A stretch of 64,000 bases of DNA, taken from Balneola sp. (GTDB taxonomy: Bacteria > Bacteroidota > Rhodothermia > Balneolales > Balneolaceae). Of the stretch, positions 1-64,000 are shown piece by piece. Position 1 is the stretch's first letter; each line of letters opens with the position of its first letter. The notes beneath the pieces were generated by a model, which did not search any database, was not told where the DNA came from, and was given only the letters and a program-made list of their open reading frames with translations. The position numbers were made by a program, and so were the translations under genes. The stretch is taken from NCBI GenBank assembly GCA_017640785.1, contig JAEPPZ010000008.1, positions 1 to 64,000 of the forward strand, in the 5' to 3' direction.

Positions 1-62
1 ACGTGTCCAATCGTTCCCACATTTACATGCGGCTTGGTGCGTTGAAAGGTCTCTTTTGCCAT
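1..62 (-). CDS. tuf: Elongation factor Tu, N-terminal fragment (cut by window edge)
   Basis: Reading the minus strand from an ATG at 62-60 gives MAKETFQRTKPHVNVGTIGH, the highly conserved first residues of EF-Tu, just before the P-loop. EF-Tu is the GTPase that delivers aminoacyl-tRNA to the ribosome. Only 20 codons lie inside the window; the rest continues leftward. It follows four tRNA genes on the same strand, the classical thrU-tyrU-glyT-thrT-tufB order of many bacteria. There is no clear Shine-Dalgarno upstream. The identification is very secure despite the short stretch. Confidence 0.93.
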   Translation of the reverse strand, partial: MAKETFQRTKPHVNVGTIGH

Positions 63-111
63 GTCTTTGTCTTGTTTGTGTTAATTAAATTTGTAAAACG
101 ATTACCGACAG

Positions 112-183
<72 letters not shown>

Positions 184-196
184 TTCTATTCCAATG

Positions 197-269
197 AGCG
201 AGCGACCGGGATCGAACCGGCAACATTCACCTTGGAAGGGTGACACTCTACCAATTGAGTTACGCTCGC
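197..269 (-). tRNA. tRNA-Gly (anticodon TCC)
   Basis: Minus-strand cloverleaf of 73 nt with acceptor GCGAGCG/CGCTCGC, U8-A9, anticodon stem TCACC/GGTGA with loop CTTCCAA (anticodon TCC) and T arm GGTTCGATCC. CCA is not encoded. It is the third tRNA of the four-gene cluster. Confidence 0.95.
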
Positions 270-276
270 TTTTGCG

Positions 277-359
277 TGGGGAGAGCAGGATTCGAACCTA
301 CGAAGTCGTAAGACAACAGATTTACAGTCTGCCCCAGTTGGCCGCTTTGGTATCTCCCC
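277..359 (-). tRNA. tRNA-Tyr (anticodon GTA)
   Basis: Minus-strand class II tRNA of 83 nt with a long variable arm, acceptor GGGGAGA/TCTCCCC, discriminator A and anticodon GTA in the loop TGTAAAT. The long extra arm plus GTA identifies tyrosine. It is second in the cluster. Confidence 0.95.
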
Positions 360-384
360 AATTTTTTCAATAAATCAATGAATG

Positions 385-457
385 AGCCAGTGGCCGGAGT
401 CGAACCGACGACCGACGGTTTACAAAACCGTTGCTCTACCAACTGAGCTACACTGGC
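385..457 (-). tRNA. tRNA-Thr (anticodon TGT)
   Basis: Minus-strand cloverleaf of 73 nt with acceptor GCCAGTG/CACTGGC, anticodon stem ACGGT/ACCGT, loop TTTGTAA (anticodon TGT) and T arm GGTTCGACTCC. It is the first tRNA of the operon-like Thr-Tyr-Gly-Thr-tuf group. Confidence 0.95.
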
Positions 458-529
458 ATTTTCGAAAGACTGGAAAAATACTCATAGTTCATCTTATAGT
501 CAACAAGTCCTTGCGAAAAAAATCATGAA

Positions 530-1171
530 CTATTTTGAGTTTTCCACATCCTTTTTTCCAGACCTGAAAATTAAGAATTTTAGTAATACAACCACAATAA
601 TAGCGCCTAAAATTAACTTTCCATAGTTGGATAAATACCTCCCAATTATTTCCCAATTATCCTGAACATACCAACCGGCTCCAAGAAGCAGAGCGTTCCA
701 CAAAATTGAACTGAGAAAAGAGTTCATTACAGTGTAGGAAACCTTTAAACCGCTCATGCCTGTGGTGAGGGAAATTACTGATCTGGTCCCTGCTAAAAAT
801 CTGTTGCCAAACACAACCCATTGCCCCCATTTATTCATCCATTTTTTTCCTTTTTGGAAGTATTTATAGTCAATGAACTTCAATAAAAGATGACTCTTCG
901 GATTCTCTTCAATTTGTGACCCCCACTTCTTTCCAAACCAATACATATTCATAAAGCCTACAACAGAAGCAACTACTGTAACAACAAATAAGAGCGTAAA
1001 TGAAACCGTCCCCTCAGCGGCTAAATAACCACCAAAAGCAACTATCACATCTCCCGGCATTGGGGGAATCAGGTTTTCAAGGTATGCAATGCCAAAAAAG
1101 ATCAAATAAATCCCAATTGGAGGAACTACCTCAATCCAGTCTACTATATTTTGAACTATTTGATCTGCCAT
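530..1171 (-). CDS. DedA family membrane protein
   Basis: A 213-residue inner-membrane protein of the DedA/SNARE-associated (VTT domain) family. Near residue 32 it has the family motif ENLIPPMPGD followed by FGGYLA, and near residue 122 the second motif FGNRFLAGTRS, where conserved arginines are needed in characterised members. Family members act as transporters or flippases linked to undecaprenyl-phosphate or phosphatidylethanolamine turnover and membrane potential; the substrate here is unknown. Its ATG directly abuts the ispF stop codon, so it is the last gene of a queA-ispD-ispF-dedA operon. Confidence 0.88.
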   Translation of the reverse strand: MADQIVQNIVDWIEVVPPIGIYLIFFGIAYLENLIPPMPGDVIVAFGGYLAAEGTVSFTLLFVVTVVASVVGFMNMYWFGKKWGSQIEENPKSHLLLKFIDYKYFQKGKKWMNKWGQWVVFGNRFLAGTRSVISLTTGMSGLKVSYTVMNSFLSSILWNALLLGAGWYVQDNWEIIGRYLSNYGKLILGAIIVVVLLKFLIFRSGKKDVENSK

Positions 1172-1657
1172 TTAATCTGCCATTGAAAGAAGAACTACAG
1201 CAGAACTTGAAATCCCTTCTTTTCTACCTTCAAACCCCAACCACTCTGAAGTAGTAGCCTTTATAGAAATATTCTCTATCGCTGTATTCAAATCCGAAGA
1301 AATCAACTCTCTGATTTCAGAAATATATGGCTTCAACTTTGGCTCCTGAGCTACCACAGTAGCATCCAGGTTTCCTAATACATACCCTTTACTTTGGATC
1401 AACTTGTAAGCATCACGAAGAAGGATCCTGCTGTCTACATTTTTATATTTCGGATCTGTATCCGGAAAATGAGTTCCAATATCCCCCAATGCCAGAGCTC
1501 CCAATAACGCATCGGTTATTGCATGAAGCAAAACATCTGCATCTGAGTGTCCGTCCAGCCCTAATTCATGAGCTATCTCAACCCCACCCAGTATTAGCTT
1601 TCGGTTTGGCACTAGTTTGTGCACATCGTACCCATAACCAATTCTTATACTATGCAT
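1172..1657 (-). CDS. ispF: 2-C-methyl-D-erythritol 2,4-cyclodiphosphate synthase
   Basis: IspF (161 residues, normal length) cyclises CDP-ME 2-phosphate to ME-cPP in the MEP isoprenoid pathway. The zinc ligands are visible as D11 and H13 in GYDVH and H45 in the [20 protein letters not shown] region. The C-terminal block [15 protein letters not shown] is the usual nucleotide-binding segment. The gene overlaps ispD by 8 bp, which suggests translational coupling of two steps of one pathway. The enzyme is a cytoplasmic homotrimer. Confidence 0.96.
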
Positions 1658-2345
1658 TCCAGCCCTCCGCTATTATCTCTGCCATTTTCAAATCTACAGG
1701 ACATGTAATTTTCAGATTCTCGAAATCCCCCATTACCATTTTTACTCTACCATCAATCCGCTCAACCAACGATGCGTCATCTGTGCCTAAAAAATCTTCT
1801 TTTAATGCTGATCTATATGCTTCAACAATCAGATCTTTTGTAAAAACCTGCGGGGTTTGCGCTTGCCATAGTGAGTCTCTTTCAGGAGTACTTTTAATTT
1901 CAAGATAGCCCTTTACTTCCTTGATAGTATCCTTAACCGGAACACCTAATACAGCGCCACCAAATTCATCTGCTGTTTTAAAACAGTTAACAATGAGCTC
2001 TTCTTTCACGAAGGGACGAGCAGCATCATGCACTGCTACCAACTCAACACCGGTGTTTAGAACCTTTATTCCATTCCAAATCGAGTATTGCCTTTCAGAA
2101 CCCCCTTCAACTACCTCAAGGCTAACGGATCTACTCTCCAGCTCCGAACATATACGCTTGCAAGTACTGATATAATTTTTTGGAGCAGGAATTATGATCT
2201 GCATCATTCCATCAATATTTAGAAAACATTCGATGGACCTCTGAAGTATAGTTTTACCTGAAACCTCAATAAACGCCTTGGGTACATCGGAACCCAAACG
2301 GGTTCCTGACCCGGCAGCCGGAATTATGACCGCCTTCGACTTCAA
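1650..2345 (-). CDS. ispD: 2-C-methyl-D-erythritol 4-phosphate cytidylyltransferase
   Basis: IspD (231 residues) makes CDP-ME from MEP and CTP. The glycine-rich nucleotidyltransferase loop [10 protein letters not shown] is at residues 9-18 with the catalytic lysine at K23, and the VHDAARPFV block (metal/CTP site) and the TPQVF block are in the expected order. The start lies right after the queA stop and the end overlaps ispF. With ispF it indicates a functional MEP pathway; quinones and the carotenoids suggested by the crtI-like gene at 57.5 kb are possible products. Confidence 0.96.
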
Positions 2346-3401
2346 TTAAAGGATCAACATTGCATCGCCAAATGAGAATAAGCGATAGTTTTCCTTTTTA
2401 GCCTCTTCATACGCCTTCATTATGAAATCGTAACCTCCGAATGCCGCTGCCAGCATAAGTAATGTAGATTCCGGGCGATGGAAATTGGTGATCAAACCTT
2501 CCGTTATTTTAAAATTGTAAGGAGGGTAAATAAACTTATCCGTCCATCCGGTTCCCATTTTTGACATACCGCTAGCCATCACACTTGTTTCAATAGCACG
2601 AACTGCGCTAGTTCCAATAGCTACCACTTTATTCTTTTTTGATGATAAAGCGACATTTATTTTGTCGGATGTTTCTTTTGAAAGGAAATAATTTTCCGAA
2701 TCCATTCTATGCTTTGTAAGATCTTCCACTTCTACATTCCGGAATGTTCCCCAACCAATATGAAGGGTGATCGGAAGCATCTCAACTCCTTTCTTTTCGA
2801 TCTTTTTGATCAGATCTTCTGTAAAATGCATTCCAGCTGTTGGCGCTGCAACTGCTCCTCTTTCTGTAGCATACACAGTTTGGTATCTATCCTTATCTTC
2901 ATCAACAGGCTCTCTTTCGATGTATGGAGGAAGGGGCATTTTGCCTAGCGCATCTAATTTCTCGTACAATTCATCGTAACCTCCATCAAAAAGGAATCGA
3001 ATTGTTCGGCCTCTTGAGGTTGTATTGTCAACAACTTCTGCCATCAACTCATCATCTTCTTCTCCGAAATAGAGTTTATTCCCGATTCTGATTTTTCTGG
3101 CAGGCTCAACTAAAACATCCCAAAGCATATTTTCAGGCTGAAGCTCTCTCAACAAGAACACTTCTATGTCAGCTTCTGTTTTTTCTTTTTTACCATTTAA
3201 ACGAGCAGGAAAAACCTTTGTGTTGTTATAGATTACAACATCGCCTTCGTTTAAATATTCATGTATATCAGAAAATTTTCTATGCTCAATAGTTTCTTCT
3301 GCTCTATTAAGAACCATAAGTCGAGCGTCATCTCTTTTCTTGAGTGGTTCTTCTGGTACGTTTAATCCTTCTAGTTCGTATCTAAAATCGGTGAGTTTCA
3401 T
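2346..3401 (-). CDS. queA: tRNA preQ1(34) S-adenosylmethionine ribosyltransferase-isomerase
   Basis: QueA transfers and isomerises the ribosyl moiety of SAM onto preQ1 in tRNA, giving epoxyqueuosine. Family blocks are clear: YNNTKVFPARL, APTAGMHFT, HIGWGTF, IGTSAVRA and FHRPESTLL. I chose the ATG at 3401 because the protein then begins MKLTDFRYEL, the usual QueA N-terminus, giving 351 residues. An AAGGAG sits 2 nt upstream, which is unusually close. The frame stays open to another ATG at 3470, adding 23 residues of no family character; that start cannot be excluded. It is first in the ispDF-dedA operon. Confidence 0.93.
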   Translation of the reverse strand: MKLTDFRYELEGLNVPEEPLKKRDDARLMVLNRAEETIEHRKFSDIHEYLNEGDVVIYNNTKVFPARLNGKKEKTEADIEVFLLRELQPENMLWDVLVEPARKIRIGNKLYFGEEDDELMAEVVDNTTSRGRTIRFLFDGGYDELYEKLDALGKMPLPPYIEREPVDEDKDRYQTVYATERGAVAAPTAGMHFTEDLIKKIEKKGVEMLPITLHIGWGTFRNVEVEDLTKHRMDSENYFLSKETSDKINVALSSKKNKVVAIGTSAVRAIETSVMASGMSKMGTGWTDKFIYPPYNFKITEGLITNFHRPESTLLMLAAAFGGYDFIMKAYEEAKKENYRLFSFGDAMLIL

Positions 3402-3572
3402 CTCTCCTTGGGTTGAATGGAGTTTTAAATTGCTGTTTTCAAAAGTTGAGAAAGATAGCGTTTTATTCATTCTTTTTCAATTCAACTTCATTTGAACTCC
3501 TATTTATTATTATGCGTTGTTTGATTATACTTATAGGTGCGGTTCAACGTTAACGAACCAAATTATTACATC

Positions 3573-4088
3573 ATGAAAAAACATCTTTATTACTTTTTAC
3601 CTGCAATCATTTTATTGCTAACCTTTGACGCCAAAGCTCAAATGCGTGGTGATGTTTCACAGCCTTTTGATTACAGAGGAGCGGTTGTTAATACCCAAAG
3701 TGCAACTGTACAAAGTAAATTGGCTGATTTTTTTCAAAACAAAGTTCAAATGAGTCACTCATATTCTATGAGTTTCGGTTCTGTTGGTGGCTCATATCAA
3801 AACCTGAATGCATACACTAATACTATGAATATTGCATTCAGTGATAGACTCCAGGGACGCGTTGACGTTTCCTTTTTTCACTCTCCGTTTGGCGGAAATA
3901 ATTTATATGGCATGGGGCAGAACGAACCACGGGTAATGCTTAGTAATGCAGAACTAAATTATCAGATCAGCGACCGGGCAACAATAAGTTTCCAGTATCA
4001 AAGATCTCCTTACAGTCCTTATGGAATTTCACCGTTCGGGTATAATCGTTATAACAATTTTAACCGCTTTAATTCTAGGTTCTATTAA
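3573..4088 (+). CDS. Hypothetical secreted protein
   Basis: A 171-residue protein that I do not recognise. It begins with a clear signal peptide (MKKHLYYFLPAIILLLTFDA, cleavage near AKAQ), followed by a Ser/Asn/Tyr/Gly-rich mature part with alternating hydrophobic residues, and ends in an Asn/Tyr/Arg/Phe-rich tail. This looks like a small periplasmic or outer-membrane beta-rich protein. I preferred the ATG at 3573 over the in-frame one at 3537 because it places the lysines directly at the N-terminus of the signal peptide. It lies 7 bp before the LytR_C gene and probably shares its transcript. Confidence 0.7.
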   Translation: MKKHLYYFLPAIILLLTFDAKAQMRGDVSQPFDYRGAVVNTQSATVQSKLADFFQNKVQMSHSYSMSFGSVGGSYQNLNAYTNTMNIAFSDRLQGRVDVSFFHSPFGGNNLYGMGQNEPRVMLSNAELNYQISDRATISFQYQRSPYSPYGISPFGYNRYNNFNRFNSRFY

Positions 4089-4095
4089 TTCCTGA

Positions 4096-4560
4096 ATGGC
4101 TCATCATCAAGACGAGAAGAACTCAACATCAAAAGATCTTTATTTAAATTCAGCAATTGGATTTCTGAGTGTTCTTCTACTCGGATTGCTGCTTGCTCTT
4201 TTTACTCGCATCATTTACCCAAGAGTTTTCAATCAAAGAGCTGATCATTCTTCTGAATTAATTGGTTCTATTATTCAATTAGAGGTATTAAATGGTTGTG
4301 GAGAGTCAGGGATCGCAAATAACTTTACAAATCTGTTAAGAAATAATGGGTTTGATGTTGTTGAGGTAGGGAATTTTGAACGATTTGATGTTGAGAATAC
4401 TTTTGTAATTTCCAGAAGTTCATCATTTAACAATGCAAAGAGAGTTGCAGATGCTCTTGGAGTTAGTGAGGAAAATATAATACGTGAAGAGTCCGATGAT
4501 TTTTATCTTGACGTTACGGTTGTACTTGGAAAAGACTATAACAATCTAAATACTAATTAA
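4096..4560 (+). CDS. LytR C-terminal (LytR_C) domain protein with one membrane helix
   Basis: A 154-residue protein with a short cytoplasmic N-terminus, one transmembrane helix (about residues 20-40) and an extracytoplasmic domain starting IQLEVLNGCGESGIA. That is the LytR_C pattern (VLNGsG..G.A) seen alone or behind LCP phosphotransferase domains. No LCP catalytic domain is present. The role is unknown but envelope-associated. It sits immediately before rsfS, an arrangement I believe recurs in this group. Confidence 0.75.
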   Translation: MAHHQDEKNSTSKDLYLNSAIGFLSVLLLGLLLALFTRIIYPRVFNQRADHSSELIGSIIQLEVLNGCGESGIANNFTNLLRNNGFDVVEVGNFERFDVENTFVISRSSSFNNAKRVADALGVSEENIIREESDDFYLDVTVVLGKDYNNLNTN

Positions 4561-4575
4561 ACTAAAATAGATACA

Positions 4576-4977
4576 TTGCCTAAAAAAGAACAATTTTCGA
4601 ACGCTTATTCTGAAGAAGATCTAAAAACAAATGAAGTTTTAGATGCTATTACAGAGGCTTTATTAAGTAAAAAGGCTAATGATATTACTGTTTTAGATGT
4701 TTCTGAATTAACTACACTCGCAGAGTTTTTTGTAATATGCCATGGTAATTCCGATGTACAAGTTAAGGCACTTGCCGACATTGTAGAGGAAGATGTATTG
4801 AATAAATGCTCAGAAAAGTCCTGGAGAAAAGAAGGTGGAAGCTCCAGAGCATGGATTATTTTAGATTATGTTAACATTGTAGTTCATGTAATGAGTGAAG
4901 AGAAAAGGAATTACTATAACATCGAGAAAATGTGGAATGATGCAAAAATCACTCATATCAAAGATGAAGTAAATTAA
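4576..4977 (+). CDS. rsfS: Ribosome silencing factor RsfS (Iojap family)
   Basis: RsfS binds ribosomal protein uL14 and blocks subunit joining when nutrients are scarce. Conserved blocks are LDVSELTTLAEFFVICHGNSDVQV and the tail WIILDYVNIVVHVM..EKRNYYNIEKMW. The 133-residue frame starts at TTG (4576); no ATG or GTG gives a full-length protein, so TTG is likely the real start. It lies 15 bp downstream of the LytR_C gene and 6 bp before the dehydrogenase gene, probably in one operon. Confidence 0.93.
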   Translation: MPKKEQFSNAYSEEDLKTNEVLDAITEALLSKKANDITVLDVSELTTLAEFFVICHGNSDVQVKALADIVEEDVLNKCSEKSWRKEGGSSRAWIILDYVNIVVHVMSEEKRNYYNIEKMWNDAKITHIKDEVN

Positions 4978-4983
4978 ATTGAA

Positions 4984-5961
4984 ATGGCTCAACAAATTCC
5001 GAAAGTTCTTGTAACAGAGCCAATCCCTGAAAAAAACTTAGCCTATCTTCGGGAACATTCTATTATCAAAGTCGGTGCAAAAGGAGAGTTTCAAAATGAG
5101 AATAACCTCATTAATGCCATTGCGAATTATGATGCACTCCTTTGTATGTTATCCAATCCTATTACAAAAAAAGTTTTAGAGGCCGCTCATAAACTGAAAA
5201 TAGTTGCCAATTTTGCTGTTGGCTATAACAATATAGATGTAGAAACAGCCAAAACTCTTGGAATAAAGGTAGCCAACACACCGGATGTTCTTACTGAAGC
5301 ATGTGGTGATTTTGCCATGGGATTGCTTATGGCTGTAACAAGAAAGTTTAATGAAGCTGAACAATATCTAAGAGAAGGGAACTTTACCGGATGGGAACCT
5401 CTGGGATTTTTGGGGATGGAGTTGAGAGGAAAAACACTTGGAATTGTTGGAATGGGAAGAATTGGTCAAGCTTTTGCACATCGGGCTCGCGCTTTTGGAA
5501 TGAACATAGCCTATCACAATCGTTCCAGAGTTAGCCCTCAAATTGAAGGCTCTCTCAATGCTAAATTTGTTTCTACAATTGAGGAATTGGCAAAAATCTC
5601 TGATGTACTTAGTTTAAATTGTCCCTTAACGAATGAAACGCATCATTTAGTTAATGAGAATCTTTTAAAGCTAATGCCCTCACATTCTATTTTGATTAAC
5701 ATTTCACGTGGCCCAGTGGTAGATGAAGCAGCTCTTGCTTATGCCCTTCAAAATAAGATCATTGCAGGAGCAGGAATAGATGTGTTTGAAAAGGAACCCA
5801 AAGTTCATCCCGATTTGCTTAAAGCCCCAAATTGTGTTCTGTTGCCACATATTGCAAGCGCAACTTTTGAAACCAGAGAAGCAATAGGTATGCTTGCATC
5901 TAAAGCTATAGTTTCAGTGCTTAAAGGTGAACATGATCGCAATATTCCTAACCTCATTTAG
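4984..5961 (+). CDS. D-2-hydroxyacid dehydrogenase (glyoxylate/hydroxypyruvate reductase-like)
   Basis: A 325-residue NAD(P)-dependent D-isomer-specific 2-hydroxyacid dehydrogenase. The Rossmann motif GMGRIG is at 156-161 and the catalytic triad reads R242 (SRG), E271 (FEKEP) and H289 (LPHIASAT). The basic NRSR at 179-182 after the second beta strand favours NADPH, and ANFAVGYNNID resembles GRHPR-type enzymes. It probably reduces glyoxylate or hydroxypyruvate; the substrate cannot be fixed from sequence. It ends 2 bp before the sensor kinase gene. Confidence 0.87.
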   Translation: MAQQIPKVLVTEPIPEKNLAYLREHSIIKVGAKGEFQNENNLINAIANYDALLCMLSNPITKKVLEAAHKLKIVANFAVGYNNIDVETAKTLGIKVANTPDVLTEACGDFAMGLLMAVTRKFNEAEQYLREGNFTGWEPLGFLGMELRGKTLGIVGMGRIGQAFAHRARAFGMNIAYHNRSRVSPQIEGSLNAKFVSTIEELAKISDVLSLNCPLTNETHHLVNENLLKLMPSHSILINISRGPVVDEAALAYALQNKIIAGAGIDVFEKEPKVHPDLLKAPNCVLLPHIASATFETREAIGMLASKAIVSVLKGEHDRNIPNLI

Positions 5962-5963
5962 AA

Positions 5964-8900
5964 GTGAAAGCTATAAAATCTAAAAAAATTACCGCGCTTT
6001 TCTCTCTGCTTTTGTTGAGTGTGCTAAGTCTGGCAATTCTGGAAGTTACCTTTTATACCAATCCGCCTTCTGAATCCGAGATCGAAGAGATGGCTGCTCA
6101 AAATGTAGGATCTGCGGTTAAAGTCTTAGAAAGATTCATAACAGATTTTAAAAGTAAAAGCAGAGTACTTGGCAAAAAGATTACGCCATTACTATCTAAA
6201 GATTCTTCATCTGAACAGATACACGACCTGATCAATAAAGAAACAAATTTCTGGGGTGTAGAATTACGAGATAGCACAAAAGCCTTGGTGTGGACAGGTT
6301 TTAGAATCCCGAATAATAAACCATCAGCTACCTCAGATACTCTTCTGATAGAGATTGTTAACGTTCAAAATGTTTTGGCTATTAAAGCTACACAATGGCT
6401 TTATGATGATCTTGGTAACTCATACTCTCTCACCTCTGCAAAAAAACTAAAACAAACTAATGTTCTGGATCTGGGTAGTGATACAGAATTAAGTATATCT
6501 GATGTTCTTGGTATAGATTTCAATTTCCCTGTTCATTTTAGTATTAATGAACCAGTTCCTGATGACTTAATATTTAAGACCGAGCAATTCTTTAAAGAAG
6601 GTAATTTTGCCACCACAATTTATGCTGCTAAAGATGATATAGACACATTTTCAGAATCAAGAAAAGCAGACCATTCAAAACTGCGACTGATATTTATTGT
6701 TCTGATAATATTTATTACGGAGCTTTTCCTCTCTTCACTATCCTTCATATATAACCCAAAGAAGGTTTTTCTTATCTCTACAGCTTCTATTTTCATATTC
6801 TGGATTCTGAGCTGGCTCCTCTTGCCTTTTCTTGATCTGGATCTTGTTTTAGGAGCACAAACGGTTCAAACAGAACTCTTTTATCTGGGACTCAATTCAT
6901 TTCTAGCATTTGCATTTGCCGTCTTTATTACGGATTTCTATTACTCCAACAAATCTTTCAAATACAAGCTACCATTTACCTATGGAGTAATTATAAATTC
7001 CGTAATCGGCATTTTAATTGCACTTGTATTAGTTGGTATATCATTATCTCTATTTAGAATTGCTGCTGAAACATCACTTAACCTGAACGATCTGAGTCTG
7101 GTTCCTGAGCTCAGTATTATTTTATATTTCCTTTTTGCAGGCGTACTATGGATAGCATCTTCCTGGTCAATAGTATACTTATTTACCTTTTTGCTAAAAT
7201 CAATTAGCGCAAAAGGATTTATATCCCTTACCCTGCTTAGCATTAGTTTTTTTCTAACCCTTTTAGCCCTTTATTTTTACCATCTGAACTCAGAAAAAGT
7301 CTGGATACCGGTGCTGGCAAGTATCCTCTTTTTCCTTCTTATAGCAACCTCCTATTTTTCATGGAACGGTTTTTTAAACCTTAGAGACAAATCACGGTTA
7401 AGACTTCTTCTTTTAATTTGTGCAGTGTCTTCCGGACTAGCCTATGCTCCGTTTTATTATGGACAAATTGAGTGGCGTTCAGATACTATGAAAAATGAAG
7501 CAAGGAGTTTTGCAAAAGAAAGCGAACTTGAGATCGAGACCATTACAGTGGAAACACTATATATTCTGGAAGAAGTATTATCTAAACTTGAACTCTCTTC
7601 TACTGATAATGAATCTCTGATAACCTCAGAATTCAACTCCCAAATTGAGCTGCTTTTTCGCCAAAACCCCGATTGGCAGACGTTTTCGTTTTCAGTTCAA
7701 TTAATAGATAGCAATGGTGATCCTATATCGGAATTTACTTCTAATTTGAATGCTCCGGGGTGGACAAAAGCCTACGATATGTTCAGCCTGGAGGTGCCTT
7801 ATGTTCAGGAGCGTATAAGAAGAGAACGATTAAGACCCATTATACGAAGAAATCCACTTGAGCAACCCCCTGCAAAATACACTTCATTCAGACAAGGCTG
7901 GATTCCATTTTTCAAATCCCCAACAAGCGAAGAAAAACTGGGATGGATCATATGTTCAGTGTATCAGGAACAGCCACAATACAGAAAACCCTTGCGTGCT
8001 GTAGTTGCCAGTAAAAAAGAAGAGGATACAAACTCTACTTTTCTTTTAAGTGAATATGAGAACAAAATACTAACCAGGAACTCTCTTTCCGGATTGCCTT
8101 TAGAAATCCCTAATTACACTATGCTATCTGAAGAAATTGATTCCAGATTAAATCAGGATTCTTTGTTTGTTACTTCTGAGACCATTCACGGAGCTGAGGT
8201 TGTAGAATTGTTCTGGAAGCTATCACCAAGCAAAGTGGTTAAAGTTTCTACCTTAGAAGTTACTTTATTCAATCATGTTTTTTCCATTCTCAGATTCTTC
8301 TTTTATCTGTTGGTCTCCATTTTTATAATATCAATAATTCTTCAATGGCGAAGAGATTTTAAGATTTTTGAATCTAACAGAAAATTCAGGGATCGGTTTA
8401 TTGACCGCTTTATTATAGCATCTTTGCTTTGCCTGATTGCATTGATCGCAACTTCCTCAGTAGCAATTACAAACCAAAGCCAAGAAATCACTATTGACGA
8501 ACTGGAAAATAAGTTAGTGGGTATAAACTCAACTTTTGAGAGTAGCGAAGAAAGTGATATTAACCAGACGCTTCTGTTATCCAGCACCCTCATCAATTCT
8601 GATGCAGTTCTTTTTGAAGGCAACACTTTGGTTGGATCAACTGCCCCACAAATATTCTCTCAACATTTATTACCTGCTCAAGTGCCTTGGAATGTCTACG
8701 ATGCTATAATAACCAACGGTAGTGAAATAGAAATTGAGCAATTTACATTGGGAGAGCTGGAATTTTTAATTGGCTATACCCCAGTAAAGAAAGATGGGGT
8801 AATAACCAATATTGCAGCAATCCCTACTTTTTTAAAAACGCCGACTTTTAATGAACAACTGCTTACCACCATAAGCTATCTTGTAGGTCTTTTTGTTCTG

Positions 8901-9809
8901 GTATTCGGATTATTCATATTTGCGGCTGCATTGATTGCTAACAGAATGACCAGCCCTCTTGAAGAATTAACAGAAGGAATTAAAACAATTTCTGATGGCA
9001 GCCTTGAAACTACATTACCGGTCAAAAGTAATGATGAGATCGGAGCGCTTACCAATGCTTTTAACCTTATGGTTTACCGGTTACAGGAATTGAGAAAGAA
9101 TCTTGTGGACGCAGAGCGAGAGGCTGCCTGGAAAGAAATGGCTCAACAAGTAGCTCATGAGATCAAAAATCCACTCACTCCAATGAAGTTAAATCTTCAA
9201 CATTTACAGCGCCAGATTAAAGCAACTGATATTGATGCTGAACAATTAAAAGAAAAAGTTTCGAAAATAAACTCAAATATGATCGATCAGATCGAATCTT
9301 TAAGCCGAATTGCTTCTGATTTCTCAAAGTTTGCGCGTCCTTTAGAACAAGAATTTACCAAAATAGACTTGAACGAGATCCTTCAAAATGTAGCTGACCT
9401 CTACTCAAATGAAGGATCGATAAAGATCGAACTTAGTTTGAACAAAACCCCGCTTTGGGTCAATGGAGTAAAAGATGAATTGCAAAGAGTATTTATCAAC
9501 TTAGTTAAGAATGGGATCGAAGCCATTCCCAAGCGCCGCAAAGGTATCATCACTTTAAAAAGCCGTGAAACTGATTACAATGCTCATATTGAGATTTCAG
9601 ATAATGGAGAGGGAATATCGGCAGAAAATGAACGCTCTATTTTTGTTCCAAACTTCAGCACAAAATCAAGCGGAACCGGCTTAGGTCTTGCTATCAGCAA
9701 AAAAGTAGTTGAAGAACATGGCGGTGAAATTAATTTCAATTCAGAAGAAGCAAAGGGAACAACCTTTACATTAAGTTTTGAACTTTTTACAGGAAAAGAA
9801 ACAGAATAG
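5964..9809 (+). CDS. Very large membrane sensor histidine kinase (NtrY-like)
   Basis: A 1281-residue kinase starting at GTG, 2 bp after the previous gene. It has a membrane helix at 10-28, a first extracytoplasmic region to about 238, roughly eight helices between 240 and 497, a second large soluble region (about 500-765), two more helices (about 770-840), a third short soluble region and a final helix near 968-991. A HAMP domain follows (about 992-1045), then the H-box AQQVAHEIKNPLTPMK with H1065, an N-box (NLVKNGIEA, about 1180) and G boxes DNGEGIS and GTGLGLAISKK. H-box and HAMP resemble NtrY. No partner response regulator is adjacent. All kinase residues are present, so it should be active; the signal is unknown. 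Confidence 0.88.
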   Translation: MKAIKSKKITALFSLLLLSVLSLAILEVTFYTNPPSESEIEEMAAQNVGSAVKVLERFITDFKSKSRVLGKKITPLLSKDSSSEQIHDLINKETNFWGVELRDSTKALVWTGFRIPNNKPSATSDTLLIEIVNVQNVLAIKATQWLYDDLGNSYSLTSAKKLKQTNVLDLGSDTELSISDVLGIDFNFPVHFSINEPVPDDLIFKTEQFFKEGNFATTIYAAKDDIDTFSESRKADHSKLRLIFIVLIIFITELFLSSLSFIYNPKKVFLISTASIFIFWILSWLLLPFLDLDLVLGAQTVQTELFYLGLNSFLAFAFAVFITDFYYSNKSFKYKLPFTYGVIINSVIGILIALVLVGISLSLFRIAAETSLNLNDLSLVPELSIILYFLFAGVLWIASSWSIVYLFTFLLKSISAKGFISLTLLSISFFLTLLALYFYHLNSEKVWIPVLASILFFLLIATSYFSWNGFLNLRDKSRLRLLLLICAVSSGLAYAPFYYGQIEWRSDTMKNEARSFAKESELEIETITVETLYILEEVLSKLELSSTDNESLITSEFNSQIELLFRQNPDWQTFSFSVQLIDSNGDPISEFTSNLNAPGWTKAYDMFSLEVPYVQERIRRERLRPIIRRNPLEQPPAKYTSFRQGWIPFFKSPTSEEKLGWIICSVYQEQPQYRKPLRAVVASKKEEDTNSTFLLSEYENKILTRNSLSGLPLEIPNYTMLSEEIDSRLNQDSLFVTSETIHGAEVVELFWKLSPSKVVKVSTLEVTLFNHVFSILRFFFYLLVSIFIISIILQWRRDFKIFESNRKFRDRFIDRFIIASLLCLIALIATSSVAITNQSQEITIDELENKLVGINSTFESSEESDINQTLLLSSTLINSDAVLFEGNTLVGSTAPQIFSQHLLPAQVPWNVYDAIITNGSEIEIEQFTLGELEFLIGYTPVKKDGVITNIAAIPTFLKTPTFNEQLLTTISYLVGLFVLVFGLFIFAAALIANRMTSPLEELTEGIKTISDGSLETTLPVKSNDEIGALTNAFNLMVYRLQELRKNLVDAEREAAWKEMAQQVAHEIKNPLTPMKLNLQHLQRQIKATDIDAEQLKEKVSKINSNMIDQIESLSRIASDFSKFARPLEQEFTKIDLNEILQNVADLYSNEGSIKIELSLNKTPLWVNGVKDELQRVFINLVKNGIEAIPKRRKGIITLKSRETDYNAHIEISDNGEGISAENERSIFVPNFSTKSSGTGLGLAISKKVVEEHGGEINFNSEEAKGTTFTLSFELFTGKETE

Positions 9810-9858
9810 TTTACCATTCACCTTGCTTCTTCGTACCATTACCGGCTAAGAAATTAAC

Positions 9859-11199
9859 ATGTCGGCTACATCCTCAAAAATAAAAAAAGAAAGTTCTGTT
9901 CTTCTGAAATTAGGTGGTCCTATTATTGCCACACAATTAATGCGGATGGGGTTAAACTTTACTGATACAGTAATGGCAGGGAATCTCTCTGCACTGGATC
10001 TTGCCGGGGTAGCTATTGGTAATGCAATGTATCTGCCTTTGTCAATTTTCTGTATGGCAACACTAATCGCCATTAATCCTATTGTTTCTGAACATTTAGG
10101 AGCTCGAAGATTTAAGGAAATCGGAACCAGTGCTCGGCAAATGTTTTGGCTGGTTTTGTTACTCACAATCCCAACTTTTTTCCTTACCAGAAACCTGGAT
10201 ATTATTATGAACTTAGTTGGGGTTACAAGTGAGATCGTGCCTATCGCAACCGACTATCTGAAAGCCATATCCTGGGGACTGCTACCTTTGTTTTCATACG
10301 CCGGAGTTCGCTACTTCAGTGAAGGTTTATCTGTAACCAAACCCGCTATGTATATCGCGGCAATAAGTCTGGTTCTGAATGTAGGAGCCAATTATATCTT
10401 CATGTATGGCGGGCTGGGAATAACCGGCATGGGAGCTGTTGGCGCAGGTTATGCTACCTCATTAATTAACCTCTTTGCAGCAATTATTTTTATTGGTTTC
10501 ATGATGAGGTTTAAACCATTTAAGAGATTTGATATTTTTGCCCGAACCAAAGGACCTGACCCAAAAATATTCAGTGAATTTCTACGTGTTGGAATTCCGA
10601 ACGGGGCAAGTACCGCAATGGAAATTTTATTATTTGCTAGTGTAAGTGTTTTGATGGGGACACTAAGCGTTGAAGCTTCAGCCTCTCATCAAATTGCAAT
10701 TAATGTAGCTGCCACTTTATTTATGATTCCATTCGGCCTATCCATGGCCATTACTCAACGTGTTGGCTTTTCAATTGGACAAGGTTCTTTATCAAATGCT
10801 CGACTTCGAGGATTTGTAGGCATTGCCATGTGTGGCTCTATAATGACTTTGACAGCAATCATGTTATTCTCGATTCCGGAAGCAATAATCAGCATCTATA
10901 CTGACGACCCTTTGGTAAGTAAAATGTCTGTATCGTTGTTATTTATGGCAGGATTGTTTCAAATTTCAGATGGACTTCAGGTTGGGGGATTTGGAGCGTT
11001 AAGGGGTTTAAAAGATACCCGACGGCCAATGATCGTAAACTTTATTGCCTACTGGCTGATCGGTTTTCCTATTGGGTATTATCTGGGAATAATTTCAGAT
11101 TTTGGTCCCGAAGGGCTCTGGGTTGGATTGATTTCAGGGTTATCTGTTGCTGCAATTCTTCATAACTTTCGTTTTCACAGGTTGACCGTTGGTGATTAG
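9859..11199 (+). CDS. MATE family multidrug efflux transporter
   Basis: A 446-residue polytopic membrane protein of about 12 helices organised as two repeats. The N-terminal half begins LKLGGPIIATQLMRMGLNFTDTVMAG and the second half begins FLRVGIPNGASTAMEILLFAS, both typical of NorM-like MATE antiporters, which exchange drugs or metabolites for Na+ or H+. It lies 49 bp after the kinase and 79 bp before the polyketide synthase gene on the same strand. An export role for the polyketide product is possible but only inferred from position. Confidence 0.92.
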   Translation: MSATSSKIKKESSVLLKLGGPIIATQLMRMGLNFTDTVMAGNLSALDLAGVAIGNAMYLPLSIFCMATLIAINPIVSEHLGARRFKEIGTSARQMFWLVLLLTIPTFFLTRNLDIIMNLVGVTSEIVPIATDYLKAISWGLLPLFSYAGVRYFSEGLSVTKPAMYIAAISLVLNVGANYIFMYGGLGITGMGAVGAGYATSLINLFAAIIFIGFMMRFKPFKRFDIFARTKGPDPKIFSEFLRVGIPNGASTAMEILLFASVSVLMGTLSVEASASHQIAINVAATLFMIPFGLSMAITQRVGFSIGQGSLSNARLRGFVGIAMCGSIMTLTAIMLFSIPEAIISIYTDDPLVSKMSVSLLFMAGLFQISDGLQVGGFGALRGLKDTRRPMIVNFIAYWLIGFPIGYYLGIISDFGPEGLWVGLISGLSVAAILHNFRFHRLTVGD

Positions 11200-11278
11200 T
11201 GATTCCCACTTCCTCACCTAAAACATGAACTATTCGTGATACAAATTCGTAGAGTTAGTTGTATAATATAACCTAACG

Positions 11279-12370
11279 ATGCCTGTATATATTCACGACA
11301 TAGCAACTTCTGTCCCTGAAGGATCGAATTCTCAGGATTCAGTTCGGGAAATCATGAAATCTGCTTTAGCTAAAGACAGAAAAACTCAAGCCATTCTGCA
11401 TAGAATTTATTCGCAATCAGGAATTGAAAAAAGGCACTCAGTGATTAATGAGTTCCATCAAACTGAAAAACCGAACCCTTACCTGAACGGCTCCGTTACT
11501 TCCACTCCAACTACAGGTGAAAGGAATGAGGTCTATAAAACATCAGCATCTTCTTTATTTGTGGAAACCGGGAAAAAGCTACTACAGAACAATCCCCATT
11601 TTGAGAAAAAAGATATCACTCATGTAATTACAGTTTCTTGCACCGGGTTTTATGCGCCGGGACCTGATTATGATCTTGTTAAACAACTCGATTTATCACC
11701 TTCAACTGAAAGATTTCATTTAGGTTTTATGGGTTGTTTTGCCGCTTTCCCTGCATTGAAAATGGCACACTCTTTTTGTCAAAACAACCCGGGTGCAGTG
11801 GTCCTAATTGTAGCTACCGAACTATGCTCTCTGCATTTTCAACAGAAAACGGATTTAGATAACCTGATATCGGCCTCTGTTTTTGCTGATGGATCTGCCG
11901 GTGCATTGGTAAGCCAACAAAAGCCCCCGAAACTTTCTTACGAAATTCAGGGATTTGCTTCTTCTCTGACTCCCAACGGAGAGAAAGATATGGCCTGGGA
12001 TATTGGAGATCATGGTTTTGATATGATCTTATCAACTTACGTTCCTGATATAATTGAAAGCAATCTAAAGCAAGTAATACAGCCTCTTTTTGATAAATAT
12101 GATCTTCAGCTTTCTGATATTGATTATTGGGCTATCCATCCAGGAGGCAGAGCAATTGTAGATAAAATTGAGACCGGTTTAAACCTTAAAGAAAAACAGG
12201 TAGCGGCATCCCGAAAAACTCTTGCTCAGTACGGAAATATGAGTAGTGTTACTGTCCTTTTTGTTTTAAATGAATTGATGAATTCCAATCCTGAAGAAAA
12301 CTCTAAAGTTTTGCCAATGGCTTTTGGCCCGGGACTTACTATTGAAAGTGGATTATTAAAGGTAGTCTGA
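11279..12370 (+). CDS. Type III polyketide synthase (chalcone/stilbene synthase family)
   Basis: A 363-residue type III PKS. The thiolase-fold catalytic triad is intact: C153 in HLGFMGCFAAF, H287 in WAIHPGGRAI and N320 in QYGNMSSVTV. Such enzymes extend an acyl-CoA or acyl-ACP starter with malonyl units to alkylresorcinols, alkylpyrones or small phenols. The stop codon overlaps the start of a methyltransferase gene (TGATG), followed by an overlapping flavin monooxygenase, so all three are translationally coupled. This is the logic of the Streptomyces srsABC phenolic-lipid operon. Starter and product cannot be read from sequence. Confidence 0.92.
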   Translation: MPVYIHDIATSVPEGSNSQDSVREIMKSALAKDRKTQAILHRIYSQSGIEKRHSVINEFHQTEKPNPYLNGSVTSTPTTGERNEVYKTSASSLFVETGKKLLQNNPHFEKKDITHVITVSCTGFYAPGPDYDLVKQLDLSPSTERFHLGFMGCFAAFPALKMAHSFCQNNPGAVVLIVATELCSLHFQQKTDLDNLISASVFADGSAGALVSQQKPPKLSYEIQGFASSLTPNGEKDMAWDIGDHGFDMILSTYVPDIIESNLKQVIQPLFDKYDLQLSDIDYWAIHPGGRAIVDKIETGLNLKEKQVAASRKTLAQYGNMSSVTVLFVLNELMNSNPEENSKVLPMAFGPGLTIESGLLKVV

Positions 12371-13068
12371 TGCCTTTTTTTTTACGTCATAGAAGACCTG
12401 ATCTACAGGAGTTAATGGACGACCCAAACTGTGACTCCGAGAAATTAAAAAATACTTATCGCCAGTTTCGAACTATCAACAAGTTCTTATCAAGATGGGA
12501 TCTGATCTATAAAAAAGAAATTAAGCCGATACTAGAGCAACAAAATGGAAAAGCCAGCTTATTGGATATAGGTTTCGGAGGTGGAGACATTTCCTTACAG
12601 CTATCAAAATTAGCAACTAAAGACGGGTTTCATCTAAATATAACATCAATTGACTCAGATGCACGCTCTTTAGAGTATATCCAAACTTTAGAAATTCCCT
12701 CAAACATACATTTCCGACACGCTTTATCTACCGATCTGGTTAATGAGCAAGCTTCATATGACTTTGTGATTTCGAACCATCTTCTCCATCACTTAGATCA
12801 ACCTTCTTTTGAAACTGTTTGTGCTGAAGCAAAACTTCTTGCCACAAAAAAGGTCATCTTCAATGATATTGAACGAAGTGATTTAGGCTACATTTTTTTT
12901 ACCGTGCTCTCTAAGCTTTTCTTCAGAAATTCATTCATTTCCTACGATGGACGATTTTCGATAAAACGCAGCTATACATTTGATGAGCTATCAAAAATAG
13001 CACCGGGCAACTGGGAAGTTAGCCGGGTTATTCCCTACAGATTGATTTTAATGTATGAAACAGAATAA
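12370..13068 (+). CDS. Class I SAM-dependent methyltransferase (polyketide tailoring)
   Basis: A 232-residue Rossmann-type methyltransferase with SAM motif I LLDIGFGGGD at 64-73, an acidic residue ending the second strand (SIDSDAR) and the motif IV-like stretch FVISNHLLHHLD. It starts within the PKS stop codon and overlaps the monooxygenase by 14 bp, so it very probably methylates the polyketide phenol or its hydroxylated form. It differs from the membrane ICMT-type methyltransferases found beside type III PKS genes in Streptomyces and Bacillus. Regiospecificity is unknown. Confidence 0.87.
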   Translation: MPFFLRHRRPDLQELMDDPNCDSEKLKNTYRQFRTINKFLSRWDLIYKKEIKPILEQQNGKASLLDIGFGGGDISLQLSKLATKDGFHLNITSIDSDARSLEYIQTLEIPSNIHFRHALSTDLVNEQASYDFVISNHLLHHLDQPSFETVCAEAKLLATKKVIFNDIERSDLGYIFFTVLSKLFFRNSFISYDGRFSIKRSYTFDELSKIAPGNWEVSRVIPYRLILMYETE

Positions 13069-14203
13069 ATCAGAAATAACAATTGTGGGTGGAGGACCTG
13101 TAGGACTTTTTCTGGGGATTTGCCTTTCTAAACGAGGAATAGATTGTACCATTCTTGAACAAAGAGCTGAGCCTGTTCAAGATTCAAGATCTCTCGGGAT
13201 TCATCCTGTCTCTCTTGAATTATTTGAAAAGTTAGGGTTCGTAAACGAGTTTCTTGAAAAAGGGATTTCTATTAAAAAAGGACTGGCTCATAATGGAAAA
13301 GAAGTACTAGGAAGTATCAACTTCGATGAACTTGAAGGACCTTTTAATTTTATTCTGGCTTGCCCACAGTTTTACACAGAAAGAATTTTGATTGCCAAGT
13401 TCCTTGAACTTAATCCTGAAGGTTTAATTTCTGAAGCCACCGTTACACGCATTCAACAAACTGAACAGGAAGTTTCTTGTTGGTATCAAAAAGCGGGCAA
13501 GGAATATTGCATCACCTCAAAATATATTATAGGCTGTGACGGTAAAAACAGTCTCGTTCGCAAGGAGACCGGTATCCTTTTCGAAGGTAAGCGATACCCC
13601 GACACTTACATAATGGGCGACTTTGATGACAACACCTCTTTTGAAGATCAAGCAGTAGTATTTTTACCTAAGCAAGGTTTGATAGAATCTTTTCCTCTTC
13701 CGGATAACATGCGTCGTTGGGTGGTAAAAACCGACTCATATATTGATTCTCCAACCCCAAACAAATTGGCTGATTTTGTAAAAAAAAGAATTGGTACTGA
13801 TTTAAAAGGTCTAAAAAGCACCATGATCAGCAGTTTTGGCGTTCAGAGCTTTTCGGCTGAGAATTATTTTAAAGATCGTGTTATTCTTTGTGGAGATGCC
13901 TCTCATATTGTTAGCCCTATTGGTGGACAAGGGATGAATTTAGGCTGGATTGGAGCATGGATATTGGCAACGGCTTTATTCAAAATTAAGATGAATCCTG
14001 AAAAAGAAACTGAGATCTTGTCAGACTACCAGAAACAACAAACGAAAATTGTGAGGAAAGCTTCCCTCAGAGCTGAGTGGAATATGAAAATGGGAAGCAA
14101 GCAATTATTCCCTTATTTCAGAAAGATATTAGTTCAGCTAATTTTAAAAACTCCGCTGAAAAGAATTGCCTTAAAAGTGTTTACTATGAAAGGGCTATAT
14201 TGA
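13055..14203 (+). CDS. FAD-dependent aromatic monooxygenase (PHBH/UbiH-like)
   Basis: A 382-residue group A flavoprotein hydroxylase. GGGPVG (12-17) is the ADP-binding loop, followed by SRSLGIHPVSLELFEKLG, the middle DG-type motif IIGCDGKNSLVR, and the flavin ribityl motif LCGDASHIVSPIGGQGMNLG near 275-297. These enzymes hydroxylate phenolic rings with NAD(P)H and O2. As third gene of the overlapping PKS operon it probably hydroxylates the polyketide phenol on the way to a quinone. Its 3' end overlaps the convergent GAF protein gene by 9 bp. Confidence 0.9.
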   Translation: MKQNKSEITIVGGGPVGLFLGICLSKRGIDCTILEQRAEPVQDSRSLGIHPVSLELFEKLGFVNEFLEKGISIKKGLAHNGKEVLGSINFDELEGPFNFILACPQFYTERILIAKFLELNPEGLISEATVTRIQQTEQEVSCWYQKAGKEYCITSKYIIGCDGKNSLVRKETGILFEGKRYPDTYIMGDFDDNTSFEDQAVVFLPKQGLIESFPLPDNMRRWVVKTDSYIDSPTPNKLADFVKKRIGTDLKGLKSTMISSFGVQSFSAENYFKDRVILCGDASHIVSPIGGQGMNLGWIGAWILATALFKIKMNPEKETEILSDYQKQQTKIVRKASLRAEWNMKMGSKQLFPYFRKILVQLILKTPLKRIALKVFTMKGLY

Positions 14204-15352
14204 AGGAGGGCTATTTGTTTCTCTTGAGAATATCAGTGTAAATGTTGTTCCCCCATCTTCATTCATATGCTGTTGTGATTCTGCATTAAGCTTATCACCC
14301 AAAGTTTGAATTACAACTGACGCAAGATTCCCTTCAACTGTTCCGTCCAGATAATCCGAAATTCCATTACCATTATCCGAAATACTGATTAGAACCTTAT
14401 CTCCACCATCTTTTTTAACAGCTATTGCGATCTTGCCTTTATCATGACCAATGAAAGCATCCCTGTACATATTCAAAATAACTTCATTGATAATTAGCCC
14501 CGCTGTTAACGCAGTACTTGCTTTTAATTCTATTTTGTCGATATCCAGATTATAGCTTATATCTTTGTCGTAATCCCCGAATATTTCCACAATAGTTGAT
14601 GTGAGATGTCCGATATAGAATCCTACATCTATTAACTCATTGTCTTCTGAGTTAAACAGAATTTTGTGAGCATGCGCTATAGTTTCAATTCTGGAACCGG
14701 TAGATTTCATCAAAAACTTAGCATTGTCATCACTAAGCAATGGAACCTGCAACTGAACCAGCGCATTTAATGCAGATAAGCTATTCTCAAAACCCTGATG
14801 AACCTCTTTTAACCTGTGTTCTTTGTCCTTGATTGTATTTTTGAGGTCATCAACTTCTTTAGCTTTTTCGATAGATAAAGCTGCGTGTGCCGCCAATGTT
14901 TCTAAAACCGGAATATCTTTTTCGGTAAACTCTTGGTTCTCTTTTTTATTCAATGCCTGCATAATTCCAATTACGTTGTTCTTTGAATCGAACATTGGAA
15001 CACAAATCATATTTCTAGTTGTGAAACCTTTACTTATATCACCAAAAAACTCTTCGCTCTTTGCCATATCATTGACCAAATATGGCTTCTCATTCTTCAA
15101 AACCCAACCAGCTACTCCTTTGTCTCTTGGAATGATTTGTCCCTTAATTTCATCTTTTACAGGCCCTGTTGGCACACTCAGATGTAGCCTTCCTGTTGAA
15201 TTATCTAATAACATCAATGAACTTGCTTCGGCATCAACAACATAACACACCGAATCCATACACTTCAACAGAAGTTGTTTTAACTCCATTGTACGATTGA
15301 TTCCTTCAATCGCATGAAGTAACAGTCTCATATTTTGATGATTTTCAGACAT
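14195..15352 (-). CDS. GAF domain protein with HisKA_2-like region lacking the acceptor His
   Basis: A 385-residue soluble protein with a GAF domain (about 20-165), a dimerisation helix region (about 170-240) and a HATPase domain with N-box IINEVILNMYRDAF and G1 box ISDNGNGIS. It aligns along its whole length with the neighbouring GAF kinase at 15436-16551, but where that protein has HHRLKNN this one has HQGFENS: the expected phospho-acceptor His is Q186 and the following Arg is G187. ATP-binding residues remain. It may be a pseudokinase or a partner of its paralogue. It ends against the PKS operon, convergent. Confidence 0.82.
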   Translation of the reverse strand: MSENHQNMRLLLHAIEGINRTMELKQLLLKCMDSVCYVVDAEASSLMLLDNSTGRLHLSVPTGPVKDEIKGQIIPRDKGVAGWVLKNEKPYLVNDMAKSEEFFGDISKGFTTRNMICVPMFDSKNNVIGIMQALNKKENQEFTEKDIPVLETLAAHAALSIEKAKEVDDLKNTIKDKEHRLKEVHQGFENSLSALNALVQLQVPLLSDDNAKFLMKSTGSRIETIAHAHKILFNSEDNELIDVGFYIGHLTSTIVEIFGDYDKDISYNLDIDKIELKASTALTAGLIINEVILNMYRDAFIGHDKGKIAIAVKKDGGDKVLISISDNGNGISDYLDGTVEGNLASVVIQTLGDKLNAESQQHMNEDGGTTFTLIFSRETNSPPSI

Positions 15353-15435
15353 AAACTTATAACTATAAAGATGCTTTTTTCAACCCAAAAAACAAAAGTC
15401 GTATTATTAATTTACAAGATAGGAAGAATAGTAAT

Positions 15436-16551
15436 TTATAATGGTATTTCTACTGAGAAACTAGTGCCTGTTTCACTAGTTGTATGACTCATATTTGCAT
15501 TCATTTGCTTAACAAAAGCATGAACAACAAATAAATGATTAGATTGACTTCCTAAATCAGACATCCCTATTCCATCATCTGTCAGATTCAGTTGAATTTT
15601 TTCGTTCTCTATATTCCTGACTCTGATATTAATTATGCCTGTATTTCTGTCAAAGAAAGCATGTTTAAATGCATTGATAAGTAACTCGTTTAAAGTGAGT
15701 CCACACAAAATAGACAACTCAGCAGGTATTGTCATGTCATCTATTTGAGCTTCAATCCGGATTATCTTTTCATTTTGATTGTAGATACTCTTTATACTTC
15801 CAATTATATGATTTAAAAACACTTTTAGACCAACTTCATTTGTATCACTATCTTCATATAATAATGAATGAAGATGAGCTATCGATTTAAGTCGGGAACT
15901 CGCATTCCTCAGAATGTCGATAGATTCTCCATTTTTCAACCTGTTGGATTCCAGTTCCATAAGTGCTGAAATAGCAAACAAGTTATTTTTTAACCGATGA
16001 TGAGTCTCTGAAAGAAGCAGTGTTTTTTTCTCAAGCTTTGCTTCCATTTCATCATATTCTCTGTTTCTCTGAATGGCTAAAGAAATGTGTTCAGCAAGTA
16101 TTTTAAATACTTCTAAATCTTCTTCGTGAAATGAAAGACCAAATTCTTTATTTACTGCTTGTAAGACACCATAAGCTTCTCCATTTCTATCTCTTAAAGG
16201 GACACAGAGCAGGCTTTTGGTTTCAAAATCAGCGCTAAGATCTTGCCAAAAAGTATCGTCTTTCGAAACATCATTGCTTAAGTATGCTTTATTATTTTGG
16301 ATCACCCAGCCGCCAACTCCTTTATCTTTAGGAATTCTAAAGCCTGTAATCTCATCTTTAACAGGTCCGGTTGGGATACTCACATTTAACTCTCCCGTTC
16401 CTTTATCTAGTAACATAAGCGTACTGGCTTCTGTACCCAATACGGTTTGTATTGCGTTCATACTCTTTACAAGAAGCTCTTTAAGCTCTACTGCCCTGCC
16501 AATACTCTGAATGGAATGAACAAGTAATTTAGTGTGCTCTATTTTTTGCAC
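15436..16551 (-). CDS. GAF domain sensor histidine kinase (HisKA_2 family)
   Basis: A 371-residue cytoplasmic kinase. The GAF domain (about 20-160, with LMLLDKGTGELNVSIPTGPV) is followed by the HisKA_2 motif LSETHHRLKNNLFAISALMELE with acceptor H185, then the N-box LNELLINAFKHAF and G1 box LTDDGIGMS. No membrane helix is visible, so it should sense a cytosolic ligand or redox state. It lies 83 bp upstream of its degenerate paralogue on the same strand, suggesting tandem duplication. No response regulator is adjacent. Confidence 0.88.
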   Translation of the reverse strand: MQKIEHTKLLVHSIQSIGRAVELKELLVKSMNAIQTVLGTEASTLMLLDKGTGELNVSIPTGPVKDEITGFRIPKDKGVGGWVIQNNKAYLSNDVSKDDTFWQDLSADFETKSLLCVPLRDRNGEAYGVLQAVNKEFGLSFHEEDLEVFKILAEHISLAIQRNREYDEMEAKLEKKTLLLSETHHRLKNNLFAISALMELESNRLKNGESIDILRNASSRLKSIAHLHSLLYEDSDTNEVGLKVFLNHIIGSIKSIYNQNEKIIRIEAQIDDMTIPAELSILCGLTLNELLINAFKHAFFDRNTGIINIRVRNIENEKIQLNLTDDGIGMSDLGSQSNHLFVVHAFVKQMNANMSHTTSETGTSFSVEIPL

Positions 16552-16602
16552 TTTTACCCGAATTAAATTTTTCCAATATCAGGTTTTTTTATGTAAAAAA
16601 GA

Positions 16603-16636
16603 AAAAGCTCCGCTTGTATTCACAAACGGAGCTTTT
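16603..16636 (-). terminator. Rho-independent terminator after acnA
   Basis: The stem AAAAGCTCCG/CGGAGCTTTT (16603-16612 with 16627-16636) continues on the minus strand into a T run, 28 bp beyond the acnA stop. It separates acnA from the GAF kinase gene on the same strand. Confidence 0.8.
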
Positions 16637-16663
16637 CAATTAATTTAAAAAGAGAATTAACTA

Positions 16664-19369
16664 TTAGTTTTTACTTTTCTTCAAGTAATCTAAAAGCACA
16701 GTATGGAGAATTCCTCCATTTCTGTAATAATCTACTTCTACCGGAGTATCTATTCTACTGTTTGTGGTAAAGTTAATCTCCTTACCACCCTCAGTTACTG
16801 CAGTTACTTTTACATCTTCGCGAGCTTTTATATCATCACTCAAATGAATAGTAAATGTTTCAGAACCATCTAATCCAAGAGATTCCGGAGTTTCTCCTTC
16901 TTTAAACTGAAGAGGAAGAACCCCCATCTGAACCAAATTAGATCTGTGAATTCTTTCATAAGATTCAGCAATAACTGCTTTCACTCCAAGCAGATTAGTA
17001 CCTTTAGCAGCCCAATCACGAGATGATCCTGTTCCATACTGGTTTCCTGCAATTGCTATCAGTGGAGTATTGTTCTCTTTATACTTTAATGAAGCATCGT
17101 AGATAGTTGTGATCTCACCTGTTGGATGATATTCAGTAAATCCACCTTCTTTGCCCGGAGCCAATTGGTTCTTAAATCGAACATTAGCAAATGTACCACG
17201 CGTCATAACACGGTCATTTCCTCTTCTTGATCCATATGAGTTAAAATCTTTCTTATCCACTCCATGCGCTTTCAGGTATTCACCTGCCGGTGCATCTTCT
17301 TTGATATTACCTGCCGGAGAAATATGATCTGTTGTAATGGAATCTCCAACTTTTACAAGAACACGAGCACCTTCAATAGATTTGATCGGCTCAGGCTCTT
17401 CTTTCATATCCATAAAGAAAGGAGGCTCCTGTATGTAGGTCGAATCTTCACTCCATGCAAACTGATCCCCACCCGAAACAGGAATTTCTTCCCAAGTCGG
17501 AGATTCGAAAATATCGGAATACATTTTTTCAAAAAGATCCGGACGAATTGCATTGTCTAAATGTTCTGCAATTTCTTCTGTTGTTGGCCATATCTCTTTC
17601 AGATAAACATCATTTCCATCTTTATCCTTACCAATCGGATCGTTATTCATATCAATATTAACCGTTCCGGCAAGTGCATAAGCTACCACTAATGGAGGTG
17701 AAGCCAAGAAATTAGCTTTTACCCATGGGTGAATTCGTCCCTCAAAGTTTCTGTTTCCGGAAAGAACACCTGCTGCAATAAGATCGCCTTCTTTAATTGC
17801 CGTTTCAACTGCTTCCGGAAGTGGTCCTGAGTTACCGATACAAGTAGTACATCCGTATCCAACTAAGTTGAATCCAAGCTTATCCATGTATTCAGTTAAA
17901 CCTGCTTCCTGCAAATATTCAGTTACTACTCTCGATCCCGGAGCTAATGAAGTTTTCACATAAGCAGGAACTTTTAATCCACGCTCAACAGCTTTTTTAG
18001 CTACAATACCTGCACCTAACATTACACTTGGATTAGAAGTGTTCGTACAGCTTGTGATAGCAGCAATTACTACATCACCATGAGTCATTTCAATTTCCTG
18101 ACCATTCTTATATAGTCCTTTACTAGCAAGTCTTTCCTGAGCGAGATTGAAACCCATCGTAGGATTATCGCTAGTCAATGAAGTTTCGAAAGCTTTCTTC
18201 ATGTTGCTGAGCGTAATTCTATCGTGCGGAAGTTTTGGTCCTGCCAAAGAAGTTTCCACTGTGCTTAGATCCAGTTCAAGTGTAGTTGAAAATTCAGGAT
18301 CAGGAGTATCATCCGTTCTGAATAGTCCCTGAGCTTTAGTATAATTTTCAACCAGACTAACTAACTCTTCTGAACGACCTGTTCTTCTCATATAGCGGAG
18401 CGACTCGCTGTCAATTGGGAAGAAGCCCATCGTTGCTCCGTATTCCGGAGCCATATTTGCGATTGTAGCACGATCAGGTAAACTCATGTTGCTGATACCG
18501 TCGCCATAAAATTCAACGAACTTACCAACCACTCCGTGCTTTCTCAGCATTTGAGTTACAGTAAGAGTAAGATCGGTAGCAGTTACGCCTTCACGAAGCT
18601 TTCCGGTTAATTTCATTCCGGCTACTTCAGGAACCAACATAGAAATAGGCTGACCAAGCATTGCGGCTTCCGCTTCAATTCCACCAACACCCCAACCTAA
18701 AATACCAAGACCGTTGATCATAGTTGTGTGAGAATCAGTTCCTACTAAAGTATCAGGATAAGCCGTTTTAGTTCCGTCAGCTTCTTCGCGAGTAAAAACT
18801 CCACGACCTAAGTACTCTAAATTAACCTGGTGAACAATTCCGCGACCCGGAGGTACTACACGGAAATTATCGAAAGCTTCTTTACCCCATTTCAGAAATT
18901 CGTAACGCTCGTTGTTACGCTCCATTTCTTTTTCCACGTTGAACATGAGCGCCGCATCTTGGCCAAACATATCAACCTGAACAGAGTGGTCAATAACCAG
19001 ATCAACAGGAACTTGCGGATTGATGTCGGTTGCTTTCCCACCCATTCGCTGCATAGCAGAACGAAGAGCAGCCAAATCCACTACTGCGGGTACTCCGGTA
19101 AAATCTTGTAGAACTACACGTGATGGTTTAAATGGAATTTCTCCTTCCGGCCTCTTTGCATTATAGGTAGCCAATGTCTCAATATCAGCATCCGTGATTG
19201 CATAACCATCGTTTTCTCTAAGAACAGCCTCTAATAAGATCTTTATAGAGAAAGGAAGTCGGCTGACTTTATCATAACCCATTTCAGTAAGCTTAGGAAG
19301 ACTATAAAAAGTCGCTTCCCCATTACCCGTTTCAAATGTTTGTTTAGTGCTTTTAAATTTGTCGCTCAT
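16664..19369 (-). CDS. acnA: Aconitate hydratase A
   Basis: Monomeric aconitase of the AcnA/IRP type, 901 residues (normal length), interconverting citrate and isocitrate in the TCA cycle. The [4Fe-4S] ligands are C441 ([10 protein letters not shown]) and C507 and C510 ([14 protein letters not shown]). The substrate-binding blocks [14 protein letters not shown] and [10 protein letters not shown] are intact, and the C-terminal swivel domain has [19 protein letters not shown]. It appears monocistronic, with its own terminator. Confidence 0.97.
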
Positions 19370-19546
19370 TTCAGAATAATTTTAAAAATTCGAGTAGACT
19401 TGGAAGATACAAATCTTTTAACCCTTTGTCTTTCTGCGAATAACGTTTTTGAGGGTTTTATCATTTCACGAACCAATCGATAATATTTTGTAAGGAATCA
19501 AGCATTTTTCGGTCTTACTTGGATAACTTAAAATAATTCAAGAACC

Positions 19547-20185
19547 ATGGCTCAACCTCGAATAACACTTGAAAGTGGAAATACTTATCACATCTGGACA
19601 CATGCCAATGGAAACGACAACCTGTTTCGATGTAAAGATAATTACAGATATTTTTTGGAACGTTATCAACATCACGTTCATCCTGTAGTAGAAACATTCG
19701 CTTATTGCCTGATGCCAAATCACCTACACCTGATGGTTCGGGTTAGAAAAGAAGATGAAATTTTGGAATTTATTAGAAAGAAAAAGAATAAACCAAACCT
19801 TCAAGGTCTGGCAGACCTTGGAGGTTTGGAGAACAGAATTGTTAGCCAACAATTCTCCAATCTTTTTAATTCTTATACCAAATCCATCAATAAAAAATAC
19901 GACCGAAAAGGCAGTCTCTTCATTCCCAATTTTAGACGAAAGCTAATCGATTCAGATGAATATTTCGTTCGTTTAATCGCTTACATCCATAATAACCCTG
20001 TTCATCATGGATTCGTGAAAACTCCGAATAACTGGCCTTTTAGCAGCTGGCATTCTTATTTATTTGACACAACTACGAATATCAGCAAACAAGAAGCTTT
20101 AAAATGGTTTGGTACCAAGAAAAATTTTAGTGTTATTCACAACCAACTTAATCAGGAAAAAATGAGAGCGTTGTTTGAAGGTTGA
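19547..20185 (+). CDS. REP-associated tyrosine transposase (Y1/IS200-like, RAYT)
   Basis: A 212-residue Y1_Tnp-fold protein. YCLMPNHLHLMV carries the HUH metal motif (H59, H61), and the probable catalytic tyrosine is Y110 in NSYTKSINKKYDRKGSLF, followed by FRRKLID and YIHNNPVHHG, all typical of TnpA_REP. It stands alone, with no TnpB and no obvious IS ends, as expected for a domesticated RAYT. Codons 83-95 coincide with a 37-bp near-perfect palindrome (19793-19829). REP-like palindromes elsewhere in the window are candidate substrates. Confidence 0.88.
   Translation: MAQPRITLESGNTYHIWTHANGNDNLFRCKDNYRYFLERYQHHVHPVVETFAYCLMPNHLHLMVRVRKEDEILEFIRKKKNKPNLQGLADLGGLENRIVSQQFSNLFNSYTKSINKKYDRKGSLFIPNFRRKLIDSDEYFVRLIAYIHNNPVHHGFVKTPNNWPFSSWHSYLFDTTTNISKQEALKWFGTKKNFSVIHNQLNQEKMRALFEG
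19793..19829. repeat. 37-bp near-perfect palindrome inside the RAYT gene
   Basis: Arms of 18 bp flank a central G at 19811, with one mismatched pair (19801/19821). The inner core is CAAGGTCTG-g-CAGACCTTG and the outer arms are CCAAACCT/AGGTTTGG. It is in frame and encodes PNLQGLADLGGLE between the HUH motif and the catalytic tyrosine. It resembles mobile REP palindromes of this phylum and may be an in-frame insertion. Confidence 0.85.
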
Positions 20186-20248
20186 AAAAGAAGTATAAAC
20201 CAAAATTATTGTGGATTGATCTCCATTTATTAATCTATAACCCAAAAA

Positions 20249-20280
20249 AAAGCCTTGTTCTGTAAACAGAACAAGGCTTT
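20249..20280 (-). terminator. Terminator between RAYT gene and cspA
   Basis: A perfect 14-bp stem AAAGCCTTGTTCTG/CAGAACAAGGCTTT with a 4-nt loop, followed on the minus strand by TTTTT. It lies downstream of cspA and, from the other side, downstream of the RAYT gene, so it may work in both directions. Confidence 0.85.
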
Positions 20281-20348
20281 AATTTTTATGTTGGAAGCAA
20301 GCTTCCGAAAATTCCTTTCTTTAAGTCAGGAACTACGTAATGAGTGGT

Positions 20349-20552
20349 TTATAAACCAACAACATTATTTGCGCATGGTCCTTTTTGACCTTCGCCTACT
20401 TCATATTCTACCTTTTGACCATCCTTTAATTCTGCATAGCCATCAGTTTGAATTTCAGAGTGGTGTACGAATAAGTCTTTTCCACCTTCATCAGGTGTTA
20501 TAAAACCATATCCTTTATCTGAATTAAACCACTTTACTGTTCCTGTACTCAT
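20349..20552 (-). CDS. Cold shock protein (CspA family)
   Basis: A 67-residue single OB-fold protein with RNP1 KGYGFI and RNP2 DLFVHHS, starting [18 protein letters not shown]. It binds single-stranded nucleic acid as an RNA chaperone. The AT-rich 180-bp gap to the divergent secA gene must hold both promoters. Whether it is cold-induced cannot be told from sequence. Confidence 0.95.
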
Positions 20553-20733
20553 ATTAATTTACTTATATAATTGTTTGTGTAAGTGTGCAATATATGGTTT
20601 TTATTACTAACAACCACTATTTACTATTTATATCCTACATCCAATAAAAAATTGGTACAATAATTGCGTAATTTAGCATGCTGTATGTAAATAGCATACA
20701 CATCATTTTATTTATTTAAAGTTTGCACAATTT

Positions 20734-23700
20734 ATGTTAGACAAGATCGGAAAGGTTATTACCAAAATTTTTGGCTCCAAGAGTGAAAAAGACATTAAAG
20801 CTATCCAACCCATTGTAGACAAAATCAATGCTCTGGGACCTGAAATGGAGAAATTGAGTGATGAACAACTGAAAGCTAAGACTCAGGAATTCAAACAAAA
20901 GATCAAGGATACCACCGCCGAAACTTCTAAGAAAATAGAAGAAGTAAAGGCGAAAATGGACGACATTGAAAACCTTTCGCAGGGAGAAAGCAGAAGGCTA
21001 GCTGATGAACTGGATACTCTGGAACAAGAGTGGCTTGATATACTTGAAGATACTTTAGATGACATTTTGCCCGAAGCTTATGCCGTGCTTAAAGATACCT
21101 GCCGTCGATTTGTCGGTAAAAGCTGGAAGGTAGCCGGTGATGAAGTTGAATGGAATATGATTCCTTATGATGTACAGTTGGTTGGTGCAATTACACTTCA
21201 TCAGGGAAAGATCGCAGAAATGAAAACCGGTGAAGGTAAAACACTTGTCGCTATCTTCCCCGCTTACCTTAACGCTCTTGCTGAGCGTGGTGTTCATGTA
21301 ATTACGGTTAACAATTATCTTGCAAAACGTGATGCAGAATGGAATGAACCAATCTTCAATTTCCATGGATTGGAAGTAGCTTGTATTGACAACTATGAAC
21401 CCAATACTGAAGGCAGAAGAAAAGCATACCGCAAAGACATTACTTACGGAACTAATAACGAATTCGGCTTCGATTACCTCCGTGATAACATGGTGATCGA
21501 AAAGGAACAATTGGTTCAGCGCGAGCATCACTATACTATTATTGATGAGGTTGATTCTATCCTTATTGATGAAGCAAGAACACCACTTATTATTTCAGGT
21601 CCGGTTCCTAACGATAACAAGTCGGATAAATATGAAGAAATGAAACCAAGAATGGCATCACTGGTTGATGCCCAAAAGAAATTGGTTTCTGAGTTAGTGA
21701 AGGAAGCTCAAAAACATCTCGAGGCCGGAGACGAAGAAAAAGCCGGTTTGGCGTTATTCAGAGCACAACGCGGATTCCCGAAGAACTCACGCTTCAGAAA
21801 AATGCTTCAGGAGCCCAGTATCCAGAAGATGATCCAAAAAACAGAAGCATTCTATCTTCAGGATAATGCCAAGAACATGCCTGAAGTGGACGAGTACTTG
21901 TATTACGCTGTGGATATGAAATTGAACTCTATAGAAATGACTGAAAAAGGTCGTGAGTTCATTACCAAAAAAGGAGAAGATCCTGACTTTTTTATAATTC
22001 CTGATCTGGGCGCTGAAACTTCAGACATCGAAGAAGAAATTAAACAGCTTGAAAAAGAAAAGATCGAAGAAGTAAAACAGAAAGAACTCAGCGACGAATA
22101 CAAAGAGAAAAAAATAGAAGAAGCTAAAGAAGAAGTTCGTCAGGAAAGAGAGCAACGTTTCAATGAGCTTCACAGATTATTCGCAGAGCGTGGTGACAGA
22201 ATTCATACTGTAAATCAGCTACTTAAGGCTTACACTCTTTTCGAGAAAGAAGATGAGTATATCGTACAGGATGGAAAAGTTCAGATCATTGATGAACATA
22301 CGGGTCGTGTACTTTCAGGACGGCGTTATTCTGATGGATTACATCAGGCAATTGAAGCGAAAGAGCAAGTTAAAGTAGAGGCTTCTACTCAAACATATGC
22401 TACTATTACCCTTCAGAATTATTTCAGAATGTACCACAAACTTTCAGGTATGACCGGTACTGCTGAAACGGAAGAAGGTGAATTCAATGAGATTTATGAT
22501 CTTGATGTAGTTGTAATTCCAACCAATCGTCCTATTCAGCGTGATGATAAAGAAGATTTGATCTTTAAAACGAAACGTGAAAAATTCAACGCCTCTATTG
22601 AAAAGGTTCGTGAATATCATGAAAAAGGACAACCTGTTTTGGTTGGTACTACCAGCGTTGATGTTTCTGAAACGATGAGTAGAATGCTCCAAAGAGCTGG
22701 AATTCCACATAACGTATTGAATGCGAAACAGCATGCGAGTGAGAGTGAGATTGTAAAATCTGCCGGTCAACCCGGAGCGGTTACTGTGGCAACGAATATG
22801 GCTGGTCGTGGAACCGATATTAAATTAGCTCCCGGAGTAAAGGAAAATGGTGGTTTAGCCATTCTTGGTACTGAACGACATGAATCTCGCCGAATTGATT
22901 TGCAGCTTCGTGGTCGTTCCGGTCGACAGGGTGATCCGGGTGAATCTCAGTTTTATGTTTCACTGGAAGATAATCTGATGTCAATGTTTGGCTCAGATCG
23001 TGTAGCTAATGTGATGGATCGATTGAATTTTGAGGAAGGCGAAGTTATCACTCATCCATGGATGACAAAATCTCTGGAGCGAGCTCAATCAAAAGTGGAG
23101 CAGAATAACTTCAGCATAAGAAAGAAACAGCTGGAATATGATGATGTATTAAACAATCAGCGTAATGTGATTTATGCTCGTCGTCGTCACGCTCTTTCCG
23201 GAGACCAATTGATCTCTGATATCATGGATATGTTGGAAGATTTTGTTGAAAGTCTAGTTGAAGAACATGTTGCCGCAGGTGACTACGCCGGTCTTCATCA
23301 GGAAATCCTGATCAACCTTGCCATAGATGTTGAGTTTGATGAGGAAGCCTGGAGAAAAATGAATCCGGATGAACTTGTTGACAAGATCATTGATAAAGCT
23401 TTGGAAGTATATCGGCAGAAAGAAGAACGCATGGCCAAACCACTTTACGAAGTGATGAAGCGAATTGCAGAAAGTGAAGCTGAAAATCGTCCTGAAAGAG
23501 TTCAGGTAATTTTTACCGATGGTATTAAAAGAATGCGCGTGGTTGTAGACGTTGACGCTGCATTAGAAAACGAAGGTAAAGAAGTTGCCCGAGCTCTTGA
23601 AAGAACAGCTGTTCTGGCAACTATCGATGACAAGTGGATGCAACATTTACGTGAGTTGGATTCTGTAAAAGAAGGTATCGGACTTCGTGCGTACGGGCAA

Positions 23701-24120
23701 AAAGATCCTTTATTAGAGTACAAACGTGAAGCTTTTGATATGTTCAAGCAGTTGATCGGAATGATCAATACCGAAGTGATCTCTACCATTTGGAAATCAA
23801 TACCGGAAGGGCAAGCCAATAATGACAGCCTTCAGCAAGCTCAGAAACAAAAATCCAGATTTGACACCAGTCGAATGAAAGCAAGCCAGGCTGATTCAAC
23901 GAATATGGGAATGCAAGCCGGACAGCCACAGAATGGGAATCAGCAAAAACCAATGGGACCAAACGTAAAACGTAAACCTGTTGTAGTTGAAGATGAACCC
24001 GGCCGAAATGATAAAGTAAGCATCCAAAATACCAATACAGGTGAAGTGAAAGAAGGTATTAAATGGAAGTATGCAAAAGACATGGTGGAGAATAAAGGCT
24101 GGGTAATGGTTGAGAAGTGA
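20734..24120 (+). CDS. secA: Preprotein translocase ATPase SecA
   Basis: SecA drives proteins through SecYEG. Walker A is MKTGEGKT (163-170), the DEAD-like motif is DEVDSILIDEAR, and the helicase domain ends with MAGRGTDIKL and LQLRGRSGRQGDPG. At 1128 residues it is longer than typical SecA (about 900). The extra length includes a charged coiled-coil insert at about 57-105 and a Glu/Lys-rich insert after the DEAD region (about 300-485). The C-terminus keeps the GRND of the usual linker but continues KVSIQNTNTGEV instead of the zinc-binding CxCxSG tail. Confidence 0.97.
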   Translation: MLDKIGKVITKIFGSKSEKDIKAIQPIVDKINALGPEMEKLSDEQLKAKTQEFKQKIKDTTAETSKKIEEVKAKMDDIENLSQGESRRLADELDTLEQEWLDILEDTLDDILPEAYAVLKDTCRRFVGKSWKVAGDEVEWNMIPYDVQLVGAITLHQGKIAEMKTGEGKTLVAIFPAYLNALAERGVHVITVNNYLAKRDAEWNEPIFNFHGLEVACIDNYEPNTEGRRKAYRKDITYGTNNEFGFDYLRDNMVIEKEQLVQREHHYTIIDEVDSILIDEARTPLIISGPVPNDNKSDKYEEMKPRMASLVDAQKKLVSELVKEAQKHLEAGDEEKAGLALFRAQRGFPKNSRFRKMLQEPSIQKMIQKTEAFYLQDNAKNMPEVDEYLYYAVDMKLNSIEMTEKGREFITKKGEDPDFFIIPDLGAETSDIEEEIKQLEKEKIEEVKQKELSDEYKEKKIEEAKEEVRQEREQRFNELHRLFAERGDRIHTVNQLLKAYTLFEKEDEYIVQDGKVQIIDEHTGRVLSGRRYSDGLHQAIEAKEQVKVEASTQTYATITLQNYFRMYHKLSGMTGTAETEEGEFNEIYDLDVVVIPTNRPIQRDDKEDLIFKTKREKFNASIEKVREYHEKGQPVLVGTTSVDVSETMSRMLQRAGIPHNVLNAKQHASESEIVKSAGQPGAVTVATNMAGRGTDIKLAPGVKENGGLAILGTERHESRRIDLQLRGRSGRQGDPGESQFYVSLEDNLMSMFGSDRVANVMDRLNFEEGEVITHPWMTKSLERAQSKVEQNNFSIRKKQLEYDDVLNNQRNVIYARRRHALSGDQLISDIMDMLEDFVESLVEEHVAAGDYAGLHQEILINLAIDVEFDEEAWRKMNPDELVDKIIDKALEVYRQKEERMAKPLYEVMKRIAESEAENRPERVQVIFTDGIKRMRVVVDVDAALENEGKEVARALERTAVLATIDDKWMQHLRELDSVKEGIGLRAYGQKDPLLEYKREAFDMFKQLIGMINTEVISTIWKSIPEGQANNDSLQQAQKQKSRFDTSRMKASQADSTNMGMQAGQPQNGNQQKPMGPNVKRKPVVVEDEPGRNDKVSIQNTNTGEVKEGIKWKYAKDMVENKGWVMVEK

Positions 24121-24135
24121 TTTTTAACCATAATG

Positions 24136-24157
24136 AACACAGAGAATTCTTTGTGTT
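24136..24157. repeat. 22-bp palindrome downstream of secA
   Basis: A near-perfect palindrome with arms AACACA(G)AGAA/TTCT(T)TGTGTT, 15 bp after the secA stop and before the glucokinase start. It has no U tract, so it is not a canonical terminator. A related run (ACCACAGAGAGCACA) lies downstream of proS near 46.16 kb. Confidence 0.5.
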
Positions 24158-24195
24158 TTCTAAGATAAAAAAGCTTAACAGGTATATTTAGCGAT

Positions 24196-24957
24196 TTGGA
24201 AGTACTTGGCATTGATATCGGCAGCTATGGAATAAAAGGAGCGATCGTAAATACCGTTCTTGGAGAAATAATATCCAAGAAAAAAACTACGGGAGAGCTT
24301 GAAGACACCCGTCCTCATAAGCTCATCTCCAAAATGCATGATATCGTAAAGCAATTTGATTGGGATGGCCCAATCGGTTGTGCTTTCCCGGCTGCAATGA
24401 ACAGAGGCATTGTATTATCCGCGAACAGAATAAACGAAGCCTGGGTTGATGCTGATGCCAATCATCTATTTTCAGAAATTACCGGTTGCGATGTAAATGT
24501 TATTAATGATACAGACGCCACAGGTTTGGCTGAAATGACTTTTGGTGCAGGTAAAAATCAACGGGGAACTACAATTGTACTAACGGTAGGAACAGGCGTG
24601 GGATCTTCCATTTTTAACAATGGATTGCTACTTCCAAATACTGAACTCGGATTAATGCAGATCAAAGGAATTCCTATTGAGGATCAGGCTTCTAACAAAG
24701 CTCGGAAAAAAGAAGGCATCAAAAGAAAAACCTGGGCTAAAAGATTGCAGACTTCTTTGGAACATTACGAACGTGTTTTCCATCCCGATCTTTTTATACT
24801 TGGTGGTCAAGTAAGTAAAAAACCTGAAAAGACATTCCCTTTTATTAAGATTAACACCAAGCTTAAGCCGGCCACTTTCAAAAACGAAGCCAGTATTGTG
24901 GGCGCAGCCTATTTCGCTTCACTAAAACAAAAAGATAGCCTGTTCACTGAAAAGTAA
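24196..24957 (+). CDS. ppgK: ROK-family kinase, polyphosphate glucokinase-like
   Basis: A 253-residue sugar kinase like PpgK, which phosphorylates glucose with polyphosphate or ATP. GIDIGSYGIKGAIV is the phosphate-binding loop, VINDTDATGLAEM contains the catalytic Asp, and VLTVGTGVGSSIFNNG is the second phosphate motif. The ROK zinc-cysteine cluster is absent, as in PpgK. The start is TTG at 24196, directly before the conserved GIDIG; no ATG is suitably placed. Polyphosphate use is inferred from family resemblance only. Confidence 0.8.
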   Translation: MEVLGIDIGSYGIKGAIVNTVLGEIISKKKTTGELEDTRPHKLISKMHDIVKQFDWDGPIGCAFPAAMNRGIVLSANRINEAWVDADANHLFSEITGCDVNVINDTDATGLAEMTFGAGKNQRGTTIVLTVGTGVGSSIFNNGLLLPNTELGLMQIKGIPIEDQASNKARKKEGIKRKTWAKRLQTSLEHYERVFHPDLFILGGQVSKKPEKTFPFIKINTKLKPATFKNEASIVGAAYFASLKQKDSLFTEK

Positions 24958-24964
24958 ATCTGCT

Positions 24965-25081
24965 TCACGCTTCCGGCGAATCATCTTCATTTTTATGATT
25001 GTACCATCTGTACACCAACCTTACCCCCAGCCTTGCAAACAGGATGATGGCGATAACCATTACTATGTCAAAAGTTTCCAA
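24965..25081 (-). CDS. Possible small membrane protein (38 aa)
   Basis: A minus-strand frame from TTG (25081) reads METFDIVMVIAIILFARLGV and ends in a charged tail NHKNEDDSPEA. It is a single hydrophobic helix with positive residues after it, so the C-terminus is predicted inside. An internal ATG (25060) is the alternative start. It begins 13 bp after the VOC gene on the same strand. I do not recognise the family; the evidence is composition and spacing only. Confidence 0.45.
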   Translation of the reverse strand: METFDIVMVIAIILFARLGVRLVYRWYNHKNEDDSPEA

Positions 25082-25094
25082 TTAATTCCTTTTT

Positions 25095-25478
25095 TCAGCT
25101 ATCAGAATGCAATGCTATTCTATTCCCTTCGGTGTCTTCAAATACTGCCATATAACCATAATCGGGAGAAATTTCTCGTTTGGGGATAGTTACCGTTCCA
25201 CCAGCCGCTTCAATCTTATCCTGAATAGCTTGCAAATCAGGATTACCATTCAGATAAAGCAAAGGGCCATCAGTTTTGCTTGGTTTGTACCATGAATCAT
25301 TATATACCAATGCGCCACTTACGGAGTCCTGATCGCCCGGAAAAACTTCCATTTTGAACTCATCTCCCATATCCATGCCTGAAAGTTCTATATCAAAAAT
25401 AGTCTCGTAGAATTTTTTAGCTCTTTGAATGTCCTGAACAGGTATCTCAAACCAAACTGCCATATTCTTGCCTTCCAT
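25095..25478 (-). CDS. VOC family (glyoxalase/bleomycin resistance-like) protein
   Basis: A 127-residue vicinal-oxygen-chelate protein with the usual two beta-alpha-beta-beta-beta modules: MAVWFEIPVQDIQRAKKFYE at the N-terminus and YGYMAVFEDTEGNRIALHS at the C-terminus. This is the subfamily often annotated as predicted enzymes related to lactoylglutathione lyase; the substrate is unknown. I chose the ATG at 25478 because GGAGGTG lies 2 nt upstream (25481-25487); the frame is open to 25535 but adds no conserved sequence. Confidence 0.85.
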   Translation of the reverse strand: MEGKNMAVWFEIPVQDIQRAKKFYETIFDIELSGMDMGDEFKMEVFPGDQDSVSGALVYNDSWYKPSKTDGPLLYLNGNPDLQAIQDKIEAAGGTVTIPKREISPDYGYMAVFEDTEGNRIALHSDS

Positions 25479-25480
25479 AA

Positions 25481-25487
25481 CACCTCC
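25481..25487 (-). promoter_or_regulatory. Strong Shine-Dalgarno of the VOC gene
   Basis: GGAGGTG on the minus strand, 2 nt before the ATG at 25478. Clear SD sites are uncommon in this window, so it decides the start. Confidence 0.65.
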
Positions 25488-25666
25488 GCTTATTTGAAGT
25501 TTTAAGAATATTAATTGAATCCGATATGGATTCAAAATTTCCTTTAGTCATCGTCTCTCAGCTTTGGGATAGCCTGTATAAGTTCCTTAGAATTATTTGA
25601 TGGATCATTAACCAGTTCCGGTACTCTATATACCGCTAAATCCGGTATTAATTGCGTGTCCTGAAA

Positions 25667-26197
25667 CTAAGATTGCAGTACCTCCTTTTCATTTCCTTTT
25701 ATCCATTGCTCAAAATTCTCGGGATCTAAAATACAAGGCATAGTAGGCTCTAGTGGCTGAAGCAGTACATTTGATGCTTTTGTAATTACAGCAAATTCCA
25801 ATGACTTCTTTCCGCTCTTGTCTTCAGTTTCCTGATACAGCCCTGCCAACCCCAGCACCTCTCTTCCCAACATTCTTATATAAAAAGGGTATTTATCATC
25901 TACAGATTGCTTCCACAAATAAAACCCACTGGCCGGAATCAGACACGGTTTTAAGTTCATATATTTTATCGAATCCTCTTCTACTTCATTTTTGCTGAAG
26001 CTTGTGATCTTTTCATTTTGTGAGCTAATTCCCCAAACTGCTGATTTAATTTTCCGCTCAGAATCATGAAAAACTACAGGCATTGGAGATCCCGGAAAAA
26101 CATTATATGAAGGATCGAATAATGATTCAGAAGATGAAGTTACATCAAAAACTTCTTCAACAATTTCTTTCTCTGCATGCAAAACATATCTTTTCAT
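25667..26197 (-). CDS. SRAP-fold protein lacking the catalytic residues (degenerate YedK/HMCES family)
   Basis: A 176-residue protein recognisable as SRAP by YNVFPGSPMPVV (31-42), AVWGI (53-57), CLIPASGFYLW (85-95), LGLAGLY and FAVITKASN..MPCILDPENFEQWI. Active SRAP proteins need an N-terminal Cys2 that crosslinks to abasic sites. Here the N-terminus is MKRY instead of MCGRY, the catalytic Glu of GFYEW is L94, and the His of IHxRMP is E150. The NARxET region is shortened and altered. It probably cannot form the abasic-site crosslink but may still bind DNA. It is shorter than typical members (about 220). Confidence 0.78.
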   Translation of the reverse strand: MKRYVLHAEKEIVEEVFDVTSSSESLFDPSYNVFPGSPMPVVFHDSERKIKSAVWGISSQNEKITSFSKNEVEEDSIKYMNLKPCLIPASGFYLWKQSVDDKYPFYIRMLGREVLGLAGLYQETEDKSGKKSLEFAVITKASNVLLQPLEPTMPCILDPENFEQWIKGNEKEVLQS

Positions 26198-26268
26198 AAT
26201 GATGTAGTTCTTTAAAGAGTTAGTATTTTAAGGAATGGATTGAACAAGTTAATAACAAGCCAACCCCC

Positions 26269-27183
26269 ATGAATATTCTTTACAATAATTCTGAACAGAG
26301 GTTCCGGGCCGGAATTCGAATCTTGGTTTTTCTGGTTATCTCTGTTCTTTTAATTGCACCTTCAGGATTTGTCTCGATTAGCTGGGTTGCTTCGCTCCTT
26401 ATTTCCTTAGGATGCTTCATAGCTGCTTTTTTTGCTGTAAAGGGTATGGATAAAAGACCTATTTCTTCGATTGGTCTCGAGGTCTCAAAAGTATGGTGGA
26501 TAGAGTTTAGGCTCGGAGTTTTTATCGCTTTTCTAGCCCAGACCATCATTTTTTCGATCGAATACGGATTTTCCTGGCTGGAAATTACAGGTTACGGTTG
26601 GCAAAGAGCAGGTATTGAAATGTGGGGATGGTCAGCGTTTACATACTTCATGACAATGCTTTCAGTTGGGTTTTATGAAGAACTGCTGTTTCGAGGTTAC
26701 CCCATAAAAAACTTAGCTGAAGGATTTACTTTCGGAAAGATTACTTCTAAACAAGCTTCATGGATTGCTGTTATTTTAACATCAGTACTTTTCGGTTTTG
26801 CCCATGCAGGAAATCCAAATGCATCTGCAATTTCTACCTTTAATATTATTCTGGCGGGCTTTATGCTCGCTGTTCCATTTCTATTGACCGGAAGGCTGGC
26901 AATTTCGATAGGAATTCACTTTTCATGGAACTGGGTAATGGGTGGAATTTACGGATTACCTGTAAGCGGACTTGATGGAAGACGGTCTGTGCTCCAAACA
27001 AACGAAATTGGTCCGGATATTTGGACGGGTGGTAAGTTTGGACCCGAGGCCGGGTTGCTGGGAATTTTAGGGATGATTTTTATTCTGATCTCTATTCTTT
27101 TATATGCCCGAAAACAAAATCCCTCCGGGAAGTTAGAACTCCATGAGAGTTTTAGGAGTGATTACAAGAAAGTGAATGAATAG
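26269..27183 (+). CDS. CPBP family intramembrane metalloprotease
   Basis: A 304-residue polytopic membrane protein with the CPBP/Abi motifs: EELLFRG (E137, E138, R142), FGFAHAG (H179) and GIHFSWN (H217, N221). These form the glutamate/histidine active site of Rce1-like proteases, so it is probably catalytically competent. Substrates of bacterial members are mostly unknown; some act in bacteriocin immunity or regulated proteolysis. It is divergent from the SRAP gene and followed by a repeat island. Confidence 0.88.
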   Translation: MNILYNNSEQRFRAGIRILVFLVISVLLIAPSGFVSISWVASLLISLGCFIAAFFAVKGMDKRPISSIGLEVSKVWWIEFRLGVFIAFLAQTIIFSIEYGFSWLEITGYGWQRAGIEMWGWSAFTYFMTMLSVGFYEELLFRGYPIKNLAEGFTFGKITSKQASWIAVILTSVLFGFAHAGNPNASAISTFNIILAGFMLAVPFLLTGRLAISIGIHFSWNWVMGGIYGLPVSGLDGRRSVLQTNEIGPDIWTGGKFGPEAGLLGILGMIFILISILLYARKQNPSGKLELHESFRSDYKKVNE

Positions 27184-27212
27184 TTTTTGAATTGAATACT
27201 TGAGGATACCAT

Positions 27213-27438
27213 CTACACCGACCTTTAGAATTATTGGCGAGCCAAGAACGTAATGAAATCGACGGCTCCGAAGGAGCAATCATTACACTCAGGATGATTC
27301 TTGAATATGCATCACCCGAACGAAGACCTTTTGTAATGATTAGTCGATGTAATGGAGTTCGCGCCAATAATTCTTGTCGGGAGCTTTTGGTACTGGAGCC
27401 TGTGCTGAGGAAGCTCAGTAGCGGTACAAAAGTACATA
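27213..27438 (+). repeat. Dispersed fold-back repeat A, copy 1
   Basis: About 226 bp, matching the reverse complement of 40993-41195 at most positions. Its core (about 27228-27373) is a fold-back: AGAATTATTGGCG at the left end is mirrored by CGCCAATAATTCT at the right end, and AATCATTACA by TGTAATGATT further in. Copy 1 differs from copy 2 by an insert near 27395-27422 containing CTGAGgaaGCTCAG. Two overlapping frames (27152-27367 minus, 27234-27449 plus) are by-products of the palindrome. Confidence 0.85.
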
Positions 27439-27553
27439 AGCATGTATAAATTACTAGATGGTTATTAGAAACCCGGGGATAAATCCCCTTCTAGCTTATG
27501 TTCTTGTCTTAAACTCGTACATAAACAAGCAAGGACTTTAGTCCTGCTAACAA

Positions 27554-27631
27554 TCGGAAAAGGATTATTCCTACTTCGCAGACGCGTCCGGATTACGTTC
27601 TCTTTTTCCCTCTTAAATACCAAGTGCGAAT
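27554..27631 (-). repeat. Dispersed repeat B, partial copy
   Basis: The reverse complement of this 78-bp stretch matches 40501-40577 closely: both share TTCGC, GTATTTAAGA, CTGCGAAG and AGGAATA in the same order and spacing. It corresponds to the left half of repeat B; the right half with the second terminal repeat is missing here. Confidence 0.75.
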
Positions 27632-27702
27632 CTTTCTAAAACTATCTCTATTAAGCTGTTAACAAATTATCTATTATCTACAGCCTGTCTGCTTTAAATA
27701 AA

Positions 27703-27732
27703 AAAAGCGAAGCCTGATAAGACTTCGCTTTT
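27703..27732 (-). terminator. Terminator of hflKC
   Basis: A 10-bp stem AAAAGCGAAG/CTTCGCTTTT with a 10-nt loop, followed on the minus strand by a T run, 24 bp past the hflC stop. Confidence 0.85.
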
Positions 27733-27755
27733 GATAGAATTAATCATCCGAACTA

Positions 27756-28700
27756 TCAGTCGATAGAATTCAGATATCTGTAAAACTCACTATCCGTAGA
27801 TATGATAAGTGAGGTTTCCTTGTCAATTGTTCTGCCGTAAGCTTCCATGCTTTTAACAAATGCGTATAATTCTCTGGCTTGTCTGGTTTTATTATAAGCA
27901 TCATTGTAAATAGCAGCAGCACGCGCATCTGCTCTACCACGAATGGTTTCTGCTTCACGGAAAGCTTCTGATTGAATTCTTTTCAACTCACGTTCTTTTT
28001 CACCATTGATCTTAGATGCTTCACCCTGACCTTCAGACCGGAATTTATCCGCAATTCTGTTTCTCTCAGAGATCATACGATCATAAACTGTACGACGTAC
28101 TTCTTCAGCATAGTTGATTCGCTTGAACCGGAAATCCAGAACCGCAATACCTAAGTCTTTAGCTCTTTCGTTAGCCAGTTTCTGAATTTCCTCCTGAATT
28201 TCGTCGCGCCCAACATTAATGGCTTGCAGAGAATCACTAACAATATCTGCTATCTCATCCGGTTGAGCGGGTTCACGATTCGTGCTACGAATAAGTTCAA
28301 CCAGATCGTTAGCAGCAACTGCATTTCTGGTTTCCCCATCCAAAATATCATCAAGTCGTGATTGAGCACCGTCTTCATCACCAAGAGTCTCGAAATACTT
28401 AAGAGGATCCGTTATCTGCCATCTGGCGTATGTATCCACAAAAATAAATACTTTATCTTTCGTTGGAACCTGATTCGGGTCACCATCCCATTCCAAATAT
28501 CTTCTTTCAAAGAAATTAGCCTTGTGCAGAAATGGAATTTTAACATTTAAGCCAGGCTCTGTAATGGCTTCGCCTATTGGTTCACCAAATTGGGTTATAA
28601 TTACTTGCTCTTTTTCTGATACGATAAATAGTGCTTGCGATGCTACTAAACCTATAACTCCAAGTACTATCAGTAAACCTATTCCTTTTACATTCTTCAT
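27756..28700 (-). CDS. hflC: Protease modulator HflC
   Basis: A 314-residue SPFH-domain membrane protein with one N-terminal helix (about 6-26, GIGLLIVLGVIGLVASQALF) and the stomatin-like domain beginning VSEKEQVIITQFGEPIGE. The later helical region GEASKINGEKERELKRIQSEAFREAE forms the coiled-coil wall of the HflKC cage. With HflK it encloses and modulates the FtsH protease. It overlaps hflK by 4 bp and ends the operon. Confidence 0.94.
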   Translation of the reverse strand: MKNVKGIGLLIVLGVIGLVASQALFIVSEKEQVIITQFGEPIGEAITEPGLNVKIPFLHKANFFERRYLEWDGDPNQVPTKDKVFIFVDTYARWQITDPLKYFETLGDEDGAQSRLDDILDGETRNAVAANDLVELIRSTNREPAQPDEIADIVSDSLQAINVGRDEIQEEIQKLANERAKDLGIAVLDFRFKRINYAEEVRRTVYDRMISERNRIADKFRSEGQGEASKINGEKERELKRIQSEAFREAETIRGRADARAAAIYNDAYNKTRQARELYAFVKSMEAYGRTIDKETSLIISTDSEFYRYLNSID

Positions 28701-29704
28701 GGTGTTCCTCCATCATTATTTGCTTTCACCTTAGCTCCATTCATCTGTAATTGCAGCAATGGTATTACACTGTTTCCCTTGTCATCCGTGATGATCTTTT
28801 GTCCCATCTTTGGAAGGATATCTTCCATCGTTTCAAGGAATATACGCGTCTTTGTTACTTCAGGAGCTTTGATATATTCTGAATACAGGTCATTAAATCT
28901 GGAAACCTCACCTTCTGAAGTATTCACACGATCAAGTGCATAACCTTCAGCCTGTTGAATCGTTTGGTCTGCTTCACCTGCGGCACGAGGAATTACACGG
29001 TTGTAATCAGCGCGAGCTTGGTTGATCAAAGTTTCTCTTTGCTGTTGTGCCTGATTTACTCCGTTAAAAGAAGGCTTTACTGGATCCGGTGGATTCACAT
29101 CTTGTAGTACCAATTGCTCGATCTTAATACCCAATTCGTATTCATCGCAGATCTGTTGAATGATCAGCTCTGCTTCTGATGCAACTTCGGCTCTACCAAT
29201 AGTGATAACTTCATCTACCGTTCTGTCACCAACGATCTGGCGCATTGCGGTTTCTGAAATATCGCGTAGTGTTTCATCCGGGTTTCTGACCTTAAACAAA
29301 TAATTGTAAGGATCATCAATTCTATATTGAACTACCCATTCTACATCAGCAAGATTTAAATCTCCTGTAAGCATTAAAGACTCTCCTCCATAACCTGCTT
29401 TTCTGTACGTTGAATTCACTCCTGCAGATGCCGTTCTGTAACCGAACTCATCTTTAAGCTGTCTTCGAACAGGCACATATTGCACTTGATCAATGAAAGG
29501 AACTTTAAAATTTAAACCCGGTTGTGCTTTGGAAACATATTTTCCAAATCTGGTTATAACTCCAACCTCTTCTGTTTCTACTGTATAAAAAGATGAGAAT
29601 ATTACCAATACCGCTGCTAAACCGATAGCAATCGATTTTATGTTCTTTGTAATTTTCTCAAACTCTGGCGGTACGTTGAATGAGAAATCTGTTTCTTGAG
29701 CCAT
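28697..29704 (-). CDS. hflK: FtsH protease activity modulator HflK
   Basis: A 335-residue partner of HflC: a membrane helix at about 27-43, then the SPFH domain (TVETEEVGVITRFGKYVSKAQPGLNFKVPFIDQV) and a helical segment ending in a Gln-rich tail. Family members form the large HflK/C assembly around FtsH in the inner membrane. ftsH is not in the window. The gene lies 22 bp downstream of a SpoIIE-type phosphatase gene on the same strand. Confidence 0.94.
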   Translation of the reverse strand: MAQETDFSFNVPPEFEKITKNIKSIAIGLAAVLVIFSSFYTVETEEVGVITRFGKYVSKAQPGLNFKVPFIDQVQYVPVRRQLKDEFGYRTASAGVNSTYRKAGYGGESLMLTGDLNLADVEWVVQYRIDDPYNYLFKVRNPDETLRDISETAMRQIVGDRTVDEVITIGRAEVASEAELIIQQICDEYELGIKIEQLVLQDVNPPDPVKPSFNGVNQAQQQRETLINQARADYNRVIPRAAGEADQTIQQAEGYALDRVNTSEGEVSRFNDLYSEYIKAPEVTKTRIFLETMEDILPKMGQKIITDDKGNSVIPLLQLQMNGAKVKANNDGGTP

Positions 29705-29726
29705 AGTGTTCGGCTTTAATTATTAG

Positions 29727-32261
29727 TTATACTTTTAAGCAAATTACAGTAGTATCATCAGCTAGCTGATAATTACTGAATTTTTGCACTGTTCGTTTAA
29801 TTTCTTGAGCTATCTCATTAGCAGAAAGGTTATCTGTGTCAATACGTTCCACAAGAGCCGGAACTTCATCAAAACCAAACCATTCACCTTTCTCGTTAGC
29901 CGCTTCCGGTAACCCATCAGAGTATAACAAGAAAAAGTCACCTTTCTTAAGTTTGAATTCAAGGTTTTTGTATTTCACATCCGGCTTAATACCTAAAGGT
30001 AATTTGGGATCGGGTGTTTGAATAAAATCAGCTTTTCCGTTTCGCTTTAAAATGGGTTTACAATGTCCTGCATTCGCAACACTGAGCATTCTCGAAGCAA
30101 GATCATATCTTGCCATCGCACATGTTATAAAAGTTCGTTTATCTGTACGACTATAAATAGGCTCACACACTTCTGACAAAATCTCGGCCGGAGAGTCTTC
30201 TTTCATTCTAGAGAGAAGCAATCCACTGGTGAAAATTGCAGGCATAGCCGCTCTCATAGCTTTACCGGAAACATCCACAACAACCATTGTGAGCGCTTTT
30301 GCAGAACCATCTCCGTTTTCGCTTAATACATAGTCGAAATAATCGCCGCCCACTTCAAAAGATGGGAGGAAAAATCCATGGACATCAAACCCTTCGGCCT
30401 GTGGAGGTTTTACAGGCATTAACTTGTACTGACTTTCCCGCGCAATTTCTATTTCTCTTTCTACTCTTAAATGTTGCGAAATTCGTTCTTCGTATTCAGG
30501 AACATAATCTCCTATTTCAGAAAGCGGTGTTCCAAGTCGATATGAAATCAAACCGTAAATAAGGGGTATTGTGATAATCCCTGCCTGAGCCCAGGAAATG
30601 TAAGCAACTTCAATACTGGCAGAATTCCAATATGGTGTGATCATATTTACAACTGCGAAAACCCACCATGCGGTCAGTACTGTAAGAATTCCATAAACCC
30701 GGTAACCAATTATTGTAACTACAGAGACAACCAGAAAGATTATATAATCCTGATAAAATTCTCCATTTGTACCGATCAATCTTCCTAAAACAGATACGAA
30801 TAGTGCGCTTGATAAAATACTTATAACTAAGGCAAGCCATTTATTTCTGACCCAATGATGAACCAATCCGTAAACAAAACCGATCTGAACAAAAACAACT
30901 AACCAAGTGGTTGTCCAGCTACTCATGTTCATTGTCAACAACTGAAATTCATTACTTGGCTCAGTAAACCCAAACTGACTATCCGCTTGATGGAAGAACA
31001 AACCAAGTGCAAAAACCATCAAACTGAAAAGCCCGATGATAATTCCGCTAAGAGCGAAACCATGAATAAGACCGGATCCGGTTTCTCTCACAAAAAACTT
31101 TCTTTGCCAAAGAGCATCGATAACATCAAGTTGGGCATGCTTCTGAGATCTTGCCAATGCTTCCCATGCCACATAAGCTAAGGCCATGTACAAACCAACT
31201 GCCAACCCAAAAACCAAACTATTTATTGCGGCTCCAAGTAAAACCGTATTCTCATAAAAAGGCATAAACGAACTCATCGCAAACATTGCCTGCCATCCAT
31301 ATACTCCTAAACCAACTGTGGCAAACATAAATAAGGCTCTGCGCCACTCAACTTTTCCTCTGAAGATATTTTTAATTCCCACCGTAAAAGCACATGCTAC
31401 GATCAAGATCAAACAACCAAAAAAGACAAAGGTAAAAGTGCTGGCTTGTCGGGTTACAACAGCATCAAAATTTTCAGGTTCAAGTTCATTCTTTGCTACA
31501 AATGAATTGATCTGGTATCCGAATTCGGTACTAAACGTATTTTCATCTTCGTATTCCTTAATTACAGATTCCAGATTTAGGGACAGTGTATTAGGAAGCT
31601 CGAAATTATCCCCTTTTCTGATCCAATTAAAAACCAATCCCGAACTAAACGAACTATTTGAGACCTGAGTTGGTGTTTCCGGATTTAGCTCTTCCTGATC
31701 AATTGAGCTGGTATCTTCATCTGAACTTAGAAATTTGTACATACTAAGATCGTACCCCAAAATATTACCAACCACTGTTTCAGCAATCTGAATAGGAGAA
31801 CTCCCCTTAAGAAAAGTAGGATTAGGTGCATATTCGTTTGAAGAAAGTCGTGTTATCTTTCCTGAATTGGAAAAGCGCATTTTAAATCTTCCATAAGATT
31901 CGAAAAGTGCTCCGGGATTGATAATAGTTTCATTTACAGCACCTTTTTTACCAATTACGCTTACCCATGACTGAAGATTTCTTTCTCTTTGATTTAACTC
32001 ATAAGGAGAAAATTCGCCATCAAGAGTGTCATTGATAGCATCAAAATATCGAACATGCTGCTTTCTTGACGTAAAAATTTCCAGGCTATCTGTTGAAAAA
32101 CCAAATGCCTGAGACAGCTGAGATACTTTTGATTCTACTTCATTTCTGCTTTCAGAAATTGGTTCGCCGGCATAGAAATCGGTATAAGGCCTCAGGAACA
32201 CGAACCCGGTAAATCCCAAAATCCCCAGCAATATTAATATGTAAGAGTTTCTGTTGATCAC
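29727..32261 (-). CDS. Membrane PP2C/SpoIIE-type serine phosphatase (RsbU-like output)
   Basis: An 844-residue protein with an N-terminal helix (about 7-24), an extracytoplasmic region to about 275, some eight membrane helices (about 280-590) and a cytoplasmic SpoIIE phosphatase domain. Metal-binding aspartates are in GGDYFD (about 637), DVSGKA (about 660) and YSDGLPEA (about 777). Such phosphatases usually dephosphorylate an anti-sigma-factor antagonist; no such partner is nearby. It sits directly upstream of hflKC with a 22-bp gap and may be co-transcribed. Confidence 0.9.
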   Translation of the reverse strand: MINRNSYILILLGILGFTGFVFLRPYTDFYAGEPISESRNEVESKVSQLSQAFGFSTDSLEIFTSRKQHVRYFDAINDTLDGEFSPYELNQRERNLQSWVSVIGKKGAVNETIINPGALFESYGRFKMRFSNSGKITRLSSNEYAPNPTFLKGSSPIQIAETVVGNILGYDLSMYKFLSSDEDTSSIDQEELNPETPTQVSNSSFSSGLVFNWIRKGDNFELPNTLSLNLESVIKEYEDENTFSTEFGYQINSFVAKNELEPENFDAVVTRQASTFTFVFFGCLILIVACAFTVGIKNIFRGKVEWRRALFMFATVGLGVYGWQAMFAMSSFMPFYENTVLLGAAINSLVFGLAVGLYMALAYVAWEALARSQKHAQLDVIDALWQRKFFVRETGSGLIHGFALSGIIIGLFSLMVFALGLFFHQADSQFGFTEPSNEFQLLTMNMSSWTTTWLVVFVQIGFVYGLVHHWVRNKWLALVISILSSALFVSVLGRLIGTNGEFYQDYIIFLVVSVVTIIGYRVYGILTVLTAWWVFAVVNMITPYWNSASIEVAYISWAQAGIITIPLIYGLISYRLGTPLSEIGDYVPEYEERISQHLRVEREIEIARESQYKLMPVKPPQAEGFDVHGFFLPSFEVGGDYFDYVLSENGDGSAKALTMVVVDVSGKAMRAAMPAIFTSGLLLSRMKEDSPAEILSEVCEPIYSRTDKRTFITCAMARYDLASRMLSVANAGHCKPILKRNGKADFIQTPDPKLPLGIKPDVKYKNLEFKLKKGDFFLLYSDGLPEAANEKGEWFGFDEVPALVERIDTDNLSANEIAQEIKRTVQKFSNYQLADDTTVICLKV

Positions 32262-32412
32262 TCTTAATCTGCCCCTTAGTCTATTTAAATTTTGCGTTCA
32301 TGAAGCTACGGCTTTTTCTGTTTTTTGTTACCCGTTTTCTTTTATTATTCATCTTTTAATGCCTCCGAAACATTCTTTATTTTTATTTTCTCTCAATTAA
32401 TTGGATTTGTCT

Positions 32413-34095
32413 ATGAGTTTGAAACATTTTATCGCATCAGGGTTTATTACTTTACTGTTTTTATTATCGGGATCAGTACTGGCTTTTCAAAATGCACAGT
32501 CAGAGTTGTTATCTACTCCTAAGAAGTCGTTACATACATTTTTGCACTGGCAACAAACAGGCCATATGGATTTAAGCAAAGCGGCATTAACAATGAAGCT
32601 GCTTGAAGGAACTGAAGAAGAACGCATTGAACTTGCTACCGAATTAAAAAAAGTACTGGATGCCAGAGGTTTATTAGTTGAGTATGAGAACGTTCCAAAT
32701 ACAAGAAATTATGTAGATAGCCTCTCCGGTTTGCAACAATATATTCTATTTGATGAGCTTCCTGAGGTTTACCTTACCAAGACCAATAATGAATGGGTAT
32801 TCTCAAAAGCTACAATTGAGCAAATTCCTGAATTATACAGAGATACTTTTTCATCATTAGTTGAAGCTGTTGTTGGAGAATTACCCGCTTCTTTAAAACA
32901 AGATTGGTTTGGAATACAAATCTGGCAATATTTAGCTGTTTTTTGCTGGCTTTTACTAGGGTTGATCTTCAGAAAGATATTCGAATTTATTCTGGAAAAT
33001 TACATTCACAAGTTAGCCAAAAAGACAAAATTTACCTGGGATGATGATCTGATTGACGGAATAGATAAGCCATCCGGTTTTATTTTTATGATGTTTTTCT
33101 GGTTAGCAACCTTTACCAACCTTCAACTATCTGTTACGGTTAATCACTACCTTTCTCTGATTCTTGAAATAGCTGTCTCTGTAGGATTTATATGGCTGTT
33201 CTATAATCTTTCTGACGTATTCTCTAAATATTTAGGAGTCCTCACTTCAAAAACTGAAACCAAACTGGATGACCAACTCGTCCCTTTGATTCGTAAAACA
33301 CTTCGCTTTTTTGTTCTTGTAATGGGGATTATTCTAATCCTCCAAAACAATGGATATAATGTTGCTTCATTAATTGCAGGTCTCGGTATTGGTGGACTTG
33401 CAGTAGCGCTTGCAGCACGTGATACTTTAGCTAATTTCTTCGGCTCTGTAACCATATTTGTTGACAAGCCTTTCAGAATTGGTGACTGGATAAAAGTTGC
33501 GGGAGTAGAGGGAACTGTTGAAGAAGTGGGATTCAGGTCTACCAGAATAAGAACTTTTTATAACTCATTGGTGAGCGTTCCAAACTCAAACATTTCCAAT
33601 AATGAGGTTGATAATTTAGGACTCCGTGAATATCGTCGTTTATTGACCACTCTTAATCTAACCTACTCAACTTCTCCTGAACAGATGGAAGCTTTTGTGG
33701 AAGGCATTAAAGCGATTGTAAAATCAAATCCCCATTTCCGTCAGGATTTTTATGAAGTCCACTTCAATGCTTTTGGAGCACACTCTTTAGATGTGATGGT
33801 ATATGTATTCTTTAAAGTGCCTGATTGGAGTACCGAATTACAGCAAAAGCATAATTTCTTTCTCGAAGTTCTGAAACTTGCCAAAGAAGTTGGTGTTGAA
33901 TTTGCGTTCCCGACTCAGACACTGCATGTAGATTCATTCCACAAAGATGAACCCAGACAAGTTGGCGAACCCAGAACTGAAGAAGAATTGGCCGCTAGTG
34001 TTACCGAATATGGCCCCAATGGCTCAAAAAGTAATCCTGATGGTTTGCGGATCTTCAAAGACGGTAAAGAAGTGGATTTTGGGAGTGGGAAGTAA
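32413..34095 (+). CDS. MscS family mechanosensitive ion channel
   Basis: A 560-residue protein with a signal peptide (MSLKHFIASGFITLLFLLSG, cleavage near VLA), an N-terminal periplasmic domain to about 175, several helices and the MscS core. The pore helix is rich in Gly/Ala (IAGLGIGGLAVALAARDTLANFFGS), followed by the beta domain FRIGDWIKVAGVEGTVEEVGFRSTRIRT and PNSNISNNEVDN. I chose the ATG at 32413; an in-frame TTG at 32401 adds four residues. It releases solutes on osmotic downshock. Its stop directly abuts the convergent receiver gene. Confidence 0.92.
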   Translation: MSLKHFIASGFITLLFLLSGSVLAFQNAQSELLSTPKKSLHTFLHWQQTGHMDLSKAALTMKLLEGTEEERIELATELKKVLDARGLLVEYENVPNTRNYVDSLSGLQQYILFDELPEVYLTKTNNEWVFSKATIEQIPELYRDTFSSLVEAVVGELPASLKQDWFGIQIWQYLAVFCWLLLGLIFRKIFEFILENYIHKLAKKTKFTWDDDLIDGIDKPSGFIFMMFFWLATFTNLQLSVTVNHYLSLILEIAVSVGFIWLFYNLSDVFSKYLGVLTSKTETKLDDQLVPLIRKTLRFFVLVMGIILILQNNGYNVASLIAGLGIGGLAVALAARDTLANFFGSVTIFVDKPFRIGDWIKVAGVEGTVEEVGFRSTRIRTFYNSLVSVPNSNISNNEVDNLGLREYRRLLTTLNLTYSTSPEQMEAFVEGIKAIVKSNPHFRQDFYEVHFNAFGAHSLDVMVYVFFKVPDWSTELQQKHNFFLEVLKLAKEVGVEFAFPTQTLHVDSFHKDEPRQVGEPRTEEELAASVTEYGPNGSKSNPDGLRIFKDGKEVDFGSGK

Positions 34096-34470
34096 TCAGG
34101 CCGGCTTTTTTGTTCCAGTCATTTTATAAACCCCACTTGTAAAATCGTCTGCAGTAACCGGTTTTATCAAAAAAATTGAGTTTGAAACCTCAGAAGCTCT
34201 GTTCATATTTAATGAATCAGAGTTACCACTGGCAAAAATTACCGGGCAGTTCGTCGTCTTTCTGATTTCGATCATAGCATCAATACCATCTATTATTCCA
34301 TCCAACATAATATCCATGATAATAATATCGACTTTTTCACTAGCTAAAACCTCAATGGCCATCTCCCCCGTTGTTACTTCCTTAATGATGTGATAATTCA
34401 TCTTTTCGAGGTAATGCCTGTAAACAACTGCTATCAGTAAATTATCTTCAACGATAATTGCTTTTTTCAT
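34096..34470 (-). CDS. Single-domain response regulator (CheY-like receiver)
   Basis: A 124-residue receiver domain with no output domain. The phospho-acceptor is D53 (IIIMDIM), the acidic pocket is E8/D9 (VEDN), the switch residue is S81 and the lysine is K103 (LIKPV). Single-domain regulators act by protein contact or phosphorelay. Lone kinases in this window (5964, 15436) are possible partners but none is adjacent. Confidence 0.92.
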   Translation of the reverse strand: MKKAIIVEDNLLIAVVYRHYLEKMNYHIIKEVTTGEMAIEVLASEKVDIIIMDIMLDGIIDGIDAMIEIRKTTNCPVIFASGNSDSLNMNRASEVSNSIFLIKPVTADDFTSGVYKMTGTKKPA

Positions 34471-34532
34471 TCAGTTCCCAAAATTTTAGTATAAACAATG
34501 TTATCGGCACTTATTAATTTTACTAAAATAAA

Positions 34533-34562
34533 AAACCCTGAGTACTTTAATACTCAGGGTTT
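34533..34562 (-). terminator. Terminator after the bacilliredoxin gene
   Basis: A perfect 12-bp stem AAACCCTGAGTA/TACTCAGGGTTT with a 6-nt loop and T-rich minus-strand tail, 27 bp beyond the stop of the minus-strand gene at 34590. Confidence 0.82.
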
Positions 34563-34589
34563 AAATAAATGATGATCATTTAAAGGTTT

Positions 34590-35036
34590 TTACTTTTCAT
34601 CCTTCTCTTTTCCAAAGGCTTCGAAAACCATTTTCAGATCATTAGCTACATCCTCACTTGTTCTGCCCTCTATTCTGTGGCGGGGAATCATTGCTTTAAT
34701 TTCCCCATCCACAAAATATGCAAATGCAGGTGATGATGGTGGATACTCGCTGAAGTAAGCTCGTGCATGAGCAGTTGCTTCTTTATCTTGCCCGGCAAAT
34801 ACAGTGACCATATGATCAGGTTTTGCTTCAGAATTCTCTAAAGCAATTCCAAGACCCGGTCGGGCGTTTCCGGCAGCGCAACCGCATACCGAATTTATCG
34901 CCATCAGCATTGTGCCTTTATACTCTTTCATTGCACGGTCTACATCTTCCGGAGTTTTGAGTTCTTCCACACCAAACTGCGTGAGTTCTTCTCTCATCCA
35001 GGACGTATCAGGGCCTATTCCAAATCCAAATTGCAT
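34590..35036 (-). CDS. BrxA/BrxB family bacilliredoxin-like protein
   Basis: A 148-residue thioredoxin-fold protein of the YphP/YqiW family. The redox motif CGC is at 51-53 within SVCGCAAGNARPG, and the tail FAYFVDGEIKAMIPRHRIEGR is typical. In Firmicutes these proteins remove bacillithiol from mixed disulfides. It sits 48 bp downstream of the SOD gene on the same strand, fitting an oxidative-stress role. Whether this organism makes bacillithiol cannot be seen here. Confidence 0.92.
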   Translation of the reverse strand: MQFGFGIGPDTSWMREELTQFGVEELKTPEDVDRAMKEYKGTMLMAINSVCGCAAGNARPGLGIALENSEAKPDHMVTVFAGQDKEATAHARAYFSEYPPSSPAFAYFVDGEIKAMIPRHRIEGRTSEDVANDLKMVFEAFGKEKDEK

Positions 35037-35084
35037 AATTTCTCCTTTTAAATTGGAGTTAAGATACGAATCTCTTTAAAAAGA

Positions 35085-35693
35085 TTACTTCGCGTCTTTA
35101 TAGTTTTTATTTACCTGATCCCAATTGATAACATTCCAGAAAGCTGAAATATAGTCAGGGCGTCGGTTTTGATAATTTAAATAATAAGCATGTTCCCAAA
35201 CATCCAATCCAAGAATCGGTGTCAACCCATCCATTAAAGGGCTATCCTGGTTTGCAGTTGAATGAACTTTCAGGTTTCCGCTTCCATCTACAGATAACCA
35301 AGCCCATCCGGATCCAAAACGCGTTCCTGCAGCATTACTGAATTCTTCTTTAAACTCATCAAAACTTCCAAAAGTATCGTTTATAGCTTCAGCGATGTCT
35401 CCATCAGGGTTCCCGCCTCCGTTTGGTGATAGGATGGTCCAAAATAATTTATGGTTTGCATAACCACCACCGTTGTTGATAACTCCCTGCTTTACTGAAT
35501 CAGGCACTTCATTAATTCTGGATAATACTTCTTCAATATCCAGATCTGCAAAAGCATGCCCTTCAAGAGCTGCGTTCACTTTATTTGTATATCCCTGATG
35601 ATGCTTGGTATGATGGATTTCCATCGTTTTTGCATCAAAATGAGGTTCTAATGCATCGTAAGCGTATGGTAGTTCCGGTAATTCGTAAGCCAT
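35085..35693 (-). CDS. sodA: Superoxide dismutase (Mn/Fe family)
   Basis: A 202-residue SOD that dismutates superoxide. The metal ligands are H27 ([11 protein letters not shown]), H81 ([11 protein letters not shown]), D164 and H168 ([12 protein letters not shown]). Q149 in STANQDSPL supplies the second-sphere glutamine from the C-terminal domain, which favours manganese or cambialistic use. No signal peptide is present, so it is cytoplasmic. It is divergent from the transhydrogenase gene across 217 bp. Confidence 0.94.
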
Positions 35694-35910
35694 GGTTCCT
35701 CTTTGTTAATTTAAATTTCTATTCTCAAGCATCTACAAACTTGATGCCACTATTTCCGCTTACTAAAATAAGCAATGACATTGTTAAATTCGTTCCTGTA
35801 GCTATATAAAGTGTCTATCTTTTCAATTTGTTTACACTATTAGCTGATTCTATATCTGATTTAGGCTGAAAAATGGACTATCTTTCAAGCTCACACTCAC
35901 TATACTAACT

Positions 35911-37368
35911 ATGAAAAAATTCGATTACGACGTAATTATCCTTGGTAGCGGCCCTGCAGGATTTTCCTGTGCTATGCAAAGCTCTAAATTTGATAAAAAA
36001 GTTCTGGTTATTGAAGCCAATCAGGAACATTTAGGTGGAGCCTGGATAAACTCCGGAACAGTTCCGAGTAAAGCTCTCCGTGAAACTTCCCGAATTATTC
36101 AACGCTATCAGAATCAGTTTCCTGAAGAAGCTAAAGAAAAGCCTTATTCAAAGTACTTGATGGGGGATTTGCTTTCATATAAAGATCAGATTTTGGAAAG
36201 CAAAAACAAAAAGGTTGAAAATGATCTTTTAAAAAATGAAGTAGATACCTACAGGGGCTACGGGACTTTAAAAGATAAACACACCGTAGAAGTAAAAAAC
36301 TGGGAGGGTGAAAAAAAGAAATTCACTGCTGAATATATTTTGCTTGCAACAGGAAGCCATAATAAACAACCAGATGGGTTCAAGGTTGATCATGACCTGG
36401 TCTTAGATGATAATTCCGTTCTCTCTTTAACTCATATTCCCCGAAGGATGGTGATTATTGGAAGTGGAATCAATGCTCTTGAATATGCAACCACATTTTC
36501 TTCACTTGGAACCAGAGTCACTATTCTCAGTTACACTTCAGAATTCCTTCCCTTCCTTGACGAAGATATACAAAAAGAGCTGGGAACTGTTTTAAAAGAT
36601 CATTCCATAGAAGTAATCAAAAGAGTTAGAGATCTTTCTATCAGTGTTAATGACCTTCGGGGTTCTGTAGAAGTAATGCATACTCTTAAAGGTGATAAAG
36701 AAAAGGGACGAAAGTATGTTCTGGAAACAGAGCATGTACTTTATTTGGGAAAGAAACTTCCTAATACAAAAGGAGTTGGATTAGAAGATGTAGGTGTAGA
36801 TCTCGATGAAGAAGGATTTGTTAAAACAGATGGCACTTTCCGAACTTCGGTAGACAATATTTTTGCTGCTGGTGATGCTTCAGGTTTTCCGCGACTGGCT
36901 TCTGCTTCATTTTCTCAGGGTAGAATTGCATCTTGCGAAATGTTTAGAGAAAACAACTCGCTGGAAATGCCAGACCAAATTCCATTTGCTATCTATTCGA
37001 TTCCCGAAATTTCGAATATTGGTCTTACTCAACAGGAAGCAATTGATAAAGGGTTTAATGTAGCTGTTGGACGTGCGTACTATAAAAATATTACTCAAGG
37101 CGATGTAAGCAATCAACAAACAGGATTACTTAAGATCGTTTTTGATCAGGACACTTTTAAAATTCTGGGCATTCATATTATTGGCGAACGAGCCAGTGAT
37201 CTCATTCATTTGGGACAAGCAGTAATGAATTTAGGTGGTGATATCCGTTACTTTATCGATCATGTGTTGAATTACCCAACATATAGTGAAGCTTACAGAA
37301 TAGCTGCTTTCAATGGAATAAATTATGTTCACAAAGCAGGAGTAAAGTACAAGAAAATCCTTAAATGA
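35911..37368 (+). CDS. sthA: Soluble pyridine nucleotide transhydrogenase-like flavoprotein
   Basis: A 485-residue member of the disulfide-oxidoreductase flavoprotein family with FAD loop GSGPAG (12-17), NAD loop IGSGINALEYA and FAD motif NIFAAGDASG. The active-site cysteines of lipoamide dehydrogenase are absent (GGAWINSGTVPSKALR; W45 and T50 occupy the Cys positions). Like SthA it keeps PSKALR and the C-terminal IHLGQAVMNLGG..YPTYSEAYRIAAFNG block. It probably exchanges electrons between NADPH and NAD+. Neighbouring SOD and bacilliredoxin genes fit redox balancing. Confidence 0.87.
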   Translation: MKKFDYDVIILGSGPAGFSCAMQSSKFDKKVLVIEANQEHLGGAWINSGTVPSKALRETSRIIQRYQNQFPEEAKEKPYSKYLMGDLLSYKDQILESKNKKVENDLLKNEVDTYRGYGTLKDKHTVEVKNWEGEKKKFTAEYILLATGSHNKQPDGFKVDHDLVLDDNSVLSLTHIPRRMVIIGSGINALEYATTFSSLGTRVTILSYTSEFLPFLDEDIQKELGTVLKDHSIEVIKRVRDLSISVNDLRGSVEVMHTLKGDKEKGRKYVLETEHVLYLGKKLPNTKGVGLEDVGVDLDEEGFVKTDGTFRTSVDNIFAAGDASGFPRLASASFSQGRIASCEMFRENNSLEMPDQIPFAIYSIPEISNIGLTQQEAIDKGFNVAVGRAYYKNITQGDVSNQQTGLLKIVFDQDTFKILGIHIIGERASDLIHLGQAVMNLGGDIRYFIDHVLNYPTYSEAYRIAAFNGINYVHKAGVKYKKILK

Positions 37369-37382
37369 GTTTCAAGTGGTTA

Positions 37383-37425
37383 GTTTTTAGTGTTGAGTTA
37401 CCACTCATAACTCAACACTAAAAAC
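37383..37425. terminator. Bidirectional terminator between sthA-like and DUF429 genes
   Basis: A perfect 18-bp AT-rich stem (37383-37400 with 37408-37425) with a 7-nt loop. It sits between two convergent genes and has T or A runs in both directions. Confidence 0.75.
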
Positions 37426-37435
37426 CCAAAATCAG

Positions 37436-38143
37436 TTAAATAAAGTGATAAGCCTTTGGTAATCCCATTGCATCTTTCTCAACGTCTGATGGAATTGTTT
37501 TAAGTGGTTTTTCTTTTGACCATTTGGCAAACAGAGCCAACACCATTGCATCTACAATATCGTCTTCAGCAATTTCACTTCGTCTGTATTCTTCTTTGAT
37601 ATCACGAAAGAAATCGTCTACAACAGGCTCTTCCTCTTCAATCAATTTAAGGCGATGCTTGATACCTTTCTTCAGGTTTTTCTTTTGAAAGATCTCTCCC
37701 TGATTCAGGATCTGAAATAAATGCTCAGGGTGACTTTCCAGCACTTTTTCTTCAAGCCCTTTATGAGTAGTAAGCAGGTCATCCACCATTTGAATCTTTG
37801 GGGTGATATTCCAGGATTGAAGAGACAGCTTTTTTTCTGTGTATTCGTAGCTGATCATATTTGCTTCCACATAACTGGGAGCTGCCAGCGCCGGACGAAT
37901 TGGCGGAGAAAAGACACTTGATGAATAACTTCCACCTACTTCTTTTCTCATTAAAGCATCACATTCACGAGTATAATCTTCGTCTTCTAAACCAATGGGC
38001 ATGTCAAGGAACACACGATCTGTTTCAAGAAACTTTTCTTCTAATTGCTCCTTGGTTTCAAGTACTTCCCATCTTTCGTTTCCTTCATCAAAAGAAATAA
38101 ATAACCATCCGATTTTACACCCGTCAATACCGCCTGTTTTCAT
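37436..38143 (-). CDS. DUF429 domain protein (predicted RNase H-like fold)
   Basis: A 235-residue DUF429 protein. The opening GGIDGCKIGWLF and the block VFLDMPIGLED carry the acidic residues of the RNase H-like fold, ESHPEHLFQILN and EDDIVDAMVLALFAKW are further conserved blocks, and the C-terminus is PSDVEKDAMGLPKAYHF. The cellular role is unknown. Its ATG overlaps the aspS stop codon (TGATG), so it is translationally coupled to the tRNA synthetase gene. Confidence 0.87.
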   Translation of the reverse strand: MKTGGIDGCKIGWLFISFDEGNERWEVLETKEQLEEKFLETDRVFLDMPIGLEDEDYTRECDALMRKEVGGSYSSSVFSPPIRPALAAPSYVEANMISYEYTEKKLSLQSWNITPKIQMVDDLLTTHKGLEEKVLESHPEHLFQILNQGEIFQKKNLKKGIKHRLKLIEEEEPVVDDFFRDIKEEYRRSEIAEDDIVDAMVLALFAKWSKEKPLKTIPSDVEKDAMGLPKAYHFI

Positions 38144-39915
38144 CAGCTTAACTTCTTTTTTAACTGAATGTGTAATTCATCAAGTTGATGCTTGTCTACT
38201 ACATCCGGACTATTATCCATCAAGCTCTGAGCTTTTTGATTTTTTGGAAAAGCTATCACTTCTTTTAAGCTTTTAGCTCCGGTCAACAACATCACTGCTC
38301 GGTCTACTCCAAAAGCAATTCCGCCATGCGGAGGAGCGCCATATTTGAATGCATCAAGTAAAAATCCGAATTTTTCCTGAGCTTCTTCTTCGCCAATGCC
38401 CAGTAATTCGAATACTCTTTGCTGTAATTTTTGATCATGAATTCTGATAGATCCACCACCAAGTTCGTTTCCATTTAGTACCAGATCATAAGCTCTTGCT
38501 TTAACTGCACCCGGATCAGATTCCATCAATTCCATATCCTCTTCTTTGGGTGATGTAAACGGATGATGCATAGCATGGTATCTTCTTGACTCCTCATCCC
38601 ATTCCAATAATGGAAATTCAGTTACCCATAAAAACTTATAAGTATTCTCATCTATCAAGCCAAATTCTTTACCCATCATTAACCTTAACTGACCGAGTTG
38701 CTTAAGAACACTTGGTTTTGGACCGGCAAGAATTAGAACCAGGTCTCCTTTTTCAGCTCCCGATGCTGCTACCATTTCAGCAACGATATCTTCAGTAAGG
38801 AATTTTCCAACACTGCATAATGGTCCGTCTTCCTGCATCTTAATATAGATTAAACCACCTGCACCTGTTTCTTTTTTAACACGTTCGGTTAATCTGTCTA
38901 TCGCTCCACGTCCCATTTCTCCTTGTCCGGGAACAGTGATTCCAATTACACCACCGCCATCAGCAACAGTTCCTGAGAATACTTTAAATTCAGCATCTTT
39001 AACGATCTCGGAGAAATCATTAAATTCTAATCCAAATCTTATGTCCGGTTTATCTGAGCCATACGTATTCATTGCGTCTTCGTAGCTCATTCTCGGAAAT
39101 GGTGTTTCAACCTCGTAATTCACCGTGTCCTTAAATACCTTTTTCATTAATGCCTCGTGAGTAGAGTAAATATCTTCTTCATCCACAAAACTCATTTCCA
39201 CATCTATTTGAGTAAATTCCGGCTGTCGATCTGCTCTCAAATCTTCATCACGGAAACATTTCACGATCTGGAAGTATCTGTCAAACCCTGAAACCATAAG
39301 TAATTGTTTGTAGGTCTGCGGACTTTGAGGAAGCGCAAAGAACTTCCCTTCATTCACTCTGCTAGGTACTAAATAATCTCTGGCGCCTTCTGGTGTACTT
39401 CGCATAAGTACAGGAGTTTCTACCTCAGCAAACTCCAGATTGTGATAAAAAGAGCGCACTGATTGATAGAATTTTGATCTGAGCATCAATCTGTCCTGAG
39501 ATTCAGGACGTCTGAGATCCAAGTATCTGTACTTTAACCTGACATCTTCATTTGTAGCAATTCCATCTTTAATTTCAAACGGTGGAGTCTCTGCTTCTGA
39601 GTAAAAGATCAGATCAGTAGCTTCTACTTCAATTTCTCCGGTAACCAAATTTGGATTTACATTTTCATCACCGCGAGTAATCACTTTTCCCTTTACGCCA
39701 ATCACATACTCAGCCCTTAGCTCTTCCGCTTTGGAATGCACTTTTTCATCCGTCTCAGTAAAAACGACTTGAGTAATTCCGTACCTATCGCGAAGGTCTA
39801 TGAAGATCACTCCACCAAGATCACGTCGTGGGCCAACCCAACCGTTTAATATTACTTCTTCACCGATATTCTCGGCTGTTAATTCTCCGCAGGTATGTGT
39901 TCTTTTTAAAGTCAT
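38143..39915 (-). CDS. aspS: Aspartate--tRNA ligase
   Basis: A 590-residue bacterial-type AspRS with an N-terminal OB-fold anticodon domain, class II motif 2 (CFRDEDLRADRQPEFTQID), the bacterial GAD insertion (about 300-420) and motif 3 (GIAFGVDRAVMLLTG). It charges tRNA-Asp; whether it also charges tRNA-Asn cannot be told from sequence alone. It leads a two-gene unit with the DUF429 gene. Confidence 0.97.
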   Translation of the reverse strand: MTLKRTHTCGELTAENIGEEVILNGWVGPRRDLGGVIFIDLRDRYGITQVVFTETDEKVHSKAEELRAEYVIGVKGKVITRGDENVNPNLVTGEIEVEATDLIFYSEAETPPFEIKDGIATNEDVRLKYRYLDLRRPESQDRLMLRSKFYQSVRSFYHNLEFAEVETPVLMRSTPEGARDYLVPSRVNEGKFFALPQSPQTYKQLLMVSGFDRYFQIVKCFRDEDLRADRQPEFTQIDVEMSFVDEEDIYSTHEALMKKVFKDTVNYEVETPFPRMSYEDAMNTYGSDKPDIRFGLEFNDFSEIVKDAEFKVFSGTVADGGGVIGITVPGQGEMGRGAIDRLTERVKKETGAGGLIYIKMQEDGPLCSVGKFLTEDIVAEMVAASGAEKGDLVLILAGPKPSVLKQLGQLRLMMGKEFGLIDENTYKFLWVTEFPLLEWDEESRRYHAMHHPFTSPKEEDMELMESDPGAVKARAYDLVLNGNELGGGSIRIHDQKLQQRVFELLGIGEEEAQEKFGFLLDAFKYGAPPHGGIAFGVDRAVMLLTGAKSLKEVIAFPKNQKAQSLMDNSPDVVDKHQLDELHIQLKKKLS

Positions 39916-39999
39916 TTTTAGGTAAAGTGAATCGTAGAATGAAAACTTTGGTTATAAGATCGCCAAAAATAAGGAATACAATAACGAATAGCTTGTTTG

Positions 40000-40425
40000 A
40001 TGTCACTTGAAACCATTTTTTTGATAAATACTTTCTGCACTTTTTTTATGACCGGCTTGATATGGTTTGTGCAATTGGTTCATTATCCCTCTTTTCACTT
40101 CGTAAATGAAGAGAATTTTGCAAAATTCCATAAGCATCACACTGTGAGAACCGGAATTATTGTGATGCCCGTTATGAGTGTTGAACTTGTAACTTCAGGC
40201 GTTCTTGCATGGATGGAAGGCTGGACAACTCTCAACGCTTTTGGCTTTTATCTGGTGATATTGATCTGGCTTTCTACATTTTTCCTTTCCGTACCAAAGC
40301 ATAATGCGTTAAAACACGGCAAAGTGGATTCACTGATCGATGGATTGGTAAATACCAACTGGTTCAGGACTATTCTTTGGAGCATAAAAAGCGGGTTAAG
40401 TTTGTGGGTTCTTTTGGAATTTTGA
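40000..40425 (+). CDS. Hypothetical four-helix membrane protein
   Basis: A 141-residue polytopic protein that I do not recognise. About four hydrophobic segments are visible (roughly 5-25, 50-70, 78-98, 120-140). A polar/aromatic stretch WFVQLVHYPSF after helix 1 and HKHHTVRTG before helix 2 bring several histidines to one membrane face, which could suggest metal or haem binding, but that is speculative. I took the ATG at 40000; a TTG lies one codon upstream. It is divergent from aspS and followed by a long gene-free region. Confidence 0.75.
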   Translation: MSLETIFLINTFCTFFMTGLIWFVQLVHYPSFHFVNEENFAKFHKHHTVRTGIIVMPVMSVELVTSGVLAWMEGWTTLNAFGFYLVILIWLSTFFLSVPKHNALKHGKVDSLIDGLVNTNWFRTILWSIKSGLSLWVLLEF

Positions 40426-40500
40426 AGCCCAAAATAAAACGATCATCCTTGTAGATGTAAGGTGATTCAATGACAGATTGGTAATGATAGTTCGAAGAAA

Positions 40501-40659
40501 AATTCGCCCTTAGTATTTAAGACGGGGAAGTGAGCGTGATCCAGAGGCGCCTGCGAAGCAGGAATATTCCTTTCTGGTGAGAAATCTAGAACTGCATCTG
40601 ATCGAACGAATACCTTTAGGATTATTCAGCGTAGGATCAGTGAGCCCGTCTTAAATACT
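40501..40659 (+). repeat. Repeat B, full copy with terminal inverted repeats
   Basis: Perfect 15-bp terminal repeats AGTATTTAAGACGGG (40512-40526) and its reverse complement (40645-40659) bound a 148-bp element with an internal hairpin GCCTGCGAAGCAGG. Internal halves are weakly mirror-like. The left half recurs at 27554-27631 in opposite orientation. Size, fold-back form and lack of coding capacity suggest a MITE-like element. Confidence 0.8.
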
Positions 40660-40667
40660 TCGGCTTG

Positions 40668-40704
40668 ATCTTTTGTCCCGTTCGAACGGGATATCAAGAC
40701 AAAA
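40668..40704. repeat. Compound palindrome
   Basis: The outer arms CTTTTGTC/GACAAAAG enclose the perfect palindrome TCCCGTTCGAACGGGA. It lies just right of repeat B in a gene-free area. Confidence 0.7.
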
Positions 40705-40746
40705 GTAGATACCCTTGTGCTAAGCTATGCCTTTTAATATAGTCCC

Positions 40747-40806
40747 TATGCTATGCGTTGGAAACGGACCTCCCCGGCTACGAAACAGATTCTTTGGTTC
40801 TGAGTA
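40747..40806 (+). repeat. Degenerate direct repeat C, copy 1
   Basis: Matches 40938-40998 in order: TGCGT(T/C)GGAA, ACC.TCCC, GCTACGAA(A/G)CAG and TTGG(T/C)TCT. Divergence is substantial. Confidence 0.65.
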
Positions 40807-40937
40807 GTTCGCCCCTCCTTGGATAAGGAGGGAAATTCCCGAGTTGATTCTAATTTTTATCAACGAGTCCTCCTCCTGTTGCAGGAGGAGACAGAGGAGG
40901 TCTTTACTTAAGGATTGTGAGTACATTTAATCTGGTT

Positions 40938-40998
40938 CCGAGGCTCTGCGTCGGAACCGAACCTTCCCTGCTACGAAGCAGTCCCTTGGCTCTATGTA
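40938..40998 (+). repeat. Degenerate direct repeat C, copy 2
   Basis: Second copy of the 60-bp unit, 191 bp downstream of the first. Near its left end GGTTCCGA/TCGGAACC forms a small hairpin (about 40934-40958). Confidence 0.65.
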
Positions 40999-41195
40999 CT
41001 TTTGTACCGACAAAAGTACCAAAAACTCCCGACAAGAATTATTGGCGCGAACTCCATTACATCGACTAATCATTACAAAAGGTCTACGTTCGAATGATAC
41101 ATATTCAAGAATCAGCCTGAGTGTAATGATTGCTCCTTCGGAGCCATCGATTTCATTACGTTCTTGACTCGCTAATAATTCTAAGTTCGGTGTAG
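40993..41195 (-). repeat. Dispersed fold-back repeat A, copy 2 (inverted)
   Basis: About 203 bp, the reverse complement of 27213-27438 with scattered substitutions and without that copy's 25-30 bp insert. The fold-back core runs from about 41036 to 41182. Substitutions are spread evenly with no frame preserved, which argues against a coding origin. Confidence 0.85.
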
Positions 41196-41267
41196 TTGGA
41201 AGCTTTTTCTGAAATCTTCTGCATTATAAACAAGCCAATTTTGTAAGTGAATTATCTAACTTCTACA

Positions 41268-41288
41268 ATCCCGAACTTGTTTCGGGAT
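41268..41288. repeat. REP-like palindrome
   Basis: Arms ATCCCGAA/TTCGGGAT around CTTGT. Similar in form to the palindrome at 41452, with arms differing by one base pair and the loop inverted. Confidence 0.7.
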
Positions 41289-41451
41289 CTTTGTAAGGAA
41301 CGCATCTTGAATCTTTATTAATGACTTAAAACAAAGCCTATCTATATTTTTGACCAACTTCGGATAAACTAGCAATACATTAATAAACGGGATTGGTATG
41401 ATACATTAAAATAATAGATGCTCGGATATTTAAATTAAGCCATTCCGTAAG

Positions 41452-41472
41452 ATCCTGAAACAAGTTCAGGAT
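41452..41472. repeat. REP-like palindrome
   Basis: Arms ATCCTGAA/TTCAGGAT around ACAAG. This unit is a familiar type of intergenic palindrome and a candidate substrate of the RAYT at 19547. Confidence 0.7.
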
Positions 41473-41572
41473 GACCTATTCTATTTATTGATTCATAACA
41501 TCAAGAAAAATAATTCTTGCCTAACCAACTATTTTAATTAAATTAGCTGTCCATTTGTAAACCAATGAGCCT

Positions 41573-41580
41573 GGGGAGGT
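41573..41580 (+). promoter_or_regulatory. Strong Shine-Dalgarno of the LuxR-type regulator gene
   Basis: GGGGAGGT, 3 nt before the ATG at 41584. It is one of the few clear SD sites here and fixes the start. Confidence 0.65.
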
Positions 41581-41583
41581 CTC

Positions 41584-42222
41584 ATGGGTACTATTACCAC
41601 AATTGTTGCAGACGGCAACGAAATATTCAGGCATGGATTAAGCTCCATTCTTCGTGAGGCAGACTTTGAGATCCTCAGCGAAATAGATAATGGTGCGCTT
41701 ATTTTAACAGCATACGAAAACGTGTTGCCTGAACTGTGTGTGATTTCATTTGATATGCCTGAAATAAGTGGAATTCAATTAGCCAATAAAATCTCCGACA
41801 AATTCCCTAATGCTAAGATCTTAATTCTGACAGATAATGCCTCAGAAAAAACGCTGAACGAATTTCTAGATTCAGGGGCAAATGGATTACTGCTGAAGTC
41901 AGCTGATAAGATCGAACTTGTGGAGGCAGCCAAAAAGATCTCTGAAGGAGAAACTCATCTTGGTAAGCAATTTTCAAAAATGATGACGCGGGAATACCTC
42001 AGATTATCCCGATTAAAAAAAGGAAAACGCACTTCTATTACTCCAAGAGAGCAGGAAGTACTTTCATATATCGTAAAAGGTTTAACCAGTTCTGAGATCG
42101 GAGAGAAGTTATTTATTAGTCCCCGAACAGTAGACAAACACCGCACCAACCTCCTCAAGAAGCTCGGTTTAAAAAACACCGCCAGCCTCGTCCGCTACGC
42201 CCTAAGTAACGATGTAGCATAG
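41584..42222 (+). CDS. NarL/LuxR-type response regulator
   Basis: A 212-residue two-domain regulator: receiver 1-120 with acceptor D57 (ISFDMPE), switch T in ILILTD and LLKSA for the lysine; then a LuxR helix-turn-helix (SITPREQEVLSYIVKGLTSSEIGEKLFISPRTVDKHRTNLLKKL). One pocket acid is lost (VADGN where most have VDDH), but D10 remains. It stands alone after a long repeat island with no kinase next to it. It should bind DNA as a phosphorylated dimer. Confidence 0.93.
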   Translation: MGTITTIVADGNEIFRHGLSSILREADFEILSEIDNGALILTAYENVLPELCVISFDMPEISGIQLANKISDKFPNAKILILTDNASEKTLNEFLDSGANGLLLKSADKIELVEAAKKISEGETHLGKQFSKMMTREYLRLSRLKKGKRTSITPREQEVLSYIVKGLTSSEIGEKLFISPRTVDKHRTNLLKKLGLKNTASLVRYALSNDVA

Positions 42223-42388
42223 CTTTTTTATGTACCGTAGCTGTTATTTGTAATTTGAGTTTTGGCTTTTACGGAGCGCCTACATAAAAGTACGTACACA
42301 AATTACATAAATCTCACTATTGAGCGTGTTGAGACTTAGACTTATGTTTTAATTGCAAATGGGGTAATAGCCGTCTGTAGATGATATT

Positions 42389-42424
42389 AGCCGACCTACA
42401 TTGATTTGGGGTCGGCTTTTTTTA
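42389..42424 (+). terminator. Terminator of the LuxR-type regulator gene
   Basis: Stem AGCCGACC/GGTCGGCT followed by TTTTTTT on the plus strand. It overlaps the first bases of the convergent TM2 gene's 3' end. Confidence 0.82.
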
Positions 42425-43078
42425 TGAATAAAAATCATCAGCCCTTCCGGAAATCTGATGCTTTTTCTCGGATTGTCTTAGCTCATGAAATTTCATTTCC
42501 ACAATGTTGTTGTGTTCCTTTACTTGTTTACCTAAAGTAAACAGGTCATATACAGCCCCAAGGCCAAAGGCTCCTCCGGTTGCAAACCAACCAAGTCCCG
42601 TTCCATACTTTTCCAGATAAAAACGTTGAAAGCCAAGTGTTCCGAAAAACCCGACCAGCCATAACAGATAAGCGATCTTTTTAGATTTGAACTGACTTGG
42701 ATCTTTGAATCTTTTGGGGATTAAGGACTTCTTCCTCGTTCCCGCTTTTTCCAGAAATTCATCAACACTTACTAATATTCTCTTTGCCAGTCTCTTTACT
42801 CTTGGATTGGCATTCTGAGCCAGATCCAGTTCCCCTTCAAGAATTCCTTTTTCGAAATTGAACTCATCCAATAATTTGTTGATATCGATCTTGCCATTCA
42901 GGTGAGCTTTGATCTTTCGGTTCAGGTTCTGAAGTGAATCGTGAATAGAAGTGATCAGATTAGACTGCTCTTTTTCCTCATCGGATAGATCCTGCACAAC
43001 TTCTTCGTATTTCTCATACGCTTTCAGAAATACATTTTGAGCAATATAAATGAGTTCGAGCTGATCTGACCTGTTCAC
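42422..43078 (-). CDS. TM2 domain protein with coiled-coil N-terminus
   Basis: A 218-residue protein. Residues 1-120 are charged and helical (possible coiled coil), and a C-terminal TM2 domain follows (KKIAYLLWLVGFFGTLGFQRFYLEKYGTGLGWFATGGAFGLGAVYDLFTL) with the family's GxxxxxRFYL turn between two helices. The function of TM2 proteins in bacteria is unknown. It is convergent with the LuxR-type regulator. Confidence 0.85.
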   Translation of the reverse strand: MNRSDQLELIYIAQNVFLKAYEKYEEVVQDLSDEEKEQSNLITSIHDSLQNLNRKIKAHLNGKIDINKLLDEFNFEKGILEGELDLAQNANPRVKRLAKRILVSVDEFLEKAGTRKKSLIPKRFKDPSQFKSKKIAYLLWLVGFFGTLGFQRFYLEKYGTGLGWFATGGAFGLGAVYDLFTLGKQVKEHNNIVEMKFHELRQSEKKHQISGRADDFYS

Positions 43079-43283
43079 GTGATGTTAGTTTGTTTTTAAA
43101 GAACCGAATAAAATCCGGTTAACTGATACCCGTATTTCGAAAATATGTTACGGGGTTAAGAAAACCTACCCGAATAAATATACCGGATGGGGTTATAAAT
43201 AAAGAGGTACACTAATAATTTTAATACGTTAGTTTTTATTCTGTTAAATGATTTTTAATTTGATAAAAATTACTAAACCATTT

Positions 43284-44297
43284 ATGATTAAATACTTATA
43301 CGCACTTAGTGAAGATAATGAAATAGTTAGAATTAATAGTTTAGATAAGGATGAGCCGCGGAAAACCTTTAGATGTTTGTCTTGCAAAAATGAGCTAATT
43401 CCTAAACTAGGTGACATACGCGCTTGGCATTTTGCTCATAAAATGAATGTTGATTGTTCATCTGAAACATATCTTCATTTGCTAGCAAAAACATTTTTTA
43501 TAAATAACTATAAGAAATGTCTTCAAAACTCTAAGCCTTTTCTACTTGAGTATGAAGAAAGCGTAATCTGTACTTGTTTTTTCGAAAGAACAAATCGAAA
43601 ATGTGAACTTAACGAAAGAATATCAAAATTTGATTTAACTAGTAAATTTGAATGTATCTCACTTGAAAAATCATTTGATGGATTTGTACCAGATATTAGG
43701 CTTCACAGTGAATATCATAATGAAACTATATTTATAGAGTTTGCGGTAACTCATAAATCGGAAAAACTCAAAATAGGTAGCAACTACAGAATTATAGAAT
43801 ATCTTATTGAATCAGAAGACGATCTAGAAGTTATAAACAATCCTTTGATTCCATTTGATAATGAACAGATTCTTCTTCATAACTTTAAACTCAATGAAGT
43901 ATCTGGTGATCACTGCTCTGGGGTATGTAAATCCACACATCAAGTTTTTCTCCTTTATAATACCTTGAAAACTAGAATTTCTAATCTGACTTTAGAAGAG
44001 CTCATTAATCTAAACGATAGTAACTCTTTAAAAAAATATTCATTCATTGAATACTCTCAACAGTTTTCTTTATCTGAATACTATATAATGTACTTAATAG
44101 CATATTTCGAAGAAGGTCTTTCGGTCAGAAATTGTTTCCTTTGTAGATATCATGCAAAAAATAAAAAGAAAAAAACTGATTTATCCTACAAACCGATATT
44201 CTGTAAATTCCTTAAAAGTACATTTAATTCAAATGATGCCGTTGAATGCTCTGCTTACAGACCTGATAAGAACGTATATAACCAATACCGCATTTAA
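43284..44297 (+). CDS. CoiA-like predicted nuclease with Cys-rich ends
   Basis: A 337-residue protein resembling the competence CoiA family. The N-terminus has a zinc-ribbon-like set (C31, C34, H49, H52, C58 in FRCLSCKNELIPKLG and WHFAHK), then a PD-(D/E)xK-like core with VPDIRL (D137) and IFIEFAVTHK (E152, K158). The C-terminal part carries a further Cys set (NCFLCRYHAK, FCKF, ECSAY) that could hold zinc or Fe-S. I took the ATG at 43284; the frame is open to 43248. It is clearly AT-richer than neighbouring genes and lies beside tRNA-Met, which suggests acquisition by transfer. Confidence 0.68.
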   Translation: MIKYLYALSEDNEIVRINSLDKDEPRKTFRCLSCKNELIPKLGDIRAWHFAHKMNVDCSSETYLHLLAKTFFINNYKKCLQNSKPFLLEYEESVICTCFFERTNRKCELNERISKFDLTSKFECISLEKSFDGFVPDIRLHSEYHNETIFIEFAVTHKSEKLKIGSNYRIIEYLIESEDDLEVINNPLIPFDNEQILLHNFKLNEVSGDHCSGVCKSTHQVFLLYNTLKTRISNLTLEELINLNDSNSLKKYSFIEYSQQFSLSEYYIMYLIAYFEEGLSVRNCFLCRYHAKNKKKKTDLSYKPIFCKFLKSTFNSNDAVECSAYRPDKNVYNQYRI

Positions 44298-44304
44298 AAT
44301 ATTA

Positions 44305-44338
44305 AAAAAGCTCAACCTGTTTCCAAGTTGAGCTTTTT
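44305..44338 (+). terminator. Terminator after the CoiA-like gene
   Basis: Stem AAAAAGCTCAAC/GTTGAGCTTTTT with a 10-nt loop; the T run follows on the plus strand 8 bp after the stop. It also lies just past the tRNA-Met 3' end on the other strand. Confidence 0.83.
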
Positions 44339-44344
44339 GTAATG

Positions 44345-44418
44345 TAGCGTGGGACGGAATTGAACCGTCGACCTCACGATTATGAGTCGTGCGCTCTAAC
44401 CATCTGAGCTACCACGCC
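44345..44418 (-). tRNA. tRNA-Met (anticodon CAT, elongator type)
   Basis: A 74-nt minus-strand cloverleaf: acceptor GGCGTGG/CCACGCT (G1-U72 wobble), anticodon stem CACGA/TCGTG with loop CTCATAA (anticodon CAT), T arm ACGGTTCAATTCCGT, discriminator A. The initiator-type C1 mismatch is absent. A lysidine-modified tRNA-Ile2 also carries CAT, but the body resembles elongator tRNA-Met. Confidence 0.92.
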
Positions 44419-44605
44419 ATTTGTCAAAAAATTGAAAGCTTATAAAATCAAATTCCAAATGACAATTTGTGATTTCGAGCTTTCGTGGGGTTTCTTTTTT
44501 TCAAAGAACTCCAAATATAAGGACTTCCAACATCAACCGTAAACAATTTTTCAGGGAAATCTGCTATAACTCACTTCTAAGTTTGTTACCTTTCTTCCGC
44601 TGCTT

Positions 44606-44628
44606 AAGCAACCCTGTCAGGGTTGCTT
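44606..44628. repeat. REP-like palindrome upstream of proS (1)
   Basis: Perfect 23-bp palindrome AAGCAACCCTG-t-CAGGGTTGCTT, sharing the ACCCTG/CAGGGT core with the next one. Confidence 0.75.
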
Positions 44629-44655
44629 GAAATAATTAAATCTTAAATAAAATTT

Positions 44656-44670
44656 AACCCTGACAGGGTT
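44656..44670. repeat. REP-like palindrome upstream of proS (2)
   Basis: Perfect palindrome AACCCTG-a-CAGGGTT followed by TTT, ending 11 bp before the proS ATG. It would form a hairpin in the proS leader. Confidence 0.75.
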
Positions 44671-44681
44671 TTTCAAAAATT

Positions 44682-46151
44682 ATGGCGCAGAAGATCACAA
44701 AAAGAGAAAAAGATTATTCACAATGGTACCTGGATGTTGTAAAGGAAGCCAAACTTGCTGAACATTCTCCGGTGCGTGGATGTATGGTTATTCGTCCTAC
44801 GGGAATGGCTCTGTGGGAAAACATGCAGCAAGGTCTGGACAAAATGTTCAAAGATACCGGACACGAAAATGCTTACTTCCCTCTTTTTATCCCGAAATCT
44901 TTTCTTTCAAAAGAAGCTCAACACGTAGAGGGTTTTGCGAAAGAGTGCGCCGTTGTCACTCACAGTAGATTAAAAGCTGTAGATGGCGGAGTGGAAGTTG
45001 ATCCGGAATCTAAATTAGAAGAAGAACTCATTGTCCGACCAACTTCAGAAACCATAATCTGGGATACGTACAGAGGCTGGATCCAATCGTACCGTGATCT
45101 TCCGATCTTAGTGAATCAATGGGCGAATGTTGTTCGCTGGGAAATGAGAACCCGACTGTTCCTGAGAACAATGGAGTTTTTGTGGCAGGAAGGTCATACC
45201 GCACATGCAACCGAACAGGAAGCAGTAGATGAGACACTCCAAATGCTGGAAGTGTATCGGACTTTTGCCGAAGATTATATGGCCATGCCGGTAATCACCG
45301 GAGTAAAAACAGCGAGCGAGCGTTTTGCAGGTGCTGTAGACACTTATTGTATTGAAGCATTGATGCAGGATGGCAAAGCATTGCAAGCAGGAACTTCTCA
45401 CTTTTTAGGGCAGAATTTTGCCAAAGCTTTTGATGTGAAATTTCAGGATAGTGATGGTGATCACAAACTGGTTTGGGCAACAAGCTGGGGCGTTTCAACC
45501 CGATTGATCGGTGGACTGATCATGACGCATTCGGATGATCAGGGTTTGGTTATTCCTCCAAGATTGGCTCCGACTCAGGTTGTGATCGTTCCGATTTACA
45601 GAAGTGATGAAGAGCGAGAAACTGTTCTTGAATATGGTGATTCCATTTATAACGAGCTTAAAGATCTTGGAGTCAGGGTAAAACTGGACGACAGAGATAA
45701 TTACAAGCCGGGCTTCAAATTTGCGGAGCATGAAGCTCAGGGAATTCCATTGAGAATTGCAGTCGGACCAAGAGATGTCCAAAAGGGAAATGTAGAGTTA
45801 GCGCGAAGAGATACTTTAAGCAAATCGTTTGAATCCAGAGAAGGAATTGGCGTTATGGTTAAGGAATTACTGGAAACTATTCAGGTTGATCTGTTTGAAG
45901 CTGCTAAGAAACGAAGAGAAGAAGCTACTTCAGAAGTGGAAACTTACGATGAGTTCAAAAAAGTTCTGGAAGAAAAAGGCGGATTCATTTACGCTCACTG
46001 GGATGGAACTGAAGAAACCGAAGAGCTTGTTAAGAATGAGACCAAAGCAACCATCCGATGTATTCCCTTAAAAACTGACGGTAAAGAAGGAAAATGCATG
46101 GTTACAGGAAAGCCTTCGAAACAGAAAGTGTTGTTTGCTAGGTCTTACTGA
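44682..46151 (+). CDS. proS: Proline--tRNA ligase (archaeal/eukaryal type)
   Basis: A 489-residue ProRS of the type without the bacterial editing insertion. N-terminal [33 protein letters not shown] and IVRPTSET are diagnostic; class II motif 2 is [25 protein letters not shown] and motif 3 is [26 protein letters not shown]. The C-terminal domain ends in the characteristic terminal tyrosine (FARSY), but the zinc-type Cys set is incomplete. Two palindromes in the leader might affect expression. Confidence 0.96.
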
Positions 46152-46233
46152 TTATTAAACCACAGAGAGCACAAAGATTTTAGAAGCTTTAGTATGATTC
46201 CTTTATGTTCTTCGCGGTTAACTATATAACAAG

Positions 46234-47736
46234 ATGCTTAAAATTCCATATCCATATCATCTTTGTTCTGCGGAACAGTGCCGAAGAATGGACGAACGAA
46301 CCATCAATGAATTTGGGGTTGATGGTTTCACATTGATGGAAATCGCAGGAACTAAAGCTGCTGATTTCATCCTGTATGAAATCGATTGTAACTCTCATGG
46401 TTTGTTTATATGCGGGAAAGGAAACAACGCCGGAGATGCTTTAGTTGTAGCTCGTATTCTTTCAGAGAAGGATCATCCGGTTACTATCTGTTTTGTTGGT
46501 GGAACTGATTCTTTAAGTGAAGACACTTCTAAGAATTTCGAACTGCTCAAAAAATTGACAGGAAACATCACATTCGTTGAATGGGGTTCTGATTTCGATT
46601 TTAGCGAATACGATTTTGTTGTGGACGGCATGTTTGGCACAGGATTAAACTCAGAAGTCAGGGTTCCTTATAATGATGTGATAAATGGAGTAAATCAGTC
46701 TGACAAAACTGTTTTTTCGCTCGATCTACCCTCCGGTTTACACGCTGATACCGGCAGAAAAATGGGAAACGCTGTACTTGCCGATTTCACTATTACATTC
46801 GGTGCGCTGAAAACAGGTTTCTATTTGAATGACGGTTTTGAACATTCCGGAGAAATTGTGCTGTGCGAACTTCCATTTCCGAATCATTTTAAAGAGAAGT
46901 CTGCTTTTCTGATTCATGAAGATTGGTTTTCAGAATCAGGCATCAATCAAAAACAACGCGAACACAAATATGATGGAGGAGTTCTTTATATAATAGCGGG
47001 TTCAGAAGGCTTGACCGGAGCGGCAGTTTTAGCAGCACAGAGTGCGTGGGGTACCGGAGTTGGGGCCGTAGTTCTGATCACTCCAAAAGGATTACTCAAT
47101 ATTTATGAAAAAAATCTCCCACAAATCATTAAAAAGCCTGTTGGTACTAATGATGACTCTCATTTCGCAACTTCTCATTTTGAACAGGTTCAATCGATTT
47201 TAAATGAAAAACCGGGATCACTTTTAATCGGGCCCGGGCTTGGCAGAGATCCTGAAACCATAAATTTTGTTCAAAAATTACTTTCTTATTTTAACGGAAA
47301 CGTTGTCATCGATGCCGACGCTCTCTTTGCTCTTTCTGAATCTGATGGTTGGAAAAAGCCTGACAATGCAAACTGGATTTTGACTCCGCACCCGGGTGAG
47401 CTAAAAAATTTACTGGCTTCAGAAATTCAAGATGGGTTTGACCGGTTAATCCAGGTTTCCAAAACTGCTAAAGAAGAAAGTGTTACGATTCTGTCAAAAG
47501 GATTTCCTTGTATTTTGGGAACAACTTCGGGCGATACTTACTTAACGGGATATGATACCCGAATCTTTTCCCGTGCGGGTTTCGGAGATATACTTGCCGG
47601 TAAAGTCAGCGGATATCTGTTGGCTTTAAAAGTATCTGATTCAGCATGCATCAAGGCTCTAATTGATGGCAAACAAAAAGCAGATATTCATTTTAACAAT
47701 TTAAGCTCTGAACTTGAGCCAGTTCATTTAATATAG
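46234..47736 (+). CDS. nnr: Bifunctional NAD(P)H-hydrate epimerase/dehydratase
   Basis: A 500-residue fusion that repairs damaged NADHX/NADPHX. The N-terminal YjeF epimerase domain (1-210) has CGKGNNAGDALVVARIL and VDGMFGTGLNSEV; the C-terminal ADP-dependent dehydratase domain (about 240-500) has LIGPGLGRDPET, VIDADALFAL, LTPHPGELKNLL and FSRAGFGDILAGKVSG with the catalytic Asp. The more common motif is GSGD or GTGD; here the middle residue is Phe. Same strand as proS, 82 bp downstream. Confidence 0.94.
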   Translation: MLKIPYPYHLCSAEQCRRMDERTINEFGVDGFTLMEIAGTKAADFILYEIDCNSHGLFICGKGNNAGDALVVARILSEKDHPVTICFVGGTDSLSEDTSKNFELLKKLTGNITFVEWGSDFDFSEYDFVVDGMFGTGLNSEVRVPYNDVINGVNQSDKTVFSLDLPSGLHADTGRKMGNAVLADFTITFGALKTGFYLNDGFEHSGEIVLCELPFPNHFKEKSAFLIHEDWFSESGINQKQREHKYDGGVLYIIAGSEGLTGAAVLAAQSAWGTGVGAVVLITPKGLLNIYEKNLPQIIKKPVGTNDDSHFATSHFEQVQSILNEKPGSLLIGPGLGRDPETINFVQKLLSYFNGNVVIDADALFALSESDGWKKPDNANWILTPHPGELKNLLASEIQDGFDRLIQVSKTAKEESVTILSKGFPCILGTTSGDTYLTGYDTRIFSRAGFGDILAGKVSGYLLALKVSDSACIKALIDGKQKADIHFNNLSSELEPVHLI

Positions 47737-47815
47737 ACAGGACACACCCATCGATATTATTTTTAAATATAAACGCTTCTTTGGTATTCTTGTAGCTTTT
47801 ACAACCATTTCTATA

Positions 47816-48151
47816 TTGGTGGCTACTCTCTATCCGTCTAAAACATCGCTCTCTATAAACATTTGGAATTATGATAAAATTGGACATTTTATCATGTTCG
47901 CAGGCTGGACTTTTCTGATAGGAGTTTTCAGAGCTAGTAGCACTAAAAGGAAACCCGGTCTTTGGATAGTATTTTCTCTTGGTTGTTTCTATGGACTACT
48001 CATCGAGTTTCTGCAATTTGTAGTTCCAACCAACAGAAGTCCGGAAATTTTAGATTTTGTTGCCGATGCATTAGGCGCATTGTTTGCAATTTTTGTACTT
48101 CATTTCCTATTCAAATCCATGTTCCCTCCTGAAAAAGATCATACTGCATGA
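47816..48151 (+). CDS. VanZ family membrane protein
   Basis: From the first standard start (TTG, 47816) the protein has 111 residues, with the VanZ blocks YDKIGHFIMFAGWTFL and GLLIEFLQFVVPTNRSPEILDFVADALGALF. The frame is open upstream to 47732, and its translation (FKYKRFFGILVAFTTISILV) supplies the missing first VanZ helix. No ATG, GTG or TTG exists in that stretch, only ATC/ATT codons (47750, 47756, 47759). The real protein may therefore start at a rare ATT. Function unknown; VanZ gives low-level teicoplanin resistance. Confidence 0.8.
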   Translation: MVATLYPSKTSLSINIWNYDKIGHFIMFAGWTFLIGVFRASSTKRKPGLWIVFSLGCFYGLLIEFLQFVVPTNRSPEILDFVADALGALFAIFVLHFLFKSMFPPEKDHTA

Positions 48152-48221
48152 TTATGTTATACTAACATCTTTCAAAAAGAGATTTATTACCAGAGCACAC
48201 CATTAACAAATCTCTTGCATT

Positions 48222-48863
48222 ATGAAAAAGAATCGTTACTTCGACTTAAAAAAAAATCACTTTATACTTTCTGAAATAGGAATTATTTGTTCCCTCTTAT
48301 TTTTGATCGCTGCTACAAATGTAAATATTGGCTCAGAAAAAGATTCAGGTATTTTAGAACAACCTTCTATAGATCCAGCGAGAATCATTGATCTTCCTCC
48401 GGTTACACCACCTGAAAAAGTTGCTCCTCAAAAACCAATGATATTTACCCCCAAGCCAAATGATACCCCAATAGATATCGATATTCCGGATTTTCCTGAT
48501 TTTGGCGACTTTGCTGATAGATTACCTGTTCCTCCTAAAACTGAGACTTCAGATGATGAAGATATCGTTGACTTTTTACCTATAATGCCTACCATTATTG
48601 GAGGACAAGAAGCTTTGTACTCTAAAATAAAGTACCCAAAAGTTGCTCAAAATATTGGCATTGAAGGGCGGGTACATGTTCAATTCATTATTGATAAACA
48701 AGGAAGAGTCACTGATCCTGAAATTATCAGAGGAGTTCACCCCGAACTGGATGCAGAAGTTTTGAGAGTTATCAAACTTGTGCGATTCTCACCCGGGGTT
48801 CAAAACGGTGTCTTGGTAAAGGTAAAAATGGTGCAATCTGTCAACTTCAAACTAAAACGATAG
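48222..48863 (+). CDS. TonB family energy transducer (first of two)
   Basis: A 213-residue inner-membrane protein: cytoplasmic N-terminus, one helix (about 15-33), a Pro-rich periplasmic linker (LPPVTPPEKVAPQKP) and a C-terminal TonB domain (YPKVAQNIGIEGRVHVQFIIDKQGRVTDPEIIRGV..LDAEVLRVIKLVRFSPG). It transfers proton-motive energy from ExbBD to outer-membrane receptors. Neither exbBD nor a receptor gene is nearby. A paralogue follows 125 bp downstream. Confidence 0.9.
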   Translation: MKKNRYFDLKKNHFILSEIGIICSLLFLIAATNVNIGSEKDSGILEQPSIDPARIIDLPPVTPPEKVAPQKPMIFTPKPNDTPIDIDIPDFPDFGDFADRLPVPPKTETSDDEDIVDFLPIMPTIIGGQEALYSKIKYPKVAQNIGIEGRVHVQFIIDKQGRVTDPEIIRGVHPELDAEVLRVIKLVRFSPGVQNGVLVKVKMVQSVNFKLKR

Positions 48864-48988
48864 TATTTCAGTACTCAGACAGAATAATTTTTCAAAAAGC
48901 ACGTTTTTTTTACATAAAGATTAAAATATAACTTGCAGTCAAACTGAAATATCATTTTCTTTAAAGTTCATGAAAAAAGGCATTCATT

Positions 48989-49642
48989 ATGATTAACAGA
49001 AGAAAAGATTCTAAGGCAGATTTAAAGCGATCTTACAATATTTACCTCGAAGTAGGTTTAATTGTAGCATTACTTTTTATTATTGCAGCTGTACGAATTA
49101 ACTTATACAGTCCTCCTCCAACTCCCCCTCCAATTGATGAGCAGGAAGAAGTTGTGATGGAAGAGGCTATTCAAACGAAACAAATCGAAACTCCACCTCC
49201 ACCTCCGCGTCCACCGGTCCCTGTAGAGGTTCCAAATGATGAGATCATCGAGGATGAAATTCTTGATATCGCTGAGTTTGACTTAGACGGACCAATGGAT
49301 TTACCACCACCACCTCCTCCAGCAGAAGATGAAGAAGAGGAAATCTTTATAGTTGTGGAAAACATGCCGGAACTTAAAGGTGGACAAGCTGGTCTTCAAA
49401 AACGAGTGAAGTATCCTCAGGTTGCGATCAGAGCCGGTATAGAAGGCCGTGTTACTGTGCAGTTTGTAGTTGATGAAAACGGTAACGTTCAGAACCCACG
49501 TGTTATTCGTGGAATTGGCGGTGGCTGTGATGAAGAAGCACTCAGAGTTGTAAAAACTGCTCAGTTCTCACCTGGAATGCAGCGAGGTAGACCTGTACAA
49601 GTTCAGATGAGTTTACCGATTTTATTCAAACTCAGTAACTGA
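48989..49642 (+). CDS. TonB family energy transducer (second of two)
   Basis: A 217-residue paralogue of the preceding gene with a helix at about 22-38, a longer Pro/Glu-rich linker (PPPPRPPVPVEV and PPPPPPAEDEEEE) and the TonB domain YPQVAIRAGIEGRVTVQFVVDENGNVQNPRVIRGI..CDEEALRVVKTAQFSPG. The C-terminal domains of the pair are closely alike but the linkers differ, so tandem duplication and divergence is likely. It is followed by a terminator. Confidence 0.92.
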   Translation: MINRRKDSKADLKRSYNIYLEVGLIVALLFIIAAVRINLYSPPPTPPPIDEQEEVVMEEAIQTKQIETPPPPPRPPVPVEVPNDEIIEDEILDIAEFDLDGPMDLPPPPPPAEDEEEEIFIVVENMPELKGGQAGLQKRVKYPQVAIRAGIEGRVTVQFVVDENGNVQNPRVIRGIGGGCDEEALRVVKTAQFSPGMQRGRPVQVQMSLPILFKLSN

Positions 49643-49662
49643 TACATTTTCAGATCAAATTA

Positions 49663-49695
49663 AAAGGCGTGATTAGCAATATTCACGCCTTTTTT
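49663..49695 (+). terminator. Terminator after the tonB pair
   Basis: Stem AAAAGGCGTGA/TCACGCCTTTT with a T run on the plus strand. The descending arm overlaps the last codons of the convergent Nudix gene. Position is good to about 1 bp. Confidence 0.82.
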
Positions 49696-50123
49696 ATGTC
49701 CGGCTGTTTTACTTTGAAATCCTCCAGAACGGGCACGAGATTTTGAAATCCTACCTTCCCGATCGCTTTATCAATCTCTACCCATTCTACAAATTCGATT
49801 CCTTCTGAAGTTTCAGGAGTAAAAGATTGCGGATTCTCAAAATTCATAGCGAACCAATAAGTTGTCTTATCGTATATTTTACCTTTTTGGTTATACGAGT
49901 GCTTTGAAGAAACCAGTTCGTTAGTGATTATTGGAAGCGAATCGGCTCCAACCTCTTCCATCACTTCTCTTCTCGCGCACATCTCTATAGATTCACCTTT
50001 CTCTCTTTTACCTTTAGGAATATCCCAAAAGCCGTTTCTGAAGATCATTAAAACCTCAGTTTGATTTTTCTCTGCTCTTCTGAAAACGATCCCGCCGGCT
50101 GCTTCTATTTTTTTAATCTTCAC
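49683..50123 (-). CDS. Nudix hydrolase
   Basis: A 146-residue Nudix protein starting near AAGGIVFRR. The Nudix box is complete: GKREKGESIEMCARREVMEEVGAD fits Gx5Ex7REUxEExGU. PKGKREKGE resembles Ap4A/diphosphoinositol-type hydrolases, but the substrate is unproven. I chose the GTG at 50123 because it overlaps the upstream gene's stop by 11 bp and begins right before the conserved domain; the frame extends to 50174, adding 17 basic residues inside the DUF1844 gene. Confidence 0.9.
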   Translation of the reverse strand: MKIKKIEAAGGIVFRRAEKNQTEVLMIFRNGFWDIPKGKREKGESIEMCARREVMEEVGADSLPIITNELVSSKHSYNQKGKIYDKTTYWFAMNFENPQSFTPETSEGIEFVEWVEIDKAIGKVGFQNLVPVLEDFKVKQPDIKKA

Positions 50124-50430
50124 TCTTTGGCTCTTCTGAAGGTGTGCTCTCACCTTTCTTTTTTTCGTCAGCATAGTTTAAACGAAGAGTGGTAAGTGTT
50201 TGATCCAAAAATCCTTTTAACTCTTGAGGAAGATTACCTTTTGTGTATTTATCCAACATATTCAAAGTGTCAATGGCATATTTAGCTGAAGAAAGATCTT
50301 TCTCCATTTCTCCGGTTGCCGGGTTTTGAAGCTTGCCTAGTCCCATCATAGCAATTTGCTGATGCTGTTGAATTAACATCATACATAGCAACTGGTCTTG
50401 TTGTTCAGGGTTTAAATTATCAGTATTCAT
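50113..50430 (-). CDS. DUF1844 domain protein
   Basis: A 105-residue protein matching DUF1844: MLIQQHQQIAMMGLGKLQNPATGE, then LSSAKYAIDTLNMLDKYTKGNLPQELKGFLDQTLTTLRLNYAD, and a charged disordered tail. Mostly helical and soluble; the function is unknown. It is coupled by overlap to the Nudix gene. Confidence 0.87.
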   Translation of the reverse strand: MNTDNLNPEQQDQLLCMMLIQQHQQIAMMGLGKLQNPATGEMEKDLSSAKYAIDTLNMLDKYTKGNLPQELKGFLDQTLTTLRLNYADEKKKGESTPSEEPKSED

Positions 50431-50542
50431 CTATCGGTTTATTTCGTTTAGTAGTTTTTATAAAAATAAGGTGTTTTCACATAAATAAAGATGATTTTTA
50501 ATTACCTTTATTTATACACCAAATCCAAAATTAATATCACGT

Positions 50543-51748
50543 ATGGCAGTAGTAAAATCCTTTAAAGCATGGCGACCAAAACCTGAATCTGCAAAAAACA
50601 TAATTAGTGTTCCATACGATGTGATCAACACTGATGAAGCCAGAGAGTTAGCTCAAAATAAGCCTGATAGCTTCTTACATGTTATTCGCCCTGAGATCGA
50701 TCTTCCTGAAAGTACGGACATTCATGCCGAAGAGGTCTATCAAAAAGGAGCTGAAAATTTAACCAAACTCTTAGATTCTGAACATTTTGTTCAGGAAGAA
50801 AAAGACGCTCTTTACGTTTATAAACTGAACTGGCGAGGACGCTCTCAATCAGGAGTCTTTGGTTGTGTTAGTGTGGCCGAATATGATAATGAAGTTATTC
50901 TGAAGCACGAGCTAACCAGACCGGATAAGGAAGATGACCGCACAAAACATATAATTACTCAGCAAGCACATGCTGAACCGGTTATGATAACTTTTGATGA
51001 TACTGCCGGAATTTCTGAAATGATGGAGTCAGTAAGTAAAAATGAACCTCTGTACCAGATCACAATTGAAGATGTAGAACACCTTATTTGGAAAATTGAA
51101 GACAGCACAGAATTCGATAATGCTTTTTCAAAAATTAAAAATCTATATATAGCTGACGGACATCACCGTTGCGCAAGTGCATCAAGAACTGCTACCCAAA
51201 TGAAGAAGCAGAATCCGAATCATACAGGAGAGGAAGAGTATAACTACTTTCCCGCTGTAGTTTTTCCGATGCAACAAATGGAAATACTTTCCTATAACCG
51301 AATTGTATATTCCACTCCGGATAATTTTCTTTCTGTATTGAAGGATAAATTTGAACTGAGGCAAACAACAAATCCTGAACCGAATAGCAAAGGCGATATA
51401 TGTGTTTACCTAGATGAAAGTTGGTACTCACTATCACTTCCTGAGAGTAATAAATCTGATGTTGCATCTTCATTAGATGTAGCCAGGTTGCAGGAACATT
51501 TGCTTGAACCATTACTCGGTATTTCGGATCAGCGTACGGATAAAAACTTATTTTTTGTTGGGGGAATCAGGGGCACCAACGAACTGGAGAAGCTGGTTAA
51601 TTCCGGCAAAGCTGATATGGCAATCAGCATGTATCCTACCAACATTCGTGAACTGGTTGATGTTTCTGATGCAGGATTACTGATGCCTCCGAAATCAACT
51701 TGGTTCGAACCTAAATTACGATCCGGATTTTTAATTCACACTTTTTAA
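50543..51748 (+). CDS. DUF1015 family protein
   Basis: A 401-residue DUF1015 protein. The opening FKAWRPKPESAKNIISVPYDVI, the block ILKHELTRPDKEDDR and IADGHHRCASA are diagnostic. It is found next to serine biosynthesis genes in many bacteria, as here (serC starts 18 bp downstream), so a link to serine or phosphoserine metabolism is inferred; no activity is established that I can name. Confidence 0.92.
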   Translation: MAVVKSFKAWRPKPESAKNIISVPYDVINTDEARELAQNKPDSFLHVIRPEIDLPESTDIHAEEVYQKGAENLTKLLDSEHFVQEEKDALYVYKLNWRGRSQSGVFGCVSVAEYDNEVILKHELTRPDKEDDRTKHIITQQAHAEPVMITFDDTAGISEMMESVSKNEPLYQITIEDVEHLIWKIEDSTEFDNAFSKIKNLYIADGHHRCASASRTATQMKKQNPNHTGEEEYNYFPAVVFPMQQMEILSYNRIVYSTPDNFLSVLKDKFELRQTTNPEPNSKGDICVYLDESWYSLSLPESNKSDVASSLDVARLQEHLLEPLLGISDQRTDKNLFFVGGIRGTNELEKLVNSGKADMAISMYPTNIRELVDVSDAGLLMPPKSTWFEPKLRSGFLIHTF

Positions 51749-51766
51749 CTCACACTCACTTATTAC

Positions 51767-52846
51767 ATGAAACGCGCTCATAATTTTAGTGCAGGTCCAG
51801 CTGCTTTACCTCTGGAAGTTTTAGAACAAGCTCAATCTGAACTATTAAACTACAACGGAACCGGCTCTTCTATAATGGAAATGAGTCATCGCGGGCCCGA
51901 CTACACCAAAGTAAATGCGGACGCTACCGAAAGCCTTAAAAATATCCTTGGTCTTGGAGATGATTTTGAGGTTGTCTTCCTTCAGGGTGGTGCAAGTTTA
52001 CAATTTCTTCAACTTGCGATGAACTTTCTAAATGAAGGTGATACAGCTGATTACATCAATACAGGTGCGTGGTCTCAGAAAGCAATTAAAGAAGCAAAGA
52101 GATTCGGAAACGTAAATATTGCTTTCAGTAGTGAGGATTCTAACTTTAGCAGAGTACCAACTTCCGGAGATCTGAATTTAACTCCTGATGCCAATTTTGT
52201 TCATTACACTTCCAATAATACAATTTTTGGTACGCAGTTCGCTTCTGAACCGGAAACCACCGGCGTGCCTTTAATTTGTGATGCCTCTTCAGATTTTCTT
52301 TCTCGTCCTATCAACATTGATAAGTACGGATTGATCTATGCAGGTGCTCAAAAGAACCTAGGGCCATCCGGTGTTGCTGTAGTAATTATCAGAAAAGATT
52401 TCCTGGCTAAGATCAGTAAATCTGATATCCCAACTATACTTGATTACCGCACCCACACTGCTAAGTTGTTTCATACTCCGCCTACATTTACTATTTATTT
52501 GGTTAGCTTAGTTCTTAAGTGGCTGGAGAATAAAGGTGGTCTTAAGCATTTTGAAAAAGTGAACTCCGAGAAAGCTGAACTTCTTTACAGTACTATCGAT
52601 TCGGATGATTTTTATCGCGGAACTGCTGAGCTTGAATCCCGATCAAAAATGAACGTAACCTTCCGTTTGCCTTCTGAAGATCTGGAACAACAATTCTTAT
52701 CAGAAGCAAAAACTCACAATCTTGTCGCCCTTAAAGGGCACAGAAGTGTGGGTGGTATCAGAGCCAGTATTTACAATGCTTGTGAATTGAGCAGCGTAAA
52801 AGCATTGACTGACTTTATGAAAGATTTTAGAAGCAAGAATGGATAA
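51767..52846 (+). CDS. serC: Phosphoserine aminotransferase
   Basis: A 359-residue PLP enzyme that converts 3-phosphohydroxypyruvate and glutamate to phosphoserine (also used in pyridoxine synthesis). It begins HNFSAGPAALP, has the phosphate-site stretch EMSHRGPDY, and the Schiff-base lysine is K196 in YAGAQKNLGPSG. The C-terminal HRSVGGIRASIYNA is standard. Length is normal. It is in an operon with the DUF1015 gene. Confidence 0.96.
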   Translation: MKRAHNFSAGPAALPLEVLEQAQSELLNYNGTGSSIMEMSHRGPDYTKVNADATESLKNILGLGDDFEVVFLQGGASLQFLQLAMNFLNEGDTADYINTGAWSQKAIKEAKRFGNVNIAFSSEDSNFSRVPTSGDLNLTPDANFVHYTSNNTIFGTQFASEPETTGVPLICDASSDFLSRPINIDKYGLIYAGAQKNLGPSGVAVVIIRKDFLAKISKSDIPTILDYRTHTAKLFHTPPTFTIYLVSLVLKWLENKGGLKHFEKVNSEKAELLYSTIDSDDFYRGTAELESRSKMNVTFRLPSEDLEQQFLSEAKTHNLVALKGHRSVGGIRASIYNACELSSVKALTDFMKDFRSKNG

Positions 52847-52858
52847 ATATAGTAATTA

Positions 52859-52902
52859 GTACTTAGATGTTAGAACGTATTAACAGCCTAACATCTAAGT
52901 AC
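52859..52902. terminator. Bidirectional terminator between serC and the rhomboid gene
   Basis: A perfect 15-bp stem GTACTTAGATGTTAG/CTAACATCTAAGTAC with a 14-nt loop, extended imperfectly outward. It sits between convergent genes. Confidence 0.7.
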
Positions 52903-52915
52903 ATAATACTAGTTA

Positions 52916-53509
52916 CTAATTTAGTCCCAACATCGATAGTACGTGATCGAACACAAAAGGAACAAAAGCCAGCATATAAAAAACTCCCCATGCAGCGCCG
53001 GCTATATGAGCTTCGTGATTAATGGTTCCCTCTTTTTTGCTTGCATAGATACTGTATCCTATAAAGGCTAATCCAAATAACAGGGCAGGAATTCCGATAG
53101 GAATTAACATCAGGTAAATAGGTTCAAAAGGAAATAAGAGGATAAACCCGAAAAGTACAGCTTCAACTGCACCTGAAGCACCTAGTGTTGCATACTGTGG
53201 ATTATCTTTATGTTTTATTAAAGACGGAATTGAGGATGCAATCAAACCGGTAAAATAGAGTCCCAGAAACTGGACTTCTCCAATCTGCATTTCTAAAACA
53301 GGTCCAAAGAAAAAGAGCGTTATCATATTAAATAACAAATGAGATACGCTTCCATGAACAAAGCCGGATGTTATCAACTCGTACCAGGACTTGTTGCTGA
53401 TGGTCCGGTAAGGCATCATCATTCCAACTTCAATAACTTTTGGATACATAAATAACCCAATAAGAGAAACAATCGCATTGGCTGCAATCAGATAATAAGT
53501 AATATACAT
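52916..53509 (-). CDS. Rhomboid family intramembrane serine protease
   Basis: A 197-residue polytopic protein with the rhomboid catalytic dyad S112 (LGASGAV) and H168 (NHEAHIAGAAWG), plus HGSVSHLLFNM, which supplies the oxyanion-site His/Asn. Six helices fit the minimal rhomboid core. Substrates are unknown. It is convergent with serC. Confidence 0.92.
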   Translation of the reverse strand: MYITYYLIAANAIVSLIGLFMYPKVIEVGMMMPYRTISNKSWYELITSGFVHGSVSHLLFNMITLFFFGPVLEMQIGEVQFLGLYFTGLIASSIPSLIKHKDNPQYATLGASGAVEAVLFGFILLFPFEPIYLMLIPIGIPALLFGLAFIGYSIYASKKEGTINHEAHIAGAAWGVFYMLAFVPFVFDHVLSMLGLN

Positions 53510-53572
53510 TCTGTAGATAAATTAGATTAACAAGAAGATACAGCCCTTATAATCCTGACCAAAATTAAAACA

Positions 53573-53605
53573 AAAAACCCGCTCGATAGAATTCAAGCGG
53601 GCTTC
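53573..53605 (-). terminator. Terminator downstream of the S74 gene
   Basis: Stem CCCGCT/AGCGGG with extra pairing around GAATTC; the minus strand continues into TTTTTTGTTTT. It lies about 120 bp past the S74-domain gene. Confidence 0.75.
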
Positions 53606-53721
53606 CCTACAACCTAAACAATTTAACTAAGCTACAACAACTATTTTGGATTTCCAGCAGAGTAAACATCCTTTGGTCGGTCCCTCACCAAACCTTCAGA
53701 TGTTTAATACTGCTGTTAATT

Positions 53722-56061
53722 TTAATCTTCAGTTAAAGAGTAGGGTGTATTTCCATTACCGGAACTCAACAGTTTTTCGATTCGTGATAATCTAATCTCA
53801 AGCTCCTGCTGTTTGTCAACTTTAGCCTGAAGTGTGGCGTTATCATTTTTTAAATCCTGCAGTTCAAGATTCAAAGCTTTTACGGCTTCGATCAGCACGG
53901 CTGTCATTTGTGCATAATTCACGGATTTCATACCATTTTCGTCAGTGCGTACAAACTCGGGGTAGATTTTCTCTACTTCCTGTGCGATCACACCAATTTG
54001 TGGATCTTCGTTAGATACATCTGTCTTCCATGTGTATGAAACTCCCCGCATTTCCATAGTCTTATCAAGAGCATTATCTAAAGTTCTGATGTCTTTTTTC
54101 AATCGTTCATCAGAAGACTGATTCAATGTTCCTGAAATATTGATATTTCCGTTTCCGCCGTCTAATAAGATGGTTTCCTGACTTGTTTGTCCAACAATAT
54201 TGGTCTTCTTCAGACTTACAACTCCCCATTCATCCGTGCCATCTGAAGCTACATGAATCTCTGCATTTGTGAGATACCATCCATCTCCACTTGGAGTACT
54301 TCCGAAAATGTTTAAGAATGCCAGATCATTGTTCTCCCAGGACTGACCTCCGTATTGGAAATTCGGACTTGTATCTCCAAACATCGTTACCTGTGAAGAT
54401 TCACCAGAAGGGTCATTGCCGGCTGGATCATTCGAAATATGGATATTAAATAAAGCTCCCAATCCACTTTCTTGTCTGGCTAGTGAACTCATTTCAAACC
54501 ATGACCTGCCACCCTCTGCAGCATTCTGAATTCCAAACTGGAGCGGTACATAGAAATTTTCGTTCTGATAAATATCCATATAGAAATAACCGCCATTCAT
54601 TCCTGCAGCTCGTTCTCCATTTGCATAGTCTGCACTTGCAACCTGCATGCCTCCTTTGTTAAACCAGTTATATACAAATCCTGTCCCTTCTGAGTCGGTA
54701 TCACCATATTGTAAGGCTCTTCTTGACAGTGTTACAAAATTTCCATCCTGATCAGTGTTACGAAGAAATCCGGGATAAAAAGATGTATTCCGCTGGTACT
54801 CTGCTTCAGGTTGAGTTGAAATAAATAATGAATCCAGAGTTTGTCCGTTTGCACTTCCGCTTCCAACAGAACCAAAAATATTTCCGTTAACGGTAAGATT
54901 TCCATTAATTACTGAGTGACCGTTCAAAATAGCTGCTGTATCTGCATTTACTTCCATACCAATGTTAGAACTTCCACTATGCACATTCAATCTTAATCCA
55001 AGATTAGAAGTGCTTCCATTTGCTTCACCTTCTAACGCTACATTCTGTTCAGGAGAATTAAAAGCTTCTGCACGAACACCAATATTTGGACTGTTTCCGG
55101 TTCCAATGGCTCTGGAGATAACACCAAAATCTATTCTGCTTCCATTTTCTCCTGAAGCTTGGGCCTCAACCCCAACATTTCCATTCAGGTTTCCGCTTGA
55201 ATAGAAACCTCCTGCAATATTATATGAACCGAAATTAAAATCTACTTCTTCACCTAAAGGAACTATTTCACCTGATCCATCACCTCTTGCTATCCCGAAT
55301 GCTCCGAAGTTAAACTTACCGGATCCACCACCTCTGGAATAAGAACCGTAGGAACTTCCCCCTCCATCCGCTTGTGAGTAGCCGTATACACCAATATGTG
55401 AACTCGATCCAACTCCTAAAGCTTCACCATAGGTTCCAACCTGCAAGCCTTCGTTACCGGTTTCAGAATGAGCCTTTCCTTCGACCCCAACATTCGTTCC
55501 GCTGGTTCTTGCTAAACCAATAAAAGCAGAGTTGTTTACACTCCCTTCATCTCCGGAAATTGTAACCTGAAATGCGGTATCACCTTCAGCTACATCCAAG
55601 CTATAATTCGTAATGGTTTCGCCAGTGCCAGTGCCACCCTCAACTGCTTTTTGAGCAACCAATGCATAAGGAACAGATAGTAATCTTGTAGTTCCAAGGT
55701 CCTCATATTCAGTACCTCCGGCAGGATCTATAGCTAGTTTCACAAAATAATTATCATTCCCGAAATCAATCGCTGAAAAATCACTTCCTTCAGATGCAGT
55801 TCCTTCTCCAATTACGATCTGGATCAGTCCCAAAGGATTCGTAGTTACAGTATGTGCTTCTTCATAAACGGGATTCCCATCTTCTGTTCCTTTGATGATA
55901 GAAACTTGTACCCCTAAAGCTTGTTCAGCTAAAATATCTCCTGTTGCTCCTCGAGCAACCGCCTGAAAATTGAAGCCTTGTGGAACCTGTGCGTAAGCAC
56001 TGACTGCTGTCACAAGAACTACTATAAAACTAAATACTATCTTTTGTAGAATTGATTTCAT
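53722..56061 (-). CDS. Secreted protein with tail-fiber chaperone (peptidase S74) domain
   Basis: A 779-residue protein. Signal peptide 1-25 (cleavage after AYAQ), an N-terminal domain starting VPQGFNFQAVARGATGDILAEQ common in this phylum, a long Gly/Ser/Asn-rich repetitive middle with repeated (V/A/S)GxG.. turns that looks like a trimeric beta-structure, then the S74 intramolecular chaperone (SDERLKKDIRTLDNAL, YTWK, IGVIAQEVEKIYPEFV) and a C-terminal coiled coil. S74 domains trimerise fibers and usually self-cleave at a Ser before the SDERLK motif. It is likely a surface fiber or adhesin, partnered with the next gene. Confidence 0.87.
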   Translation of the reverse strand: MKSILQKIVFSFIVVLVTAVSAYAQVPQGFNFQAVARGATGDILAEQALGVQVSIIKGTEDGNPVYEEAHTVTTNPLGLIQIVIGEGTASEGSDFSAIDFGNDNYFVKLAIDPAGGTEYEDLGTTRLLSVPYALVAQKAVEGGTGTGETITNYSLDVAEGDTAFQVTISGDEGSVNNSAFIGLARTSGTNVGVEGKAHSETGNEGLQVGTYGEALGVGSSSHIGVYGYSQADGGGSSYGSYSRGGGSGKFNFGAFGIARGDGSGEIVPLGEEVDFNFGSYNIAGGFYSSGNLNGNVGVEAQASGENGSRIDFGVISRAIGTGNSPNIGVRAEAFNSPEQNVALEGEANGSTSNLGLRLNVHSGSSNIGMEVNADTAAILNGHSVINGNLTVNGNIFGSVGSGSANGQTLDSLFISTQPEAEYQRNTSFYPGFLRNTDQDGNFVTLSRRALQYGDTDSEGTGFVYNWFNKGGMQVASADYANGERAAGMNGGYFYMDIYQNENFYVPLQFGIQNAAEGGRSWFEMSSLARQESGLGALFNIHISNDPAGNDPSGESSQVTMFGDTSPNFQYGGQSWENNDLAFLNIFGSTPSGDGWYLTNAEIHVASDGTDEWGVVSLKKTNIVGQTSQETILLDGGNGNINISGTLNQSSDERLKKDIRTLDNALDKTMEMRGVSYTWKTDVSNEDPQIGVIAQEVEKIYPEFVRTDENGMKSVNYAQMTAVLIEAVKALNLELQDLKNDNATLQAKVDKQQELEIRLSRIEKLLSSGNGNTPYSLTED

Positions 56062-56071
56062 GACTTTTTAT

Positions 56072-56581
56072 TTATTTGATTAATAACATTCTTTGTGATT
56101 TGAGCACTCTTCCACCAACACGAAGTGTATAGAAATACACTCCGCTCGAAAGGTTAGCGGCTTGAAACTGTACGGAATGATTACCCGCTGTTTTTCTTTG
56201 ATTCACCAATGATGCAACCCTCTTTCCCAGAATATTGAATACATCTATTGAGACATCTGAGGCTTTTGGTAAAGCATAATTTATAGTTGTAGAAGGGTTA
56301 AAAGGATTTGGATAATTCTGACTTAAGCCAAACTCTTTAGGTAAGTCTCCCGGTTCATCAATAGAAGTTGGGATAACAGGAAGATCCGGAATAGAAACCA
56401 CGATCAGGCTCATTGACTCATTCCCAAACTCGCCAACAATTGTTTCTCCGGCTGAAAAAACCAGAGATACGTTATTATTAGATACAAATCCTGAAGCCGG
56501 CAAGATCCCACTTTGAGAAAATACACTTATTGGCATTAATACGATTAAGCAAACTATATAAAAACAAAACTTATAATTCAT
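56072..56581 (-). CDS. Small T9SS type A sorting-tail protein
   Basis: A 169-residue protein: signal peptide (MNYKFCFYIVCLIVLMPISV, cleavage near FSQ), a short segment of about 60 residues (SGILPASGF..VSLVFSAGETIVGEFG) and a complete type A sorting domain (LSQNYPNPFNPSTTINYALP, GNHSVQFQAANLSSGVYFYTLRVG, LKSQRMLLIK). The type IX system would move it across the outer membrane. The start is the ATG at 56581; 56620 is an in-frame alternative. It precedes the S74 gene by 10 bp, so the two are co-expressed. Confidence 0.86.
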   Translation of the reverse strand: MNYKFCFYIVCLIVLMPISVFSQSGILPASGFVSNNNVSLVFSAGETIVGEFGNESMSLIVVSIPDLPVIPTSIDEPGDLPKEFGLSQNYPNPFNPSTTINYALPKASDVSIDVFNILGKRVASLVNQRKTAGNHSVQFQAANLSSGVYFYTLRVGGRVLKSQRMLLIK

Positions 56582-56678
56582 AATGTTCAATTTGGTTATC
56601 GCTAACGTACTCGAATGCATCTATTTTTTCACTACCCATTTGGGTGGTATTTAGGTATATGAATTGTTTATCTTCACA

Positions 56679-57398
56679 ATGAAAACTCATCATCTATTTA
56701 TGCGATTATTAAAACATGTGCTTCTGTGTGTAGTTACACTCATGTTTCTTATCTCTTGTGGTGCAACTCGGCGCGCATCAAATACAGGAGATGCAAATAG
56801 TACTATAACTACATCTACATCCTCTTTACCCACTAAAAAAGGCCGGTTAATTGAAACAGGAGTCGCAAGTTGGTACGGACCCAATTTTAATGGTCGTTTA
56901 ACAGCTAATGGAGAAACTTTCGATATGAATGGAATCTCTGCTGCCCATCGCACACTTCCGTTCAATTCAGAAGTTATTGTAGTAAATGAGGACAATGGAA
57001 AATCAATCCGTGTAAGAATTAATGATCGGGGTCCTTTTGCTAAAGACAGGATCATTGACTTATCAAAAGGAGCTGCTCAAGCCGTTGATATGATAGGTCC
57101 CGGAACCGCCAATGTTAAACTTTATCTTGTTAAAGGCGATCTCAAGAACTCAAGAGTCACTGATCTTAAAGTTCCTACCTACACTGTTCAGCTAGGCTCA
57201 TATAATGATCTTGCTCCTGCCCAAACTCAATCAAAAAAAATTAAAGGCAGCAGAGTTGAAACCCTGAACCTGAATTCAGGAACAGTGTACAGAATCTATT
57301 ACGGACTTTATAAAGATAGAAGCAAAGCTGAAAAAGATATGCGGAGCCTTAAAAGAAAAGGATTTAACGGTTTTGTAAAACAAATCGAAAACGATTGA
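56679..57398 (+). CDS. rlpA: RlpA family septal ring lytic transglycosylase lipoprotein
   Basis: A 239-residue lipoprotein with lipobox LISC after a hydrophobic stretch, a double-psi beta-barrel domain (GVASWYGPNFNGRLTANGETFD, AAHRTLPFNSEV, RINDRGPFAKDRIIDLSKGAA) and a C-terminal SPOR domain (YTVQLGSYNDLAPAQ..YGLYKDRSKAEKDM). RlpA cleaves naked glycan strands at the septum; the SPOR domain brings it there. The key DPBB residues (E of GE, H of AHR, D of INDRGP) are present. I took the ATG at 56679 rather than 56664. Confidence 0.93.
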   Translation: MKTHHLFMRLLKHVLLCVVTLMFLISCGATRRASNTGDANSTITTSTSSLPTKKGRLIETGVASWYGPNFNGRLTANGETFDMNGISAAHRTLPFNSEVIVVNEDNGKSIRVRINDRGPFAKDRIIDLSKGAAQAVDMIGPGTANVKLYLVKGDLKNSRVTDLKVPTYTVQLGSYNDLAPAQTQSKKIKGSRVETLNLNSGTVYRIYYGLYKDRSKAEKDMRSLKRKGFNGFVKQIEND

Positions 57399-57460
57399 TC
57401 AATCCGGGATTGATTCCTTGTATTTTTCGGTTTAGCGATTGAACCGAATTAAAATTCAGC

Positions 57461-58939
57461 ATGAAAAAAAAGATCATTGTTATTGGAAGTGGTTTCGGAG
57501 GATTAGGAGCGGCTTCTCGTTTGCTATCTGCCGGACATGATGTTACCGTTTTAGAAAAGAGAGATAAACTTGGTGGACGTGCATATGTTTATGAGAAAAA
57601 CGGATTTAAATTTGATGGAGGTCCTACTGTAATTACTGCTCCATTTATGTTTGATGATATCTGGGAAGCCGCAGGTAAAAAAAGATCTGATTATGTAGAA
57701 TTTGTACCCTGTGATCCTTTTTACAGAATATTCGACCATAATGGTGAAAAATTTGATTACAACAATGATCATGAATTCACGATCAAAGAAATTGAGAAAA
57801 GGAATCCGGGCGATGTAGCCGGTTACGAGAAGTTCTTAAAAACTACTAAAGCCATCTTTCAAAAAGGATTTGTGGAGCTTGCAGATCAGCCATTTTTGAA
57901 GTTTATGGATATGATGAAAGTTGCTCCTGATCTCATCAAGCTACAATCCTATAAAACCGTTTATAAATATGTTTCTAAGTTTATAAAGGATGATTTTTTA
58001 CGTCAATGCTTTTCATTTCATCCATTATTAGTAGGAGGTAATCCTTTTGATACTACTTCCATTTATGCAATGATCCATTACCTGGAAAGAGAATGGGGCG
58101 TTCATTATGCAATGGGAGGAACAGGAGCTATTGTAAACGCTTTTGAAAAGTTGATTACCGAACAAGGCGGTAAATTCCATCTGCAAACAGAGGTAGATGA
58201 GATTCTGGTAAAGAATGGTAAAGCAACAGGAGTTCGTTTAAAAGACGGCGAGATCTTGGAAGCGGATGTTGTTGTTGCAAATTCCGATGTTGGATTCACT
58301 TATAAAAATATGATCGACTCCAAGCACAGAAAAAAATATACAGATAAAAAGATCGATCGTACCAAATACAGTATGTCTCTTTTCGTGATCTATTTTGGAA
58401 CTAAGAAACGATATTTGGATTCAGGGTTAGCTCACCACAATATCATTCTTGGTAAGCGCTATAAAGGTTTACTGGATGATATTTTCCATAAGAAACACGT
58501 AGCCGATGATTTCTCTTTGTATCTGCACATGCCAACAATAACAGATTCAAGTATTGCGCCCGAAGGACACGAAGGGTTTTATGTGCTTTCTCCTGTCCCT
58601 CACTTGGACAGCGGAACCGACTGGAATGAGTTTGCTCCGAAATATCGTGATGCTATTATGAACTTCCTTGAAGAAAACTATTTACCCGATCTCCAGGAAA
58701 ATCTGGTTGCAGAGCACTATATAGATCCAATCCATTTCAGAGATGTTTTAAACAGCCACAAGGGTTCAGCATTTTCTGTGGAACCGATTTTGACACAGTC
58801 AGCATGGTTTCGTCCTCATAATAAATCAGAAGATGTGGATGATCTGTATTTCGTTGGAGCCGGAACTCATCCCGGAGCAGGTTTGCCGGGCGTTCTTTCA
58901 TCCAGTATTATTGCTCAGGACTTGATTGGGAAAGCGTGA
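57461..58939 (+). CDS. Phytoene desaturase family oxidoreductase (CrtI-like)
   Basis: A 492-residue flavoprotein of the CrtI family: FAD loop [10 protein letters not shown] (9-18), [25 protein letters not shown], and the C-terminal FAD motif [30 protein letters not shown]. This matches phytoene/zeta-carotene desaturases or closely related carotenoid oxidoreductases (CrtN/CrtP/CrtO). No crtB, crtY or crtE is in the window, so the substrate is uncertain. It is followed by two photolyase-family genes, suggesting a light-protection locus. Confidence 0.9.
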
Positions 58940-59011
58940 TGAGTAATAGTCAGATAAAATCCTGGTTCTGAATTTCTGAAATTATTTCTCTATCCCCGCT
59001 GTTAAATCACC

Positions 59012-60127
59012 ATGTTTACAAATAAGTACAGTGAGATTTTAGAGCAAGTTGATCAGGTTGATCCGATCAATTACGGCAGAACACGTAATTTTATAGATGG
59101 AGATGTAAGTAAGCTTTCCCCTTACATCTCTCGCGGAGTTATTTCCACCAAGCAAGTGATGAAGCGAACGCTGGATCGTGGTTTTGAGCCCGATGAAATA
59201 AAAAAGTGGTTGCAGGAATTAGCATGGCGTGACTATTGGCAGTTAGTTTGGATTGAAAAAGGTAAAGAAATCGATTCTGATCTTCGTCGACCGCAACCTG
59301 ATGTAGAAAATCATCAAATGCCAAAAGTAATTGTAGAAGCAAATACCGGAATCAAAGCGATAGATGATGCTATCGAAAAATTTTATAAAACCGGGTATCT
59401 GCATAATCACGTACGCATGTACATTGCTGCCATTTGTTGCAATATGGGAAAAAGTCATTGGAAGGTACCGGCTCAATGGATGTACTATCATTTGAAAGAC
59501 GGCGACTGGGCAAGTAACGCACTTAGCTGGCAATGGGTTGCAGGATCGAACAGCAATAAAAAGTATGTCGCAAATCAGGACAACATCAATAAATATTGTC
59601 ATACCGATCAATGCGGGACTTTCTTAGATGTGCCTTATGAAGCATTTGATGATTTTGATACTCCCGAAACGCTTAAGAATTTAGTCCTTCCTAAGTTAAA
59701 AACACCACTTCCAAAGTCCGAAGAGATCGAAATCGATTCGGAAAAACCCACATTGATCTACAATTCCTATAATATGGATCCTAAGTGGAGAGAAGATCAG
59801 AAAGCTAATCGCATTTTACTACTGGAACCTTCCGTGTTTGAAAAGTATCCGGTGTCTGAAAGTTCTATTCAATTTGTAACTGATCTTGGAGAAAATATTC
59901 CAAATCTTCAGATTTACGTTGGTGAATTTGATGAGTTAAAAAATCAGTTTTCTCTATCTGATTCAGATATTTATTTCAAAGAACATCCTTTGAATAATTA
60001 TTCCGGAAATGAAGAAGCGAGGGATTGGATGTTTTTAGTAAAAGGATACTATCCATCTTTTTTCAAGTTCTGGAATAAAGCGAAGAAAGAGCTCAAGCGG
60101 CCAAAAGATCTATTCGATGGCGCATAA
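59012..60127 (+). CDS. Photolyase/cryptochrome FAD-domain protein with unusual domain order
   Basis: A 371-residue protein whose N-terminal part is the photolyase FAD-binding helical domain: [42 protein letters not shown] and [21 protein letters not shown]. The normal N-terminal antenna-type alpha/beta domain is absent; instead a segment of about 125 residues follows the FAD domain (about 245-371, [35 protein letters not shown]) that looks like that fold. Activity (CPD, 6-4 or cryptochrome) is not predictable. It overlaps the DUF2256 gene by 11 bp. Confidence 0.82.
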
Positions 60128-60254
60128 AAAAGAACATCTCCCTCAAAAGATTTGCCATACATGTGGGCTGTCATTCACCTGGAGCAAGAAATGGGAAAAG
60201 AACTGGGACAGTGTGAAATATTGCAGTGATAGGTGTAGGAAGAATAAGGATTGA
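60117..60254 (+). CDS. DUF2256 small zinc-finger protein
   Basis: A 45-residue protein, [20 protein letters not shown] onward, with CxxC at 13-16 and YCSDRC (C36, C40) later; [20 protein letters not shown] is the DUF2256 signature. It probably binds one zinc ion. The ATG at 60117 overlaps the photolyase-like gene, so it is translationally coupled. Members commonly neighbour photolyase or cryptochrome genes; the function is unknown. Confidence 0.9.
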
Positions 60255-60387
60255 GTCTTATCGACCCCCACCTTTGTTTCCTCCCCCGAGGGAGGAATAC
60301 CCGTTGTTCAAAATATGAATTTGTATCAAGTTTTCTAACTTTCCTAAGAAGAGGATAGAGACCCATTTAGATGAAAAAATAAAACCC

Positions 60388-61866
60388 ATGAAAGCAGTAA
60401 ACCTAACATTTCCTCATCAACTGTTTGAAGAGAGTCCACTTTTGGATAACGATTTCCCAATTTACTTGATAGAGGAAGAACTCTTCTTCAATCAGTATAA
60501 ATTCCATAAACAGAAGATTGCTTTTCATCGGGCGACCATGAAGTTTTATGAGTCCTGGCTGGAAGATCAGGATAAAGATGTTGAATACATCGAAGCGAAT
60601 GATGATAAATCAGATATTCGGAAGTTGATTGCCCATCTTGCAGATGAAGGAATTAAAAAGATCTGTTTCTTAAATCCTACAGATAATTGGTTGGAAAAAA
60701 GGATTGCTGATTCTGCTGAGAAATACGATCTAGAAATTGAAGAGTTTGAGAATCAGCTTTTTCTGAATACAAGAGATGATCTTAAGGATTGGTTCGGTAC
60801 CAAGGAGAAGAAATTCTTCCAAACTTCATTTTATAAAGACGAACGAAAAAAACGTGGCATTCTGATCGAAGGCGATGATAATCCGGTAGGTGGTGATTGG
60901 ACTTATGACAAAGAAAACCGAAAAAAATATCCTAAGAAGAAAACTCCACCTAATATTGAATTCCCGGAAGAAACGGATTTCTATAAAAAAGCTCGTGAAT
61001 ATGTAGAAGAGAACTTTGCTAATAATTACGGTGAATTGGTAGAAATACAACTTTATCCAACAGATTTTGAAAGTTCCCGAAAGTGGTTGCAACAGTTTTT
61101 TGAGCAACGGTTCGATGAATTTGGACCTTATGAGGACGCCATAGTTTCAGATAAAAGAATACTGAATCACAGCGTACTTACACCGATGCTGAATGTTGGA
61201 TTGCTAACTCCTCAGTTTGTTGTTGATGGAGCTTTGAAATATGCCCAAGAAAACGATATTCCTATTAACTCACTGGAAGGATTTGTTCGTCAGATTATTG
61301 GCTGGCGCGAATTTATGCGTGGATTGTATGAAAAGAAAGGAACCCAGGAGCGCACTGAAAACTTTTGGGGATTTGATCGGAAAATTCCCGATTCATTTTA
61401 TGACGGCACAACCGGAATTGAACCCGTTGATGATGCAATCAAAAAGGTTCTTAAATCCGGATACAATCATCACATTGAACGGCTGATGATCCTTGGTAAT
61501 TTTATGCTGCTCTGTGAATTTGATCCGGACGAAGTCTATCAATGGTTTATGGAAATGTATATTGATGCTTACGATTGGGTAATGGTTCCAAATGTTTATG
61601 GAATGAGTCAATTTGCGGATGGAGGACTAATGGCAACCAAACCGTACATCAGCAGCAGTAATTACATCAAGAAAATGAGTGATTACGGAAAAGCAGACTG
61701 GAATGAAACCTGGGATGCATTATTCTGGAGATTCATGCATGTACATCGTGATTTCTTTGAAGGAAATCCGAGATTGAATATGCTGCTCAGTAATTTGGAC
61801 AAGATGGATGAAGAGACTTTACAGGGTCGCTTGGATACAGCGGAAGAGTTTTTGGAGAAGCTGTGA
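60388..61866 (+). CDS. Cryptochrome/photolyase family protein of the FeS-BCP (PhrB) type, without Fe-S ligands
   Basis: A 492-residue homologue of bacterial (6-4) photolyases of the PhrB/CryB group: N-terminal antenna domain, then FAD domain with LNHSVLTPMLNVGLL, FVRQIIGWREFMRG, NHHIERLMILGNFMLL and PNVYGMSQFADGGLMATKPY. PhrB binds a [4Fe-4S] cluster with four cysteines. Here the first position is P346, the second G434, and the loop carrying the third and fourth is deleted (SDYGKADWNETWDALFW, where PhrB-like proteins have SDYC..C plus about 10 residues and ACPF). It is thus a cluster-less member. The gap from the DUF2256 gene is 133 bp. Confidence 0.86.
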   Translation: MKAVNLTFPHQLFEESPLLDNDFPIYLIEEELFFNQYKFHKQKIAFHRATMKFYESWLEDQDKDVEYIEANDDKSDIRKLIAHLADEGIKKICFLNPTDNWLEKRIADSAEKYDLEIEEFENQLFLNTRDDLKDWFGTKEKKFFQTSFYKDERKKRGILIEGDDNPVGGDWTYDKENRKKYPKKKTPPNIEFPEETDFYKKAREYVEENFANNYGELVEIQLYPTDFESSRKWLQQFFEQRFDEFGPYEDAIVSDKRILNHSVLTPMLNVGLLTPQFVVDGALKYAQENDIPINSLEGFVRQIIGWREFMRGLYEKKGTQERTENFWGFDRKIPDSFYDGTTGIEPVDDAIKKVLKSGYNHHIERLMILGNFMLLCEFDPDEVYQWFMEMYIDAYDWVMVPNVYGMSQFADGGLMATKPYISSSNYIKKMSDYGKADWNETWDALFWRFMHVHRDFFEGNPRLNMLLSNLDKMDEETLQGRLDTAEEFLEKL

Positions 61867-61892
61867 ATGTAACTGGATATTAGTTATTGGTT

Positions 61893-61925
61893 ATTAGTAC
61901 TCCTCCCAATAACTAATAACCTTTA
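61893..61925 (+). terminator. Possible terminator after the PhrB-type gene
   Basis: AT-rich hairpin GGTTATTAGT/ACTAATAACC followed by TTT, about 30 bp after the stop. The weak stem makes this a tentative call. Confidence 0.5.
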
Positions 61926-62008
61926 ACTAACCTTCCTTCATAATCCATCGGGAAAACCGTATATTTAAGTCTCTAAAAATTTGAATTTCAAAACGGAAAG
62001 CAGAAACC

Positions 62009-63640
62009 ATGGCAACAGGATTTTTTAACGTCCCACCGGCAATCAACGAACCTATTTTGAGCTACGCTCCGGGTTCTCCTGAAAGAGAAGAACTTCAGGC
62101 TGCACTTAAAGAAGCTCGATCAAAAGAAATTGATGTTCCAATGTATATCGGAAGCGAATTAGTTACTACTGATAACAAAAAGCCAATGTCTCCACCGCAT
62201 GACCACAAGCATATTTTAGGTCATTTTTCTGAAGGTGATGCTTCTCATGTTAAGCAGGCTATTGATGCTGCTATGGAAGCGAAAGCAGATTGGGCAAATA
62301 TGGGTTGGGAACACAGAGCCAGTATTTTCCTGAAGGCTGCTGAATTGATCGCAGGTCCATACCGTGCAAAACTGAATGCAACTACAATGTTGGGGCAGTC
62401 AAAGAATGCATTTCAAGCTGAAATTGATTCTGCTTGTGAGATCATCGATTTCTTAAGATTTAATGTTGAGTACATGACTCAAATTTACTCTCAACAGCCG
62501 GAATCATCAGAAGGCGTTTGGAACAGATTAGAACAACGCCCACTGGAAGGATTCGTATTTGCGCTAACTCCATTCAATTTTACGGCTATTGCAGGTAACT
62601 TACCGACTTCTGCAGCGATGATGGGTAATACCATTGTCTGGAAGCCTGCTTATACACAGATCTATTCTGCCAACGTGTTGATGGAAGTTTTCCGCGAAGC
62701 AGGTGTTCCTGATGGCGTGATCAATCTTATTTATGTAGACGGTCCTACAGCAGGAGACATCATTTTCTCTCATAAAGATTTTGCGGGAATTCACTTTACA
62801 GGAAGTACTGCTGTATTCCAGCATATTTGGAAAACTATTGGTGAAAACATCTATAAGTACCGTTCTTATCCGCGAATTGTAGGAGAGACCGGTGGTAAAG
62901 ACTTCATCATGGTTCACAAATCTTCTAAAGCTAAACAAGTAGCAACTGCTATTTCCCGTGGTGCTTTTGAATTTCAGGGACAAAAATGTTCAGCGGCTTC
63001 CAGAGCATATATTCCATCTAACCTTTGGGAAGATGTAAAGAATTATGTGATTGAAGATCTTAAGTCATTCAAAATGGGTGGAACTGAAGACTTTAGTAAT
63101 TTCATAAATGCCGTTATTGACGAGAAATCATTCGATAAAATTGCGAAGTACATCGACGATGCAAAAGCCAGTGATGATGTGGAAGTGATCGCAGGTGGTA
63201 ACTACGATAAGTCGAAAGGATATTTCATAGAGCCGACTGTTCTACTTTCTAAAGATCCAAAATACACAACTATGTGCGAAGAGATCTTTGGACCCGTTAT
63301 CACCATTTATGTGTACGACGAAGACAAATTCGAAGAAACACTCGAGTTGGTTGATAACACTTCTCCGTATGCATTGACAGGTTCTATTTTCAGTCAGGAC
63401 AGATATATGATCGAGCTTGCAACCAAACGATTGGAGCAATCTGCCGGAAACTTCTACATCAATGATAAGCCGACCGGCGCCGTTGTTGGTCAGCAGCCAT
63501 TTGGTGGAGCAAGAGGATCAGGAACCAATGACAAAGCAGGATCTATGATCAACTTGCTGCGTTGGGTTTCTCCAAGAACGATCAAGGAAACTTTTGTAAC
63601 TCCAACGGATTACAGATATCCGTTTTTGGGTGAAGAATAG
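62009..63640 (+). CDS. pruA: L-glutamate gamma-semialdehyde dehydrogenase (P5C dehydrogenase)
   Basis: A 543-residue monofunctional aldehyde dehydrogenase that oxidises P5C/glutamate semialdehyde to glutamate, the second step of proline degradation. It has the catalytic Cys in FQGQKCSAASRAY, the catalytic Glu block IVGETGGKDF, FTGSTAVFQHIW for NAD and the long N-terminal extension of P5CDH (MATGFFNVPPAINEP..YAPGSPER). The C-terminal GAVVGQQPFGGARGSGTNDKAG is diagnostic. The proline dehydrogenase gene is not in the window. It is followed by a strong terminator. Confidence 0.95.
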   Translation: MATGFFNVPPAINEPILSYAPGSPEREELQAALKEARSKEIDVPMYIGSELVTTDNKKPMSPPHDHKHILGHFSEGDASHVKQAIDAAMEAKADWANMGWEHRASIFLKAAELIAGPYRAKLNATTMLGQSKNAFQAEIDSACEIIDFLRFNVEYMTQIYSQQPESSEGVWNRLEQRPLEGFVFALTPFNFTAIAGNLPTSAAMMGNTIVWKPAYTQIYSANVLMEVFREAGVPDGVINLIYVDGPTAGDIIFSHKDFAGIHFTGSTAVFQHIWKTIGENIYKYRSYPRIVGETGGKDFIMVHKSSKAKQVATAISRGAFEFQGQKCSAASRAYIPSNLWEDVKNYVIEDLKSFKMGGTEDFSNFINAVIDEKSFDKIAKYIDDAKASDDVEVIAGGNYDKSKGYFIEPTVLLSKDPKYTTMCEEIFGPVITIYVYDEDKFEETLELVDNTSPYALTGSIFSQDRYMIELATKRLEQSAGNFYINDKPTGAVVGQQPFGGARGSGTNDKAGSMINLLRWVSPRTIKETFVTPTDYRYPFLGEE

Positions 63641-63672
63641 TCGCTGACTTTGATCACTGATTAATTGATTTC

Positions 63673-63707
63673 AAAAGCCTCACATTTTTTAATGTGGGGC
63701 TTTTTTT
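63673..63707 (+). terminator. Terminator of pruA
   Basis: Stem AAAGCCTCACATT/AATGTGGGGCTTT with one bulge and a following T7 run on the plus strand. Confidence 0.85.
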
Positions 63708-63719
63708 GTTTTTTTAATT

Positions 63720-64000
63720 ATGAAGCAAAAAGAAAATTATTTAAAAACATACTCTGACTTTTTCGATCTCTTCGATGACAATTGGGAGAAAAAAATTCAT
63801 CAAATAGATATAGAAAAACAGTTAAAAAGAATTAATTATATACAGGTAAAAGACCCTCAAGAGTACCTTGAAACGAATTCGAATCGAGTAAAAATTGAAC
63901 ACTACATTACGAGTACAGCCAATCAATTAAATTTATATTCGCTCAATATTCTAAAGCTAGAAAATTGGAATATCATATTTGAAGATGAGTCAAATAAACA
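63720..64000 (+). CDS. Hypothetical protein, N-terminal part (cut by window edge)
   Basis: An open frame from ATG 63720 runs to the window end without a stop (93 codons): MKQKENYLKTYSDFFDLFDD onward. It is Asn/Lys/Ile-rich with no signal peptide or membrane helix and no motif I recognise. Base composition is more AT-rich than pruA. It starts right behind the pruA terminator. Without the rest no function can be suggested. Confidence 0.6.
   Translation, partial: MKQKENYLKTYSDFFDLFDDNWEKKIHQIDIEKQLKRINYIQVKDPQEYLETNSNRVKIEHYITSTANQLNLYSLNILKLENWNIIFEDESNK

Follow-up and report, generated by a model that had tools for sequence, protein, structure and literature searches.

The unusual reaction for which SRAP proteins are known is the formation of a thiazolidine crosslink to abasic sites. 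In YedK, the Escherichia coli member, Glu105 is essential besides Cys2, and the C2A/E105Q variant has lost most lyase activity (PMC9436759). The stretch of DNA analysed here (the window) comprises the first 64,000 nucleotides of Balneola sp. contig JAEPPZ010000008.1 and contains an SRAP-domain open reading frame (25667..26197, minus strand; 176 codons and a TAG) that starts with MKRY, has no Cys2 and carries Leu94 at the Glu105 position and Glu150 at the His160 position. The Pfam SRAP profile (PF02586) matches its residues 3-171 with an E value of 6.7e-32 and 111 bits (cut-off 27.1), an NCBIfam search gave only a weak subfamily match far below its cut-off, and the matches of a PDB sequence search include YedK, BT_1218 and HMCES. 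Alignment to YedK pairs Leu94 with Glu105 and Glu150 with His160, places a shortened loop at Asn75/Arg77 and leaves Cys2 absent, which agrees with the MKRY start, the L94 and E150 replacements and the shortened NAR region described in a first-pass annotation of this DNA. The YedK sequence in this alignment agrees with the YedK stretch in the PDB sequence match. A missed upstream MCGR start was rejected, since the frame extends just 10 codons upstream of the ATG and none provides such a start. The same genome holds a second SRAP, which is canonical and begins MCGRY (G000:C18:130693).

Matches were found in 98 of the 116 relatives searched. When copies scoring at least 171 bits against a profile of 51 members were counted, a Cys-less orthologue was present, as one copy each, in 77 of 92 sampled Balneolaceae genomes and in 18 of 21 genera (77/92 and the 26/77 given below were tallied by hand from the search tables). 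Inspection showed that even the lowest-scoring copy (G134) belongs to this Cys-less type, and one further genome of the family has a Cys-less SRAP split between contigs. The protein is absent from three genera (g5, g16 and g21), mostly with small genomes, and from a few incomplete genomes; named members in a public genome set are Gracilimonas mengyeensis, Aliifodinibius and Balneolaceae MAGs. Across a sample of 394 genomes of the phylum, no copy with group-like scores was seen outside the order; the group score alone does not separate, as canonical copies of the L062 type in family f4 reach 180 bits. In a tree of 110 SRAP proteins, 52 Cys-less family sequences lie on one side of a branch whose support is 100 once three long rows are left out. 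The Cys-less copy is the sole SRAP found in 26 of the 77 genomes (17 of these at least 95% complete), a count that rests on assemblies of which some may be incomplete. A general role as partner of a canonical SRAP was rejected on account of these 26 genomes. Decayed SRAP fragments with several stops occur in two relatives (G047:C68:390-9096 and G116:C28:93669).

The orthologues with the same substitutions that the first-pass annotation had suggested seeking do exist: all 53 aligned members are without both Cys and Glu. Because Cys2 and Glu105 occur in 0/53 group members and His160 in 2/53, against 53/53 canonical SRAPs for each, the joint absence of the three residues is, judged from the alignment, not due to chance. 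Asn75 is found in 2/53 members (52/53 canonical) and Arg162 in 19/53 (53/53 canonical), the latter being lost in the genus of the window, and the Asn75/Arg77 loop is gone across the whole group together with the Trp67 region. The Glu105 position is occupied by K, I, L, V or M, most commonly by Lys (28/53), and by Leu or Met in the genus of the window. R4, YN37, W61, GFY and MP are kept in all or nearly all members, and new residues have become fixed or nearly so: a Lys after the GFYxW motif (50/53 versus 28/53 canonical), PF, RV and a C-terminal VND..NN..ELIQPIPK. Similarly, Phe116 is present in 53/53 members versus 14/53 canonical copies, Arg203 in 53/53 versus 13/53 and Asp210 in 50/53 versus 1/53.

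Two side observations concern other SRAPs. The SRAPs of L121 and L129 (Geobacteraceae MAG) keep Cys2 (MCERF/MCDRF) but have Lys at the Glu105 position and Asn at the His160 position, and so represent another degenerate active site. In the canonical copies of the window's genus (L001 1501-2178 and L104-L106), YWW follows the fourth strand instead of xWG, and the loop is two residues longer.

The gene next to the SRAP encodes a CPBP/Rce1-like intramembrane protease (26269..27183, plus strand), transcribed divergently across a 71 bp gap. This neighbour is conserved in Balneolaceae, where it is divergent from the SRAP with a gap of up to ~150 bp, and it also adjoins a canonical SRAP in a sister family. 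The order DEAD-box helicase, CPBP protease, SRAP, MscS channel and SecG is kept in most Balneolaceae genera, and no DNA-repair or SOS genes were seen in this conserved order. Because the SRAP that these genes flank in sister family f3 (L214-L216) is a canonical MCGR protein, gene order indicates that the loss of the active site took place at this locus and not in a stray duplicate. Family f5, another family of the taxonomic order, has a second Cys-less SRAP group (L064 1495-2145 and L069 1495-2136), one member of which still has the Glu, and the Cys-less SRAPs of L231/L232 adjoin the same CPBP gene; a single origin of the f5 and Balneolaceae Cys losses is not rejected (p-AU 0.417).

Pairwise dN/dS values are 0.06-0.12 within the window's genus, the window copy included, and 0.05-0.08 for Cys-less SRAPs of other genera. 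Canonical copies give similar values where these are measurable (0.04-0.10; one pair is saturated). Purifying selection is thus the outcome of the dN/dS comparison that had been proposed with the original call, and because species of the same genus show 0.06-0.12, the active-site substitutions are, by this measure, maintained and not a product of decay. At the level of sequence, we demonstrate common descent, loss in place and purifying selection; 18 of 21 genera retain the protein, and another SRAP is frequently lacking. The first-pass reading of the gene as a maintained, non-crosslinking YedK/HMCES relative is strongly supported for the family by orthologues, tree, dN/dS and synteny, but it does not extend to the window copy, which is truncated by a TAG.

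That annotation had taken the frame to be intact and free of stops, and here it was mistaken. The TAG at codon 177 (25667..25669, minus strand) is in frame and cuts off the last 40 codons; because four same-genus orthologues have Gln (CAG or CAA) at this position and reach 217 amino acids, position 25667 is, by comparison with them, a premature end of the window gene and not its native one. The 40 codons stranded in this way encode the native C-terminus (25547..25666, minus strand; FQDTQLIPDLAVYRVPELVNDPSNNSKELIQAIPKLRDDD), hold the most conserved motif of the group, VND..ELIQ.IPK, and are followed by the native stop TAA of the 217-codon gene (25544..25546, minus strand) and, just 3' of it, by a terminator-like inverted repeat (25515..25535, minus strand; a consensus match only). 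PF02586 and the family profile both extend past the TAG into these codons, and positions 4-213 of 214 of PF02586 are covered when the TAG is read through. Among 77 family-genome copies, that of the window is the only one with a stop. Its tail has two synonymous and no non-synonymous differences from that of L005, so that the stop is, on this comparison, either very young or an error. The same tail (25547-25666) is nearly identical to that of L005 (dS 0.08) and distant from that of L004 (dS 1.5), and the first 176 codons are about equally far from both (dS 0.34 to L005 and 0.29 to L004); because of this difference, recombination between species near the stop is possible.

The TAG could also be taken as a sign that the window gene is a decaying pseudogene whose unusual residues arose through that decay. 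We consider this highly improbable: in 18 genera, orthologues that are intact and under selection lack these residues too, the window copy itself falls within the dN/dS range of 0.06-0.12, and the tail past the TAG has a dN near 0. The stop is therefore probably recent and unrelated to the substitutions. Decay as the cause of the substitutions was rejected by the intact orthologues and dN/dS; only the stop, as a final step, may still reflect it.

Mapped onto the predicted full-length structure, the truncation shortens helix 170-179 at its end and takes away strand 187-191 and two short helices, along with the invariant R191 and V192, the VND block and IQPIPK. Because a strand of the barrel is among the 40 residues removed, as is the conserved motif, the window copy is probably non-functional, unless the TAG base is a sequencing error. 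A full-length protein might be made in this strain if the TAG were read through or the assembly were wrong; the tail shows no relaxed selection, and TAG and CAG differ by one base. Readthrough is unlikely, however, because TAG is an ordinary stop here, used by 11 of the window's 39 long ORFs, and no amber-suppressor anticodon was found among 34 tRNAs, on which ground suppression was rejected. Production of the full-length form in this strain therefore appears doubtful to us.

An AlphaFold2 model of the full-length form, with the TAG read as Gln, has a pLDDT of 91.5 and matches YedK (6kbz_H) in VIA-align with a Z of 25.7 and an rmsd of 2.1 over 203 residues. This is the highest Z among the rows listed, each of which is either an SRAP chain or an unnamed structural-genomics chain with the SRAP fold. 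The initial assignment to the SRAP fold is thus upheld by the Pfam profile and by the structure prediction that had been recommended for checking it.

The earlier suggestion that a DNA-binding scaffold persists, giving a binding-only protein that recognizes an abasic site or an ssDNA or 3' junction without a crosslink and recruits or shields, draws on this preserved fold and on the R4, YN37, W61, GFY and MP residues. It is weakened by the group-wide loss of the Asn75/Arg77 loop, the known DNA-contact loop of SRAP proteins, and of the Trp67 region, by the loss of Arg162 in most members and by the conserved neighbourhood without repair genes. Mean net charge also points away from DNA (-10.5 in the group versus -4.0 in canonical copies), which is weak evidence because YedK itself has -8. 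We regard binding of this kind as conceivable but unlikely.

Taken together, the residue losses are expected to eliminate crosslinking along with the greater part of the lyase activity. The expectation that all known crosslinking chemistry had gone is sound for Cys2 and Glu105, whose loss would abolish crosslinking, but the exchange of His for Glu alone would not abolish the chemistry, because YedK H160E is merely threefold slower (PMC9436759). Some residual chemistry may persist through the N-terminal amine, with R4 and the general pocket being kept. The initiator Met is expected to stay in 25/25 of the copies that are one residue shorter (starting MK, ME, MQ or MN) and to be removed in 25/28 of the longer copies, which have a small second residue, and Met1 of the model aligns structurally to YedK residue 2. 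In this model, a free N-terminal amine could sit where Cys2 stood, and reversible aldehyde binding through an imine alone, without a thiazolidine, would therefore be possible, making the protein an aldehyde or abasic-site sensor or a slow lyase. The match in N-terminal register may be a coincidence, as the short form is one clade and close to one event, and we consider such imine chemistry improbable.

We favour, with a probability of roughly 0.7, a Balneolaceae-wide SRAP orthologue that lost its crosslinking site in place, kept its fold and was repurposed as a non-covalent scaffold, the window copy being truncated. The ancestral SRAP lost Cys2, Glu105, His160, Asn75 and Arg77 at its original locus but not its fold, and residues new to the protein became fixed, among them those at the C-terminus (VND..NN..ELIQPIPK). 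From this conservation, we infer that the Cys-less SRAP may act non-covalently, as an adaptor or binding protein, with a protein or nucleic acid partner that would contact the re-fixed surface and the C-terminal motif. In the genome of the window, one TAG would then have removed the last 40 residues, or a base was misread. A fold that a whole family keeps under strong selection without its crosslinking parts, and which is often the sole SRAP, suggests a second, non-covalent use of the SRAP fold, and the group offers a natural separation-of-function set for SRAP roles besides crosslinking. The automatic label 'SOS response-associated peptidase' or abasic-site protein is probably wrong for it; our literature search found no description of such a Cys-less SRAP group.

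Compared with known systems, the full-length form has the same fold as YedK and the HMCES SRAP domain (Z 25.7 and 23.5), and the group keeps their YN37, W61-G, GFY-W, MP and V..VN..LI blocks. Unlike YedK and HMCES, it is without Cys2, Glu105, His160, Asn75 and Arg77, its NAR loop is shorter and its C-terminus is new (VND..IQPIPK). The best PDB sequence match is BT_1218 (PDB 2f20), a Bacteroides SRAP of the same fold from another order. The group shares with the canonical SRAP of sister family f3 (L029, L031 and L214-L216; MCGRYTLYSDKK.IE..F) the place between the CPBP protease and MscS/SecG and a similar C-terminal half (LTTEANALMQPLHDRMPVI), whereas the f3 protein has a complete active site.
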